The translations under genes were made by a program, and so were the position numbers. DNA of 64,000 nt from Kozakia baliensis (GTDB lineage Bacteria > Pseudomonadota > Alphaproteobacteria > Acetobacterales > Acetobacteraceae): the NCBI RefSeq assembly GCF_001787335.1, contig NZ_CP014674.1, positions 2,088,501 through 2,152,500 on the forward strand, given 5' to 3'. The notes beneath the pieces were generated by a model. It worked only from the letters and a program-made list of their open reading frames with translations. It was not told where the DNA came from and searched no databases. Positions 1 through 64,000 of the stretch are shown here, one piece after another. Every line of letters starts with the position of its first letter. The stretch's first letter is position 1.

Positions 1-1
1 G

Positions 2-2629
2 GGTTTTATCGAAACCCAAGGCACGCGCTTCATGCTGGACACCAACGATCAGGCCACGACGGCGCAAGCCTATCGCGATCTGATCGTCGCTTATCGCGAT
101 AGCCGCCCAGTCCGTCTTTCCAGCGTGGCGGAGATCAACGATAGCGTCGAAAATCTGCGCACGTTGGGCGTCTATAACGGGCAGCGCGCGGTAATCGGCC
201 TCGTTTTCGCGCAGGCCGGAGCGAATGTGGTGAAAACCACGGATGAGATCAAAGCGCGTTTTGGCTTGATCCGCAGCGCGCTGCCACCCGATATCGATGT
301 GCATATCGCCGTCGATCGTTCGACGACCATTCGTGCGGCTTTGGACGATACGAAAGTAACGCTGATCATCGCCGTCGTGTTGGTGGTGCTGGTCGTCCTG
401 ATCTTTCTGCGCTCGCTTCCCGCCATTCTCGTGCCCGCCATCGTGGTGCCGACTTCCATCATCGCCACGTTTGGAGTCATGAAACTCTGCGGCTATCAGC
501 TCGACAATATGTCGCTAATGGCGCTGACGATCTCGACCGGCTTCGTGGTGGACGACGCCATCGTGGTGCTGGAAAACGTCACCCGCTATCTCGAACTGGG
601 TGAACGCCCGCTGCACGCCGCCTTGCATGGTGCGGGCGAAGTGGCTTTCACCGTGATCTCCATCACGCTCTCGCTGATCGCCGTGTTCGTGCCGATCATT
701 CTGCTAGGCGGCATCGCCGGGCGGCTGTTCCACGAATTCGCCATGACGATCTCGATCACGCTCGTCATTTCGATGCTGCTTTCGCTCTCTCTCACCCCGA
801 TGATGTGCGCGCTTTTGCTGCGTCCCATGCCGGCGGAAAGCCGTGAGAAAGGTCTGGGAGGGCGGATAGAACGCGTATTGGACAGCATTACGCACGGCTA
901 CGCCGCCTCGTTGGACGTTGCGTTACGGCATGAATGGCTGATGCTGCTCTCCCTTCCTGCGACGCTGATCATCGCCGGGGCTTTGTTCGTCAAAATGCCG
1001 AAGGGGTTTTTCCCGGAAGAAGATACTGGGTTGATGATGGGCCACCTGATCGGCGATCAATCGACTTCTTTTTCGCAGATGAGCAAAAAAACAGCCGAGA
1101 CGGCACGTGTCGTCTCGCATGACCGCGATGTAGCGGCGATTGTAGGGTTTTTGGGCGGGCGGCAAGCCAATCAGGCCAATCTGTTCGCCTCCCTGAAAGA
1201 TAAATCCGAACGCAACGATACGGTCAATCAAACGATTGCTCGTCTTTCCTACCGTTTCCGCAACATGGTCGGCGGGCAGGTTTTCTTCATGGCGCCTGGG
1301 GCCGTTCGTGCGGGCGCACGTAGCGGCAACGCCTCGTATCAATACGCGCTCGAAGGCCCGGATGCCGACGAGCTTTTCTCCTGGACTCCTAAGATCGTCC
1401 AGGAATTCCAGCATATTCCTTCCTTAACGGACGTCTCTTCGGACGTGCAGCAAGGCGGCAGCGCGTTGGATGTGAAAATCAACCGTGACACCGCGGCACG
1501 GACACAACTGACGCCGCAACTGATCTCCAATATCCTCTTCGATGCTTACGGGCAGCGCGCGGCGTCCATCATCTATAAATCGATCAACCAGTATCGCGTT
1601 ATCATGGAAGCGGCTCCGCGCTTCTGGTCCAATCCACAAACCTTACAGCAGGTCTGGATCAGCACATCCGGCGGCACGGCGGCCGGTGGCGTGGCGTCCA
1701 ACAATATTCGCGTGCGCAATACCGATACGAGTAGCAGCACGCTTTCCACCGCTGCTCAATCCTATCAAAATCAGATGGCCAACAGCTTGGCGGGCGGCGC
1801 TAACGCATCGAGCGGTTCAGCAGTGACCACCAGCGCGGAGACGATGATCCCCCTCACCTTCACCGCCGAGATAAAACCCGGCACTACGCCAATCAGCGTC
1901 AATCATCAGGGGCAGTCCGTCGCCACGACGATCTCCTTCAACCTTCGCCCCGGCGCATCACTCAGCGATGCTGTCAGCGCCATCAACGCTACGTTGGTGA
2001 AGCTGCATATTCCCGCCGATATCCATGGAGGTTTCGCCGGGAACGCCGCCCTGTTTCAAAAATCCGTCAGTGACGAGCCGATCCTGATCATGGCGGCGTT
2101 GGCGGCAGTTTATATCGTGCTCGGCGTTCTTTATGAGAGCCTCATTCATCCTCTGACCATTCTCTCCACCCTGCCTTCCGCAGGCGCAGGCGCGATCGTC
2201 GCGCTGGAATTGTTCGGGGAGGAATTTTCTCTCATCGCCATGATCGGCGTGATCTTGCTGATCGGCATCGTCAAAAAGAACGCCATCATGCTGATCGATT
2301 TCGCGATCCAAGCGCAGCGGGAGGGGGCAGCGCCTCTGGAGGCGATCCGCACCGCCAGCCGCTTACGCTTCCGCCCCATCATCATGACATCCCTCGCTGC
2401 CGCGCTGGGCGCCGTGCCTCTGATCGTTAGCAATGGTTACGGCGCGGAGTTGCGCCGCCCCTTGGGTATCTCCATTCTAGGCGGGCTTGTCGTCAGCCAG
2501 GCTCTAACGCTTTACAGCACACCTGCCGTCTTTCTCGCGCTCGATCGCGTCGGCCGCGCCGTCCGGCGTGGGCTTAACCACATCTCCCGTTTCTTCGGCC
2601 GTTCACATCAGGATCTCACTTCAGGATGA
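2..2629 (+). CDS. RND efflux pump inner-membrane permease (MdtC/MuxC-like), 5' end outside window
   Basis: This is the proton-driven inner-membrane pump of a tripartite drug-efflux system. The frame is open to the window edge, so the roughly 875 residues seen lack perhaps 150-200 N-terminal residues of a normal 1,030-1,050-residue HAE-1 pump. The adjacent aspartates of TM4 are present (GFVVDDAIVVLENV, about 540-585), and the TM10 lysine is present (GIVKKNAIMLIDFA, about 2265-2305). C-terminal motifs such as TISFNLRPG and RFRPIIMTSLAA fit the MdtB/MdtC/MuxC branch. An unusual Ser/Thr/Ala/Asn-rich stretch of about 55 residues (about 1671-1840) interrupts the periplasmic docking region. The stop codon overlaps the start of the outer-membrane channel gene by 4 bases, so the two genes are co-transcribed. 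The substrate is unknown. Confidence 0.93.
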   Translation, partial: GFIETQGTRFMLDTNDQATTAQAYRDLIVAYRDSRPVRLSSVAEINDSVENLRTLGVYNGQRAVIGLVFAQAGANVVKTTDEIKARFGLIRSALPPDIDVHIAVDRSTTIRAALDDTKVTLIIAVVLVVLVVLIFLRSLPAILVPAIVVPTSIIATFGVMKLCGYQLDNMSLMALTISTGFVVDDAIVVLENVTRYLELGERPLHAALHGAGEVAFTVISITLSLIAVFVPIILLGGIAGRLFHEFAMTISITLVISMLLSLSLTPMMCALLLRPMPAESREKGLGGRIERVLDSITHGYAASLDVALRHEWLMLLSLPATLIIAGALFVKMPKGFFPEEDTGLMMGHLIGDQSTSFSQMSKKTAETARVVSHDRDVAAIVGFLGGRQANQANLFASLKDKSERNDTVNQTIARLSYRFRNMVGGQVFFMAPGAVRAGARSGNASYQYALEGPDADELFSWTPKIVQEFQHIPSLTDVSSDVQQGGSALDVKINRDTAARTQLTPQLISNILFDAYGQRAASIIYKSINQYRVIMEAAPRFWSNPQTLQQVWISTSGGTAAGGVASNNIRVRNTDTSSSTLSTAAQSYQNQMANSLAGGANASSGSAVTTSAETMIPLTFTAEIKPGTTPISVNHQGQSVATTISFNLRPGASLSDAVSAINATLVKLHIPADIHGGFAGNAALFQKSVSDEPILIMAALAAVYIVLGVLYESLIHPLTILSTLPSAGAGAIVALELFGEEFSLIAMIGVILLIGIVKKNAIMLIDFAIQAQREGAAPLEAIRTASRLRFRPIIMTSLAAALGAVPLIVSNGYGAELRRPLGISILGGLVVSQALTLYSTPAVFLALDRVGRAVRRGLNHISRFFGRSHQDLTSG

Positions 2630-4167
2630 CCGTTTCTTTTTCTCGTTCATCGTCTCGCCGCGCCATGCTGCTGGCCACATTATGCGCCCCGATGTTGAGC
2701 GGCTGCTTTATGGTTGGCCCGCATTATCATCGCCCTCACCCGGTGATCTCGGCACATTTCAAGGAAGCGCCTCAGCCGCCGCCAGGATGGCAGGTTGCGC
2801 AACCGCAAATGGCGGAGGCCACAAAGGGCGAGTGGTGGAAAATCTATAACGACCCGCAATTGGACGCGCTCGAAGCCCAGGTTGCGCTATCGAACCAAAA
2901 TCTGAAGCAATATGAGGCGCAGTTCCGTAAGGCCGAGGCGCTGATCGATTCCATTCGAGCACAGCTTTTCCCGACCTTGAGCGGCACGTTCAGCTTCAAT
3001 CGTAATTCGCAGGGTAGCCAGTCACGCAGCGCTTCCAGTGGCACGGTCGTCAATTACACACAGACGACCACCGTCAACACTTGGAACACCGGGCCAAGCG
3101 CTTCCTGGACATTGGATGTTTGGGGGCGCATCCGCCGACAGGTGCAGGAAGAGGTGACGGCGGCGCAGGCCAGCGCGGCGGATGTGGCCAATGCCCGCCT
3201 CTCCTATCAATCGGAATTGGCGCAGGATTATTTCCAACTGCGCTACCAGGATAGCCTGCGTCAGCTCTATGCGCGCAACGTCGAGTATTACAAACACGCG
3301 CTCGATATCGTGCAAAATCAGGTCAATGCTGGCGTTACCGACCCTACCTCGTTGTTGCAGGCGCGCTATCAGCTTCAATCCACCCAAGCACAGGAAACCA
3401 ATGCCGGACTACTACGCGCGCAGTATGAACACGCTATTGCTGTGCTGATCGGCAAAGCGCCAGCCGATCTGACAATTCCAGAAGGCACTTTGGCGACAGC
3501 ACTCCCGCCCCTGCCCAATGCGGTCCCTTCGAACTTGCTCCAGCGACGTCCTGACGTTGCTGCCGCCGAGCGGAATATGGAAAGCTATAATTCCGAGATC
3601 GGTTACCAGATCGCGGCATTCTTCCCAGATATCTCGGTCAGTGCCAGCTACGGCTATAGCGGCAACCCTCTACAAACGCTGATCCAGGCTGGCACACGTT
3701 TCTGGTCGCTTGGCGCTTCCTCGACTGAAACCCTGTTCAATGGAGGCGCTCGTTCCGCCGCTGTGCGCGAGGCCGAGGCGGATTACGACAATTCTGTCGC
3801 GACCTACCGGCAGACGGTGCTGACCGCCTTGCAGAACGTGGAAGATAATTTTTCCAATCTTCGCATTCTGCATCAGCAATATTTGCAGCAGCTCGAGGCT
3901 GTTCATTCCGCCGATGAGGCCGTTCGCGTTTCCCTGAATGAATATCTGGCGGGCACGCAAACCTATACGACCGTTATCACCAGCCAGCAGAACGCGCTCA
4001 GTTATGAGGTGCAGGCGCTTTCCATTCAGGAGCAGCTTGCAACCTCTCATGTTGCCTTGATCGTGCAACTTGGCGGCGGCTGGGATGTCAGCCAGCTTCC
4101 CAGCAAGGATTCTCTACAAACTAACAATCCTTTGCTTCCAGGCTTCATCCAGAAAACGAAGGAATAA
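2626..4167 (+). CDS. Outer-membrane efflux lipoprotein, NodT/OprM family
   Basis: A 513-residue TolC-like outer-membrane channel for the RND pump encoded just upstream. The N-terminus is a lipoprotein signal ending in a lipobox-like LSGC (about residues 23-26), followed by the family start FMVGPHYHRP. The body shows the duplicated OEP-type coiled-coil pattern, including the conserved stretch LLQRRPDVAAAERNMES. The ATG sits in an ATGA overlap with the pump stop codon, which fixes the start and implies translational coupling. A strong intrinsic terminator begins 1 base after the stop codon, so this is the last gene of the operon. Confidence 0.95.
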   Translation: MTVSFSRSSSRRAMLLATLCAPMLSGCFMVGPHYHRPHPVISAHFKEAPQPPPGWQVAQPQMAEATKGEWWKIYNDPQLDALEAQVALSNQNLKQYEAQFRKAEALIDSIRAQLFPTLSGTFSFNRNSQGSQSRSASSGTVVNYTQTTTVNTWNTGPSASWTLDVWGRIRRQVQEEVTAAQASAADVANARLSYQSELAQDYFQLRYQDSLRQLYARNVEYYKHALDIVQNQVNAGVTDPTSLLQARYQLQSTQAQETNAGLLRAQYEHAIAVLIGKAPADLTIPEGTLATALPPLPNAVPSNLLQRRPDVAAAERNMESYNSEIGYQIAAFFPDISVSASYGYSGNPLQTLIQAGTRFWSLGASSTETLFNGGARSAAVREAEADYDNSVATYRQTVLTALQNVEDNFSNLRILHQQYLQQLEAVHSADEAVRVSLNEYLAGTQTYTTVITSQQNALSYEVQALSIQEQLATSHVALIVQLGGGWDVSQLPSKDSLQTNNPLLPGFIQKTKE

Positions 4168-4193
4168 AAAAGGCCCCGTTCCCGGGGCCTTTT
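4168..4193 (+). terminator. Intrinsic terminator of the left RND efflux operon
   Basis: An 11-bp perfect stem (AAAAGGCCCCG at 4168-4178 and CGGGGCCTTTT at 4183-4193) closes a 4-base TTCC loop. The 3' arm supplies the T tract. It starts directly after the channel gene stop codon. The A and T flanks would let it also work on the opposite strand. Confidence 0.92.
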
Positions 4194-4223
4194 CTTTGGG
4201 TGAGGATATTGGACTGATCGTCG

Positions 4224-4394
4224 CTAAATCGATTTTCCGACAAACACAGCCATAACGAGGAAAAGAACGAAAAGCGCGATGCAGAGGAAGAACAGGATTT
4301 TCGCAATCCCTGCCGACGCGGCGGAAATTCCCGTAAAGCCGAACAGACCCGCGATCAGCGAGATAATTAAGAATAAGATGGCGAGCTTAAGCAT
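4224..4394 (-). CDS. Small DUF1328 / UPF0391 (YtjA-type) membrane protein
   Basis: A 56-residue, very hydrophobic protein with two predicted membrane helices (about residues 3-22 and 31-52) joined by a short [14 protein letters not shown] segment. The pattern [16 protein letters not shown] followed by an Ala/Gly turn and a second Leu/Phe-rich helix is typical of the DUF1328/UPF0391 family. That family is widespread in proteobacteria and has no assigned biochemical role, though some members are stress-induced. The gene stands alone between two terminators: one belongs to the convergent efflux operon and the other to the MFS gene upstream. The ATG at 4394 is the only sensible start. Confidence 0.85.
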
Positions 4395-4453
4395 TGTTTA
4401 GCCTCGTCGTTGAACTCTAGCCGTCAACGCCGATTGTGAAACGAAGTTCACAA

Positions 4454-4485
4454 TAAAAAAAGCCGCCCGAGATTCCCGGACGGCT
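4454..4485 (-). terminator. Intrinsic terminator of the MFS permease gene
   Basis: Read on the minus strand, AGCCGTCCGG pairs with TCGGGCGGCT (10 bp including G-U pairs) around a 5-base loop. It is followed by seven T. It lies 25 bases downstream of the MFS stop codon and separates that gene from the DUF1328 gene. Confidence 0.88.
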
Positions 4486-4510
4486 TCTTTCGACGAAAAG
4501 TATGAGCGAA

Positions 4511-5824
4511 TTAGTGGCCGACAGCCGTCACCGCTTCACCCTTTGCCAACAGTTCCTCGTTGTAGCGACGTGCTTCGGGAGAAATCTTCAGCGCCATCGT
4601 CATGCCTGCGGAAAGCAGATAAATGACGGCAAACGCCCAGATCACACCCTGAAGCCCAAAGCCGAACCAGGATTGACAAATACCAACGATCGCCGGGCCG
4701 ACCCACGTGCTTGCGCCAGCGCCCAGACCGAGAATGGACAGAGCTGCCGCCTTCTCTTTCGGGCAGATTTGCGGCATCAGTCCGGAAAGCGGCACGAAAG
4801 CGGCAACGGTTGCGCCGTAGAAAATGCCGACGATAGCCGCCATCAGGAAGCTACCCGGATACCAAACCGGCACGTAATAGAAAAGCGGGATCGCGATAAA
4901 CCCGCCGATACCGCCGAATACGGCAACGACGAAGCGATGACCCAGCGTATCCGCGATCATACCGGAAACTAGGTTGAACAGAATGTTGCTGAGAAAGATC
5001 AGCGACAACAGGTTCAGCCATTGACCCTGCGTGAAATGCAAATGATCGATGAAAAACGCTGGCATGATCGCCAAGAAGGCGTATTCCGAGGACGTATCAA
5101 TAACGCGGACAATACCGGCGATAACCGTTTTCGGCTCACGCCACATGATGCTGATGGAACCAAAGAAAATGTCTTTGGTATCGACATGATCAGGCAAAAG
5201 ACGCTTCGAACCGGTCGGCTCATGCGTGAACAGCAACGCCACCAATCCACCGATGATCACTAGGCCCAACGAGCACCAGAACGTTGCCAATTCGCCGATT
5301 TGCGGAATGGCATAGCGCGCGAACTGAGAGCCGAGCGTCGGCAGACCTGCCGAGAACGAGAACCAGAACCAGCCTGCCGCGGAACCCAACATGGAGGAAG
5401 GCGTCGCCGCCGCGATCCAGACCAGGAAGCCGTAAGCGAACAGCGGGTAGGCAAAGCCGCGCAACGTATAGAAGGTCAGCGCAAGGGTGAAGTTGTTCGG
5501 ACCAAGGCCAAGCGCCAAAAATCCAACTTCAAGGATGGCCCACAGCACCAGTCCAATCCACATGACTTTCTTGGGGCCATATAAATCCGACATCGGCCCG
5601 GCAAACCATGCCGAGATCATCACGGTTATACCGTAAGTGGTGAACAGAAGGTTCACATCCCCCTGGGTGTGCCCATGATGAAGCATGAATGTGTCGAGAT
5701 AACCGGCTTCAACGCCGTCGCCCACCATGAACAATAGCAGGCCGACAAATCCGAAAAACAGAGGGCGTGGAATACCAAGGATCTCGGCAATGCCGCGTCT
5801 ATGGGGTGTGGTCGCCTCGGACAA
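4511..5824 (-). CDS. MFS transporter, polyol permease family (RbtT/DalT-like)
   Basis: A 437-residue major-facilitator protein with about 12 hydrophobic helices. It resembles the ribitol/D-arabinitol permease family (RbtT, DalT, CsbX): GDGVEAGYLDTF in the first helix pair, the loop GPMSDLYGPKKVMWIG, and the signature RGFAYPLFAYGFLVW. The likely role is uptake of a sugar alcohol across the inner membrane, which would suit a polyol-oxidising acetic acid bacterium, but the substrate cannot be read from sequence. The start is TTG at 5824, supported by an AAGGAG Shine-Dalgarno seven bases upstream; no in-frame ATG gives a better N-terminus. It is a single-gene unit with its own terminator. Confidence 0.87.
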   Translation of the reverse strand: MSEATTPHRRGIAEILGIPRPLFFGFVGLLLFMVGDGVEAGYLDTFMLHHGHTQGDVNLLFTTYGITVMISAWFAGPMSDLYGPKKVMWIGLVLWAILEVGFLALGLGPNNFTLALTFYTLRGFAYPLFAYGFLVWIAAATPSSMLGSAAGWFWFSFSAGLPTLGSQFARYAIPQIGELATFWCSLGLVIIGGLVALLFTHEPTGSKRLLPDHVDTKDIFFGSISIMWREPKTVIAGIVRVIDTSSEYAFLAIMPAFFIDHLHFTQGQWLNLLSLIFLSNILFNLVSGMIADTLGHRFVVAVFGGIGGFIAIPLFYYVPVWYPGSFLMAAIVGIFYGATVAAFVPLSGLMPQICPKEKAAALSILGLGAGASTWVGPAIVGICQSWFGFGLQGVIWAFAVIYLLSAGMTMALKISPEARRYNEELLAKGEAVTAVGH

Positions 5825-6113
5825 GGAAGCTCTCCTTATTTGAAATCACGCGCCACGAGCGTATCCGGCCTCATTGCCGGACAACACATGGGGAACGTGG
5901 TTGCAGGCCCTACGAGAGTGCTCGGACCGAATTTGCTAAGTGCGGAAGACGGATAAGATATCCGTGAGCATGGCCTAAGCCACATAGAAACTTGCGAGTT
6001 CTCTGCAAGTTCGTTCCGCGACAAAAAAACCAACTTCGTGACAGCAAAATGCCAAAAATCGGTTTCAAGAAGCGCGTCTATATCACGTTAAAATGAAAAA
6101 GGCGACACAAAAC
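5825..6113. promoter_or_regulatory. Intergenic region before the MFS gene with two inverted repeats
   Basis: This is a stretch of about 290 bases without a gene, between the MFS start and the rplQ terminator. It contains a perfect 7-bp inverted repeat with a 3-base spacer (ACGGATA-AGA-TATCCGT, 5949-5965). A second, 6-bp repeat (ACTTGC/GCAAGT) lies near 5990-6011. Both lie 120-190 bases upstream of the MFS TTG and could be operators or part of a leader. I see no convincing -35/-10 pair and no ORF with a ribosome binding site. Confidence 0.35.
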
Positions 6114-6144
6114 AAAAAAACCGGCCACTTGCGTAGCCGGTTTT
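6114..6144 (-). terminator. Intrinsic terminator ending the alpha operon after rplQ
   Basis: On the minus strand AAAACCGGC pairs with GCCGGTTTT (9 bp) around a 10-base loop, and a run of seven T follows. It lies 27 bases past the rplQ stop codon and marks the end of the ribosomal supercluster. Confidence 0.9.
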
Positions 6145-6170
6145 CTTAAAGACGAAAAATATCGGGGCGA

Positions 6171-6596
6171 TTAGGCCGCGATGGCTTCATCTTCCACGTG
6201 GGTCTGAACCGGGCCGCTATCCTTGCCCTTGGCATCAGCATCACGGTCAACGAATTCAATCACGGCCATATCGGCATTGTCACCATAACGCACGCCGGCT
6301 TTCAGAACGCGCGTATAACCGCCGGAACGACCGTTGTAACGCTCGGCCACGGCCGTGAAGAGCTTGTTGACGATGGTCTCGTCGCGAAGCTGCGCGAAGG
6401 CCTGACGGCGCGCATGCAGCGTGCCGCGCTTGCCGAGAGTAATGAGCTTCTCAACGACCGGTCGAAGTTCTTTCGCCTTCGGCAGAGTCGTCGTGATCTG
6501 CTCGTGCTTGATGAGAGCCACGGCCATGTTGCGGAACATGGCAGCGCGGTGGGACGAGGTAACGTTGAGCTTACGCCCAGCTACACCATGACGCAT
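6171..6596 (-). CDS. rplQ: 50S ribosomal protein L17
   Basis: The 141-residue bL17, a large-subunit protein near the peptide exit tunnel. It starts [20 protein letters not shown] and contains [20 protein letters not shown], both diagnostic. The last 20 or so residues ([20 protein letters not shown] onward) form an acidic tail, longer than in E. coli, as is usual for alphaproteobacterial L17. It follows rpoA by 36 bases and is the last gene before the terminator. Confidence 0.98.
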
Positions 6597-6632
6597 GATC
6601 GTGTTTCCTTACACTTACAATACGGAAGAGGC

Positions 6633-7652
6633 TTAGAACGTCTCGTCGAGACGCTTCGCCAAATCCTCAATGTTCTCGGGTGGCCAAGCCGGCACACTCA
6701 TGCCAAGCGACAGGCCCATGGAAGTGAGCACTTCCTTGATTTCGTTAAGCGACTTACGGCCGAAGTTCGGCGTACGCAGCATTTCCTGCTCGGACTTCTG
6801 CACCAAGTCGCCGATATAGACGATGTTGTCGTTTTTCAAGCAATTCGCGCTACGGACGGAAAGCTCGAGTTCATCGACCTTACGCAGCAGATTGCGGTTG
6901 AACGGCAAATCGTCGCGCGGCTCTTCCTGACGGACCGGACGCGGCTCATCGAAGTTGATGAAGAGCTGCAACTGGTCTTGGAGAATACGCGCCGCCAGGG
7001 CAAGGCTGTCTTCCGGCGTTACCGCACCGTTGGTTTCCACCGTCAGGAGCAGCTTGTCGTAGTCCGTCACCTGACCGACACGAGTTTGCTCGACTTTGTA
7101 GGAAACGCGACGAACAGGAGAGTAGATCGCATCGATCGGGATCAGGCCGATCGGCGCATCTTCCGGACGATTCGCAGCGGCAGGAACATAGCCCTTCCCC
7201 ATGTTGACGGTGAACTCCATGCCGAGCTTCACGCCGTCATCCAAGGTGCAGATCACGAGATCCGGATTCATGATCTCGATATCGTGGCCGGCCTGGATCT
7301 GACCTGCACGCACTTCGCCTGGGCCTGTCGCCGTCAGCATCATGCGCTTAGGGCCTTCGCCGTGCATACGCAGCGCGAGTTGCTTGATATTGAGAACGAT
7401 GTCCGTCACGTCCTCACGGACGCCGGGCACCGACGAGAACTCATGCAACACGCCGTCGATCTGGATCGCCGTCACGGCCGCGCCCTGCAAAGACGACAGC
7501 AATACGCGACGAATCGCGTTGCCAAGCGTCATGCCGAAGCCACGTTCCAGCGGCTCGGCAACGACGGTCGCCGTCTGCGTCGGCACCGAGCCGGGCGAAA
7601 CTTCCAGCTTTTCCGGCTTTATAAGGGACTGCCAGTTCTTCTGGAGGACCAA
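6633..7652 (-). CDS. rpoA: RNA polymerase alpha subunit
   Basis: A 339-residue alpha subunit. The N-terminal assembly domain spans about 20-235 ([20 protein letters not shown] is the alpha dimer signature). After a linker comes the C-terminal DNA- and activator-binding domain, about 255-330 ([20 protein letters not shown] and [16 protein letters not shown]). It is needed for polymerase assembly and UP-element recognition. The extended end [16 protein letters not shown] is typical of alphaproteobacteria. A 149-base gap separates it from rpsK upstream. Confidence 0.98.
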
Positions 7653-7801
7653 TGTCGTGGCCTTTCAAAAAACGCGTCCCGCCGAACTGGCGGAACGTCA
7701 ACCGCACCTAAGGGCGGCAGAAACGAAGCAATACTGCTCGAGAGAGCATTATCCGCGGATGCAACGACCGACGCCGCATAAGAGCGACGCCGCAGGTTGG
7801 A

Positions 7802-8194
7802 TCAAACGCGGCGACGCTTGCGCGGGCGGCAGCCGTTATGCGGAACCGGCGTCAGATCACGGATCGAAGTGATCGAGAAACCAACGGCCTGAAGCGCACG
7901 AAGAGCGCTCTCGCGGCCCGAACCTGGGCCCGACACTTCGATTTCCAACGTCTCCATGCCGTGCTCACGCGCCTTGCGGCCCGCGTCTTCAGCAGCGACC
8001 TGAGCAGCATACGGGGTGGATTTACGAGAGCCCTTGAAGCCCTGCGCGCCAGCAGACGACCAGGCGATCGAGTTGCCCTGCGCATCCGAAATGGTGATCA
8101 TGGTGTTATTGAACGTGGAAAGCACGTGCGCGACACCAGAGATAATGTTCTTGCGCTCCTTTTTACGGATACGCGGAGCAGCGGCCTTAGCCAT
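7802..8194 (-). CDS. rpsK: 30S ribosomal protein S11
   Basis: The 130-residue uS11 of the small-subunit platform, where it lies near the mRNA exit and the E site. Diagnostic parts are [33 protein letters not shown] and the basic C-terminus [13 protein letters not shown]. It lies between rpsM and rpoA in the standard alpha-operon order. Confidence 0.98.
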
Positions 8195-8281
8195 AATGAG
8201 GTCGTCCTAACAATCTGTCCAATGAGCAGACGATGAACGACAGCCCAAGGCCACCGTTCACCGCAATCCACTAGAAGTGGA

Positions 8282-8659
8282 TTAGCGCGTTGCTTTCTTC
8301 TTGCCTGCGATCGCCACAGCTTTGCCCTTGCGGGTACGAGCGTTCGTATGGGTCCGCTGACCGCGAACCGGCAGGCCGCGACGATGACGCAGACCGCGAT
8401 AGCAGCCCAGATCCATCAAACGCTTGATGTTCATCGCCGTCTCACGGCGCAGATCGCCTTCAACGCGATACTCGCCATCGATCAGCTCGCGGATCTTCAC
8501 GATTTCGTCGTCGCTGAGTTCGTTAACGCGCTTCGCGTCAGGAATCTCGAGTTTGGAGCAGATCGCCTCAGCCGTCGACGGACCAATGCCGTAGATGTAG
8601 CTCAGGGCGATAACCACCCGCTTGTTCGTCGGAATATTTACGCCGGCAATACGTGCCAC
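8282..8659 (-). CDS. rpsM: 30S ribosomal protein S13
   Basis: uS13, part of the small-subunit head and of bridges to the large subunit. I place the start at GTG 8659, giving 125 residues beginning M(V)[13 protein letters not shown], because S13 families begin exactly there and a GGGAG lies just upstream. An ATG 24 bases earlier (8683) would add MARQGVSG, which has no family counterpart. The conserved C-terminus [18 protein letters not shown] is intact. A promoter at 8818-8845 precedes it with a leader of about 150 bases. Confidence 0.95.
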
Positions 8660-8817
8660 GCCACTCACTCCCTGCCGTGCCATCTTGGCCTGGCTTTATT
8701 TGCTTCGGCCCGACAACACGGACCAGTTCAATCGATGTCACCAGCACCAAAGGAATCGATCTGCGGGATTCGCAACGATCGAACGCGGTTCTGGCGGCGC
8801 CTGTGTCGAGGGCGCGC

Positions 8818-8845
8818 AATATAACGAGGCACCCCTTTGAGTCAA
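8818..8845 (-). promoter_or_regulatory. Sigma70-type promoter of rpsM-rpsK-rpoA-rplQ
   Basis: On the minus strand TTGACT (8840-8845), a 16-base spacer and TATATT (8818-8823) make a near-consensus promoter downstream of adk. Initiation near 8811 would give a leader of about 150 bases before rpsM. It follows directly on the hairpin at 8852-8873, so the alpha operon appears to be separately initiated. Confidence 0.7.
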
Positions 8846-8851
8846 ACGAAA

Positions 8852-8873
8852 CTGATCACTTTTACGTGATCAG
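8852..8873 (-). terminator. Hairpin after adk, probable weak terminator
   Basis: A perfect 8-bp stem (CTGATCAC/GTGATCAG) with a 6-base loop begins 6 bases after the adk stop codon. On the minus strand it is followed by TTTCGTTTG, a broken T tract, so termination may be partial. It separates secY-adk from the alpha operon promoter. Confidence 0.6.
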
Positions 8874-8878
8874 AGAAA

Positions 8879-9460
8879 TTAGCTTGCCTTTTCCAGGCCT
8901 AACGCTTTGGCGATTTCCTGTTCGACAACCTCAACGGACTGCATTCCGTCGATACGGCGCAATCTGCCTTCCTTTTTATAGTAAGGCAGAATCGGTGCCG
9001 TTTGTTCATCGTAAATCTTCAAGCGCTTACGTACCGTGTCAGGCTCGTCATCTGCCCGCCGAGAGCCATCAGGCCCGCGACGTGACGCCAAGCGCTCGAC
9101 AAGTTGATCCGAATTCACCTCTAAAAGCAAAACCGCATCAATAGTCATGTTCTTTTCGGCCAACATGACATCGAGCGCCTGAGCTTGGCTTTCCGTGCGA
9201 GGGAAACCATCGAGAATGAAGCCACGTGCACAATCGGGTTGCGCGATGCGCGATTTGATCATGCCGATCATAATCGGATCGGGAATGAACAATCCCTTAT
9301 CCATAACTGCTTTCGCATCTTTTCCAAGCGGCGTTCCTGCAGCGACTTCCGCACGCAACATATCGCCTGTGGAAATCTGACGCAGACCGTAATGCTCTTC
9401 AAGGCGCTTCGCTTGCGTTCCCTTGCCAGCCCCAGGCGGACCGAGAAGAATGATGTTCAT
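8879..9460 (-). CDS. adk: Adenylate kinase (short form)
   Basis: Cytoplasmic AMP kinase (ATP + AMP to 2 ADP), 193 residues. The P-loop GPPGAGKGTQ is at residues 7-16, and the AMP-binding and core motifs GFILDGFPRTESQA and RRADDEPDTVRKRL are present. The LID is the short type without the zinc-binding cysteines, as in most alphaproteobacteria. Its ATG overlaps the secY stop by 4 bases (ATGA), so it is translationally coupled to secY. Confidence 0.97.
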   Translation of the reverse strand: MNIILLGPPGAGKGTQAKRLEEHYGLRQISTGDMLRAEVAAGTPLGKDAKAVMDKGLFIPDPIMIGMIKSRIAQPDCARGFILDGFPRTESQAQALDVMLAEKNMTIDAVLLLEVNSDQLVERLASRRGPDGSRRADDEPDTVRKRLKIYDEQTAPILPYYKKEGRLRRIDGMQSVEVVEQEIAKALGLEKAS

Positions 9461-10833
9461 CGACGGCGCCCTCCCCGTTGCGGCACGTTCCGTGGACCTG
9501 AGCGCCCCCGCTGTTTGCGAATAAGGCCCTGATAACGATGCGCGACCAGATGCGACTGGATCTGCGTCATGGTGTCGATCGTCACGGATACGATAATGAT
9601 CAGACTGGTGCCGCCGAAATAGAACGGCACGTTATAATGGCTGATCAGAATTTGCGGTAACAAGCACACCAGCACCAAATATAGCGCGCCGATCGTTGTC
9701 AGACGGGACAAGATCCGATCGAAATAACGTGCCGTATTGGCGCCAGGACGAATGCCGGGAATGAAACCGCCCTGCTTGCGCAGATTCTCCGCCGTTTCTT
9801 CTGGATTGAAGGTTATCGCTGCATAGAAGTAGGAGAAGAACAAGATCATCGCAGCGTAGAACGCCATGTAGAGCGGTTGACCCTGTCCTAGTTCCTGACC
9901 AAGGAAAGACAGCCAGCCCGGCATGGATTTATTGCTCATAAATCCTGAGATCGTAACCGGAATCAGAAGCACAGATGAAGCGAAGATCGGAGGAATGACG
10001 CCCGCCGTATTGACCTTCAATGGCATGTGAGTGGAGTCACCGCCGAACATCCGGCTGCCTACCTGTCGTTTGGGATATTGGATCACAACACGACGTTGTG
10101 CCTGCTCCATAAAGACAATGAACGCGATCGTCGCCGCAGCCAGCACCAGAAACACCAGCACGAAGAACGGTGAGAGAGCACCCGTGTAGCCAAGCTGGAA
10201 CAAGCTCACCAAAGCATGGGGCAAATTTGCGACGATACCCGCGAAGATAATGAGCGAAATTCCGTTACCAACACCGCGCGCAGTAATCTGCTCGCCAAGC
10301 CACATCAAAAACATCGTGCCGCCAACAAGCGTCACGACACAAGAGATGATGAAAAACGGGCCGGGACTCACTACCGCACTAGCACCGTGGCTCGTCATGC
10401 TCTCAAGCCCCATGGCAATGCCATAAGCCTGGAACAGTGCAATCAACACAGTCAGATAACGAGTATATTGATTGAGCTTCTTGCGTCCCTGTTCACCTTC
10501 TTTCTTGAGCGCCTCAAGAGAGGGCAAGGCAGTGGAAAGCAATTGCACGATGATCGATGCACTGATGTAAGGCATGATATTCAACGCGAACACGGTCATA
10601 CGCCCCAGCGCACCACCCGTGAACATATCAAACATACCTAGAATGCCGCCCTGATGTTGAGCCAGTAACTGGCCCATAACGGCTGCATCCACTCCCGGCA
10701 CCGGAATATAGGTTCCAAGGCGATAGATGATCAGCGCCCCCAGCGTGAACCAGATGCGCTTTTTCAGTTCAGTCGCCTTGGCGAAGGAACTCATATTAAG
10801 ATTGGCGGCAAGCTGCTCTGCTGCGGAGGCCAT
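9457..10833 (-). CDS. secY: Protein translocase subunit SecY
   Basis: The 458-residue central channel of the Sec translocon, with about ten membrane helices and the family start ELKKRIWFTLGALIIYRLG followed by YIPVPGVD. Other landmarks are GALGRMTVFALNIMPYISAS, KEGEQGRKKLNQYTRY and GNGISLIIFAGIVANLP. AAAGGA lies upstream of the ATG. It sits in the usual spc-operon place between rplO and adk. Its partner gene secE is not in this window. Confidence 0.98.
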   Translation of the reverse strand: MASAAEQLAANLNMSSFAKATELKKRIWFTLGALIIYRLGTYIPVPGVDAAVMGQLLAQHQGGILGMFDMFTGGALGRMTVFALNIMPYISASIIVQLLSTALPSLEALKKEGEQGRKKLNQYTRYLTVLIALFQAYGIAMGLESMTSHGASAVVSPGPFFIISCVVTLVGGTMFLMWLGEQITARGVGNGISLIIFAGIVANLPHALVSLFQLGYTGALSPFFVLVFLVLAAATIAFIVFMEQAQRRVVIQYPKRQVGSRMFGGDSTHMPLKVNTAGVIPPIFASSVLLIPVTISGFMSNKSMPGWLSFLGQELGQGQPLYMAFYAAMILFFSYFYAAITFNPEETAENLRKQGGFIPGIRPGANTARYFDRILSRLTTIGALYLVLVCLLPQILISHYNVPFYFGGTSLIIIVSVTIDTMTQIQSHLVAHRYQGLIRKQRGRSGPRNVPQRGGRRR

Positions 10834-10940
10834 CCACCGGTCCTTTCACAAAAACAGCGCCGCCGCGCGGGCGCGGGACGCTGTTCTAATCAACATGAAG
10901 CACGCACCCCGAAAGATGCGCGTCGTGCCTATAGTCGGAA

Positions 10941-11432
10941 TCAAGCTTCCGACGCGGCCTCGGCCTTCGGCTTCGCTGTCACTTTGACAGAACCGCCAGC
11001 CTTTTCCACCGCTGCAATAGCAGATGCGGATGCGCCCGCCACTTCAATGGTAACAGCCTTGGTCAATTCACCGCCAGCCAGGAGACGAACGCCGACATAC
11101 TTGCCGGTTCCGATCAAGCCTGCAGCGCGCAACGTTTCTTCCGTAACAGTTGCATCGGCCTGAAGCTTGCCGTCCGCAATGGCGCGGTCGAGCTTGCCCA
11201 GATTGATCGGTGCAAATTCCTTACGGAAGATGTTTTTGAAGCCACGCTTCGGCATACGACGATAGAGAGGCAGCTGACCACCTTCAAAACCGTTCAGCGA
11301 AACGCCTTCACGCGCCTTTTGGCCTTTAACGCCGCGACCGGAGGTTTTGCCCTTGCCAGAGCCAATCCCGCGACCAAGACGCTTCTTGCGATAACGCGAA
11401 CCTTCGTTATCGCGGAGTTCGTTAAGGTTCAT
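10941..11432 (-). CDS. rplO: 50S ribosomal protein L15
   Basis: The 163-residue uL15, a late-assembly large-subunit protein. The Gly/Arg-rich N-terminus ([20 protein letters not shown]) threads into 23S rRNA, and [18 protein letters not shown] is the central signature. The C-terminus ends in an Ala/Lys tail. Its start is 1 base after the rpmD stop, and a 107-base gap precedes secY. Confidence 0.97.
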
Positions 11433-11433
11433 T

Positions 11434-11622
11434 TCAACCCTCCACTTGGATGAGGTGGGCCACCTTGCGAATCATGCCACGCACTGAAGGGCTATCCTCC
11501 AGTTCGCGAACACTACCAATACCGCGAAGACCGAGACCCGTCAGGGTCTCTTTCTGGCCAGGCTTACGTCCAATAGCAGAAGCAATCTGCTTCACACGCA
11601 CTGTTTGCTTGCTATCAGCCAT
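11434..11622 (-). CDS. rpmD: 50S ribosomal protein L30
   Basis: The 62-residue uL30. It has the expected pattern [20 protein letters not shown], then [20 protein letters not shown] and KVAHLIQVE at the end. The start codon overlaps the last 8 bases of rpsE (ATGGCTGA contains both the start and the rpsE stop), so translation is probably coupled. Confidence 0.97.
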
Positions 11623-12196
11623 TTGCCGTCTCCGTCACCTCTTCGGTCTGCGCTTCGCGCTTACCGAAAATTTCGGACGCCTTCTTGCCACGACGGTTCG
11701 CAACCGCACGCGGACTCGTGCAACGCTCAAGCGCGGCAAACGTGGCTTTCACCATGTTATGCGGGTTACGCGTTCCGAGTGACTTCGCCACGACGTCATT
11801 GACGCCAAGCGATTCGAAGACCGCACGCATCGGGCCGCCCGCGATGATGCCCGTGCCGGCTTCCGCCGCGCGAACCACGACCTTACCCGCACCGAAATGC
11901 CCGAAAGCATCATGGTGAAGTGTACGGCCTTCTTTCATCGGAACGCGGATCATCGTGCGCTTCGCGCGTTCAGTCGCCTTACGGATAGCTTCCGGCACTT
12001 CACGGGCTTTACCCGCACCATAGCCGACGCGACCTTTCTGATCGCCAACTACCACCAAAGCAGCAAATGCAAAACGACGACCACCCTTCACGACCTTCGC
12101 AACGCGATTGATCGTTACCAGCTTGTCGACCAGATCATCGCCTTCGCGCTCACGCTCGCGACCACCACGGCCGCCTTCTCTTGGCTCTCGTGCCAT
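11615..12196 (-). CDS. rpsE: 30S ribosomal protein S5
   Basis: uS5, a decoding-fidelity protein at the mRNA entrance. The start at 12196 (193 residues, [19 protein letters not shown]) follows AAGGA. Upstream in-frame codons run into rplR and encode nothing S5-like. The Arg/Glu/Gly-rich N-terminal extension precedes the double-stranded-RNA-binding part ([19 protein letters not shown]) and the central domain ([19 protein letters not shown]). Confidence 0.97.
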
Positions 12197-12209
12197 GTGT
12201 GATCCTTCC

Positions 12210-12572
12210 TTAGAACGAGAGTCCGCCCTCGCGGGCAGCCTCTGCCAGGGCCTTGACCCGGCCGTGATACAGATAAGCGCCACGATCGAAAACAACCGCC
12301 TTGACGCCGGCCGCCGTTGCGCGCTCGGCGATCAACTTGCCGACCACAGTCGCCGCATCGACATTCGCACCAGTTTTACCCGCGTCACGAAGCGACTTCT
12401 CCAGCGTCGAAGCGCTGGCCAACGTACGACCGACGGCATCGTCGATCACCTGGGCGTAGATGTTTTTGCCAGAGCGAAAGACCGACAAACGCGGCCGGCC
12501 ACCGCTCTTGCGGCGAAGCTGGAAACGCAACCGCTGACGGCGGCGCTCCTGCAATCCATGCTGCGTAGCCAT
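12210..12572 (-). CDS. rplR: 50S ribosomal protein L18
   Basis: The 120-residue uL18, which binds 5S rRNA together with L5. Seen motifs are [20 protein letters not shown] and the C-terminus [17 protein letters not shown]. The ATG shares one base with the rplF stop codon (TAATG), and rpsE follows after 13 bases. Confidence 0.97.
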
Positions 12573-13108
12573 TACTTCTTCTTGCCTTCCTTACGACGGA
12601 GCACTTCGGTCTCGTAGCGAACACCCTTGCCCTTGTAAGGCTCAGGCTTACGGAAGCTACGGATATCGAGCGCCACCTGACCAACACGCTGCTTGTCGTT
12701 GCCTTCCACCGTGATCGCCGTGGGGCGCGGTGTCGTGATCTTCACGTCCGACGGAATCGGATAGACAACATCGTGGGAATAGCCGAGGTTCATGACCAGG
12801 TTGGATCCCTGGATGCTCGCACGGAAACCTGTTCCGGTGATTTCCAGAGACTTGGTAAAACCTTCGGATACGCCTTTTACAACGTTGGCAACGACAGCAC
12901 GTGTCGTGCCCCACATCGTCCACGAATCGCGCGAACGTGCACCAACCGGCGCAATGGAAACCTTACCGTCTTCCACCTTTGCTTCGACATGACGCGACAG
13001 GGGGATGCTCAGCGAACCGCGCTTACCCTTAGCCGTCAACGAACCGTTTGCAATGGCGACTTCGACGCCCGCCGGAATTGCGACGGGATACTTGCCTACT
13101 CGTGACAT
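12572..13108 (-). CDS. rplF: 50S ribosomal protein L6
   Basis: uL6, at the base of the L7/L12 stalk. I start it at 13108 (178 residues, [17 protein letters not shown]) after GAGGGATCC. The 39 codons in frame before it lie in the rpsH gene and do not resemble L6. The two RNA-binding repeats and the C-terminal signature [20 protein letters not shown] are intact. Confidence 0.97.
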
Positions 13109-13118
13109 GGATCCCTCC

Positions 13119-13517
13119 TTAGAACACGCGGCAGAGGACTTCGCCACCAACATTGGCAGCGCGAGCCTCGACATCCGAAAGGATGCCACGCGGGGTGGAC
13201 AGGATCGACACGCCAAGCCCAGCATATACGCGCGGCAATTCCTTGATCTTGGAATAGACGCGGCGACCCGGCTTGGAGACGCGATGGATTTCCTTGATGA
13301 CCGGCTGGCCTTCGGAATATTTCAACTCGATGCGTAGCTGAGAGACACCCTTGCGGAGTTCCTCGGTCGAGAAGCCACGGATGTAGCCTTCACGACGCAA
13401 TGCTTCGAGAACGTTCGCACGCAGCTTAGAAGCCGGTGCGACGCAAGCCGCGTGACGCGCGCGCTGCGCGTTGCGGATGCGGGTGAGCATATCACCCAAC
13501 GGATCTGAAAGGGACAT
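13119..13517 (-). CDS. rpsH: 30S ribosomal protein S8
   Basis: The 132-residue uS8, a primary 16S rRNA binder and, in E. coli, the translational repressor of the spc operon. It begins [20 protein letters not shown] and ends with the binding loop [20 protein letters not shown]. It lies 12 bases downstream of rpsN. Confidence 0.97.
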
Positions 13518-13529
13518 GGTGCTCCTGCC

Positions 13530-13835
13530 TTACCAGCTCGACTTAACCATACCGGGGATCTGGCCAGTAGAAGCCAGGTCGCGCAGAGCGATACGGCTCA
13601 GCTCGAACTTACGGTAATTGGCACGCGGACGACCGGAAACCTTGCAACGCAGACGCACGCGAACGCGCGAACCGTTACGCGGAAGCTCGGCCAGCTTCAG
13701 CGAAGCATCGAAGCGTTCCTCAACGGGAAGGCTACGATCCATGATGATGTTCTTCAGCTCGGTCCGCTTCGCCTTATCTCGCTGCGCCATATAGGCGCGC
13801 TTGGCGTTGCGGTTCACGGCGGAGATTTTTGCCAT
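13530..13835 (-). CDS. rpsN: 30S ribosomal protein S14 (zinc-free form)
   Basis: The 101-residue uS14 of the 30S head. Length and the single cysteine in [20 protein letters not shown] show it is the long C-minus type, not the short zinc-ribbon type of about 61 residues. The C-terminus [16 protein letters not shown] is canonical. Unlike its tightly packed neighbours it follows a 117-base gap after rplE that contains a large inverted repeat. Confidence 0.97.
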
Positions 13836-13904
13836 GCTAAATCTTCTCCCGGAACCTGTCGGGCCAATCCCAACGGTTTTCCAAAAACAGCGTGTCTATA
13901 TAGG

Positions 13905-13942
13905 GAGCCGGTTGCCTTATGGAAAGCAAAAAAGACCGGCTC
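13905..13942 (-). promoter_or_regulatory. Inverted repeat and TATATA box in the rplE-rpsN gap
   Basis: GAGCCGGT and ACCGGCTC form an 8-bp perfect inverted repeat with 22 bases between the arms, in the only long gap within the spc genes. On the minus strand the first arm is followed by TTTTTT (terminator-like). A TATATA lies just after the second arm, 17 bases from a poor TTTCCA -35. It may be an attenuator or a weak internal promoter before rpsN. Confidence 0.35.
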
Positions 13943-13952
13943 AACCCACTAA

Positions 13953-14519
13953 TCAGGCCGCGAACGGCAGGTCAAACGCTTTAAGCAGCGCTTTCGCCTC
14001 GGCATCCGTCTTCGCGGTGGTCACGAAGATGATGTCCATGCCTCGGACTGCATCGATCTTATCGTAATCGATTTCCGGAAACACGATCTGCTCTTTGATG
14101 CCCATAGCGAAGTTGCCACGACCATCGAAGCCTTTATTTGCCGGTAATCCACGGAAATCGCGGATACGCGGCATGGCGATCGTCACCAAGCGGTCAAGGA
14201 ACTCATACATACGCGCACGACGCAGTGTGACCTTACAACCGATCGGCAGGCCTTCGCGGATTTTAAAGCCCGCAATGGCCTTACGTGCCAAAGTTTTCAC
14301 CGGCTTCTGGCCGGAAATCGCCGCCATTTCAGCAACAGCCGCATCGAGCTTCTTCTGGTCGCCAGCAGCTTCGCCAACGCCCATGTTCAGCACAATTTTT
14401 TCCAGCTTCGGAACCTGCATCGGATTCTTGTAGCTGAATTCTTCACGAAGCTGCTCGCGCAGTACGTCCTGATAGCGCTGCTGCAGGCGCGGCAGAACGC
14501 GGGTATTCGTCTCGCTCAT
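13953..14519 (-). CDS. rplE: 50S ribosomal protein L5
   Basis: The 188-residue uL5, which carries 5S rRNA into the central protuberance and contacts the P-site tRNA. Diagnostic parts are [38 protein letters not shown] and [20 protein letters not shown]. The N-terminus [16 protein letters not shown] is slightly extended compared with E. coli. It lies 10 bases after rplX. Confidence 0.98.
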
Positions 14520-14529
14520 TCTCGCCCCC

Positions 14530-14850
14530 TTAGCCTTCGATCACTTCGCCCGTTGCCTTGGCAACACGCACTTTGCGTCCATCGTCAAGCTTACGGAAAC
14601 CGACGCGCGTCGGCTCGCCACTTTTCGGATCGACCAGTTTCAGGTTGGAGAGATGCACAGGCATCTCCTTGGAAACAATTCCACCTTCCTGATTCGTACG
14701 ACTCGGCTTGGTGTGGCGTTTGGCAACAGCCACGCCACGCACAACAGCCTTCTCAGCTTTCGGCGAGATCGAGAGCACTTCGCCACGCGTACCGCGCGAC
14801 GAACCGGAGATGACCAGAACCTGGTCGCCTTTTTTGATGCGTGCAGCCAT
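14530..14850 (-). CDS. rplX: 50S ribosomal protein L24
   Basis: The 106-residue uL24, an assembly initiator near the tunnel exit. The N-terminal KOW motif is clear ([20 protein letters not shown], residues 5-24), followed by [19 protein letters not shown]. Its ATG shares a base with the rplN stop (TAATG). Confidence 0.97.
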
Positions 14851-15218
14851 TACAGCACCTCCGGCGCCAACGAGATGATCTTCATGAACTTGCGTGCGCG
14901 CAGTTCGCGAACCACCGGCCCGAAAATACGGGTGCCGATCGGCTCCATCGACTTGTTGATCAGCACGGCCGCATTCTTGTCGAAGCGGATCGCACTGCCA
15001 TCGGGACGGCGCACAGGATAGGAGGTGCGAACGATAACGGCTTGATGCACGTCACCCTTCTTTACCTTACCGCGGGGGATCGCTTCCTTAACGGACACGA
15101 CGATCACGTCGCCGACCGAGGCAGTCTTCCGCTTGGAGCCGCCCAGCACCTTGATGCACTGCACCTCACGTGCGCCCGAATTATCGGCGACGTCGAGATT
15201 GGTCTCGGGATGGATCAT
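14850..15218 (-). CDS. rplN: 50S ribosomal protein L14
   Basis: The 122-residue uL14, which lies at the subunit interface and forms a bridge to 16S rRNA. It starts [20 protein letters not shown] and contains [20 protein letters not shown] and [19 protein letters not shown], all highly conserved. It follows rpsQ by 14 bases. Confidence 0.98.
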
Positions 15219-15232
15219 TCCTCAGTCCCCCT

Positions 15233-15514
15233 TTACGCAGTCGCCTGGGCCGGTGCCGCGTCGGTGCCGCCAAGTGCGGCGCCGTTGCGCGTAATCACCG
15301 TCCAGGTCTTGCGCTTGGAGATCGGAGCGCATTCTTCGATGCGGACCGTATCCCCGATTTTGCATTCGTTCTGTTCATCGTGCGCCGCGTATTTCTTCGA
15401 ACGACGAATGAACTTCTTATAGAGCGGGTGCATAATGCGACGATCAACAAGAACGGTTACCGTCTTGTCCATCTTGTCGCTTGTCACTCGCCCCGTCAGG
15501 ACGCGCCTTGGCAT
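15233..15514 (-). CDS. rpsQ: 30S ribosomal protein S17
   Basis: uS17, a primary binder of the 16S 5' domain. I place the start at 15514 (93 residues, [20 protein letters not shown]) after GAGGAG; 16 further in-frame codons upstream have no S17 counterpart. The OB-fold signature [20 protein letters not shown] is present, and an Ala-rich tail of about 12 residues follows the conserved part. Confidence 0.97.
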
Positions 15515-15527
15515 CGCCCGTCTCCTC

Positions 15528-15761
15528 TCAGGACTTTGCGGCGGACGTTTTTGCGCCCGCACTGTTCTTCGATTGATGCGCTACCGTCTTAATGCGAGCA
15601 ATCGCGCGACGAAGTAGACGCACACGACCCTGTCCTTCGGACTGGCCGGTCGCGGCTTGGAAACGCAGGTTCAACTGCTCGCGCTTGAGATCGAGCAGCA
15701 GAGCTTGCAGTTCATCGGCGCTTTTCGCACGCAGATCGGCAACCTTATATGCGTCAGCCAT
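15528..15761 (-). CDS. rpmC: 50S ribosomal protein L29
   Basis: The 77-residue uL29 at the tunnel exit, part of the docking site for signal recognition particle and trigger factor. The family core is [20 protein letters not shown] followed by [15 protein letters not shown] Ser/Ala/Lys tail extends the C-terminus by about ten residues. The start at 15761 is 1 base after the rplP stop. Upstream in-frame codons lie inside rplP and are rejected. Confidence 0.96.
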
Positions 15762-15762
15762 C

Positions 15763-16179
15763 TTACGCCTCCCCGATACGGGTAATGAACTTGGTCTTGA
15801 TCGGCAGCTTCGCAGCACCCAAGCTCAACGCTTCACGCGCGACTTCCGGCGGAACGCCTTCGATCTCGAACAAAATGCGGCCTGGCTTGACGCGCGCCAC
15901 CCAGAACTCGGGTGACCCCTTGCCGGAGCCCATACGCACTTCTGCAGGCTTCGTCGAGACCGGAAGGTCTGGGAAAATGCGAATCCAGACGCGACCAGCA
16001 CGTTTCATAGCGCGGGTAATGGCGCGCCGTGACGCTTCGATCTGACGCGCGGTAATGCGCTCGGGCTCTAATGCCTTCAGACCGAACGCGCCGAAGTTCA
16101 GCGTCGTCCCGCCCTTGGCCAACCCATGGATGCGGCCCTTATGGGCCTTGCGAAACTTCGTCCGCTTCGGGGAAAGCAT
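15763..16179 (-). CDS. rplP: 50S ribosomal protein L16
   Basis: The 138-residue uL16, near the A-site tRNA elbow and the peptidyl-transferase centre. It shows the diagnostic N-terminus [19 protein letters not shown] and the motifs [20 protein letters not shown] and [19 protein letters not shown]. It follows rpsC by 52 bases. Confidence 0.98.
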
Positions 16180-16231
16180 GGTGTCGTATCCTCACGCGCC
16201 TCTCGGCGCTTGTCTCTAAGAACTGCTCGAA

Positions 16232-16909
16232 TCAGCGCTGCGGCGCTTGCTCGGCGGCACGGCGATCCTGGGCCAGCGGATCATGGGCAAGAATCTCACC
16301 CTTGAAGATCCAGACCTTCACACCGCATGTGCCATACGTCGTCTTGGCGGTCGCTGTACCGTAATCGATGTCCGCACGCAACGTGTGCAACGGAACACGA
16401 CCTTCGCGATACCATTCGATACGCGCGATTTCCGCACCACCGAGACGGCCCGAGCAGTTGATACGAATACCCTGTGCGCCCAGACGCATCGCGGATTGCA
16501 CCGCACGCTTCATCGCACGACGGAAAGCCACGCGACGCTCAAGCTGCTGAGCGATATTCTCGGCCACCAACGTCGCATCGATTTCCGGCTTACGGATTTC
16601 GACAATGTTCAGCGCCACATCTGTCTTCGCCATACGGCTCAGTTCTTTGCGCAGAGCGTCGATATCTTGGCCTTTTTTACCAATAACGACACCCGGACGC
16701 GCAGCATAGATCGTCACGCGCGGCTTCTTCGCCGGACGCTCGATCACAACGCGCGAAACGCCAGCGCCTGAAAGCTTACGACGCAAGAATGCCCGCAGCT
16801 TCAGATCTTCATGCAGCAGGCGCGAGTAATCTTGGCCCGCGTACCAGCGGCTGTCCCACGTGCGATTGACGCCGAGCCGAAGCCCGATCGGATTGACTTT
16901 ATGTCCCAT
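16232..16909 (-). CDS. rpsC: 30S ribosomal protein S3
   Basis: The 225-residue uS3, part of the mRNA entry helicase. It begins [20 protein letters not shown] at 16909; the 24 in-frame codons upstream overlap rplV and are not S3. The KH domain motif [17 protein letters not shown] lies at about residues 58-75 and the C-terminal signature [19 protein letters not shown] near the end. It starts 1 base after the rplV stop. Confidence 0.98.
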
Positions 16910-16910
16910 A

Positions 16911-17345
16911 TCAGGCTGCCTTCTGCTCTGCTGCGTCTTTGCTGCCACGCCCTTTAGGCGCAGGCGCCTCATCAGCCGCACGCTCAGCGACGACGATCTT
17001 CAGATGGCTGAAGAACTTTTCGACGCGAGCCGAACGACCGCGACCACGCGCATGAAAGCGCTTCATGACGATTGACTTGCCGACTTCAGCCGTTTTGACG
17101 ACCAACTGATCGACATCGAGCTGATGATTATTCTCGGCGTTCGCAACCGCGCTTTCCAGGGTCTTGCGAACCTGTTGCGCGACGCGGCGGCGTGAGAAGG
17201 TCAACGCAGCGATCGCTTTATCAGCGGGCTGATTGCGGATCATTGCCGCAACCAGATTCAGCTTACGCGGGCTTACACGAATATTGCGGGCGATCGCCTG
17301 CGCTTCCGTGTCCGCAAGGGTACGAATGTGCTTCGGCTTGCTCAT
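16911..17345 (-). CDS. rplV: 50S ribosomal protein L22
   Basis: The 144-residue uL22, whose hairpin lines the exit tunnel; it is a known site of macrolide-resistance mutations. Seen are [20 protein letters not shown] and [20 protein letters not shown]. An Ala/Pro/Lys-rich C-terminal extension of about 25 residues is beyond the E. coli length. It follows rpsS by 2 bases. Confidence 0.97.
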
Positions 17346-17347
17346 AA

Positions 17348-17626
17348 TTAGCCCCGCTTCGACTTTTTGTCGGACGCATGGCCGGTAAAGGTACGAGTCG
17401 GTGAGAATTCACCAAACTTGTGACCGACCATGTTCTCCGTCACCTGCACCGGCAGGAACTTGTGGCCATTGTAAACGCCGAACGTCAGTCCGACGAATTG
17501 CGGCAGGATCGTGGAACGACGCGACCAAATCTTGATCACCTCGTTGCGCCCCGACGCGCGTGATGCTTCGGCTTTGCCGAACAAGTACCCGTCAACGAAC
17601 GGGCCCTTCCAGACGGAACGTGCCAT
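17348..17626 (-). CDS. rpsS: 30S ribosomal protein S19
   Basis: The 92-residue uS19 in the 30S head. It begins [20 protein letters not shown] and carries [20 protein letters not shown] at the C-terminus, both canonical. It lies between rplB and rplV in S10-operon order. Confidence 0.98.
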
Positions 17627-17643
17627 CTCTACTATGCCCCCTC

Positions 17644-18474
17644 TTACTTGCCGGTCTTGCGGCGACGGATGATCAGGCTATCCGTCTTCTTGTTCACACG
17701 CGTCTTGTAACCCTTGGTCGGCTTACCCCACGGCGTAACCGGATGACGGCCACCAGAGGTACGACCTTCACCACCACCATGCGGGTGATCGACAGGGTTC
17801 ATGACAACACCACGGTTATGCGGACGACGGCCAAGCCAGCGGCTACGGCCGGCTTTACCCATGTGCTGGTTCATGTTGTCGGGATTCGACACCGCGCCAA
17901 CAGTGGCCATGCATTCGCCACGGACAAGACGTAGTTCGCCAGACTGGAGCTTGATCTGCGCGTAACCGGCATCCTTACCCACGAGTTGGGCGTAGGTACC
18001 AGCGGAACGTGCGATCTTGCCGCCAGCGCCCTGCTTCAGTTCGATGTTGTGAACGATCGCGCCAACCGGCATAGCGCCCAACGGCATGGCATTGCCAGGC
18101 TTCACGTCAGTGCGTTCGCCAGAGATAACCTGATCGCCAACCTTAACGCGCTGCGGCGCCAGGATGTATGCCAGTTCACCGTCTTCATACTTGATGAGCG
18201 CAATGAACGCCGTACGGTTCGGATCGTATTCAAGACGCTCGACCGTGCCGACAACATCGAATTTACGACGCTTGAAATCGACATAACGGTAAGACTGCTT
18301 GTGCCCGCCGCCACGGAAGCGAGACGTCGTACGACCGTGATTATTACGACCGCCGGACTTGTTCTTGCCTTCCGTCAATTGCTTGATCGGCTTGCCCTTG
18401 TAAAGCTCGCTGCGATCAATCAACACGGTGCCACGTGTGCTCGGCGTCGTGGGATTAAAGTGCTTTAGTGCCAT
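17644..18474 (-). CDS. rplB: 50S ribosomal protein L2
   Basis: The 276-residue uL2, essential for subunit joining and peptidyl transfer. The near-invariant region [20 protein letters not shown] (about residues 226-245), including the histidine implicated in catalysis-linked function, is complete. The N-terminus [20 protein letters not shown] is typical. It starts 16 bases after rplW. Confidence 0.99.
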
Positions 18475-18490
18475 GGTATCCTATCCCGCG

Positions 18491-18832
18491 TCAGCCCAGC
18501 TTTGCGGTCAGGTCAATAGATTGACCTTCGGCAAGCTGCACATACGCCTTCTTGATGTCCGAGCGGCGACCAGGACGGCCTTTAACCATCTTGGCTTTGC
18601 CTTTCTGCACCAGCGTGTTCACGGAGACGACCTTGACGCCGAAAAGCGTCTCGACCGCAACTTTGATCTCCGGCTTAGCAGCGTCGATCGCCACCTTGAA
18701 AACCACTTGGTTACGCTCGGAAAGAGTCGTCGCCTTTTCGGTGATGAGCGGCGCGCGAACGATGTCGAACATCGCTTCACGCGTCATGCGCTGCGCTTTC
18801 GTGCGGCGCGCAAGGACGTTGCTGGCCGTCAT
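18491..18832 (-). CDS. rplW: 50S ribosomal protein L23
   Basis: The 113-residue uL23, the main chaperone-docking protein at the tunnel exit. The core reads [20 protein letters not shown] and [20 protein letters not shown]. The ATG at 18832 overlaps the rplD stop (ATGA), so I keep the full N-terminus of about 20 residues. A second Met at residue 16 would give a length closer to E. coli L23. Confidence 0.95.
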
Positions 18833-19443
18833 GACAAGCGCTCCTTCAGGCCTTCGAGTCCAGCGCGCGTCAGCACGAGAACGTCGTGATTGAGAATGTC
18901 ATAGACGTTCGCGCCGATGGTCGGCAGAACATCAATCTTCGGTAGGTTACGCACAGCGCGGCCAAAGTTCTCATCAACCGTCGCATCGACGATCAATGCA
19001 GAAGACCAGCCAAGCGCGCGCAGCTTTGCAACGGCCTCGCGGGTCTTGGTTACGCCTGAAGCCATATCCAGCACCACCAACTTGCCGTCCGCCGCTTTCT
19101 GCGACAGGGCCGAGATGAGGCCCAAACGACGAACCTTCTTGGGAAGGTTATAGCCGTGATCGCGAACAACCGGACCATGCACCACACCACCGGTGCGGAA
19201 CTGCGGCGCACGCAGCGAACCTTGACGCGCCGAACCCGTGCCCTTCTGGCGATAGGGTTTCTTCGTCGTACCGGAGATTTCACCCATGCCCTTCGTGCGA
19301 TGGGTGCCGGCGCGACGCTTGGCGAGCTGCCAATGAACGACACGCGCCATGATGTCAGCACGCGGCGCAACCGCGAAGATTTCCTCCGGCAGCGTCACCG
19401 AACCGGCGCTGCCGTTATCGAGGGTCTTGATATCGTGTTCCAT
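18829..19443 (-). CDS. rplD: 50S ribosomal protein L4
   Basis: The 204-residue uL4, part of the tunnel constriction and, in E. coli, the autogenous repressor of the S10 operon. It shows [20 protein letters not shown] and [19 protein letters not shown] in the tunnel-loop region. It follows rplC by 11 bases. Confidence 0.97.
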
Positions 19444-19454
19444 GCCCTCAGTCC

Positions 19455-20138
19455 TTAACCGGCGGCCGCCGCGGTCGCTGCCGGGTACGGCGCGTCCGCA
19501 TGGCGGGCCTTCTTGATCGCATCACGGATCAGCACGAGACCGTTCTTTGCGCCTGGAATGGATCCACGCACCATTACGAGGTTCCGCTCCTCATCGATCG
19601 CCGCAACCTCGAGGTTGAGCGTCGTGATCCGTTCGTCACCCATATGACCGGCCATTTTCTTGCCCTTGAACACCTTACCAGGGTCCTGGCGCTGACCTGT
19701 CGAACCATGCGAACGGTGGCTGATGGACACGCCGTGCGTGGCCTCAAGGCCGGCAAAGTTCCAGCGTTTCATAACGCCGGCAAAGCCCTTACCCTTGCTG
19801 GTGCCCGTCACGTCAACTTTCTGACCGACGACGAAGTGGTTGGCCGCCAGCTTGGTCCCGGCTTCAAGCACGGCGTCTTCCGCCACACGAAACTCAACGA
19901 GATTCTGCTTCGGCTCCACTTTCGCGCGAGCATAATGACCACGCATGGGCTTGGTGACATTTTTCACCTTCGCCTGACCGATGCCGAGCTGCACAGCGGT
20001 ATAGCCGTCACGCTCTTGCGTGCGGGCATCCACCACCTCAACATTGTCGAGATGCAGAACAGTCACCGGCACATGAGTGCCGTCTTCCTTAAACAGCCGG
20101 GTCATCCCCAGCTTTCTTGCGATCAATCCGGTACGCAT
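19455..20138 (-). CDS. rplC: 50S ribosomal protein L3
   Basis: uL3, near the peptidyl-transferase centre. The start at 20138 (227 residues, [20 protein letters not shown]) matches the family; ten in-frame codons upstream overlap the end of rpsJ. The finger region [19 protein letters not shown] and [20 protein letters not shown] (with the Gln that is methylated in E. coli) are intact. The C-terminus has an Ala-rich tail. Confidence 0.97.
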
Positions 20139-20148
20139 CGTCTGGACC

Positions 20149-20457
20149 TTACAGTTTGATCTCAACATCCACGCCAGCGGCGAGGTCGAGCTTCATGAGG
20201 GCGTCCACGGTCTGCGGTGTCGGCTCGACAATGTCGAGCAGCCGGCGATGAGTCCGAATTTCGAACTGCTCGCGGCTCTTCTTGTCCACATGTGGGGAAC
20301 GATTCACCGTGAATCGTTCGATATGCGTCGGCAGCGGGATAGGACCCCGAACCCGCGCACCCGTACGCTTCGCCGTGTTGACGATCTCTTTTGTGCTATT
20401 GTCCAGCACGCGGTGATCGTACGCCTTTAGGCGAATGCGGATGTTCTGGTTGTCCAT
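20149..20457 (-). CDS. rpsJ: 30S ribosomal protein S10 (NusE)
   Basis: The 102-residue uS10, which also acts as NusE in antitermination complexes. It begins [20 protein letters not shown] at 20457; seven in-frame codons upstream are not part of the family. It contains [19 protein letters not shown]. It is the first gene of the S10 group and lies 125 bases after tuf, behind a strong hairpin. Confidence 0.97.
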
Positions 20458-20527
20458 CTTACCAATCGTCCAACTCAACTAGGTTCGGGTCTTACCCTGC
20501 TCCCTGACAAACAACCCCCAAAGGCGA

Positions 20528-20553
20528 CCCCGGCCGGATTACTCCGACCGGGG
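20528..20553 (-). terminator. GC-rich hairpin between tuf and rpsJ
   Basis: On the minus strand CCCCGGTCGGA pairs with TCCGGCCGGGG (11 bp with one G-U) around a GTAA loop, 30 bases after the tuf stop. The sequence that follows (TCGCCTTTGGGGGTTGTTTG) has only scattered T. It could be a partial terminator that sets the tuf to S10-operon ratio. Confidence 0.6.
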
Positions 20554-20582
20554 CCAGCCAGTTCGGGGCCTGTCTACTTAAC

Positions 20583-21773
20583 TTAGGCGCTGATCGAAGA
20601 GACCACGCCTGCACCAACCGTGCGGCCGCCTTCGCGAATAGCGAAACGCAGACCTTCATCCATGGCGATCGGCGCGATCAACTCGACATCCATCGCCACG
20701 TTATCGCCCGGCATCACCATTTCGGTGCCTTCCGGCAGCTGAACGACGCCCGTGACGTCGGTCGTGCGGAAGTAGAACTGCGGACGATAGTTGGTGAAGA
20801 AGGGCGTATGACGACCGCCCTCTTCCTTCGTGAGGATGTAAGCCTCAGCCTTGAACTTCTTGTGCGGCGTGATCGAGCCGGGCTTGGCCAGAACCTGACC
20901 ACGCTCAACGTCTTCACGCTTCGTGCCACGAACCAGCGCACCGATGTTGTCGCCAGCTTCGCCACGATCGAGCAGCTTGCGGAACATTTCGACGCCCGTG
21001 ACGGTCGTCTTGACGGTGTCCTTCAGGCCAACGATCTCAACTTCGTCACCGACGTTGATCACGCCACGCTCGACGCGACCCGTTACCACCGTGCCACGAC
21101 CAGAGATCGAGAACACGTCTTCGATCGGCATCAGGAACGGACGGTCAACCGGACGCTCCGGCTGCGGGATGTAGGTGTCAACCTGCTCCATCAGCTCCAG
21201 AACGCGGTCTTCACCGATGGTCGGGTCGCCATCTTCCAACGTCACCAGGGCCGAACCCTTGACGATGGGGATATCGTCGCCCGGGAACTGATAAGAAGAA
21301 AGCAGCTCGCGCACTTCCATTTCGACCAGTTCGAGCAGTTCCGGATCGTCAACCTGATCGACCTTGTTCAAGAACACAACCAGCGCCGGTACGCCGACCT
21401 GGCGAGCGAGCAGAATGTGCTCACGCGTCTGGGGCATTGGGCCATCAGCAGCGGAAACGACCAGGATCGCACCGTCCATCTGAGCGGCACCCGTGATCAT
21501 GTTCTTAACGTAGTCAGCGTGACCCGGGCAGTCGACGTGAGCGTAGTGGCGGTTCTTGGTCTCGTACTCAACGTGAGCGGTCGAGATCGTGATGCCACGA
21601 GCGCGCTCTTCAGGAGCGGCGTCGATCTGATCGTATGCCTTGAAGGTCGCGCCACCGCTCTTCGCCAGCGTCTTGGTGATCGCAGCGGTCAGCGAGGTCT
21701 TGCCATGGTCAACGTGACCGATGGTGCCGATGTTGCAGTGCGGCTTCGTCCGCTCAAATTTAGCCTTAGCCAT
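20583..21773 (-). CDS. tuf: Elongation factor Tu
   Basis: The 396-residue GTPase that delivers aminoacyl-tRNA to the ribosome. G1 [11 protein letters not shown]3 [12 protein letters not shown] and G4 NKVD are all present, and domains 2 and 3 are full length ([18 protein letters not shown], then the RTVGAGVV end). The start at 21773 ([20 protein letters not shown]) was chosen over an ATG 12 bases upstream by family match. It directly follows rpsG, with no fusA between. A GC-rich hairpin (21792-21809) lies in its 102-base leader. Confidence 0.98.
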
Positions 21774-21875
21774 CATTCTCTCCATAACCCACCGCCGAAG
21801 ATGCGGCGGGGAAGATTGCTAATTCATGCCGGGCGATATGAAAACCACCCGGAGAAATTCGATACCCGGTAGGGC

Positions 21876-22352
21876 TTACCAGCGATAGTGGCTAAATGCC
21901 TTATTCGCTTCAGCCATACGATGCGTGTCTTCGCGCTTCTTGACAGCCGAACCACGGTTGTGGATCGCGTCCGTCAGCTCGTTGGACAGACGGTCCTGCA
22001 TCGTGTTCTCGCCGCGCTTGCGCGAAGCGTCGATCAACCAGCGGATCGCCAGGGCCTGACGACGCTCAGCGCGCACTTCAACCGGCACCTGATAGGTGGC
22101 ACCGCCAACGCGACGCGAACGAACCTCGACGGCCGGCTTCACGTTGTCCAACGCCGAGTGGAACATCGCCACCGGGTCAGCAGCCGCGCCAGCGCGACGA
22201 CGCATCACTTCGAGCGCACCATAAACGATGCCCTCAGCCGTGGATTTTTTACCATCGTACATCAGCGCATTCATAAAACGCGTGATAACGACATCTCCGA
22301 ACTTCGGATCGGGAAGGATCTCGCGCTTTACAGCGCGATGACGGCGACTCAT
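21876..22352 (-). CDS. rpsG: 30S ribosomal protein S7
   Basis: The 158-residue uS7, the primary assembly protein of the 30S head and, in E. coli, the repressor of the str operon. It has [19 protein letters not shown] at the N-terminus and [18 protein letters not shown] in the rRNA-binding region. It follows rpsL by 14 bases. Confidence 0.98.
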
Positions 22353-22366
22353 GCCTGGTTTTCCTC

Positions 22367-22738
22367 TTACTTCGGACGCTTCGCGCCATACAGCGAACGA
22401 CGCTGACGACGCTTGGCGATGCCCTGCGTGTCAAGCACGCCGCGCAGGATGTGATAACGCACGCCCGGCAAATCCTTAACACGACCGCCGCGGATCAACA
22501 CGACGCTGTGCTCTTGCAGGTTATGCCCCTCGCCGGGGATGTAGCTCACGACCTCATACCCGTTGGTCAGGCGCACCTTTGCCACCTTACGCAGGGCCGA
22601 GTTCGGCTTTTTCGGAGTTACCGTATAGACACGCGTGCAAACGCCGCGCTTCTGCGGGCAACCCTGGAGGGCCGGCACTTTATTCCGCTTGGCGGCAGGC
22701 TCGCGGCCCTTGGCGATCAACTGGTTGATGGTCGGCAT
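22367..22738 (-). CDS. rpsL: 30S ribosomal protein S12
   Basis: The 123-residue uS12 of the decoding centre. The start at 22738 ([20 protein letters not shown]) fits the family; some 50 further in-frame codons upstream are leader. Lysines 43 and 88, the positions changed in streptomycin-resistant mutants, are both present ([11 protein letters not shown] and [13 protein letters not shown]), so a drug-sensitive S12 is predicted. It is transcribed from the promoter at 22957-22985. Confidence 0.98.
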
Positions 22739-22956
22739 ACGCCCTTCCCGATCCTTGTCCATTCGCTTAGCCGAGCCAAATGCCCGACCGTTACGCTCAC
22801 AACAAAATTCAGCGTGCGACATAACATCGCCCGCTCGTGACACTTGTTTCGCTGGCGGCCTGAGCCTTTCCCTTGCGGGAGGCGGCACCGCCTGCGTTGC
22901 ATGCTGTCTAATCGACGGCTTGGCGTCTCGTAAGACGGGGGTAGCCGAGGGCGCGG

Positions 22957-22985
22957 AACCTACGGCGAGTTCGCCGTAGAGTCAA
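22957..22985 (-). promoter_or_regulatory. str-operon promoter with an embedded perfect palindrome
   Basis: On the minus strand TTGACT (22980-22985), a 17-base spacer and TAGGTT (22957-22962) form a good sigma70-type promoter. The spacer and most of the -10 are covered by an 8-bp perfect inverted repeat with a 4-base centre (CTACGGCG-AACT-CGCCGTAG, 22960-22979), placed like a repressor operator. The transcript would have a leader of about 210 bases (22739 to about 22950) before rpsL. In that leader I see no convincing gene or known riboswitch. Confidence 0.65.
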
Positions 22986-23052
22986 GCACAACTCTCAGAG
23001 TCGCGCTGACATTTCGCCTCGATTCCCATCACGAATCGCCACAATATGAATC

Positions 23053-23072
23053 GGGCGGGTCATAGCCCGCCC
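23053..23072 (-). terminator. GGGCGGG hairpin after rpoC without a T tract
   Basis: GGGCGGG (23053-23059) pairs perfectly with CCCGCCC (23066-23072) around a 6-base loop, 26 bases past the rpoC stop. No T run follows on either strand, so it may be a pause or processing hairpin, or a Rho-independent terminator of poor efficiency. The str promoter lies downstream of it. Confidence 0.5.
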
Positions 23073-23098
23073 AATCCAACTCGTAAATGTTTTTTTCT

Positions 23099-27349
<4,251 letters not shown>

Positions 27350-27437
27350 GCGCCGAAACCCCACTGCGCGGAGCGCATCGCCAAAGCGACCGCATCCGCG
27401 TTAGAAATAAACCGAGAAATTGAGCAAGAGAGACGCA

Positions 27438-30400
27438 TTACAGCGCGCTCTGCTCCAGATCGACGTTCAGGCCAAGCGATTTGAGCTCTTTGATGAGCAC
27501 GTTGAAGCTTTCCGGAATGCCGGCTTCGAAATCGTCATGCTCACGCACGATCGCTTCGTAAACCTTGGTGCGGCCCGACACGTCGTCAGACTTAACCGTA
27601 AGCATTTCCTGCAACGTGTACGCTGCACCGTAAGCCTCGAGCGCCCACACTTCCATCTCACCGAAGCGCTGTCCACCGAACTGCGCCTTACCACCCAGCG
27701 GCTGCTGCGTAACCAGCGAGTAAGGACCGATCGAGCGAGCGTGGATCTTATCGTCCACAAGGTGATGCAGCTTCAACATATAGATGTAGCCGACCGTGGT
27801 CTTACGCTCGAACGGCTCGCCGGTGCGACCGTCAATGAGCTGAGACTGACCGGATTTATCCACACCCGCCTTTGTCAGCATGTCCTCGATATCCGGGATC
27901 GACGCACCGTCGAACACCGGCGTCGCGATCGGCACGCCTTTACGGAGGTTGTTGGACAGTTCCATCAACTGCTCGTTCGGAAGCGTGGCAACGTCCGTCT
28001 CGTAGATGGCATCGCCATAAACGTCACGCAAGCGGTCGAGGAGTTCCTGCTTCTTTTCACCTGTGCGCTGATAATTGTCCGCCAAACGCCCGATATCCTG
28101 GCCAAGATTGGCGCAAGCCCAACCCAGATGGGTTTCGAGAATCTGACCGACATTCATGCGCGACGGCACGCCGAGCGGGTTCAACACGATATCGACCGCC
28201 GTGCCATCTTCAAGGAACGGCATGTCCTCAACCGGCACCACGCGGGAAACGACACCCTTGTTACCGTGACGTCCGGCCATCTTATCGCCCGGCTGAAGCT
28301 TGCGCTTCACCGCCACGAACACCTTGACCATCTTCATGACGCCTGGCGGCAATTCGTCACCGCGTTGAAGCTTCTCGACTTTGCTATCGAAACGCGCCTG
28401 GATCTTACCGACCGCCGCATCGAACTCGCGACGGAGCGTTTCGATTTCGGACATCACGCTATCGTCGGCAACGACGATATTGCGCCATGCACCACGCGGA
28501 TGTTCGTCGAGCACCTCATCAGTGATGACCGTGCCGGACTTGATGCCCTTGAAGCCCGCACCCGCCGTTTGGTTGAGCAAACGCTCGCGCAGGCGGTTGA
28601 TGAAGCTACGCTCCTGAATGGCACGCTCGTCGTCGCGGTCCTTGGTCAAGCGCTCAATCTCGGCGCGCTCGATCGCCATTGCGCGTTCGTCTTTGTCGAT
28701 ACCGCGGCGTGAGAACACGCGCACATCAACGATCGTGCCTGTCGTGCCCGGCGGCAGTTTAAGAGACGTGTCACGCACATCCGAAGCTTTTTCACCGAAG
28801 ATGGCGCGCAGAAGCTTTTCTTCCGGCGTCATTGGGCTTTCGCCCTTCGGCGTTACCTTACCGACGAGAATATCGCCTGGGTTCACTTCCGCGCCGACAT
28901 AGACGATGCCTGCCTCGTCGAGGTTGCGCAGCGCTTCCTCACCCACATTCGGAATGTCGCGGGTGATTTCTTCCTGGCCGAGCTTGGTGTCACGCGCCAT
29001 GACTTCGAATTCCTCGATATGGATCGAGGTGAAGACGTCGTCGCGGGCGATACGCTCGGAAATGAGGATGGAATCCTCAAAGTTGTAGCCGTTCCAAGGC
29101 ATGAACGCGACGAGCACGTTCCGGCCCAGCGCCAATTCACCCAACTCGGTGGACGGGCCGTCCGCAATGATATCGCCCGAATGAACCGTATCGCCCACGC
29201 GCACCAGCGGACGCTGGTTGATGCAGGTGGATTGGTTCGAACGCATATATTTGCGCAGACGATAAATATCGACACCCTGGGTCGAACCAGCTTCGTCCGT
29301 CGCGCGCACCACGATACGCGCACCGTCGATCTGATCGACAATACCACGGCGGCGCGCCACGATGGTGGCACCGGAATCGTGCGCCACGGCGGCTTCCATG
29401 CCTGTTCCGACCAGCGGCGCATCGGCGCGCACCAACGGAACGGCCTGACGCTGCATGTTCGAGCCCATCAGTGCGCGGTTCGCGTCATCGTTCTCAAGGA
29501 ACGGAATCAACGCCGCGGCAACCGAGACGAGCTGCTTCGGAGAAACGTCGCAAGCCGTCACCTGCTCGGGCGGCACCAGACGGAAGTCGCCCGAACGACG
29601 GACGGACACCAATTCGTCGGTCAGGCGACCGGAGTCTTTATCCTGCTTCGCATCAGCCTGCGCGACGATCAGTTTGTCCTCTTCCATGGCAGAAAGATAT
29701 TTCCAGCCATCTTGAAGCATGCCGTCCTTCACGAGACGATACGGAGTTTCGATGAAGCCGTATTTGTTCACCTTGGCATAGGTGGACAGCGAGTTGATAA
29801 GGCCGATATTCGGGCCTTCCGGCGTCTCAATCGGGCAAATACGACCATAATGCGTCGGATGAACGTCGCGCACCTCGAAGCCTGCGCGCTCACGTGTCAA
29901 ACCGCCCGGGCCAAGCGCCGAAAGACGACGCTTATGCGTCACTTCGGAAAGCGGATTGGTCTGATCCATGAACTGGCTGAGTTGCGAGGAGCCGAAGAAC
30001 TCACGCACAGCAGCGGCAGCCGGCTTCGCATTGATAAGATCGTGCGGCATGACCGTATCGACATCGACCGACCCCATACGCTCGCGGATCGCGCGCTCCA
30101 TGCGCAACAGACCGACGCGATATTGATTTTCCATCAATTCGCCGACGGAACGCACACGACGGTTACCGAGATTGTCGATGTCATCGATCTGACCGCGACC
30201 GTCCTTCAACTCGCACATGATCTTGACCGTGCGCAGGATGTCTTCCTTACGCAGCACACGCAGCGTATCCGGCGCATCGACTTCCAAGCGCATGTTCATC
30301 TTCACGCGGCCAACCGCGGAAAGATCGTAACGGTCTGGATCGAAGAACAGGCCACGGAACATGGCTTCCGCCGTCTCCGGAGTCGGCGGCTCGCCCGGAC

Positions 30401-31613
30401 GCATGATACGATAAATGTCGATCAGCGCGTCGTCGCGGTTATTGTTCTTATCGACCGCAAGCGTATTGCGGATCCATGGGCCATGCGCGCCGTCCACGGA
30501 CAGAACCGGCAATTCGGTCACGCCCGCCTCCTCAAGCGCAGCAAGCCGCGCTTCGGTCAGCTCTTCGCCCGCTTCGGCGTAAATCTCGCCGGTATTTTCG
30601 TTGACCAGATCATGCGCCACGAAGCGGCCCAGCAAGTCGGCACGACCGACGAGCACAACGCGGGTGTTCTCGGCGATCTTACGCACCATGCGCGCTGTCA
30701 GCTTCGCCTCGGCTTCCGCCACGACTTCGCCCGTATCCGCGTCATAAAGCGGCTCAAGCAGTTTCAGGCCACGGAATGCATCGGGATCGAACGGACGCGC
30801 CCAGCCCTTCGGCATCCGCGTGAACGGCACCGCTTCGTAGAAATAGCTCAGGATTTCATCCTGATCCATGCCACGGACATCGAGCGCATCGACGTCACCG
30901 CCCTCAGCCGCCTTCGCCGCGCGAGCCGCGATCGAATGTTCGCCTTCCAACGCATAAAGCAGCGTGGTGACCGGCAGCTTACGCTTACGATCGATGCGGA
31001 CGTAAATCAGATCCTTGGCGTCGAATTCGAAATCCAGCCAGGAGCCACGATACGGAATCACACGCGCGGCAAATAGATATTTGCCAGAAGAATGCGTCTT
31101 GCCCTTATCGTGATCGAAGAACACGCCCGGGCTGCGATGCATCTGGCTGACGATCACACGCTCGGTGCCATTGATGATGAAGGTGCCGTTATCGGTCATG
31201 AGCGGCATATCGCCCATGTAAACCGGCTGCTCCTTGATATCGCGGATCGAACGGGAGCCCGTATCCTCATCCACGTCCCATACGATCAAGCGCAGAATGA
31301 CTTTCAAAGGCGCAGCAAAAGTCAGGCCACGCTGAATGCATTCCTCAACATCGTATTTCGGCTCTTCGAGTTCGTAGGAAACGAACTCAAGACGACCACG
31401 CCCGGCAAAATCGTTGATCGGGAAAACCGAGCGGAAAACTTCCTGCAAGCCCGTCTGCTGACGGCTGTCAGGCGCCACGTTCATCTGAAGGAACGTCTCA
31501 TAACTGGCGCGCTGCACATCGATCAGGTTGGGCATTGGCGCCACTTCGGGAATACGCCCAAAGCTTTTGCGTATACGCTTGCGTCCTGTGAACGATTTGG
31601 TGATCGCGTTCAT
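27438..31613 (-). CDS. rpoB: RNA polymerase beta subunit
   Basis: The 1,391-residue beta subunit. The rifampicin-binding cluster ([20 protein letters not shown], then [20 protein letters not shown]) has the drug-sensitive residues. The C-terminus carries [20 protein letters not shown] and [20 protein letters not shown]. The length is slightly greater than in E. coli, with the usual alphaproteobacterial insertions. Its own TATAAT promoter lies 120 bases upstream, behind a hairpin that follows rplL. Confidence 0.99.
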
Positions 31614-31736
31614 CTATCCCTGCCCCTTCGCACCAGACCTTCGGGTCGTCCATCGCGCGTCCAACAGGGCGCGATCGGGCGACCGGAACGACCGGCCTGC
31701 TCGACATTTATACGTTTTGTTGCTTTGCGACCGGTC

Positions 31737-31764
31737 ATTATAAACCAAATGCCCGCAACGGCAA
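31737..31764 (-). promoter_or_regulatory. rpoBC promoter
   Basis: On the minus strand TTGCCG (31759-31764), 16 bases and a perfect TATAAT (31737-31742) form the best -10 element in the window. The leader to rpoB would be about 115 bases. It follows directly on the rplL hairpin, so polymerase genes can be made independently of the L10-L7/L12 message. Confidence 0.7.
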
Positions 31765-31767
31765 ATC

Positions 31768-31795
31768 GGGCGGGAACCATAAATGATTCCCGCCC
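31768..31795 (-). terminator. Hairpin after rplL, attenuator of read-through into rpoB
   Basis: A perfect 9-bp stem (GGGCGGGAA/TTCCCGCCC) with a 10-base loop lies 61 bases past the rplL stop and 3 bases before the rpoB -35. It has no T tract, only CGATTTG. It occupies the place of the E. coli rplL-rpoB attenuator, where L7/L12 to polymerase stoichiometry is set. Confidence 0.6.
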
Positions 31796-31856
31796 CGACC
31801 CGCTTCGATCCACTAAGCTCCCACCTTCCGAAGAAAGCGGAGGCCGGTGGCTCGGA

Positions 31857-32231
<375 letters not shown>

Positions 32232-32312
32232 GATGATGGTCCTATATATGCACTGGTTTTCGATTCACAATCCCCACACACCAAGCGGCGCGCAAAGATC
32301 GCATTAGATAAT

Positions 32313-32831
32313 TCAGGCGGCTTCGCCCGTCTTGGCATAGGCGCCAAAAACGCGCGCCAACTGGCCGGCCGGCGCTTGGACAACGCCTGCGATACGCGTT
32401 GCCGGGGTATTGATCATACCAACCAGCTTCGCACGCAGTTCGTCCAGCGACGGCAGCTCTGCCAACGCCTTGACGCCATCCACATTCAGTGTCTGACTAC
32501 CAAGGGCGCCACCGAGCACCACCAGCTTGTCGTTCGTCTTGGCGAACTCAACGACTACCTTCGCCGCAGCCACAGGGTCTTCTGACCACGCCAGCGCGGT
32601 CGGTCCCTTCAGCAGCGGCAGGATGCCGTCGAATTGGGTCCCATCCAGAGCGCGGCTGACCAGCCGGTTTTTCGCAACCTTATATGTCGCACCCGCCGCA
32701 CGAACGCGTCGACGCAGCTCCGTCACATCAGCAACCGTCAAACCTTTATTTTCGGTGACGACAACCAAGGACGTGCTGTTGAACACGTTGGCGAGGAACT
32801 CGACAAAGGCCCGCTTTTCCTGACGGTCCAA
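32313..32831 (-). CDS. rplJ: 50S ribosomal protein L10
   Basis: The 172-residue uL10, which anchors the L7/L12 dimers and in E. coli represses its own mRNA. It begins with a TTG codon at 32831 ([20 protein letters not shown]) placed 7 bases after GAGGAG. An ATG just upstream is out of frame, so TTG is required. The rRNA-binding part ([15 protein letters not shown]) and the C-terminal helix that binds L12 are present. Confidence 0.96.
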
Positions 32832-33115
32832 ATCCCATCTCCTCGTCAGTTACGAAACTAAAGCCTCGCAACCGGGTTACCCATGACGCTCCCTATAAAT
32901 AAGAAGCGCCGCTCGCCTGCCCTCAGTATCGGAACCCAGCGCATGACGGCTTTCACCGAAATACTCTGGCGCCCCGTCTGTCGCTCGCGGATTTCAACAA
33001 TCCTTTAAATGCCACCCAAAAGATGCCATACGCGCGGTCTCGGACAGGTTCGGAAGCGGGATTGCTCCCGCCCCTACGCCGCCACACCATAAGGCGTGGC
33101 GTCATCTCTCAAAAA
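32832..33115 (-). promoter_or_regulatory. Structured rplA-rplJ intergenic leader, probable L10 leader
   Basis: A gap of 284 bases upstream of rplJ. It contains a 9-bp hairpin (CGCCACACC with GGCGTGGCG, 33080-33101) and a 6-bp perfect hairpin (GCGGGA/TCCCGC, 33056-33071). On the minus strand a smaller GGATT/AATCC hairpin lies further along. Most bacteria carry an autoregulatory L10-binding leader here. The position and structure fit that, but I could not match the consensus by eye and see no clear promoter. Confidence 0.5.
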
Positions 33116-33808
33116 TCAGGCGCTCAGCGTCGTGACATCAAGACGCACACCCGGCCCCTGCGAGGAAGAAAGCGCAGCCTTCTTCAGGTAGGTGCCCTTT
33201 GCGCCGGACGGACGGGCCTTCTGAACCGCATCGACCAGCGCCTGGATGTTCTCGACCAGCTTCGCTTCGTCGAAGGAAGCCTTGCCAACGCCAGCGTGAA
33301 CGATACCGGCTTTCTCAGCGCGATACTCGACCTGACCAGACTTAGCCGCCGCAACGGCGCCTTTAACATCCATGGTAACGGTGCCCAATCGCGGGTTCGG
33401 CATCAGTCCACGCGGACCGAGGATCTTACCCAGACGACCCACCAGCGCCATCATATCCGGCGTCGCGATGCAGCGATCGAATTCGATCTCACCGTTCTGG
33501 ACCTTCTCGGCCAGATCTTCCGCACCAACGACTTCCGCACCAGCTGCCTTCGCTTCTTCCGCCTTGGGACCACGCGCGAATACGCCAACGCGCAGCGTCT
33601 TGCCCGTGCCGTTCGGCAGGGAGATCAGGCCACGCACCATCTGGTCGGCATGACGCGGATCGATGCCCAGGTTCAGCGAAAGTTCGATGGTTTCATCGAA
33701 CTTCGCCTTTGCGTTGCCCTTCACCAGAGCGACGGCTTCCGTCAGGCCGTAAGGCTTGTTGCGCTCGACAGTCGCGCGAGCCGCGTTCAGACGCTTATTC
33801 TTGGCCAT
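33116..33808 (-). CDS. rplA: 50S ribosomal protein L1
   Basis: The 230-residue uL1 of the mobile L1 stalk, which guides deacylated tRNA out of the E site. It has [39 protein letters not shown] and [20 protein letters not shown]. In E. coli L1 represses the L11-L1 message. It begins 4 bases after rplK. Confidence 0.98.
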
Positions 33809-33812
33809 GGGA

Positions 33813-34247
33813 TCAGCCCTCCACCACGTTCAGGCCCATCGACTTCGCGGAACCGGCGAGCATACGCACGGCGCCATCGATATCGTTGGCGTTCATATCC
33901 TTGAACTTCGTCTCAGCGATCTCGCGAAGCTGAGCCGTCGTTACCGAACCCACGGCAGCGGCCTTGCCGACCGTCTGGCTGCCCTTGGAAACCTTCGCTG
34001 CCTTCAGCAGGAAGTAGGTGTTCGGCGGGGTCTTGGTGATGAACGTAAAGGTACGATCCGCATAAGCGGTGATCACGACCGGGATCGGCATGCCAGGCTC
34101 GAGAGCCTGCGTCTTGGCGTTGAACTCTTTGCAGAACTGCATGATGTTCAGGCCGCGCTGACCGAGCGCCGGACCGACCGGCGGTGACGGATTCGCTTTG
34201 CCCGCCGGGATCTGCAACTTGATGTAGCCAACAACTTTTTTGGCCAT
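33813..34247 (-). CDS. rplK: 50S ribosomal protein L11
   Basis: The 144-residue uL11 of the GTPase-associated centre, needed for stringent-response signalling through RelA. It has [20 protein letters not shown] with the proline pair of the N-terminal domain, and the rRNA-binding C-terminal domain ending [16 protein letters not shown]. It is preceded not by secE-nusG, as is usual, but by the end of an efflux operon 101 bases upstream. Confidence 0.98.
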
Positions 34248-34295
34248 ATCCGGGACTCCTTAATGGTTTGCCCGAACCGCGGTGCTCATGAATCA

Positions 34296-34320
34296 GGGGC
34301 ACCAGAGGGCGCCCCTTTTT
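34296..34320 (+). terminator. Plus-strand terminator-like hairpin upstream of rplK
   Basis: GGGGCACC (34296-34303) pairs with GGCGCCCC (34308-34315, one G-U) around AGAG and is followed by TTTTT. It is a canonical intrinsic terminator, but only in the plus direction, whereas all genes around it are on the minus strand. It would stop antisense transcription from running into the efflux operon. Confidence 0.6.
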
Positions 34321-34345
34321 CTCCCGCGTTCCGAATGGAGGCGGC

Positions 34346-34375
34346 CCCTTACCGCTTAGAAGGCGCTTGTGTCAA
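34346..34375 (-). promoter_or_regulatory. Possible rplK-rplA promoter inside the end of the efflux gene
   Basis: A consensus TTGACA (34370-34375, minus strand) lies within the last codons of the outer-membrane lipoprotein gene. The best -10 at 17-18 bases is weak (GTAAGG or TAAGGG, overlapping the stop codon). Without it rplK would depend on read-through from the efflux operon. No better candidate is visible in the 101-base gap. Confidence 0.3.
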
Positions 34376-35971
34376 GCCCTGCACAGGCTGCGGCGAGGAA
34401 TAATTCCCGCGCAGATCGGAATCCGACGGGGAATCATGCGGATCGATTCCGCCAGCCGGCAAAGGATGGTGCAGATTATCATACTGCAACGCATGGAACG
34501 GTTCGATCTCCTTGATCGACGGCAATTGGCTACGGTCCCAACCGCCGCCGAGCGCCCTGATCAAACGTACCGTCGCTTGAAGCTGCGTCGTCTGCGCCTG
34601 CACTTCGTCGATGCGCGCCGTCAGCGCCGCTTGCTGCGCCACGACCACGTCGAGGTAATTCGTCAGCCCGCCTGTATAGAGCGCCATCGTCATGCGTTGC
34701 GTACGCAAGGCCGCTGCCACTGCTTCAGCCTGTTGCATCTGCTGACGATGGAATTCACGGGTTTGGGACAAACCGTCCTCAACCTCTTGGAAAGCAGCCA
34801 ATACGGTCGCGCGATAATTATCGGCGTTTTGCCGGTATTGCGACCACGCGCGCTGCAATGCCGCGCGCCGCAATCCACCGGTAAAGAGCGGCTCGACCGC
34901 CTGCACACCGTAACTCCACATGGAGTTCGCCATATTGGCAAGATCGAAGCCGTTATTCATAAATCCACCGGACGCGCTGAACGTCACGTCCGGATAGAAT
35001 GCCGCGCGCGAGACACCGATCGCCCGGCTAGACGCTGCGAATTCCCGTTCGGACTCGGCAATGTCAGGACGACGCTCAAGCAGCTGAGACGGTATTCCTG
35101 CATCCACTTGCACGGTATGAAAGCGCAGGAATTGCGAGTTTTCCTGCGGGACATGGAACGATGCAGGCACCGTATTCACGAGAACCGCGATCGCATGTTC
35201 CAGAACCTGCCGCTGCGCGACGACATTGCTCTGCGCCGCCATAGTCGAATAAAGCTGGTTTTCCGCACGCGAGACATCCAACCCGGCCGCAATCGCACCA
35301 GACTGACGCAACTGCGTGATCTGCACCGCCGTGCGATAATAACGGATCGAATCGTCATAAACCGCGTATTGCGCATCCAATCCGCGCAAACCGAGATAAT
35401 CCGACGCCAATTCAGCCTGAAGGCTCAAGCGCGAGTTCGCGTAATCCGCCGCCGAAGCCTGCGCTAAATTCTTTTGCAAATGCGATTGGTTGCGGATGCG
35501 ATCCCAGAAATCCGGTTCCCACGTCGCCGCACCGCTATAGAACTCGCTCGATTCATAAAGCGCTGACGTGGCCCCGCGCGCACGCCAAAGCCGCGTGACC
35601 GACGTTCTGTTTTTCGTTCCGCCAGCCGAACCACTGAATTGCGGGTAAAGCTGCGCTTCCGTCTCACGGGCAACATCACGCGCCTGCGTGAACGCTTCAG
35701 CCTGCGCCTGCAAATCCGGATTGGATTGAAGCAGACGCGCCTCTAGAGCGTCGAGTTGAGGATCGTGGAACATCGTCCACCAATCCCCACGCGGCTGCCC
35801 ATCGGAAGGCTTACCATCCACCAGCACGCCCTTCCCGCCCCATCCATTAGGGTACAGAAACTGCGTCGGCTTATAATTCGGGGAAAGATCGCAGGCGCTG
35901 AGCGAGGCCATCAGCACTGCGCCGAGCGCGGCGCCGCTACGCCGGATTTTTTTCGTCATGGGATGACTCAT
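34349..35971 (-). CDS. Outer-membrane efflux lipoprotein, NodT/OprM family (second system)
   Basis: A 540-residue TolC-like channel. The N-terminus is a lipoprotein signal with lipobox LSAC (about residues 24-27) followed by DLSPNYKP. Typical OEP parts include EAQLYPQFSGSAGGTKN and LLERRPDIAESEREFAASSR. The C-terminus is a long Pro/Ser/Asp-rich tail of about 40 residues beyond the last coiled-coil, longer than usual. The ATG overlaps the adaptor stop (ATGA). With the adaptor and pump upstream it completes a tripartite system. Confidence 0.95.
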   Translation of the reverse strand: MSHPMTKKIRRSGAALGAVLMASLSACDLSPNYKPTQFLYPNGWGGKGVLVDGKPSDGQPRGDWWTMFHDPQLDALEARLLQSNPDLQAQAEAFTQARDVARETEAQLYPQFSGSAGGTKNRTSVTRLWRARGATSALYESSEFYSGAATWEPDFWDRIRNQSHLQKNLAQASAADYANSRLSLQAELASDYLGLRGLDAQYAVYDDSIRYYRTAVQITQLRQSGAIAAGLDVSRAENQLYSTMAAQSNVVAQRQVLEHAIAVLVNTVPASFHVPQENSQFLRFHTVQVDAGIPSQLLERRPDIAESEREFAASSRAIGVSRAAFYPDVTFSASGGFMNNGFDLANMANSMWSYGVQAVEPLFTGGLRRAALQRAWSQYRQNADNYRATVLAAFQEVEDGLSQTREFHRQQMQQAEAVAAALRTQRMTMALYTGGLTNYLDVVVAQQAALTARIDEVQAQTTQLQATVRLIRALGGGWDRSQLPSIKEIEPFHALQYDNLHHPLPAGGIDPHDSPSDSDLRGNYSSPQPVQGLTQAPSKR

Positions 35972-37251
35972 CGACGCGCGCCGTCCTCCGGAGAAGATGC
36001 ATCGTCTTCCGGCATGGCGCGCGTATCGTCATGAGGGTTAGGCGCATTCTTGCGCGGCGCGGCCACCGCATCGTTATAGCCCCGCGTGGTTGGCACCACT
36101 TTCACCTCATCCCCTTCCAACATATCTGCCGTCGGATTCGCCACGATCTGATCGTTCGCTTTGAGGCCCTTCAGGATCTGAATGGTGGTCCCGTAATTGA
36201 TGCCAACCGTTACATCAACCAGATGTACCCGATTATTGATCACCTTCGCCAGTTGCGTGCCTTGCGCCCGGAAAATCAGCGCATTCACCGGCACGATCAG
36301 CACGCCCGGGTCTCCCGGCGCAGTGAAGTGCGCCGTCGCATACGAATCCGGCCACAAGGAGCTGTCGTCGTTGTTGACCGTCAATTCGGTCGTCACGGTA
36401 CGGGTCGCGGGGTTGAAAGCCTGCGCCGTCGCTAGGAAAGTCGCGTTATATTCCCGCTCCGCATATTGCGGCACGGTCAGCTTCGCGGTCAGATGCTTCG
36501 AAATCACCGAGGCGTAATCCTGCGGCACGGAGACGAACACGCGCATGCGATGAATATCGGCCACGGTGAATAGTTCGGACGCATTGCCCCGCGCATTCAC
36601 ATCCCCGCCGCCCGCATTGACGTAATCGCCCACATTGACCCGGCGCGACGTGACGATGCCATCGAACGGCGCCACGATCTTCTTGAAGTTCTCCAGCGCC
36701 TCGTAACGCTCGACTTCATGTTGCGCCTGGTCCACCTGCGCCTTCTCCGCCGCGGCGTTGGCAGCCTGCACGTCTACTTCCTGGCGCGACACCGCTTGCG
36801 TTCCCCGCAGGGCAGCCCAACGCTTGGCCGTGATGACCGCCAATTTATAGCGCGCCATCACGACGTTATAATTGGCTTTCGCCGCCTCATACTGCGCGTC
36901 CAGGCTCGGCGTGTTGATCTCCGCCAGCAGATCTCCGGTTTTCACATGCGCGCCGTAATCCTTGTACCACATCTTCACGTAGCCGGAGACCTGCGCGTAA
37001 ATCGGCGCCTGATACCAAGCTGAAAGGTTAGCTGGCAGATTAAGCTTACGCACATTGGGGCCAGGCTGTGGCGAAACCAGGCTCACCCTGGCCCGCGCTA
37101 AATCTTCCGCCTCGTTCGTCAGCGAATTGTAATGCGCGGTGCGCTGCAAAACTCCCCAAATCGCCAGAAAAATCGCGATCGCTAAGATAATCAGCAGAAT
37201 TAAGCGCCCACGCCCTTTCCGGTGCTGACCGACAGAATGCACCTGATTCAT
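35968..37251 (-). CDS. RND efflux periplasmic adaptor (membrane fusion protein)
   Basis: A 427-residue HlyD/AcrA-type adaptor bridging the inner-membrane pump and the outer-membrane channel. It has one N-terminal membrane helix (about residues 14-33, LILLIILAIAIFLAIWGVLQ). Next come the lipoyl/barrel start (LPANLSAWYQAPIYAQVSGY and LLAEINTPSLDAQ), an alpha-hairpin, and the second lipoyl half (APFDGIVTSRRVNVGDYVNA). The C-terminus is a charged Asp/Glu/Arg-rich tail. It overlaps both its upstream and downstream partners by 4 bases. Confidence 0.95.
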   Translation of the reverse strand: MNQVHSVGQHRKGRGRLILLIILAIAIFLAIWGVLQRTAHYNSLTNEAEDLARARVSLVSPQPGPNVRKLNLPANLSAWYQAPIYAQVSGYVKMWYKDYGAHVKTGDLLAEINTPSLDAQYEAAKANYNVVMARYKLAVITAKRWAALRGTQAVSRQEVDVQAANAAAEKAQVDQAQHEVERYEALENFKKIVAPFDGIVTSRRVNVGDYVNAGGGDVNARGNASELFTVADIHRMRVFVSVPQDYASVISKHLTAKLTVPQYAEREYNATFLATAQAFNPATRTVTTELTVNNDDSSLWPDSYATAHFTAPGDPGVLIVPVNALIFRAQGTQLAKVINNRVHLVDVTVGINYGTTIQILKGLKANDQIVANPTADMLEGDEVKVVPTTRGYNDAVAAPRKNAPNPHDDTRAMPEDDASSPEDGARR

Positions 37252-40200
37252 GCGTGGACTCCCTCTTCTCCGCCTTTCCGCGGTTTTTTGTAATGAACAA
37301 TCGCAAAAACGCAGGGCACGAACAGCAAGGTCGCTACCGTCGCCACAAGCAGGCCACCGATCACGGCCTTGCCGATCGGCGCATTATCGGAATTGCTGAT
37401 GGACATCGGCACCATGCCGATAATCATGGCCAAAGCCGTCATCATAACGGGGCGGATACGCTCATAGCCCGATTCAATGGCGGCCTTGAGCGGATCGCCA
37501 TGCACCTCCATCCGCTCCCGGGCGAAAGACACCACGAGGATGGCGTTCGCCGTCGCTGTGCCCATGCACATGATCGCTCCCGTCAATGCCGGAACGGACA
37601 AGGCCGTATGCGTCAGGAACAGACTCCAGGCGATACCGCCCAAAGCGCCCGGCAACGCCATGATGATCACGAACGGATCGAGCCAGGATTGGAAATTAAC
37701 GACGATGATCAGATAGACAAGCGTGATGGACATCGCGAGGCCGACGATCAATTGCTCATAAGCCCCGGTCATCGTCACGGCCTGACCGCGCACCACCAAT
37801 CGCGACCCGCGCGGCAATTCCGAACGCATGGAATCGGCCACCTTGTTCACCGAGCGCGAAACCGTGCCCAGATCGATATTCTCGTTCGCTGCGTAAATAT
37901 CGAACACCGGCATGATGTTGTAATGCGCCACCTCGGCAGGCGTGCCGACAAAGCTGATGTTCGACAACGCACCCAGCAACTGCGGTTGCGCGTTAGTCGG
38001 ATTGCCATCGCCACGGTCGATCGGCAACGTTTCCAGATCGTTCAACGTCTGTAGATAGTTGGATGGCGTCTGCACGTCGATCAACTGCGAAACGCCTTGG
38101 TGGTTCAGGTAGTAAACCTGCCCGACCTGCGCACTACCCGACAGCACCACCAGCGCGTTCTGCGCAACGTTCTGCTCGGTGATGCCAGTACCCAACGCGA
38201 AGCTACGCCGGGCGTCCACGCTGACGGTCGGCATCGTCATCGGCTCTTGCACGGAAACGTCGGTGATGCCCGGAATGGTCCGCATCTTTTTCGCAAGCCG
38301 GTTGGCGAAAGCGAAATTGCCGTAAAGATCACGCCCGACGACCTGAACGTCGATCGGCGACGGCAAACCGAAATTCAAAATCTTGGCAGTCAGATCGGCA
38401 GGCTGGAACGTGATCTGCGTTCCAGGGAACGCCTCGATCAACCCAGCGCGCACACGGCGGCGATATTCTGCCGTCGGGCTCTCATCGTTCTTCAGCGTTA
38501 CGGTGATATCGCAATCTTCCGTGCCCACGGTCGGCGTCGGAATAAAGGCCTGGTTAAGCTGCGAGAATGGCAGACCGCAATTGTTCAGAACCGATTCAAC
38601 CTGTCCCGGCAAAATCTGGTGCATCTTCTTTTCGATCAGCACCGAAATCTTGCCGGATTCCTCAAGCCGCGTTCCGATCGGCGCACGCATATGCAATTGC
38701 AGCGTGCCGGAGCGGATTTCCGGAAAGAAATCCTCGCCGACGAAAAGATAAAGCCCCATCGAGGCTACCGCCGCTGCGAGAAAACCCAGAACGAACTTGC
38801 CGCGGATCGCAATCAGAGCAATCAGCATTTCCTGATAGCGCTCGCGGAAATTCGTGAACCCGCGCTCGAACCCGCGTTGAAAACGACCGAAAAATCCAGG
38901 TTGGTGGTTTTCATCTTTGTTGGCATGCGCCGCCACCTGTGCCGCCAACATCCAATTGGCCATCGTCGGCACGAGGGTTCGCGACAGGATGAAAGAGGCG
39001 AACATCGCGAAAATAATCGCCTCGGCCATCGGCATGAACAGCCAACCGGCTACGCCCGTCAGTTCGAAGAGCGGCAACCACACGATACAGATGCAAGTGG
39101 TGGAAACGAAAGTCGGGATCACGATCTGATTGGCGGCGTCGATGATCGCCATTTCCAGATCTTTACCCATCTCAAGATGCGCATCGATGTTTTCGATCAT
39201 CACGGTCGCATCGTCCACGAGGATACCGACCGCCAGCGCCAAACCGCCGAGCGTCATCACGTTGATGGACTGACCCGCCAGCCCCAAACCAATCACCGAG
39301 CATAAAATCGCCAGCGGGATCGAGGTCGCGACGATCACGGTGGAACGCCACGACCCCAGGAAGAGCAGCACCGCCAAACTGGTGAGAACGGCGGCGATGA
39401 CCATCTCGCGCACCACGTCCTCAACCGAATCCTTCACGAAGCTGGACGCATCTGTCAGGATCTTGATCGACGTGCCTTTCGGCAAAGTCGTGATGATCTG
39501 AGGCAGCAGCTTCTTGACCCCCGCCACGACTTCCAGCGTCGAAGCATCGCCGCTTTTCATGATCACCATCATGACGGCCTGATGCCCCTTTACCAGCACC
39601 ATGTTCGCCTGGGGCGGTCCTCCGGGATGCACGTAAGCCACGTCCCGCAGATACACCACAGAATTGCCGACCTGCTTGATCGGAATCTCGTTGAACGTGT
39701 CCACGTCGCGCGGCTGCGCGTTGGTTCGCACCATGTAATCGAACGGCCCGATACGCTGATCGCCCGCTGGCAACACAATGTTCTGCTTATTCAAAGCAGT
39801 GGAGACATCCACCGCCGACAGATTGTGCGCCATCAGCTTCGCAGGGTCGATGTCCACCGTAATATAAGGGGCCAAACCACCGTACGGATTGGGAATGGAA
39901 GCACCTGCTACCGAGACCAATTGCGGTCGGATCAGGTTCGACGACATGTTGTAGAGTTCAGACCCGCTCAACGTCGAGGAGTCGATCTGCAACGTCAACA
40001 CCGGAACCTGCGAGGCGTTATATGCCAAAATCAATGGCGGCGTTGCGCCCGTCGGCAACTGCTTGATGACGGTCTGGGAAACGGAGGTAATCTGCGTCTG
40101 CGCGGCGGAGGTATCAGTGCCAGGCTGGAAGAATACCTTGACGATGCCACGCCCGTAATACGATCCGCTTTCGATATGTTCAATGTTATTGACCGTCGTG

Positions 40201-40418
40201 GTCAGCGTGCGTTCGTAATAATAGACGATACGCCCGGACATATCCTCCGGCATCAGCCCGATATAGGACCAGATCACCGCTACGACGGGGATTTTGATGT
40301 TCGGGAAAACATCAGTGGGCGTCGTAAAGACGGACCGCACACCGAAAATCAAAATCAAAATCGAAAGAACGACGAAAGTGTAAGGCCGCTTGAGCGCGGT
40401 AACGACAACCTGGTTCAT
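37248..40418 (-). CDS. RND efflux pump inner-membrane permease (second system)
   Basis: A 1,056-residue, 12-helix RND pump. The start at 40418 (MNQVVVTALKRPYTFVVLSI) follows GGAAAG; 12 in-frame codons before it add only charged residues. TM4 keeps the proton-relay aspartates (AVGILVDDATVMIENI). The TM10 position that is lysine in AcrB-type pumps reads GTATANAILVVSFA, with alanine in place of lysine. The TM11 arginine (ERIRPVMMTALAM) is present. This marks a distinct, lysine-less RND subgroup. Substrate unknown. It lies downstream of the two-component genes on the same strand. Confidence 0.94.
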   Translation of the reverse strand: MNQVVVTALKRPYTFVVLSILILIFGVRSVFTTPTDVFPNIKIPVVAVIWSYIGLMPEDMSGRIVYYYERTLTTTVNNIEHIESGSYYGRGIVKVFFQPGTDTSAAQTQITSVSQTVIKQLPTGATPPLILAYNASQVPVLTLQIDSSTLSGSELYNMSSNLIRPQLVSVAGASIPNPYGGLAPYITVDIDPAKLMAHNLSAVDVSTALNKQNIVLPAGDQRIGPFDYMVRTNAQPRDVDTFNEIPIKQVGNSVVYLRDVAYVHPGGPPQANMVLVKGHQAVMMVIMKSGDASTLEVVAGVKKLLPQIITTLPKGTSIKILTDASSFVKDSVEDVVREMVIAAVLTSLAVLLFLGSWRSTVIVATSIPLAILCSVIGLGLAGQSINVMTLGGLALAVGILVDDATVMIENIDAHLEMGKDLEMAIIDAANQIVIPTFVSTTCICIVWLPLFELTGVAGWLFMPMAEAIIFAMFASFILSRTLVPTMANWMLAAQVAAHANKDENHQPGFFGRFQRGFERGFTNFRERYQEMLIALIAIRGKFVLGFLAAAVASMGLYLFVGEDFFPEIRSGTLQLHMRAPIGTRLEESGKISVLIEKKMHQILPGQVESVLNNCGLPFSQLNQAFIPTPTVGTEDCDITVTLKNDESPTAEYRRRVRAGLIEAFPGTQITFQPADLTAKILNFGLPSPIDVQVVGRDLYGNFAFANRLAKKMRTIPGITDVSVQEPMTMPTVSVDARRSFALGTGITEQNVAQNALVVLSGSAQVGQVYYLNHQGVSQLIDVQTPSNYLQTLNDLETLPIDRGDGNPTNAQPQLLGALSNISFVGTPAEVAHYNIMPVFDIYAANENIDLGTVSRSVNKVADSMRSELPRGSRLVVRGQAVTMTGAYEQLIVGLAMSITLVYLIIVVNFQSWLDPFVIIMALPGALGGIAWSLFLTHTALSVPALTGAIMCMGTATANAILVVSFARERMEVHGDPLKAAIESGYERIRPVMMTALAMIIGMVPMSISNSDNAPIGKAVIGGLLVATVATLLFVPCVFAIVHYKKPRKGGEEGVHA

Positions 40419-40560
40419 ACGTCTTTCCCGGTCGCCTCGCTGATCTCGCTCCAAGCTTGGTTTTCAGAATCAGGCATGCGCGCAGGCCGATCGTTTACCA
40501 ATCGCATCAAGGGTTCCTTTTTCAATCCAGGCCAGCAATACAGCCCTCGTCCCTCACGAC

Positions 40561-40596
40561 AAGGAAAATTCCTTTTAAATTTCGATGACGAAATTT
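40561..40596 (-). promoter_or_regulatory. Tandem inverted repeats upstream of the RND operon
   Basis: In the 212-base gap between the kinase and pump genes lie two inverted repeats: AAATTTCG-ATGA-CGAAATTT (8 bp, perfect, 40577-40596) and AAGGAA-AA-TTCCTT (6 bp, 40561-40574). On the minus strand the second is followed at once by TTGTCG, 16 bases and TATTGC, a plausible promoter. AATTT also recurs at an 11-base step, a spacing typical of OmpR-family binding sites. These are likely control sites for the efflux genes. Confidence 0.5.
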
Positions 40597-40630
40597 TCTG
40601 CCCAAGGAGAATAGCCTGCTCGGCCGCCGC

Positions 40631-42031
40631 TTAGGCCGCCGAAGGGAGAGGAAAATCGATTTGGAATACGGTCCCTGGATTGATTTCTCGCGCACTTTGT
40701 TCCGCAATCGACAGATTCGCGCCGTGCAGGCGTAGGATCGCCATCACCAGGCTCAAACCCAACCCGCTGCCCGGCACATGACGGCTTTTATCCGAACGAT
40801 AGAACCGCCCCAAAACTGCTTCCCGCTCATGCGGCGCAATGCCGATCCCTGTATCCGCCACCCGCAGAACGATACCGTCCGGCTTCGTCCACGCTTGCAA
40901 AAGAACGCGGCCGTCCTCCTGCGTGAATTTCAGTGCATTATCGATCAGATTGGCGAAAACCTCGATCAGCAGATCTCGGTCCCCGAACACCGTCAACACC
41001 GCATCCGGCGGCAGTTGGTTTTCGATGGCGATGCCCTGCGTTTCGGCAATCGGCTCATATAAATCGACGATATCGGCGACGAGCCCCCCCAAATCGACCA
41101 GCGCAAAACCCGCGCGCCGACGCCCGTTTTCGATCTCGCCAATCCTCAATAAGGCGGTGATGACCGAAAAACACTGGTCCAAATCTTGTGTCGCCTGTCC
41201 AATAACAGCGTTCAGATAATCCGCGTCATGCGGGCGCGATGTCGCGCGCTCCAAGCGCGCGCGCACGCGTGAAAGCGGCGTTCTCAGATCATGAGCGATG
41301 TCGTTGCCCACATCGCGAATTTCATCGAGCAGATGTTCCAGCCGGTCCAGCATGCGATTGACGGACCCCGCCAGCCGCTCCAGATCGTCGCGCTCCCGTC
41401 CCGCAGGCAAACGCTCATGAAGGTCTCCCTCCATAATACGGTCGATCGCCTCATGCATGGTTTTAACCCGTGCCAAAGCGCGATGGCTCAAAACGATACC
41501 CGCCATCAGCGCGAAGGCCACGATCGGCACGATGGACATCAACACGGCCCGCCGCGTCATGTAGCGCAATTCCGTCAGCATATGGAGCGAGCGCGCCAGT
41601 ACCAGCACCCGACCGCCCTGCACCCGCACGGCCAGAAAACGCATTTCATAAGGCGTGTCTTCGGCGGGCCGCACCAGAAGCTGATGAACATGCCCGTCGA
41701 TCACCAGCCCATCGGGCCAGGTTTTGATATCGCCCGCGACGAAGTGAAAGCCGGAATCGAATAGCCCGGCGCCATTCAGCACAACGCGTAAATCGTTCGT
41801 CGCCCGCTCTCGCACTTCATATTCCAGACGCGCGGGGGATTCCTGAAGCAGAATATCCGCCTCACGGTGCAAAAGCGCATTGGAGCGATTGGCCTCGAAA
41901 TGCGTCATCTGCACGTAGATCAGTGCAAATTGCAGCACCATCGCGCCCACCATGGCGCCAACCACGGCCAAAGTCAGGCGGAAGGTCGCGGTTCGGAAAA
42001 GCCCGAACCGCGAGGAATCAGTCAGCGGCAC
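40631..42031 (-). CDS. Two-component sensor histidine kinase
   Basis: A 466-residue membrane kinase. TM1 is at about 17-40 and a periplasmic sensor segment at about 41-160. TM2 lies at about 162-182 and HAMP at about 183-235. The HisKA domain has the phospho-acceptor His247 in NDIAHDLRTPLSRVRARL. The ATPase domain shows N box FANLIDNALKFT, G1 DTGIGIAPHERE and G2 GSGLGLSLVMAIL. The start overlaps the response-regulator gene by 14 bases. Together they probably control the efflux genes directly downstream; the signal is unknown. Confidence 0.93.
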   Translation of the reverse strand: MPLTDSSRFGLFRTATFRLTLAVVGAMVGAMVLQFALIYVQMTHFEANRSNALLHREADILLQESPARLEYEVRERATNDLRVVLNGAGLFDSGFHFVAGDIKTWPDGLVIDGHVHQLLVRPAEDTPYEMRFLAVRVQGGRVLVLARSLHMLTELRYMTRRAVLMSIVPIVAFALMAGIVLSHRALARVKTMHEAIDRIMEGDLHERLPAGRERDDLERLAGSVNRMLDRLEHLLDEIRDVGNDIAHDLRTPLSRVRARLERATSRPHDADYLNAVIGQATQDLDQCFSVITALLRIGEIENGRRRAGFALVDLGGLVADIVDLYEPIAETQGIAIENQLPPDAVLTVFGDRDLLIEVFANLIDNALKFTQEDGRVLLQAWTKPDGIVLRVADTGIGIAPHEREAVLGRFYRSDKSRHVPGSGLGLSLVMAILRLHGANLSIAEQSAREINPGTVFQIDFPLPSAA

Positions 42032-42773
42032 GCAGCATGAACCCGGAACCGCGAATACTATGAATCAAAGGCGTTTCGCCTGCCGCATCGATCTTCCGGC
42101 GCAGTTTGCCGATATGCACGTCGACAAGATTTGTCTGCGGAATGAAGCGATAATTCCACACATCTTCCAAAAGCATCGTGCGCGTTAGAACTTGGTTGGG
42201 TCGCCGCATCAAATATTCCAGCAGCCGAAATTCACGCGGCAATAATTCGATCTCGCGCCCATCTCGCTGCACCGTGCGGTCGATGAGATCAATCTCCAAC
42301 GGTCCTACGCGTAACTTTGTCGCCCGCGTATCGTTCGGACGGCGCATCAACGCTTCCAGCCGCGCCGCCAATTCGTCCATGGCGAAAGGTTTGGTCAGAT
42401 AATCGTCACCGCCAGCTTTAAGCCCGCTCACCCGGTCATCGACGGCGGAAAGCGCGGAGAGAACCAGCACTGGCACATATATATTCTGCGCCCGAAGTTT
42501 TTCGATAACGGAAAGACCATCCAGCAGCGGCAGCATCCGGTCGATTATCATCAAATCGAACGCTTCGGCCGTCGCCGTGTCCAGCCCTGCCTGTCCCGTC
42601 TCTTCATGGCGAACGACGAAACCACGCGTGGTCAACTCCTCGACCACCTCGCGGGCAAGGGTCTCGTCATCCTCGACGAACAACACATGAGGGCTCGCGC
42701 TCGGCATGAGATCAGATTGCGACGATAAGGGCGGGGGCACGGCATCCGTGTTCATGGCCCCATGAATGCCCAA
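42018..42773 (-). CDS. OmpR/PhoB-family response regulator
   Basis: A 251-residue regulator. An unconserved N-terminal lead of about 28 residues is followed by a receiver domain (LFVEDDETLAREVVEEL, phospho-acceptor Asp78 in LMIIDRMLPLLDG) and a winged-helix DNA-binding domain (RDGREIELLPREFRLLEYL and TNLVDVHIGKLRRKIDAAGE). The start is uncertain: in-frame ATGs at 42773, 42755 and 42707 all lack a good Shine-Dalgarno, and the last would remove most of the unconserved lead. It forms an operon with the kinase. Confidence 0.92.
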   Translation of the reverse strand: MGIHGAMNTDAVPPPLSSQSDLMPSASPHVLFVEDDETLAREVVEELTTRGFVVRHEETGQAGLDTATAEAFDLMIIDRMLPLLDGLSVIEKLRAQNIYVPVLVLSALSAVDDRVSGLKAGGDDYLTKPFAMDELAARLEALMRRPNDTRATKLRVGPLEIDLIDRTVQRDGREIELLPREFRLLEYLMRRPNQVLTRTMLLEDVWNYRFIPQTNLVDVHIGKLRRKIDAAGETPLIHSIRGSGFMLRAAD

Positions 42774-42790
42774 GCTTAACGATATCTGAA

Positions 42791-42807
42791 ATTAAATTCG
42801 GATTAAA
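42791..42807 (-). promoter_or_regulatory. PmrA-like direct-repeat box before the response-regulator gene
   Basis: On the minus strand TTTAAT, 5 bases and TTTAAT (42802-42807 and 42791-42796) match the YTTAAT-N5-YTTAAT pattern known for PmrA/QseB-type regulators. The first half overlaps the rmuC stop codon, and the box ends 17 bases before the first regulator ATG. It suggests autoregulation by the OmpR-family protein it precedes. Confidence 0.45.
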
Positions 42808-44035
42808 GCTCATCGACTGCCTCTACATCCTCTTGTACGGACTGTCCGTCCAGCCCGCGCAACTTCCGCCCCAAAACCCGTGTCCGGCGGCGCGCCTCGT
42901 CAATCGTGTTGCTCATCGCCCCAGCCCCACGTGCCAGTTTTTCCAGCACGCCATCCATCCGCAACATCTCCTGTCGAGTCAAACCCAACAGATGCGCGAT
43001 GGCTTCGGTCCGATCCTCCAACGCTAATGTCACATACCCCAAATGCACGGTACGCAGGAGCGCCGGGATCAAAGAAGGCCCCATCACGATCACGCGCTGT
43101 ATGCGCCCCAACTCATCGATCAATCCAGGAATACGCGCGATTTCAGCGTAAAGCCCATCGGTCGGCAGATATAACACGGCGAATTCGACGGTAATCGGCG
43201 GCAGAATATATTTCTCCGAAACCTTGCGGGCTTCCAGCCTTACTGCACTCTCCAACGCCTTACGCGCCGCACGCTCGGCGTCCGCATCGGCGCGCTCCAC
43301 CGCATCGAGCAAACGCTCATAGGCTTCGGTCGGGAATTTGCTGTCGATGGCCAAACGCGGGGGCACAGCACTGCGCACCGGCATTTTCAGTGCGAATTCC
43401 ACGATCTCTCCACCATCGCCCACGCGAAAATTCCGGTCATAAGAATCCGGTGGCAGTACATCGTCGAGAATGGCGCGCAATTGGGCCTCACCCCAGCCAC
43501 CGCGCGTTTTTACGTTGCCGAACAATCGCTTCAAATCGCCAATCTGCGCCGTCACCGCCGTCACTTCGCCAATGGCCTTCTGCATGGCGGTAAATTGCTC
43601 GACCACACGTTGAAACGAGGTCTGCATCTGTTTTTCGACAGCGACATGTAATTGCTCGCTGACGGAAGCACGAATAAGCGATAATTGCTCGGCATTATCA
43701 CGCGCCATCTCGCGCATTGCATCGGCTTGGGCGATACGCGCTTCGGCCTGATCACGCCCTAAACGCTGCGCCAGCGCTACCAAACGTTCGTTCGTCTCGA
43801 AACGCAATTGGTCCAGCCGTCCGGCCAGAACCCGTTCCATTTCCAACAGATTGCTACGTTGATATTCGGCTTCGGCACCCCGTTCGGCCGCCTCGCGCTC
43901 TTGCATCACATATAGCCGCGCCAGCAGATCGCTGTCGTCGCGTCCGCCGCGCGGCTTCAGCCACGCCAGCGCTGCTGTGCCAAGAGCCAGCAACGTGACG
44001 AACCAGGGAAGAAAACTGGAGAAATCCTGCGACAC
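42803..44035 (-). CDS. rmuC: DNA recombination protein RmuC homologue
   Basis: A 410-residue protein with an N-terminal membrane helix (about residues 8-24), a long coiled coil (about 40-150) and the RmuC core (RLFGNVKTRGGWGEAQLRAI, YDRNFRVGDGGEIVEFALKM and AIDSKFPTEAYERLLDAVE). The core belongs to a nuclease-like fold. In E. coli RmuC limits DNA inversions; its biochemical activity is not settled. It reads as a single gene upstream of the two-component pair. Confidence 0.9.
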   Translation of the reverse strand: MSQDFSSFLPWFVTLLALGTAALAWLKPRGGRDDSDLLARLYVMQEREAAERGAEAEYQRSNLLEMERVLAGRLDQLRFETNERLVALAQRLGRDQAEARIAQADAMREMARDNAEQLSLIRASVSEQLHVAVEKQMQTSFQRVVEQFTAMQKAIGEVTAVTAQIGDLKRLFGNVKTRGGWGEAQLRAILDDVLPPDSYDRNFRVGDGGEIVEFALKMPVRSAVPPRLAIDSKFPTEAYERLLDAVERADADAERAARKALESAVRLEARKVSEKYILPPITVEFAVLYLPTDGLYAEIARIPGLIDELGRIQRVIVMGPSLIPALLRTVHLGYVTLALEDRTEAIAHLLGLTRQEMLRMDGVLEKLARGAGAMSNTIDEARRRTRVLGRKLRGLDGQSVQEDVEAVDEL

Positions 44036-44097
44036 ATCATGCTCCGTCTTGCTCCTGCTTTATAGAACAAAAACGGAATAGAACCAGTCCCGAAAGG

Positions 44098-44349
44098 TTA
44101 GGGCTGATGAACGTTGCCGTAGGAGGCCGCCCCGATGCCAGGGCAGGAGCACGGGTTGCCCAGCGGCACCTGCGTCGGCATTTTGCAGGTATAAATCCCA
44201 GCCTTGCAGGTATAGCCGTATCCAACCACCTGCATCCCCGGCGGCGTCGGCCCCGCGGCGGCGGTACCTTCGCAACCGGCCAATCCTACCGCTGCTAAAC
44301 CAGCCATGGCCGTCAACAGACATTTTGCGCGGGAAATAGACTTATCCAT
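44098..44349 (-). CDS. Small cysteine-rich lipoprotein of unknown function
   Basis: An 83-residue predicted lipoprotein. A signal peptide with lipobox LAGC (Cys26) is followed by a Gly/Pro-rich linker and a compact tail with four cysteines (48, 55, 67, 69) in CKAGIYTCKMPTQVPLGNPC followed by SC. Disulfides are possible after export. The start at 44349 is set by GAGGAG 7 bases upstream; codons further upstream are not needed. I recognise no named family. Confidence 0.75.
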   Translation of the reverse strand: MDKSISRAKCLLTAMAGLAAVGLAGCEGTAAAGPTPPGMQVVGYGYTCKAGIYTCKMPTQVPLGNPCSCPGIGAASYGNVHQP

Positions 44350-44423
44350 CGAAACGCTCCTCACAATCTCATTGCGTGAACGTTCAAACGAAACGCCCAT
44401 TCCACGGTTTCTGGGCCGGAATA

Positions 44424-44951
44424 TTATGATGCATATTGTGCAACCAACGCCTTGCAGAAAGCGGGCAGATCATGCGGGTTACGCGACGTCACCAGATTGC
44501 CGTCCTCCACTACTTCCTGATCCACCCATTTCGCCCCGGCATTCACCAGATCGGTGTGAACCGAGGGCCAAGAAGTAAGCGTCTTGCCCTTAACGCCATT
44601 CGCTTCGATCAAAGTCCAAGCGCCATGACAGATCGCGGCAATCGGCTTCTTTTCGTTCACGAAGCCACGCACGAAGGCCACACTTGCTTCGTCCATGCGA
44701 AGATGATCGGGGTTAGTGGTGCCGCCTGGCAGGACGAGTCCATCGAACTTCTCATCTGCGGCCTGCCCGACTGTCAAATCGACTTTATATTTCTTCGCGG
44801 GCTTTACATCCTCATTCATCGCCTGAATTTCACCGCCTTGCGGAGAAACGAGCTTCACTTGAATTCCAGCTTTCTCCAACGCCTCACGCGGCTGGACCAT
44901 CTCAACTTCCTCAACGCCATTGGTCGCGAGAATAGCAACGACTTTCGCCAT
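44424..44951 (-). CDS. DJ-1/PfpI family protein (YhbO/PfpI-like)
   Basis: A 175-residue class I glutamine-amidotransferase-like fold. The nucleophile elbow AAICHGAW carries Cys108 followed by His109, and the conserved glutamate lies early (EEVEMVQP). GLVLPGGTTNPDHLR is the family strand-loop. Relatives act as stress-induced glyoxalases, deglycases or proteases, and which one applies here is not decidable. It is monocistronic, 72 bases upstream of the lipoprotein gene on the same strand. Confidence 0.88.
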   Translation of the reverse strand: MAKVVAILATNGVEEVEMVQPREALEKAGIQVKLVSPQGGEIQAMNEDVKPAKKYKVDLTVGQAADEKFDGLVLPGGTTNPDHLRMDEASVAFVRGFVNEKKPIAAICHGAWTLIEANGVKGKTLTSWPSVHTDLVNAGAKWVDQEVVEDGNLVTSRNPHDLPAFCKALVAQYAS

Positions 44952-45024
44952 GATCTGATCTCCCTCAATGTTTCACTGAAGAGATCGCGTCGGCTACCGG
45001 ATGGTTCGTTGGATACGACGAAAC

Positions 45025-46203
45025 TTATCTCGCGCGCGCCGCCAACGCCTTGCCCGCCACATGTCCGCTCGCCCAAGCCCATTGGAAATTATACCCGCCT
45101 AGCCAGCCCGTCACATCCACCGCTTCACCGATGGCGAACAGCCCCGGCACATTCCGCGCTTCCATGGTTTGGGAGGACAGGTCCCGCGTGTCGATTCCGC
45201 CGCGCATCACTTCCGCCTTGGCGTAACCTTCCGTCCCCGCCAAAACCGGACGCCATCGCCCAACCCGTTCCGCCAGCATCGCCAGACGGCGATCGGGCAT
45301 ATTGGCGAGATCTTTCGGCGCATCCGCCAAACATTCCGCAGCTACGGCACGCGCCAAACGTTGCGGCAACGCGGCCAGCAGCGCCGCCGGCTCCGCCCGT
45401 GGACGCTCCCGCTTGACCTCACGCAATGCCGTCAACGCATCGACGCCCGGCATCAAATCCAGAAGCGGGCTTTCGCCTTCCGCGCAATAAGAAGAAATCT
45501 GCAAAATCGCCGGGCCGGATAGACCGCGATGCGTGAAAACCATTCCGTCCTGAAACGATGTCTTCCCCATGCGCGCCGCGATGTTCAACGAAACGCCAGC
45601 CAATTCCGGCAAAGGAGAATCCAGCACCAGCGGCACCAGCGCCGGAGCCGTCGGCGCGATCCGCAAACCGAACCGCTTCGCCAAACGCAACGAAAGATCG
45701 CTCGCCCCCAACTTGGGAATCGACAAGCCGCCCGTCGCCAGAACCACGGACCGCGCCGCCAGTACGCCGCCATCCGTTTCAATTCGAAAATCCTCGCCGC
45801 GCGTCACATCATGGATGCGCGTATTCAGTCGCAACGTGCAGCCAACCGCCTCGGCCAGCAACATCGCCACGATCTGCCGCGCCGATTCATCACAGAAAAG
45901 CTGCCCAGCGGCTTTCTCATGCCAAGCGATGCGATGCTTCTCAACCAAGGCCAGAAAATCGCGCGGCGTGTAGCGGGCCAAAGCCGACCGAGCGAAATGG
46001 CGGTTTTGCGAAAGATAATTTTCCGGGCGCGTATCCAGATGCGTGAAATTGCAACGCCCACCGCCGGAAATCAGGATTTTGCGCCCTGCTTCCGGCGCAT
46101 GATCCAGCACGATTACCGAAGCGCCGTCTTGCTGTGCAGTGGCCGCCGCCATCAACCCCGCGGCTCCCGCGCCAAGAACCGCGACGTCATAGAGAATCGT
46201 CAT
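45025..46203 (-). CDS. HI0933/YhiN-family FAD-dependent oxidoreductase
   Basis: A 392-residue flavoprotein. The N-terminal dinucleotide-binding motif VLGAGAAGLMAA is followed by the family signature GRKILISGGGRCNFTH, and the C-terminus has LFAIGEAVDVTGWLGGYNFQ. Family members bind FAD, but the substrate is generally unknown. The gene starts 3 bases after the FzlA-like gene, so they form a two-gene unit. Confidence 0.9.
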   Translation of the reverse strand: MTILYDVAVLGAGAAGLMAAATAQQDGASVIVLDHAPEAGRKILISGGGRCNFTHLDTRPENYLSQNRHFARSALARYTPRDFLALVEKHRIAWHEKAAGQLFCDESARQIVAMLLAEAVGCTLRLNTRIHDVTRGEDFRIETDGGVLAARSVVLATGGLSIPKLGASDLSLRLAKRFGLRIAPTAPALVPLVLDSPLPELAGVSLNIAARMGKTSFQDGMVFTHRGLSGPAILQISSYCAEGESPLLDLMPGVDALTALREVKRERPRAEPAALLAALPQRLARAVAAECLADAPKDLANMPDRRLAMLAERVGRWRPVLAGTEGYAKAEVMRGGIDTRDLSSQTMEARNVPGLFAIGEAVDVTGWLGGYNFQWAWASGHVAGKALAARAR

Positions 46204-46206
46204 GCG

Positions 46207-46875
46207 TTAGAAATCGAGATCGGCGTAATGCGCAGGTGGAGTGAAGCCTGAAATGCGGTCGTTGAGCAGAGCGCGGAAGCTGGGGCGCGATTTGATGCGC
46301 GCATACCAATCCTTCGCCGCCGGCGCCTTGGACCAATCCACATCACCGATAAAATCGAGGCAGGACAAATGCGCCGCCGCCGCGAAATCGGCCATGGACA
46401 GCATATTTCCCGCCAGCCACGCCCGCGTCTCGGCCAGCCAGCCGATATAATCGAGATGGAAGCGGATATTGGCGTATCCCGCGCGCAAGGCGGTTCCATC
46501 CGGGTTGCCCCGCCCCGCCAGACGCTTATCGACCTTCTCGCCCAAAAGATTGCGCGACACCTCCAGCCCGAACTTGGTATCGAACCACGCCATCAGGCGA
46601 CGCACCTCGACGCGCTCGGCCAGTGTGCGGCCCATAAGCGGCGTATCCGGATAGGCTTCCTCCAGATATTCGCAGATCACCCAGGCATTGGGAATCGACA
46701 GCCCGTTCTCCTCCACCAGCAACGGCACGTCGCCAGCGGGATTGAGGGCAAGATATTCCTTGCGGTTTTCCCAAACCCGCTCGGTCTTGGGTTCATAAGG
46801 AAGGCGCTTCTCGCCGAGCACAAGCCGAACCTGACGGCTTTGCGGAGAGAGCGGCAAATGGTACAAAATGCGCAT
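46207..46875 (-). CDS. fzlA: GST-fold protein resembling FtsZ-localised protein FzlA
   Basis: A 222-residue protein with a thioredoxin-like N-terminal half (MRILYHLPLSPQSRQVRLVL) and an all-helical C-terminal half (WLAGNMLSMADFAAAAHLSC). The end PPAHYADLDF and the phrases GEKRLPYEP and YARIKSRPSFR resemble Caulobacter FzlA as I remember it. FzlA is a GST-fold protein that binds FtsZ filaments and is needed for constriction in alphaproteobacteria. The location divergent from minCDE supports a division role over detoxification. An ordinary glutathione transferase is the alternative. Confidence 0.7.
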   Translation of the reverse strand: MRILYHLPLSPQSRQVRLVLGEKRLPYEPKTERVWENRKEYLALNPAGDVPLLVEENGLSIPNAWVICEYLEEAYPDTPLMGRTLAERVEVRRLMAWFDTKFGLEVSRNLLGEKVDKRLAGRGNPDGTALRAGYANIRFHLDYIGWLAETRAWLAGNMLSMADFAAAAHLSCLDFIGDVDWSKAPAAKDWYARIKSRPSFRALLNDRISGFTPPAHYADLDF

Positions 46876-46919
46876 GGCTCATTCTTAGGCACCTGTCGCG
46901 CGCGCAACAAGATGTCTGC

Positions 46920-47726
46920 ATGGCCGCATCGAACGCATTTTTCCACGGTCAGCCGGGACCAAAGCAAATTTCCATGTCGTCATCGCCCTCCGCCGCCCCA
47001 TCCGATCACGCTCCAGAGCCCGGTTCGGGACCCGTCCGCATCCGTGCGCGCGGCCGCTCGTTCCTCGCATTGGTGCTCTCGCCCGAACGTCCGCTGGCAG
47101 CCTGGCTGCAAGGGCTGGACGATCAGATCGCCCGTTCCTCCGCCTTTTTCGCGGGCAAACCCATCATCCTCGATCTCGGCTTGCTCGCCCCGGAAGATGA
47201 AGGCCTCGCCGATCTGCAAGCCGCTCTCGTCTCGCGCAATATCCGCCTGATCGGAATCGAAGGCGCGGACCAGACATGGCCGCAATTGGCGGAATGGGAA
47301 TGGCCCGCCACGCTGGAAGGCGGACGAGCCAGCGGCGCGGTCGAGATTCCCGAGACGGAAAATGCCGAAGCCACCGCGGCACCTTCCGCGCCGCAAGCGG
47401 GAACCCTGCTGATCGAACAGAGCATCCGTTCGGGGCAAAGCGTGATGCATCTGGAAGGAGATGTCGTCGTCATCGGCTCGGTGGCCTCCGGTTCGGAGAT
47501 CGTCGCGGGCGGCTCCATCCATGTTTATGGCGCGCTGCGCGGCCGCGCCATCGCTGGCGTGGGCGGGCACATGAGCGCACGTATCTATGCTACCCGCATG
47601 CGCGGGGAATTGCTGGCGGTGGACGGTTATTACATGACCGCCGAGGAAATGGACCCCGCCCTCGTCGATCGTCCGGCTCAAGCTTTTCTGCAAGAAGATC
47701 GTATGTTGGTCATTCCTTTGACATAA
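46920..47726 (+). CDS. minC: Septum site-determining protein MinC
   Basis: A 268-residue inhibitor of FtsZ polymerisation. The variable N-terminal domain (about 35-125) is followed by the beta-helical C-terminal domain that binds MinD (VIGSVASGSEIVAGGSIHVY, then GALRGRAIAGVGGHMSARIY). The start is uncertain: ATG at 46920 or at 46974 (MSSSPSAAPSDHAPEPGSGP), neither with a strong Shine-Dalgarno. It is the first gene of min and divergent from the FzlA-like gene, with only 44 bases between them. Confidence 0.95.
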   Translation: MAASNAFFHGQPGPKQISMSSSPSAAPSDHAPEPGSGPVRIRARGRSFLALVLSPERPLAAWLQGLDDQIARSSAFFAGKPIILDLGLLAPEDEGLADLQAALVSRNIRLIGIEGADQTWPQLAEWEWPATLEGGRASGAVEIPETENAEATAAPSAPQAGTLLIEQSIRSGQSVMHLEGDVVVIGSVASGSEIVAGGSIHVYGALRGRAIAGVGGHMSARIYATRMRGELLAVDGYYMTAEEMDPALVDRPAQAFLQEDRMLVIPLT

Positions 47727-47781
47727 ACTTGCATCAAGAGAATTGCCCGTTGCCGAACCCCGGCAAAAACCCCTAAACTAC

Positions 47782-47819
47782 AAAGATCGCTTTCCACCAT
47801 GGAAAGCAGTGGTCTTTTT
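47782..47819 (+). terminator. Terminator-like hairpin between minC and minD
   Basis: AAAGATC-GCTTTCC pairs with GGAAAGC-(AGT)-GGTCTTT, a 14-bp stem with a 3-base bulge and an ACCAT loop. The 3' arm ends in five T (815-819). It sits 20 bases before minD inside the operon and could attenuate minDE expression or stabilise an mRNA end. Confidence 0.6.
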
Positions 47820-47839
47820 GAAGAGAATTTGGAGCGCAA

Positions 47840-48655
47840 ATGGCGAAGGTGCTCGTTGTCACCTCTGGCAAAGGCGGCGTTGGCAAGACGACGTCCACGG
47901 CAGCACTGGGCGCAGCATTGGCCCAGACGGGTCAGAATGTCGTCGTCGTTGATTTCGATGTCGGTCTAAGAAACCTCGATCTCGTCATGGGCGCAGAACG
48001 CCGCGTGGTGTTCGATCTCATCAACGTCGTGCAAGGCGATGCGAAGCTCGCCCAGGCCCTGATCCGCGACAAGCGCTGCGAAACGCTTTCCATCCTCCCT
48101 GCCTCGCAGACACGCGACAAAGACGCGCTGACCTCCGAAGGCGTGGCCAAAGTGATGGACGAACTGCGCGAGAAATTCGATTGGATCGTGTGCGATAGCC
48201 CGGCCGGCATCGAGCGCGGCGCGCAGCTCGCCATGCACCATGCCGATATCGCCGTGGTCGTCACCAATCCGGAAGTCAGTTCGGTGCGCGATAGCGACCG
48301 CATCATCGGCATGCTCGACAGCACGACCGAGAAAGCGAAGAACGGCGAGAAAATCGAAAAACATCTGCTGTTGACGCGCTACGATCCGTCGCGTGCCGCG
48401 CGCGGTGAAATGCTCAACACGGAAGACGTGCTGGAAATCCTTTCCATTCCGCTGCTCGGTATCGTCCCCGAGAGCGAGGAAGTCCTGCGCGCGTCGAACG
48501 TCGGCTCGCCCGTTACGCTCTCCAATCCGGATTCCGCTCCGGCGCGTGCCTATTTCGATGCGGCACGTCGTCTCCAGGGCGAGAAACTGGAAGTTCAAAT
48601 TCCTGTCGAACGCAAAGGTCTGTTCGATTGGCTGTTTAAGAAGAGGGTCGCATGA
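47840..48655 (+). CDS. minD: Septum site-determining ATPase MinD
   Basis: A 271-residue ParA/MinD ATPase. The deviant Walker A is [11 protein letters not shown] (residues 8-18), and the switch and Walker B regions read [16 protein letters not shown] and [16 protein letters not shown]. The last helix [12 protein letters not shown] is the amphipathic membrane-targeting sequence. It recruits MinC to the membrane and is released by MinE. GGAG lies upstream of the ATG. Its stop overlaps minE by 4 bases. Confidence 0.98.
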
Positions 48656-48936
48656 GCTTGTTCGGCTTCTTCAACAAACGCAACACAAGCACCGTCGCGC
48701 GCGACCGTCTGCAAATCCTCCTAGCGCACGAGCGCTCGGCAGGTGCGGGTGACTCCGACCTGATCACCAAGCTGCATCAGGAAATTCTCGAAGTCATCAA
48801 GCGCCATGTCGCCGTCGATCAAGATAAGGTTCAGATCAAGCTCGATGGCAGCAGCAATGGCTGTTCGATGCTCGAAATCGACATTGAAGTTCCGCAGATT
48901 GAAGACGACAACGCAAATCGGCGTCGCAGCGCCTAA
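48652..48936 (+). CDS. minE: Cell-division topological specificity factor MinE
   Basis: A 94-residue MinE. The N-terminal membrane-binding and MinD-contact segment ([20 protein letters not shown], then ILLAHER) is followed by the C-terminal dimerisation domain ([18 protein letters not shown] and LEIDIEVPQ). It stimulates MinD ATPase and drives pole-to-pole oscillation. Translation is coupled to minD by ATGA. Confidence 0.97.
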
Positions 48937-48970
48937 TTTTTCCCTATCCTAAGCAATGTGAGTATCTGAC

Positions 48971-49342
48971 TTGAGCGGCTTTCTCGGCAACATCATGAAC
49001 TCCGCCCTCGGCGCGCTCGGCAGCCAGGTTCAGCAAAAACTCGGCGGTAGCTTCGGCGAATTTCTTAACGGCCCTGGCTTGCAAATGCTTCTCAACCAAG
49101 CGCGCAACGCTGGTCTTGAAGACAAGGTGCGCTCCTGGATCGGAAACGGCGAAAACCTTCCAATCTCGACAGACGAAATTCGCAATCTGCTTAGCGACCA
49201 GCAGATTCAGACGCTTGTTTCGAAAACCGGCCTTCCCGCCGCAACGCTTCTCCCGGCTTTAGCAACGCTCCTGCCCCATGCCGTCGATCAGCACACCCCC
49301 AACGGCACGACGCCGGACGGAACACCAGCGGAAAACGCATAA
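48971..49342 (+). CDS. YidB-like DUF937 family protein
   Basis: A 123-residue protein with a Gly/Leu-rich start (SGFLGNIMNSALGALGSQVQ) and the segment KVRSWIGNGENLPISTDEIR and LPALATLLPHAVDQ, which match the YidB/DUF937 pattern. No biochemical function is established. The start is TTG at 48971, chosen because family members begin with this segment. An in-frame ATG at 48995 would remove eight residues. It follows minE by 34 bases and may be co-transcribed. Confidence 0.8.
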   Translation: MSGFLGNIMNSALGALGSQVQQKLGGSFGEFLNGPGLQMLLNQARNAGLEDKVRSWIGNGENLPISTDEIRNLLSDQQIQTLVSKTGLPAATLLPALATLLPHAVDQHTPNGTTPDGTPAENA

Positions 49343-49357
49343 TAAAAGCGTTTCCCA

Positions 49358-49385
49358 GCGCCTTTTCTCAAAAAAGAAGAGGCGC
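49358..49385. terminator. Hairpin in the convergent gap after the YidB-like gene
   Basis: GCGCCTTTTCT pairs with AGAAGAGGCGC (11 bp with one G-U) around a 6-base A-rich loop, 15 bases after the stop codon. No T tract follows on the plus strand, so its use as a terminator is uncertain. Confidence 0.45.
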
Positions 49386-49530
49386 CTCACCGCCCTATAC
49401 GAGCGGATACGCTTTCAAACACTTTGTGCGCCACGCATAACTGCAACACTTCCGACCCACGATCTTCTTAAAACCGAAACTCGTAAGAAATTTCGCGCTT
49501 TTTTACAGTGCCGTCGCTATCAAATACGCA

Positions 49531-50709
49531 TCACTCCCGGTCTGGCAACGCATTGGCTGGTTTCGGCTCTTCGATGGGAAAGCGCACCAAAAAATAAGGT
49601 GGCTTGCGCAGATCCCTCCCTTCATTGAACGAAGCAAGGCGGTTCCACTGCCCTAACGTGCAGTAAACGTGGTCCGCCGTCGCGAAAATACCGTCCGGCG
49701 AAAGCACGCGTGGGTCACGCAGCATCATGTCGAAGCTGCCATCTGCATTGCGCCGCAAGATGCAATCATGCTCGTAATTGGTCGTGTAAAGCCGTCCATG
49801 TCGATCAAAACAAAGCCCGTCCGCGGTGCCTTTCTCGCCTTCATCGCGCACCTGCGCGCCTAACGTCTCATCGCTGGCCGTGAAATCCGCCAATGCCGAA
49901 ACGGGCAGGCTGTAAAGGCGGCGGCTCGTCAACGGCGCATAATATAAACGCTGCTCATCCGGCGTCAGCGCGATACCGTCGATCCCGCCGGACACCATCT
50001 GCGGGTGGTGCGGAATATAACGCCGCGGCACCCCTTCCACGATAGCCATGAACCCCGCCACCGGCTGTGCGGAAGGATGGGTCGTCAGTAACCGCCGCGT
50101 TCGGCCAGTGGCGATATCCGCCACGACCAATCCTGGCTGCGTACCGAACGAAGAATCGGTTACGAACACCAAGCCCTCCGCTCCATGCGACAAAGAAACG
50201 CGTAGGTCGTTCATATGGCTGTCTGCCAGTCGCACGGGAGGATCTAGCACGATCTTATGCACTACACGGTCCGTCGCAGGGTCGATGCAAATAATCTTCG
50301 CCGCCCCACTGGCAATCGGATGGCCCGCCAGCTTGCCATCATCGATCAGCCATAGCCGACCCTTGCGGTCCAGGGTCATGCCGTGCACGGAAAGCAGCCG
50401 ATCCGCTGGAGCGCGATCCGAGGGCAGGCTCCATTCCGCCGAAGGATAAGGCACGATTTCGCCGTTCTTCAGTTCTCCTAAGGTCGCGCCTGGGTGATTA
50501 TCGGCATGGCGCGGGAAACCCACAAAAATGCGCCCATTCGGCAATACCGCAATCCCCGAAGGCCCCGGCCCCATGAAGCGCGCCACGATATCGAATCCGC
50601 CCTGTGGCTCCGTGCCGTTATCGGCGTTTCCCGTCGCATAAGCCGCCGGTGCGGTCAGGGCGGCCAGAGGAGCGGCGGAGGCCGCGTGCAGGAAGGAACG
50701 ACGCTTCAT
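49531..50709 (-). CDS. Tat-exported major royal jelly/yellow-family protein
   Basis: A 392-residue protein with a Tat-type signal (KRRSFLHAASAAPLAALTAP, cleavage probably after AAYA at about residue 25) and a beta-propeller body. The landmarks GRIFVGFPRHADNHPGATLG, FVTDSSFGTQPGLVVADI and GIDGIALTPDEQRLYYAPLT match the MRJP/yellow family (relatives include dopachrome-tautomerase-like and SMP-30-like lactonases). It should fold in the cytoplasm and act in the periplasm; the substrate is unknown. It follows the ABC importer by 120 bases on the same strand. Confidence 0.82.
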   Translation of the reverse strand: MKRRSFLHAASAAPLAALTAPAAYATGNADNGTEPQGGFDIVARFMGPGPSGIAVLPNGRIFVGFPRHADNHPGATLGELKNGEIVPYPSAEWSLPSDRAPADRLLSVHGMTLDRKGRLWLIDDGKLAGHPIASGAAKIICIDPATDRVVHKIVLDPPVRLADSHMNDLRVSLSHGAEGLVFVTDSSFGTQPGLVVADIATGRTRRLLTTHPSAQPVAGFMAIVEGVPRRYIPHHPQMVSGGIDGIALTPDEQRLYYAPLTSRRLYSLPVSALADFTASDETLGAQVRDEGEKGTADGLCFDRHGRLYTTNYEHDCILRRNADGSFDMMLRDPRVLSPDGIFATADHVYCTLGQWNRLASFNEGRDLRKPPYFLVRFPIEEPKPANALPDRE

Positions 50710-50829
50710 GAGCCACGCTTTCTGTTCTGGAGATGCAACACCAACGCCAGCACGGCTGGCATGGCTGCCTTCACAACAAACAAACAGTCATGTTTTGTCA
50801 CGCCCCGAAGCGCTTCACGCACGCAATTT

Positions 50830-51771
50830 TTATAATACGTTCGTCAGCGGGAAATGGCACGCCACCCGCCGCCCCGCTCCAATATCGCGCAAAAGAGGCA
50901 CCTCCTCCCGGCATCGCGCCTGTGCGATCGGGCAGCGCGTATGAAACCGACAGCCGGGTGGCGGAGAAATCGGGCTCGGCACATCGCCGATAAGCGGCGG
51001 CGGCAAAGGCCGATCCGGGCGCGGCACCGCATCCAGCAATGCACGCGTATAAGGATGGGCCGGGGCCGCCATAACCGCCAATCCGTCTCCTTCTTCGACG
51101 ATCACGCCGAGATACATCACGGCAATACGATCCGCCATTTGGCGCACCACCGCGAGATCGTGGGAGATGAACACGCAGGCCAGCCCCAACCGCTCCTGCA
51201 ATTCCCGGAACAAATTGATAATTTGCGCCTGCACCGAAACATCCAGTGCCGAAACCGGCTCATCCGCCACCAACAAAACCGGGTCGAGCGCAATGGCACG
51301 GGCAATGTTCAAACGTTGCCGCTGGCCGCCGGAAAATTCATGCGGGTAGCGTGCTAGGGCCGATTGTGGCAACCCGACCCAATCCAGCAATTCTCTTACC
51401 CGCTCCGTAACTCCCGCGCGCTTATGAATACGCAGCGGTTCCGCCAGTGCCTCCCCGGCATTGCGCCGCGGGTTGAGCGATGCATAGGAATCCTGAAACA
51501 CCATCTGCATCCGCGCCCGCACGGGCCGCATTTGCCGTGCCGAAAGCCGGGCGATGTCCTGTCCTTCGAAACGAATCGCCCCCGCATCGATCGGCGTGAG
51601 GCCCAGCAATGCGCGCCCCAAGGTCGATTTGCCGCAACCGGATTCGCCAACCAGCGCCAACGCTTCCCCCGCGCCAACACGCAGCGAGACCCCAGCCACG
51701 GCCTGCAACACGCGCCCACTGCCCAAACGGTAGCGCTTCTCTATTGTTTCCGCTTCCAGCAATGTGTTCAT
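50830..51771 (-). CDS. Peptide/nickel-type ABC importer ATP-binding protein (OppF/DppF-like)
   Basis: A 313-residue ATPase. Walker A is VGESGCGKST, the signature is FSGGQRQRLNIARA and Walker B is LLVADEPVSALDV. The C-terminal Opp/Dpp extension with its iron-sulfur-type cysteine pattern is present (PPGCRFHTRCPIAQARC). The start at 51771 (MNTLLEAETIEKRYR) overlaps the oppD-like stop (ATGA); a longer open frame upstream lies in the wrong frame of oppD and is spurious. It is the last gene of the four-gene importer. Confidence 0.93.
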   Translation of the reverse strand: MNTLLEAETIEKRYRLGSGRVLQAVAGVSLRVGAGEALALVGESGCGKSTLGRALLGLTPIDAGAIRFEGQDIARLSARQMRPVRARMQMVFQDSYASLNPRRNAGEALAEPLRIHKRAGVTERVRELLDWVGLPQSALARYPHEFSGGQRQRLNIARAIALDPVLLVADEPVSALDVSVQAQIINLFRELQERLGLACVFISHDLAVVRQMADRIAVMYLGVIVEEGDGLAVMAAPAHPYTRALLDAVPRPDRPLPPPLIGDVPSPISPPPGCRFHTRCPIAQARCREEVPLLRDIGAGRRVACHFPLTNVL

Positions 51772-52715
51772 GCCGCCAACACGCAGGCCACTTGCCGCTC
51801 CCCATGCACGAACATCGGTGGGCGCACAGCGCATTCCGTGCGCACAAACGCACAACGCGGCGAGAATACGCAGCCCGTCGGCCGCGTCTCCGCCGAAGGC
51901 GGCTGGCCCGGAATGGTCGGCAATGCGGGCGGTCGCGGCCCTTCCAAAGGCGGAATCGCCGCCAACAATGCCTGCGTGTAAGGATGCATCGGCTCCCGCA
52001 GCACCGCATCCACCGGTCCGCGCTCCACCACCACGCCTGCATAAAGCACGGCCACATGCGTGCAAGCCTGCGCCACCACGCCCATGTCATGCGTAATCAG
52101 CATCACCCCCGCGCCCTGCTCCCGCAGCCGACGCAGCAACAACAAAATCTGCGCCTGCACCGTAACGTCCAGCGCCGTGGTCGGCTCATCGGCAATCAGC
52201 AAGGATGGTCGACAAGACAGCGCCATCGCGATCATCGCCCTCTGCCGTAGCCCGCCGGAAAGTTCATGCGGGAAACGCAACGCCGTCCGCTCCGGGTCCG
52301 GCACGCCCATCTCCCCCAGCAATCGGACCGTGCGCGCCCGCGCCTCGCGCTTAGACACACGCTCATGCAGCCGGATTTGCTCGTCGATCTGCGCGCCGAT
52401 TCGACGCACCGGCAAAAATGCCGTCATCGGGTCCTGGAAAATCATGGCGATCTCCGCCCCGCGCAAACGCCGCCAATCCCGTTCGGCCAGACCCAATAAT
52501 TCCCGTCCGTTGAACCGCAGCGAGCCTTGCGCGCGCAAGCCGGGCGAAAGCCCCATCGTGCTCAACGCCGTTAGAGATTTACCGGAACCCGATTCTCCCA
52601 CCACGCCCAGCGATTGCCCGATTTCCAGTTCCAGACTAACGCCATCCAACAAGCGCTGCCCATTTGGCAAAGCCAGGCGTAATTCCTCGATTTGCAACAG
52701 ATGTTCAGCGCCCAT
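51768..52715 (-). CDS. Peptide/nickel-type ABC importer ATP-binding protein (OppD/DppD-like)
   Basis: A 315-residue ATPase with Walker A VVGESGSGKSLT, signature LSGGLRQRAMIAMA, Walker B LLIADEPTTALDV and the C-terminal cysteine-containing extension (RPTGCVFSPRCAFVRTEC). The start at 52715 (MGAEHLLQIEELRLAL) has GGAGG just upstream and overlaps the permease stop by 11 bases. It pairs with the OppF-like subunit to energise the importer. Confidence 0.93.
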   Translation of the reverse strand: MGAEHLLQIEELRLALPNGQRLLDGVSLELEIGQSLGVVGESGSGKSLTALSTMGLSPGLRAQGSLRFNGRELLGLAERDWRRLRGAEIAMIFQDPMTAFLPVRRIGAQIDEQIRLHERVSKREARARTVRLLGEMGVPDPERTALRFPHELSGGLRQRAMIAMALSCRPSLLIADEPTTALDVTVQAQILLLLRRLREQGAGVMLITHDMGVVAQACTHVAVLYAGVVVERGPVDAVLREPMHPYTQALLAAIPPLEGPRPPALPTIPGQPPSAETRPTGCVFSPRCAFVRTECAVRPPMFVHGERQVACVLAA

Positions 52716-53685
52716 GCCGCCCCTCCGCCACGCGCGGGTCCAGCAAAACATAAACCACGTCGATCAACGCATTGGTCAACACGACGAACACCGCCGCATA
52801 CATCACCGTCGCCATAATCAGCGGCAGATCCAGCGCGTTCAGCCCTTGGTAGGTCAGCCGCCCGACGCCAGGCAGCGCGAACACCACCTCCGTTAGTAAA
52901 GCGCCACCGCCGAGCAACTGCGCGAAATCCAGCCCGAACAGAGAGATATAACTCAACCAGGACAAGCGCAGCCCATGCCCAAGCCAAACCCGCATCGGCC
53001 CAGCCCCCTTGGCGCGCGCCGTGCGAATGGAATCCTCGCTCATCGCCGCTAGCAGTTCCGCCCGTAACACACGGCTGTAAAGCCCAATGAAGGATACGGC
53101 GAGCGTCAAAGAGGGAAGAAGCAACGCCTTGGCCCAGCCCCATGGGCTTTCGGAAAACGGCACATAACCGAGCGGCGGCACCCAGCGGAACAGCCAAGTA
53201 TCGTGAATGCGGCTTTGGCTCATGAGATTGACCACTTCGCCCAACCAGAAAACCGGCATGGACAAACCGATCAGCCCCAACGCCATCAACAACCGATCCA
53301 CCCAGCTATCCGCCAATACCGCCGCCGCCAGCCCAATACCCACCGATCCGACCACCCAGAAGAACGCCGCCCACATCACGAGCGAAAGCGTCACCGGGGC
53401 CGCCTGCATCACCTCTGGCACGACCTTCTCGCCATGATCGACGAAGGACGTCAGATCGCGTGAGACGAACAGCTTGCCCATCATCCGCGCATATTGCACC
53501 GGCAACGGGCGGTCGAAACCATACTCCGCCCGCACGCGCGCCATCACTTGTGGGCTGGCCCCGCGCCCCGCGATCCGCGCCGTCGGGTCCGCCCCAGGAG
53601 TGGCAAAAAACACCGCAAACACCAGAACGGAAATACCGAACAGCACCAGCGCCATTTGCCCCAAACGCGATAAGAAGTCCTTCAT
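52705..53685 (-). CDS. ABC importer permease (OppB/DppB-like)
   Basis: A 326-residue inner-membrane permease starting MKDFLSRLGQMALVLFGISV at 53685; about 93 codons of open frame upstream belong to the other permease read in another frame. It has the B-type features FFATPGADPTARIAGRGASP early and the EAA-loop region around RTARAKGAGPMRVWLGHGLR. About six helices are expected. The start overlaps the oppC-like stop by 4 bases. Confidence 0.92.
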   Translation of the reverse strand: MKDFLSRLGQMALVLFGISVLVFAVFFATPGADPTARIAGRGASPQVMARVRAEYGFDRPLPVQYARMMGKLFVSRDLTSFVDHGEKVVPEVMQAAPVTLSLVMWAAFFWVVGSVGIGLAAAVLADSWVDRLLMALGLIGLSMPVFWLGEVVNLMSQSRIHDTWLFRWVPPLGYVPFSESPWGWAKALLLPSLTLAVSFIGLYSRVLRAELLAAMSEDSIRTARAKGAGPMRVWLGHGLRLSWLSYISLFGLDFAQLLGGGALLTEVVFALPGVGRLTYQGLNALDLPLIMATVMYAAVFVVLTNALIDVVYVLLDPRVAEGRHGR

Positions 53686-54647
53686 CGGCGCTCTTTCGGA
53701 TTGAGCGCCGCACGCAACGCATCGCCCAACATGTTCAACGCCAACACCGTAGCCACGATGGCCAATCCTGGCGCGATCGCCACCGCCGGGCGCGTATAGA
53801 GCAAGCCTTCTCCGTCCTGAATGATACTCCCCCAAGACGCCGCTGGTGCCTGCACGCCGAGCGATAGAAACGACAGCGCGGATTCCGCCAGCAGACAAAG
53901 CGCCGTCACCAAAGGTGCAAGCACAATCAACGTATCGGCAAGATTCGGCAAAATTTCGCGACATAGAATGCGCCAGGGAGACGCGCCCAAACTTTTCGCC
54001 GCCATAACGAATTCCGCCCGCGCCAAACTTAGTGCCCGTGCCCGCAACGGACGCGCCGCATACGGCACGTAAACCAAAGCGATAATGAAAATCGGGACCA
54101 GCAGATTATCGGCGGAAACCCGCACCAGCCCTAAATTTAGCCCATGCCCGACCGTAACAACGGAAAGAGATATCGCAAAAAGATAAACCGGAATCGCCCA
54201 GAGAATATCGAGCATCCGAGACAGTGCGAGATCAATCCAACCGCCAAAATATCCAGCGCAGACGCCGATCGTCGCGGCCAACGCCAAGCAAAGCAGCGCC
54301 GAGGAAACTGAAATCAGAAGCGAATTGCGTCCGCCATATAAAACCCGCGCCGCCACGTCCCGCCCTTGGGAATCCGCGCCCAGCATATATGGCCCGAAGC
54401 GCCAGCTTGGCCCGATCGGCGATAACCCTAGATGCAGCGGATTGTCGTTCGGCTGCATCAGATCGACGCGCTTGCCATTACGCCAAGTGCTTCCAGCGAT
54501 ATCAGATGCAAACGGATCGACTGCCATCACACGCGCATAGAGCGGCGCGGCGAGAGACGAGAGCACGATCAAAGCCAGGATCAGCACTGCCAGCCGCGCG
54601 TCTCCTCGCCGCCCAAGCGAACGCAATAGCCGCCGCCGGGACGTCAT
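53682..54647 (-). CDS. ABC importer permease (OppC/DppC-like)
   Basis: A 321-residue permease. It has the N-terminal C-type extension, then MLGADSQGRDVAARVLYGGR, the classic OppC/DppC entry motif. The EAA loop lies around FVMAAKSLGASPWRILCREI and a C-terminal helix follows LGVQAPAASWGSIIQDGEGL. I choose ATG 54647; a GTG two codons earlier (54653) is too near the only Shine-Dalgarno-like GAG. It is the first gene of the operon, and no substrate-binding-protein gene lies on either side. Confidence 0.92.
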   Translation of the reverse strand: MTSRRRLLRSLGRRGDARLAVLILALIVLSSLAAPLYARVMAVDPFASDIAGSTWRNGKRVDLMQPNDNPLHLGLSPIGPSWRFGPYMLGADSQGRDVAARVLYGGRNSLLISVSSALLCLALAATIGVCAGYFGGWIDLALSRMLDILWAIPVYLFAISLSVVTVGHGLNLGLVRVSADNLLVPIFIIALVYVPYAARPLRARALSLARAEFVMAAKSLGASPWRILCREILPNLADTLIVLAPLVTALCLLAESALSFLSLGVQAPAASWGSIIQDGEGLLYTRPAVAIAPGLAIVATVLALNMLGDALRAALNPKERR

Positions 54648-54757
54648 CGGCACGGCTCAAAATAAAAACGGCAGGAAACGGAAATGGGCACTCACCTCAT
54701 CGAACGGTTGCGCTTATGTATCGACCAAAGCGCCCCTGCCCGACAAGAGGGGAACGG

Positions 54758-55804
54758 CTATCCGGGAATTCCCGTCCCGCCCGTGATGCCGAAAATCTGC
54801 CCCGTCAGGTAACTACCCTCCGTGGAAGCCAGCGTGACGTAGACCGGCGCAATCTCCGCAGGCTGCCCCGGACGCCCGATGGGCGTGTTTTCGCCGAATT
54901 TCTCCACCGCCGACATCGGCTGCCCACCGCAAACCTGCAACGCCGTCCAGAAAGGCCCCGGTGCGACGGCATTGACGCGTATGCCCTTCGGCACAAGCTG
55001 TTTCGCCAGGCTTTTGGTCAGATTGGCGATACCTGCCTTGGTGATGCTGTAATCGATAATGATCTGGCCCGGATTATAAGCGTTGGTCGAGGCCGTATTC
55101 ACAATGGCGCTGCCCGGCGGCAAATGTGGAATCGCTGCTTTGATGATCCAGAACAACGCATAAAGATTGGTCTTGAGCGTCCAGTCGAAATCCTCGGTCG
55201 TCAGATCAAGAATACTCTCATGGTAATGCTGACGCCCCGCGCAATTCACCAACGTATCCAAGCCGCCCAGTTGATCCACCGCCCGCTGAACCAGATGCTT
55301 GCAGAAGGATTCCTTACGGATGTCACCGGGGATCGCCACGGCCTTGCGCCCCGCCTGCTGGATTAGCGCAATCACCTCGCGCGCATCCTCTTCCTCTTGC
55401 GGAAGGTAATTGATGGCGACGTCCGCGCCTTCCCGCGCATAGGCAATCGCCGTCGCCCGGCCCAACCCGGAATCGCCACCGGTAATGAGCGCCTTACGGC
55501 CCGCCATCTTGCCGCTGCCTTTATAACTGGTCTCACCATGATCGGGGCGCGGCTGCATACGGGATGCCAAACCCGGCCATGGCTGCGGTTGAGAAGCAAA
55601 AGGCGCATGCGGATAGAGCTTCGCCGGATCGGATGGCGGCGGCGCGGCGCCTGGCTGCGTCAACGGTGCGGCAGCACCTTGCGCCCGCGCATTTCCCGCC
55701 ACCATGCCTGCTAGTCCGGCTGCCGCTCCTGCCAGAACATTGCGCCGCACATTGGAAACCGGGCTTTCCTGTTTTTGCCCATCCCGATTTTGATCGTCGC
55801 TCAT
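54758..55804 (-). CDS. Tat-exported short-chain dehydrogenase/reductase (YghA-like)
   Basis: A 348-residue SDR close to E. coli YghA in the catalytic domain. The nucleotide-binding motif is TGGDSGLGRATAIAYAREGA, followed by NCAGRQ, the catalytic YSITKAG and the C-terminal AGQIFG-like end. Unlike YghA, it carries an N-terminal Tat signal (VRRNVLAGAAAGLAGMVAGN, about residues 19-38) and a Pro/Ala linker. The start at 55804 follows GAGGG; ATG 55819 is an alternative. Export of a cofactor-bound enzyme by Tat is implied. The substrate (an aldehyde or sugar) is unknown. Confidence 0.85.
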   Translation of the reverse strand: MSDDQNRDGQKQESPVSNVRRNVLAGAAAGLAGMVAGNARAQGAAAPLTQPGAAPPPSDPAKLYPHAPFASQPQPWPGLASRMQPRPDHGETSYKGSGKMAGRKALITGGDSGLGRATAIAYAREGADVAINYLPQEEEDAREVIALIQQAGRKAVAIPGDIRKESFCKHLVQRAVDQLGGLDTLVNCAGRQHYHESILDLTTEDFDWTLKTNLYALFWIIKAAIPHLPPGSAIVNTASTNAYNPGQIIIDYSITKAGIANLTKSLAKQLVPKGIRVNAVAPGPFWTALQVCGGQPMSAVEKFGENTPIGRPGQPAEIAPVYVTLASTEGSYLTGQIFGITGGTGIPG

Positions 55805-55896
55805 ATCGCCCTCGCCCATTCCATTGCTGTCCTTAACAGCAACGGTTTCGTGACGAAGGGTTTCGACTTTTTGCGGCTCACAGCTCCGTGAGAAAT

Positions 55897-56901
55897 TCAG
55901 CCTCGGCGCGGCGCGGCGCTCAAAATTGCCAAATGGCGGCGGCATAAGGCCAGATCAGGACTGCCAGTTTGCTTGCACGCCAGTTCCAACGCCTGCGTTT
56001 CCGCGCAAGCCCGGCGCAAGGCGGAGAGGTTCCATCGGTCCAGCGCCCGGTTGAAGCTTTCCACCTTTTTAAAGAAAACCGGCGGACGCAACCCACGCAT
56101 GGCTTCCTGGCGCGATTGCCCTTCCCCCATCGCAACCATCACGCGCTGCAACCGCGTTAAAGCACTGAGACAAGCCCGCGCCACCGTCACAGGATTGACG
56201 CCATCCGCCAAGGCGCGCTCCAACGCCACATCGGCTGCCGCGCGATCGCCCGCCAGGGCCGCACTCGTGGCATCATCGAGCGTCGCGCCGCCAGCATCGC
56301 CGATGCAATCCTGCACATCGTCCAGGCCTAACGCACCGCCCTTACCCGCATAGAGAATTAGCTTTTCGATCTCGCCGCGCACGGCCGCCCGGTCCGAACT
56401 CAAAACGCCCATGAGCCAGCTCAGCGCATCGCGGTCGATCCGCACGCCTTCATCGCGCAGCATCTCGCCAATAGTGGCGGAAAGCGCACGCCCTTCTTCC
56501 GGGTAACACCCGATCGACGCCGCTTTCGGCGCGCTCTCCATCGCCGCGCGTAATTTGGAGCGGGACGCCGACCCCGGCGCTTCGATCACCACCAGCGTGT
56601 CGGAATCCAACGCCAGAGCGCGTTGCAAAACAGGCAGAAGCGAATCTTGCCCATCTCGCACCCAAACCGCACGCCGCCCGCCGATCAGCGACAGCGCCCC
56701 GACTTCTTCTTCTAAACGATCCTGATTTTCGCGATCCAGCGTCGCAACCCGGAACGGATCGTCCAGGCTTTCCGCCACGGAGCGCACCGCCGCCGCCGCA
56801 CGCTCACGGATCAAACCGGCATCCTCGCCATGCAGGAGAATAGCGCGCCAGTTCCCGGCTTCCGCCAGCGCCCGCGCCGTGCCGCGTGCGTCAATCTTCA
56901 T
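55897..56901 (-). CDS. holA: DNA polymerase III delta subunit
   Basis: A 334-residue clamp-loader delta subunit. It has LLHGEDAGLIRERAAAAVRS at the N-terminus, ALSLIGGRRAVWVRDGQD, and the middle-domain pattern DALSWLMGVLSSDRAAVRGE and IEKLILYAG. It opens the beta clamp during loading. It is the last gene of the DUF3576-leuS-lptE-holA run, 6 bases after lptE. Confidence 0.95.
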   Translation of the reverse strand: MKIDARGTARALAEAGNWRAILLHGEDAGLIRERAAAAVRSVAESLDDPFRVATLDRENQDRLEEEVGALSLIGGRRAVWVRDGQDSLLPVLQRALALDSDTLVVIEAPGSASRSKLRAAMESAPKAASIGCYPEEGRALSATIGEMLRDEGVRIDRDALSWLMGVLSSDRAAVRGEIEKLILYAGKGGALGLDDVQDCIGDAGGATLDDATSAALAGDRAAADVALERALADGVNPVTVARACLSALTRLQRVMVAMGEGQSRQEAMRGLRPPVFFKKVESFNRALDRWNLSALRRACAETQALELACKQTGSPDLALCRRHLAILSAAPRRG

Positions 56902-56907
56902 AACGCG

Positions 56908-57558
56908 TCAGTAATTCGAATGATTAAGGTCGGTCCGTCCCGTCGCGGAGGCCGGGAAGCCGTCAGGCCCCGCGTTTTCGAGCGGCTGACCGTTCGAGTT
57001 CGGCATGGCGTTCGGATCGAAATATCTCGGCACGTCGCGCATATTATCCTTCGCGGGCTTACCATGCGTGCGGAACCAAACCGCGAGTTGCTGCTTGATC
57101 GTGCCCGCCAGAGTGCGGGCCACACGCGCCTGCGTCGTTTCGTCGTTCAAGGTTTGCGCGAGATATTGCTCGAACGTCGCGTTGAAGCCATCCAGCGTCG
57201 TCGCATCACCTTCAGCCAAAAGCTGCGGATTTTGCGCCACCGAGAAAAGCCGCCAATGCGCCGTGCCGAGATGACGTAAGCGCCCGGCCGTATTGTCGCT
57301 ATGAATATCGAGCGCTTGCTCGTTCACGCCACTTACGACGCTCAACGTGTAGCCATCCGGCTCTTTCGTGCTGGCGCCGCCTAGTTCTTCCTGCAACGCC
57401 AGCCGCAGTTCCTGCCCGTAGCGCTCGGAGATGTTCGCCACGTAAATCTGCTGCAATTGCTGCGCGATTTCCGGCTTCCCTTGCCCGACATTGCCGTAAA
57501 GCGGCTGAAAACCGCATCCGGTCAGTAAAAGCAAAGCAAGGAAAGCCGTTTTCCGCAT
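56908..57558 (-). CDS. lptE: LPS-assembly lipoprotein LptE
   Basis: A 216-residue lipoprotein with the signal MRKTAFLALLLLTGC (lipobox LTGC) followed by the characteristic GFQPLYGNVG. It is the plug of the LptD/LptE outer-membrane complex that inserts lipopolysaccharide. The C-terminal 50 residues (PRYFDPNAMPNSNGQPLE onward) are disordered and longer than in E. coli. It starts 2 bases after leuS, a common linkage with holA. Confidence 0.9.
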   Translation of the reverse strand: MRKTAFLALLLLTGCGFQPLYGNVGQGKPEIAQQLQQIYVANISERYGQELRLALQEELGGASTKEPDGYTLSVVSGVNEQALDIHSDNTAGRLRHLGTAHWRLFSVAQNPQLLAEGDATTLDGFNATFEQYLAQTLNDETTQARVARTLAGTIKQQLAVWFRTHGKPAKDNMRDVPRYFDPNAMPNSNGQPLENAGPDGFPASATGRTDLNHSNY

Positions 57559-57560
57559 GA

Positions 57561-60158
57561 TCAGCCTGCCACCACGAAATTGACGATGCGGTTAGGCACA
57601 TGCACGCGCTTGACGATGCGTTTACCCTCCAACAACCGCGCCACGTTCGGCTCCGCTTCTGCCAAGGCCAGAACTTCTTCGGCAGGCGCGTTCGGCGCGA
57701 CTTCGATCGTGCCACGAAGCTTGCCCATGATCTGCACGGCCAACGTCACGCGATCGACAGCCAGCCACTTTTCTTCCGCCACCGGCCAGGGACGTGCGAC
57801 GACCAATGGCCCACCCGGTTCCAGCAACGCCGCCATATCTTCGGCCAGATGCGGCATCATCGGCGCGCTCAAAAGACACAACGCCATTGCTGCCTCGCGC
57901 CGCGCCGCCGCAATACCTTCGGCGTCGGATTTCTCCGCCTCCGCCAGCGCCGACGTCAATTCATGCAGACGCGCCACAGCGACATTCGGCGTAAAGCCTT
58001 CCAACGCTTCCGTCACGGCGGCGATGGCGCGATGCGTCGCACGGCGCAGATCGTTGCCGCCTTCGCCATGCGCGCTATCGGCAGCATCACGCTGCGCAAC
58101 GCCCTGCACCAGTCGGAACAAACGCTGCCCGAACCGTGCTGCCGCGGCAACACCAGCCTCGGTCCATTCCATGTCGCGTTCCGGCGGGCTGTCGGAAAGC
58201 ACGAACCAACGCGCCGTATCCGCACCGAATCGCTCGATAATCGCCGTGGGCGAAACCGTATTGCGTTTGGATTTGGACATCTTCTCGGAACGGCCCACCG
58301 TCACCGGTTGGCCGTTATCCCGCCGCACCACACCTTCCGCCGTGCGCTCCACATCCTCAGGCGAAAGCCAGCCGCCTGCATCGCGATAGCTCTCGTGGGT
58401 GATCATGCCCTGCGTGAACAATCCCGCAAACGGCTCATCCACGCCGACATGACCCGTCTCATGCATCGCCCGGGTAAAGAACCGCGCATATAACAGATGC
58501 AAAATCGCATGCTCGATGCCGCCGATATATTGATCGACCGGCAACCAAGCATTGGCCGCGACAGGATCAGTCGGTGTCGCGGCATGAGGCGCGGTGAAAC
58601 GTGCGAAATACCAGGAACTATCGACGAACGTATCGAACGTATCCGTCTCGCGCCGCGCATCTGCACCGCATTTGGGGCACTTCACATGCTTCCAGGTCGG
58701 GTGATGATCCAGCGGATTGCCCGGCTTGTCGAAGGTGACATCTTCCGGCAGCACGACCGGCAATTGCTCGTCCGGCACCGGCACCGCGCCACAACTCGCG
58801 CAGTGAACGACTGGGATCGGGCAGCCCCAATAACGCTGGCGCGAAACGCCCCAATCGCGCAGGCGCCAATTGACAACGCCACGCCCAACGCCCATCGCCT
58901 CCAAACGGTCGATCGCCGCGCGTTTGCCTTCCGCCGTGCTCAACCCATCCAAAAAGCCGGAATTGAACAAAGTCCCGTCCGCCGTAACGGCGTTTTTGCC
59001 GATCGTGAAGCCCGCAGCCGTCTCGCCCGGCGGCAACACCACCGGCTTGACCGGCAGATCGTATTTGCGCGCGAAATCCAGGTCGCGCTGATCGCCGCAC
59101 GGACAGCCGAAAACCGCGCCCGTCCCATATTCCATTAAAACGAAGTTCGCGATCCATACCGGCGCGGTCTCATCCGGCGCGAACGGATTGGCCACGCGCA
59201 ATCCCGTAGCGAAACCGCGCTTTTCCGCCGCCTCGATCGCTTCTTCGGACGTCCCTAAGCGTTGACACTCCTCAATGAATGCTTGCGCTTCGGCGTTCTG
59301 CGTCCCGATTTTCGCCGCCAGCGGATGATCCGGCGCAATCGCAACGAAACTCATCCCGAACAACGTATCCGGGCGCGTCGTGAACACTTCCACCGAATCG
59401 AGATCGGCATCGAAACCTTGCGGCGGTGCTTCCAGCGGAAAACGAATCCGCGCGCCTTCCGAACGCCCGATCCAACGCTCCTGCATGGTCCGTACGCGCG
59501 CTGGCCAGCGATCCAGCTTATCAAGCCCTTCCAGCAGCGGCCCGGCGAAATCCGTGATCTTGAGGAACCATTGCGAAAGCCGCTTTTTCTCGATCAGCGC
59601 GCCCGAGCGCCAACCACGGCCATCCACCACCTGCTCATTGGCCAGAACGGTTTGGTCCACCGGGTCCCAATTCACCGAGGATTCGCGACGCTCGACCAAA
59701 CCCTTGCGCCACATATCGAGGAACAGCTTTTGCTGATGTCCGTAATAATTGGGCAGGCAGGTCGCGATCTCGCGCTCCCAATCCAGCGAGAAGCCCAGGC
59801 GCTGCAACGTCGCGCGCATGGCGGCGATATTGTTCAGCGTCCATTCGCCCGGATGCACGCCGCGCTCTCGTGCCGCATTCTCCGCAGGAAGCCCGAATGC
59901 GTCCCAACCCATCGGATGCAGCACGGAGAATCCGCGTGCACGCTTGTAGCGCGCAACAACATCGCCCAGCGCGTAATTGCGCACATGGCCCATATGGAGT
60001 TGCCCCGACGGATAGGGGAACATCTCCAACACATAATATTTGGGCCGGTCCGACGCCGGATGATCGTCAGCGGCAAAGGCACGCACTTCGTCCCATGCCG
60101 CTTGCCAACGCGGTTCTGCTTTCTCGAAATCGTAGCCGAGCGTTTCTTGTTCCGTCAT
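57561..60158 (-). CDS. leuS: Leucyl-tRNA synthetase
   Basis: An 865-residue class I synthetase. The HIGH-type motif is [20 protein letters not shown] and the editing domain (CP1) lies at about 220-420. A zinc-type knuckle reads [18 protein letters not shown] and [13 protein letters not shown]. The KMSKS motif is [12 protein letters not shown]. The C-terminal anticodon and LeuS-specific domains follow, ending [13 protein letters not shown]. It charges tRNA-Leu and edits norvaline and isoleucine. It follows the DUF3576 gene by 27 bases. Confidence 0.98.
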
Positions 60159-60185
60159 ATCCGTCTGTCGTTGGTGCGGCGAAAA

Positions 60186-60722
60186 TTACTTGTCGCGGTT
60201 GCCGTTATCGGCGCGCAATTGACGCGCACGGGCCAAAATGCGTGTGGTGATGTCGGATGTCGTATTCGCCGCCACCGGCGTATCGACCCATTCATTCCCC
60301 TGCTTGACCTGACGGAACACGGAAACGCGCAGCGCGTCAGAGCGCAAACGGCGGTCCAGAATATACGTCGCGATCTTGAAGCGTTCGCCCGGGCTGGAAG
60401 GCGGCTGATACCAATCGGTCAGGATCACGCCGCCCACGGCGTCTGCCGAGGCGAACGGCATGAAGGAAAGCGTATCGATCGCACCACGCCAGAGATAGGC
60501 GTTGACGCCGCCCTGAAGCTGGTCATCGCCGCCTGTCGCGCCACGATCCACGCCCATCAGATGATTGCGCGGTTGCGTCAGGCTGTCGGGGTCTCGCCCT
60601 CCACCGCAGGCGCTCAGCAAGACCAGTCCCAACATGGGCGCCAAACGAACGGCATGTCCTGGACGGATTTTCGCGTTCCATCGAACAGAGCGAGGGGCAA
60701 TCGGCTGCAAACGAGGAGTCAT
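60186..60722 (-). CDS. DUF3576 lipoprotein
   Basis: A 178-residue predicted lipoprotein starting at ATG 60722 behind AGGGA. It has a signal region with lipobox LLSAC followed by GGGRDPDSL. The family core is NAYLWRGAIDTLSFMPFASA, GGVILTDWYQPPSSPGERFK and YILDRRLRSDALRVSVFRQ. DUF3576 proteins are found upstream of leuS in many alphaproteobacteria and their function is unknown. The link to lptE suggests a cell-envelope role (inference). Confidence 0.88.
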   Translation of the reverse strand: MTPRLQPIAPRSVRWNAKIRPGHAVRLAPMLGLVLLSACGGGRDPDSLTQPRNHLMGVDRGATGGDDQLQGGVNAYLWRGAIDTLSFMPFASADAVGGVILTDWYQPPSSPGERFKIATYILDRRLRSDALRVSVFRQVKQGNEWVDTPVAANTTSDITTRILARARQLRADNGNRDK

Positions 60723-60840
60723 GATGTCCCTATAAGGCCGGCAAAAGCCGCGTGGCAAAATCCTCGATCACACGAAAGAGCGAGGGGAATGGAACGCCTT
60801 CATATCGCGCCCAGCCTCCCACGCCAAGCATGTCCGCTGC

Positions 60841-62967
60841 CTAACCGTTCGGCAAACCGGTTTTGGAAAGCAAAACGGACAATTTCTTCTGCAATTCCGC
60901 CGGAAGATAAGCGTGATGAGACATGGCGCGCGCCACAGAAAGCTCCGGGGCCAGCCGCAGCACTTGATTGCGCACCGAGGCGATCTCCTGTTCCGGCGCG
61001 TCCCGATCCGCCAATGTCAGCAGATAGTTGAACAAGCCACGCGTGCAGCGCGGATAGAGCCCTGCGAAAGCCGCCCCGGCCTGTTCGGCCTCACGCATAT
61101 TTCCGCACAAGATCAATACCAGAATGCTGCTTGGCTCACACAGCGCCGAGGCCGGATGATCGACACGCGCATCGCGGAAAAGCTTCATCTCAGCCGAAGC
61201 CGTTTCGTAATCCTCGGAAAGAAGGGCCTGCATGGAAAGGCACCAATGCGTCAGAGGAGAGCCAACATGCAGCGATGCGCCATCATACCCCCATTTCTGC
61301 CTTCGCTCCGCCAAGATCGCCTTCGCATGGGTCAGCAACCCTTCCGAAGTCGTTTCCAGGCAAACGGATAGCATCATGGTAAGGGGATTTTCGCCAAGCT
61401 GGCTGGAGCAACGCGTGGCAAGCCCGACAGCCTCGCTCAATTCCGCCGCGTAATCGGCAACCCACAACTCCTGCGCCGCTTTGCAACGCACCAATGCATG
61501 AACGAACAGAACCAGCGGCAAATCGCCATCCAATTCAACGGCGCGTCCGATCAAGGACTGTATTTCGCCTATCAATGTGCAGTCGGTTCGAAGCAGCAGA
61601 ACCAAAGCCCGCAAAGCCAGTCCCGGCGCCGAAAGTTCCTTCACCGGCCGCATGCTAAGGCGCTGCCCTTCAGCGACCAGTAACGTCCACTGCATCAAAA
61701 TTCTGATGGTGTAAAAAAGTGCTTTCCGTTCTACGTCGTTTTCAGGAAGATCGAACCGATCCGCCCAGACGATGCTGCCCTCCTGGCGCAGATCCAGTAC
61801 ACGCACGATCAAATGCCCTTTGGCACCGGAGTTAGGCGTGCTGTTCGAGCGTAGAAGTCCGGTTACGACATAATCGTTGCCCGCCCGGCGCAAATCTTCC
61901 CAAAAATCCGCGCTCTTTTCAGTGATGTTCTGCGGAAATGGCAAAATGGTGAACATCTGCAATTTCTGCAGCCCCACTTCGATCATATCCGTCATTTCGG
62001 CTGCAACATTTTGCAGGCCCGTATTATGCGCGGCGGAGAACGGCATGATCGTCAAAGTGCCCAGCCGGCGCTGGAAAGCGCCCCCTGGCACGGCCATCGC
62101 AGAAAGCGGCTCGCGCAGCATGACATCACCGCCGGCGGACACGGCGTTTTCATGCAGCGGCGCGACGGTTTCCGCGCTCGACGCCTCTCCCACGTGCCCT
62201 AAGGCAGGATCGATTTTCAGAGGAGAGCGTGACTGCAATCCCGTCACGAGCGCCATGGTCGCCGGGCCGGGCTGCGTTCCAAGCCGCTCTTGGAACAGAT
62301 GAACCACCTGCTCAGCATAATTCATGGCCAGAGCACGCTCGCCCGTGCTGATCAAGGTCTGAATACGGGTGCGCCAAGCGACTTCGTTCAGTTCTTCGCG
62401 TTGCAGCAATTGCTCCGCGACATCCAGAAGAATCTCCGGATCCGTCTGGTGGCGCAACGCGCTTTCGAACAAACTTCGGATATGGCGCTCCAACCGATCA
62501 CGCTGGTTGGCCAACCATTCATCGAACGCGCCGTCAATCCCGTTCAATTCGCCCAGCAGCACTTCCGAAGGCGGCGGCAAATCACGAAGAACGCTGATCC
62601 CGCCATTCAAAATACGCTCCGCATCCACGGAGGTCAGGGCGGGCTTGAGCGATAGCGCATGACGCTGAACATTGATGATCTCAACCCCCAGCGGGCTGAG
62701 CGCATCCAGCAATCGATGAATTTCCTGGCGCAGCGACGCACGGGCCAGATCGTCTGGGCGGCGGCTCCAAAGCAATTCCGCCAGCCGGGAACGCGCCACC
62801 GGTTTGCGATCCGACAATGCCAGAATCGCCAGCAGGCTTTTCGTCTTTCCACCCACGGGCAAAACACTATCGCCTGTGAGCGCTCGGGCTTCCATCGTGC
62901 CGATAAGACGCAAACGCAGCAACGTGGAATCGATCTTTGCCAAACCGCGCACAGCCAAATCCAACAT
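60841..62967 (-). CDS. SARP/BTAD-type transcriptional regulator with TolB-like and helical repeat regions
   Basis: A 708-residue regulator. Residues 15-105 form an OmpR-like winged helix of the SARP type (PVGGKTKSLLAILALSDRKP, ELLWSRRPDDLARASLRQEI). Residues 110-250 form a bacterial transcriptional activator domain. Residues 300-430 resemble the TolB-like region found in CadC/cyclase-type regulators (LTIMPFSAAHNTGLQNVAAE, NDYVVTGLLRSN, VWADRFDLPE). The rest is helical and TPR-like. GGAG lies 3 bases before the ATG. It is monocistronic and divergent from the intron-bearing tRNA gene. Target unknown. Confidence 0.82.
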   Translation of the reverse strand: MLDLAVRGLAKIDSTLLRLRLIGTMEARALTGDSVLPVGGKTKSLLAILALSDRKPVARSRLAELLWSRRPDDLARASLRQEIHRLLDALSPLGVEIINVQRHALSLKPALTSVDAERILNGGISVLRDLPPPSEVLLGELNGIDGAFDEWLANQRDRLERHIRSLFESALRHQTDPEILLDVAEQLLQREELNEVAWRTRIQTLISTGERALAMNYAEQVVHLFQERLGTQPGPATMALVTGLQSRSPLKIDPALGHVGEASSAETVAPLHENAVSAGGDVMLREPLSAMAVPGGAFQRRLGTLTIMPFSAAHNTGLQNVAAEMTDMIEVGLQKLQMFTILPFPQNITEKSADFWEDLRRAGNDYVVTGLLRSNSTPNSGAKGHLIVRVLDLRQEGSIVWADRFDLPENDVERKALFYTIRILMQWTLLVAEGQRLSMRPVKELSAPGLALRALVLLLRTDCTLIGEIQSLIGRAVELDGDLPLVLFVHALVRCKAAQELWVADYAAELSEAVGLATRCSSQLGENPLTMMLSVCLETTSEGLLTHAKAILAERRQKWGYDGASLHVGSPLTHWCLSMQALLSEDYETASAEMKLFRDARVDHPASALCEPSSILVLILCGNMREAEQAGAAFAGLYPRCTRGLFNYLLTLADRDAPEQEIASVRNQVLRLAPELSVARAMSHHAYLPAELQKKLSVLLSKTGLPNG

Positions 62968-63073
62968 AACTCCGCGTCCTCACTTTTATGAACCGCCTTC
63001 CCACGAAGGATGATTCGCAATAGCGAAAAATTAAAGTCCTCTGCGAGCGTGGTTTTTTAAACGCCCCACTACA

Positions 63074-63095
63074 TGTGAAACAAAATGCTTTCACA
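63074..63095 (-). promoter_or_regulatory. Inverted repeat in the regulator promoter region
   Basis: TGTGAAA and TTTCACA form a perfect 7-bp inverted repeat with 8 bases between the arms, 107 bases upstream of the regulator ATG in an AT-rich 324-base gap (62968-63291). It may be an operator or an RNA hairpin. Apart from this and the tRNA promoter I see nothing else in the gap. Confidence 0.4.
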
Positions 63096-63253
63096 CGTTC
63101 GATATGGCAGCCTAAATAAAGAACACTTCGTAAACTCGAGCTTAATTTTTCACTCAACTCTTTCTGTAACGTATCACCTTAACTGACAAGACGGCATCTT
63201 TGACAAAAAATTAACAAAGTTTCCGTGTATAGGTTGCATTAAGAGGTTCTCCC

Positions 63254-63282
63254 TTGATGATAGCATCAACCTGCGTTACTTT
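63254..63282 (+). promoter_or_regulatory. Probable promoter of the split tRNA-Arg gene
   Basis: TTGATG (63254-63259), 17 bases and TACTTT (63277-63282) would start transcription about 5-8 bases before the tRNA. The -35 lies within a 6-bp perfect inverted repeat (TTGATG-ATAG-CATCAA, 63254-63269). A consensus TTGACA further upstream (63200) has no -10 at a proper distance. Confidence 0.4.
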
Positions 63283-63291
63283 TGTCACGTT

Positions 63292-63627
63292 GTCCGCGTA
63301 GCTCAGCAGGATAGAGCACAGGATTCCTAAGCTCGAATTGGGCGCCACGATGGGAAACCGCGTGGTGGATTCACTCAAATTCGGGGAAAGCTCTGGTCAT
63401 CGCGACCGTGCCAATCCCGAGCCAAGCCTCATCTTTGATCCCTCGAAGATCATTAGATTGAGCGAAGGTGTAGAGACTGTATGGGTGACGCCTGTCGGCC
63501 AAATTTTTGGCCCATGGCGAAGAGACAGTCCAGACCACGAACGGTCTCGTTCGTAACGAGACCGGCGGCGAAAGCCGAAGTGGTAAGAATCCTGGGGCCG
63601 TGGGTTCGAATCCCGCCGCGGACACCA
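63292..63627 (+). tRNA. tRNA-Arg (anticodon CCU), interrupted by a group I intron; CCA encoded
   Basis: Exon 1 is 63292-63328 and exon 2 is 63588-63627. Spliced, it folds as a perfect cloverleaf. The acceptor is GTCCGCG (63292-63298) with CGCGGAC (63617-63623), and the D stem is GCTC/GAGC. The anticodon stem is CAGGA (63319-63323) with TCCTG (63590-63594), and the loop is TTCCTAA with anticodon CCT at 63326-63328. The T arm is GTGGG-TTCGAAT-CCCGC (63600-63616), with discriminator A and encoded CCA (63625-63627). It reads AGG (arginine) codons. Without splicing the anticodon arm cannot form, so the intron must be removed for function. Confidence 0.95.
63329..63587 (+). other. Group I intron (IC3-like) in the anticodon loop of tRNA-Arg(CCU)
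   Basis: A 259-base intron inserted right after the anticodon; it has no ORF. P1 is CCTAA (exon CCT plus AA) with TTGGG, giving the conserved U-G pair at the 5' splice site (T63328 with G63340). P2 is CGCCACG/CGTGGTG (63343-63349 and 63361-63367) capped by GG-GAAA-CC. The core phrases TCAAATTCGG, CCGAGCCAAGC and GAAGGTGTAGAGACT match the Azoarcus tRNA-Ile intron. P7 is GACTGT/ACAGTC (63475-63480 and 63525-63530) and P8 is GGCCAAA/TTTGGCC. P9 is GGTCTCGTT/AACGAGACC, followed by a GAAA-capped CGGC/GCCG hairpin. The last intron base is the expected G. Confidence 0.92.
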
Positions 63628-63638
63628 TCCTTCCCTGA

Positions 63639-63920
63639 TCAGATGGAAACGCTTCCCCCGCCTGACGCGAACAGGGAGTGCAACAGCACCAGCAGCAAAA
63701 ACACGCCAATCAAGATGCCGAAAAGCTTCCCGAACCAGCGGAACGCCAAAGCGATCAATCCCAGCAAAAGCAAAGCCAGCAACGCCGTCTGGACCTGACC
63801 GCCGATGCCCAGACGTTCCAGCCCCTCACGGGCCGCATGCTCGATCACGACAATAACCGAGACGATCAGGCTGAATAGGCCGACGATCAACCCGACCAGC
63901 AAACCATAGAGATGCTGCAT
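63639..63920 (-). CDS. Small membrane protein of unknown function
   Basis: A 93-residue hydrophobic protein with two predicted helix regions (about residues 5-30, LLVGLIVGLFSLIVSVIVVI, and 45-85, LLALLLLGLIALAF and ILIGVFLLLVLL). They are separated by a short charged amphipathic segment (EHAAREGLERLGIGGQ). It starts at ATG 63920 behind AAAGG; 15 in-frame codons before it are polar and unlikely. It is convergent with the tRNA gene, only 11 bases apart. I recognise no family. The 80 bases to its right hold no gene that I can see. Confidence 0.65.
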   Translation of the reverse strand: MQHLYGLLVGLIVGLFSLIVSVIVVIEHAAREGLERLGIGGQVQTALLALLLLGLIALAFRWFGKLFGILIGVFLLLVLLHSLFASGGGSVSI

Positions 63921-64000
63921 GAAAAAACGCCTTTCGTCGCACGGACCGTGCGGACTTGCAGACATTCAGGAACCTTGAAGCGGCGTCAAGTCAGAACCCG

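Follow-up and report, generated by a model that had tools for sequence, protein, structure and literature searches.

Group I introns that split tRNA-Arg(CCU) were reportedly described in Agrobacterium tumefaciens by Reinhold-Hurek and Shub in 1992, and Paquin et al. are said to have described the alphaproteobacterial family in 1999. Such introns have been known from Agrobacterium since 1992 and from other alphaproteobacteria since 1999, going by the references cited in PMC7717549, and the tRNA-Arg(CCU) intron BbgpI of Bartonella bacilliformis self-splices in vitro and is spliced in vivo (PMC7717549). Among acetic acid bacteria, one tRNA-Arg was recorded in 2015 as interrupted by a group I-like sequence in Asaia bogorensis, Acetobacter pasteurianus, Gluconobacter oxydans, Komagataeibacter and Gluconacetobacter (PMC4596401). 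Leu(UAA) and Arg(UCU) introns have been published for Beggiatoa and Thiomargarita (PMC4853749), and the authors of tRNAscan-SE state, for fMet and Ile2, that group I introns are missed (PMC8450103).

Here we analysed a 64-kb stretch of the Kozakia baliensis genome (the window), for which an original prediction had proposed a tRNA-Arg(CCU) gene interrupted by a group I intron, a further member of the known introns in an acetic acid bacterium. The organism is indeed placed in the Acetobacteraceae, and the window intron is a well-preserved further member, from one more genus, of an intron family on record since 1992. Its occurrence there is no surprise, as five genomes were annotated likewise in 2015 (PMC4596401). 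That report concerns the same bacterial family and kind of gene as the window but different genera, and its record is a table footnote only, without the fold, site and phylogeny given here.

The split tRNA-Arg(CCU) gene

With introns allowed, ARAGORN found one tRNA in the 64-kb window, a tRNA-Arg(CCU) at 63292-63627 that is interrupted after U36 by an intron of 259 nt, whereas without the intron option it found zero tRNAs across the same 64 kb. The gene consists of the following parts:

63292..63328, + strand: tRNA-Arg(CCU) 5′ exon, last base U36 of the anticodon (ARAGORN intron mode)
63329..63587, + strand: group I (IC3-like) intron, 259 nt, without an ORF with a family match (RF00028, identity to the Agrobacterium intron, no Pfam match)
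63588..63627, + strand: tRNA-Arg(CCU) 3′ exon, first base A37, with encoded CCA end (ARAGORN intron mode)

Splicing the two exons in silico yields a perfect 77-nt cloverleaf including the CCA, which appears only when 63329-63587 is taken out; the split at this interval, as proposed, is exact to the base. With cmscan, the Rfam group I model RF00028 matched 63294-63554 over its full length (model positions 1-253) with 47.9 bits and an E-value of 3.4e-11 for 501 bases, or 5.7e-11 for the 3.5-Mb genome, in which the window intron is the sole match. The score lies 2.1 bits below the curated gathering cut-off of 50 bits, and a search at that cut-off did not report the intron, so routine annotation would miss it. 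Although sub-threshold, a match that covers the intron at this genome-wide E-value bears out both the group I identity and the expectation that the Rfam model would find it. The split gene at 63292-63627 is a genuine tRNA-Arg(CCU) gene with a group I intron, its borders lying where they had been predicted.

RF00005 found 46 other tRNAs in the K. baliensis genome, every one typed from sequence. None of them is a second tRNA-Arg(CCU), an intact copy of which, together with unspliced RNA from the split locus, would have spoken against the prediction; the other Arg genes carry UCU, CCG and, twice, ACG. Because tRNA-Arg(UCU) could read AGG through wobble, the cell may not strictly depend on the split gene. 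Absent from the 46 matches across the whole genome are tRNA-Ile(GAU) and tRNA-Ala(UGC), possibly because rRNA operons are absent from or masked in the assembly.

Upstream of the split tRNA lies a gene for a BTAD-domain regulator (60841-62967, − strand) and downstream a gene for a 108-aa protein without a Pfam match (63639-63965, − strand). Both are conserved next to the intron-bearing tRNA at three further loci (L033, L034 and L107). The two genes were seen only beside intron-bearing loci, so no empty allele was caught in synteny; the intact tRNA-Arg(CCU) genes of relatives sit in other gene neighbourhoods. Promoter and terminator scans at the locus gave nothing above chance.

Kinship and descent of the intron

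The window intron shares 80% identity over 219 aligned bases with the A. tumefaciens tRNA-Arg(CCU) intron (L259), 78% with two Bartonella introns at the matching tRNA-Arg(CCU) site, 79-84% with the three Acetobacteraceae introns tested and 65-66% with Azoarcus-like tRNA-Ile(CAU) introns from betaproteobacteria. The Agrobacterium intron occupies the same gene and U36 site and has the same fold, but is 223 nt long against 259 nt here, the P6a, P8 and P9a arms of the window intron being bigger. B. bacilliformis BbgpI, for which self-splicing is known, likewise sits in tRNA-Arg(CCU), but in a host of a different order. The group IC3 intron of Azoarcus pre-tRNA-Ile(CAU) agrees with the window intron in its U36 site and architecture. 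Among 210 tRNA introns placed in one tree, the Ile2 introns form a single clade with 100% SH-aLRT that leaves out the window intron, whose nearest rows are all Arg(CCU) introns. Given this exclusion, the Arg(CCU) host and the 65-66% identity, we rejected Azoarcus-type tRNA-Ile(CAU) introns as its nearest kin. The core phrases that had suggested an Azoarcus likeness are real and common to betaproteobacterial Ile2 introns, but the closest relatives are Acetobacteraceae and other alphaproteobacterial tRNA-Arg(CCU) introns, not the tRNA-Ile(CAU) type. Judged by its U36 site and its grouping with Arg(CCU) introns, the window intron is a member of the alphaproteobacterial tRNA-Arg(CCU) family. Leu(UAA) introns belong to the same subclass and also occur in Acetobacteraceae, but they are inserted after U34, carry a different guide sequence and fall mostly apart from the Arg(CCU) introns in the tree.

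Across the Acetobacteraceae, RF00028 introns were found in 116 of 397 genomes and 37 of 102 genera, counts from which the survey filters drop weak cases (G001, G006 and G009 scored negative, yet a DNA search shows the intron). The intron lies in tRNA-Arg(CCU) at 92 of the Acetobacteraceae loci examined; one locus of the family, L154, types as a split tRNA-Arg. Such patchy presence in the sampled genera would be expected if the intron were a recently arrived mobile element, gained through reverse splicing or with a horizontally transferred tRNA locus and not by descent. Horizontal transmission and transposition were argued by Paquin et al. (1999), going by the title that PMC7717549 cites for that paper. 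In addition, 13 outside rows stand among 96 Acetobacteraceae rows in the Arg(CCU) intron tree, which requires 8 changes, and a single family clade is not recovered.

Several results nevertheless weigh against recent arrival, which we regard as unlikely. A single Acetobacteraceae clade of Arg(CCU) introns is not rejected (p-AU 0.105), and the introns closest to that of the window all come from this family. Within the Arg(CCU)-only tree, the 29 genera need 28 changes, which is the minimum and makes each genus one clade (shuffled mean 72.7). Over all 210 tRNA introns, the host tRNA labels change 21 times, as against 91 in shuffles, and the Arg(CCU) label changes 4 times for 109 rows, as against a shuffled mean of 70; the introns mostly keep to their own tRNA site. 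Nor does the intron bring an endonuclease gene: the longest ORFs over 63329-63587 encode 72 and 112 aa, and a Pfam search of both gave zero matches. The intron is thus ORF-less, as predicted, in that no ORF over it has a Pfam match, and a homing group I intron was rejected for want of an endonuclease ORF with such a match in this interval.

Since the genus labels are at the minimum number of changes, the intron has been inherited with its host below the family level, where its transmission is mainly vertical. At the level of genera, the Arg(CCU) intron tree thereby supports the suggestion that the intron was vertically kept. Intron-less tRNA-Arg(CCU) genes of relatives, which represent the empty site, are identical to the joined window exons at 70-73 of 77 positions, a conservation that points to selection on the mature tRNA.

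Fold and covariation

The structural elements of the intron are listed below. Pairing was counted in an alignment of 90 distinct tRNA-Arg(CCU) introns of Acetobacteraceae, scored on the structure of the window intron.

63326..63342, + strand: P1, exon CCU plus intron AA (63326-63330) with guide UUGGG (63338-63342); 99% of cells paired
63337..63339, + strand: P10 partner AUU, 3 bp with AAU at the 3′ exon start (63588-63590); from sequence
63343..63367, + strand: P2 hairpin with GAAA tetraloop; 99% paired, two-sided changes at 4 pairs
63371..63376, + strand: P3 5′ strand, partner 63483-63488, pseudoknot with P7; 100% paired, two-sided changes at 3 pairs (76 cells)
63380..63421, + strand: P4 (63380-63385 / 63416-63421), enclosing P5 and L5; P4 97% and P5 100% paired, two-sided changes in P5
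63475..63479, + strand: P7 5′ strand GACUG, partner CAGUC at 63526-63530, guanosine-binding helix by homology; 100% paired, nearly invariant
63489..63519, + strand: P8 hairpin; basal P8 100% paired, two-sided changes at 3 pairs
63535..63583, + strand: P9 (63535-63538 / 63580-63583) with P9a and P9b (GAAA loop); P9 100%, P9a 86% and P9b 100% paired, many two-sided changes
63587..63587, + strand: terminal guanosine (omega G), final intron base; from sequence, conserved in the Acetobacteraceae alignment

Each element named in the original prediction was found: P1 with a U-G splice-site pair (U63328.G63340, which marks the 5′ splice site), P2 with its GAAA loop, P7, P8, P9 and the terminal G. P6 is present as well, so the intron combines an RF00028 match with a P3/P7 pseudoknot, P4-P6, P8 and P9, the core of a group I intron. 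Across the 90 introns, two-sided (compensatory) changes occur in P2, P3, P5, P8, P9, P9a and P9b, and P10 is partly kept, pairing in 74% of cells across 4 pairs. With all helices taken together, 90.2% of cells are paired; shuffles averaged 80.7% and reached 81.3% at most, in a test that is inflated by the relatedness of the sequences. Sliding the partners by 1-2 columns reduces pairing to at most 46% for P3, 40% for P7, 34% for P8 and about 46% for P9. P4 and P6 still pair well when slid in this way, so their support is conservation and homology; P6a was left out as evidence, its assigned register being about 2 columns off.

These data bear on whether the intron is decaying in a dispensable tRNA gene, with the fold still recognisable, splicing lost or weak, and AGG read by tRNA-Arg(UCU). 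The presence of that tRNA in the genome and the score just below the Rfam cut-off would both fit; as tRNA-Arg(UCU) could read AGG, a failure of splicing might be tolerated, which counts against the reading that we favour, a self-splicing intron. However, the near-invariant core positions are kept, the window copy shows complete pairing in P1, P3, P4, P7, P8 and P9, and the exons are intact. Many Acetobacteraceae introns score as low or lower, which suggests that the covariance model, and not decay, accounts for the low score. We consider decay extremely unlikely. That an unrelated group I-like spacer lies by chance between two chance tRNA halves has a vanishingly small probability, since beyond the sub-threshold score nothing speaks for it, and the genome-wide E-value, the independent tRNA evidence and the 92 homologous Acetobacteraceae loci, with the same site and with covariation, refute it.

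Predicted splicing, and related introns in other tRNAs

We are close to certain that the window holds the only tRNA-Arg(CCU) gene of this genome, interrupted after U36 by an ORF-less IC3 intron that would splice itself, be inherited mainly vertically and have little or no other role. The exon and intron borders, the fold and its covariation, the single copy, the kinship and the genus-level clustering form the basis of this reading in our analysis. By homology to the described introns, the window copy is expected to be transcribed, to self-splice in a guanosine-dependent manner and to yield a product that is charged. The pre-tRNA would be transcribed whole and the intron would fold, the CCU end of the 5′ exon pairing with the internal guide GGG so that a U.G pair lies at the splice site. 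Once bound in P7, a free guanosine would attack after U36, and the released 5′ exon would attack after G63587, joining U36 to A37. This would produce a normal, AGG-reading tRNA-Arg(CCU), and the intron, passed on mainly with the host lineage, would do little or nothing else.

Related introns in Acetobacteraceae also split tRNA-Leu(UAA), tRNA-Arg(UCU) and tRNA-Thr(UGU), each after U34, tRNA-Thr(GGU) and tRNA-Asn(GUU) after U36, and tRNA-Lys(UUU). At L092 (G166) and L093 (G418), an intron at about 1510-1757 follows U36 of tRNA-Asn(GUU) and scores 77-78 bits, above the Rfam cut-off. In both genomes the split gene is the sole tRNA-Asn(GUU) found, so its splicing looks obligatory there. The tRNA-Thr(GGU) introns, also after U36 and with a guide GCC that matches GGU, were seen at L067 (G023), L069 (G021), L157 (G232) and L160 (G111), and outside the Acetobacteraceae at L214, L307, L338 and L341; an intact tRNA-Thr(GGU) was not found in G111 or G021. 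Fragments of tRNA-Thr(GGU) also occur on their own, as 5′ halves (1-37) or 3′ parts (30-75), some of them near the split gene (G023:C23:518520-518556, G023:C10:31237-31282, G232:C270:2212-2248 and G232:C270:3725-3770); integrating elements may have left them behind as remnants of attachment sites. A literature search confined largely to open-access papers found no Asn or Thr cases, a faint hint of novelty.

At L066 (about 316-610; G023:C1:444316-444610), an intron of the same type interrupts an unusual tRNA that has a long variable arm and, once spliced, seemingly an anticodon loop of 8 bases (CCCUAGUG); this may be a suppressor-like or decayed relative of tRNA-Leu. Further tRNAs that related introns apparently split, for Lys (L203, L321, L327, L329, L339 and L343), Thr-UGU (L143, L305 and L312), Arg-UCU (L161, L191 and L194) and Phe-GAA (L257, L266 and L278), with splice sites assigned by script only, are spread over several classes and phyla. 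The core motif GAGCCAAG...AAGGTGTAGAGACT recurs in L206-L280, whose genomes carry the labels of many phyla; Patescibacteria-type MAGs are among them, as is one Methanosarcinaceae MAG (L231) that is possibly misbinned.

As sole detected copies in some Acetobacteraceae genomes, the split tRNA-Asn(GUU) and tRNA-Thr(GGU) genes would hardly survive without splicing. A bolder proposal is that the intron is retained because GTP- or guanosine-dependent splicing gates the supply of the tRNA for rare AGG codons, within a broader, family-specific spread in which IC3 introns entered at least six isoacceptors, among them the sole detected Asn(GUU) and Thr(GGU) tRNAs of some species; we think this very unlikely.

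For K. baliensis, the favoured reading of a self-splicing intron in its only tRNA-Arg(CCU) gene corrects the annotation: a genome seemingly without tRNA-Arg(CCU) has one, hidden from default ARAGORN and from the Rfam cut-off. It also supplies another example of an ORF-less group I intron that has descended within one bacterial family, and the related introns in several tRNAs of that family make the movement of introns from site to site directly testable.
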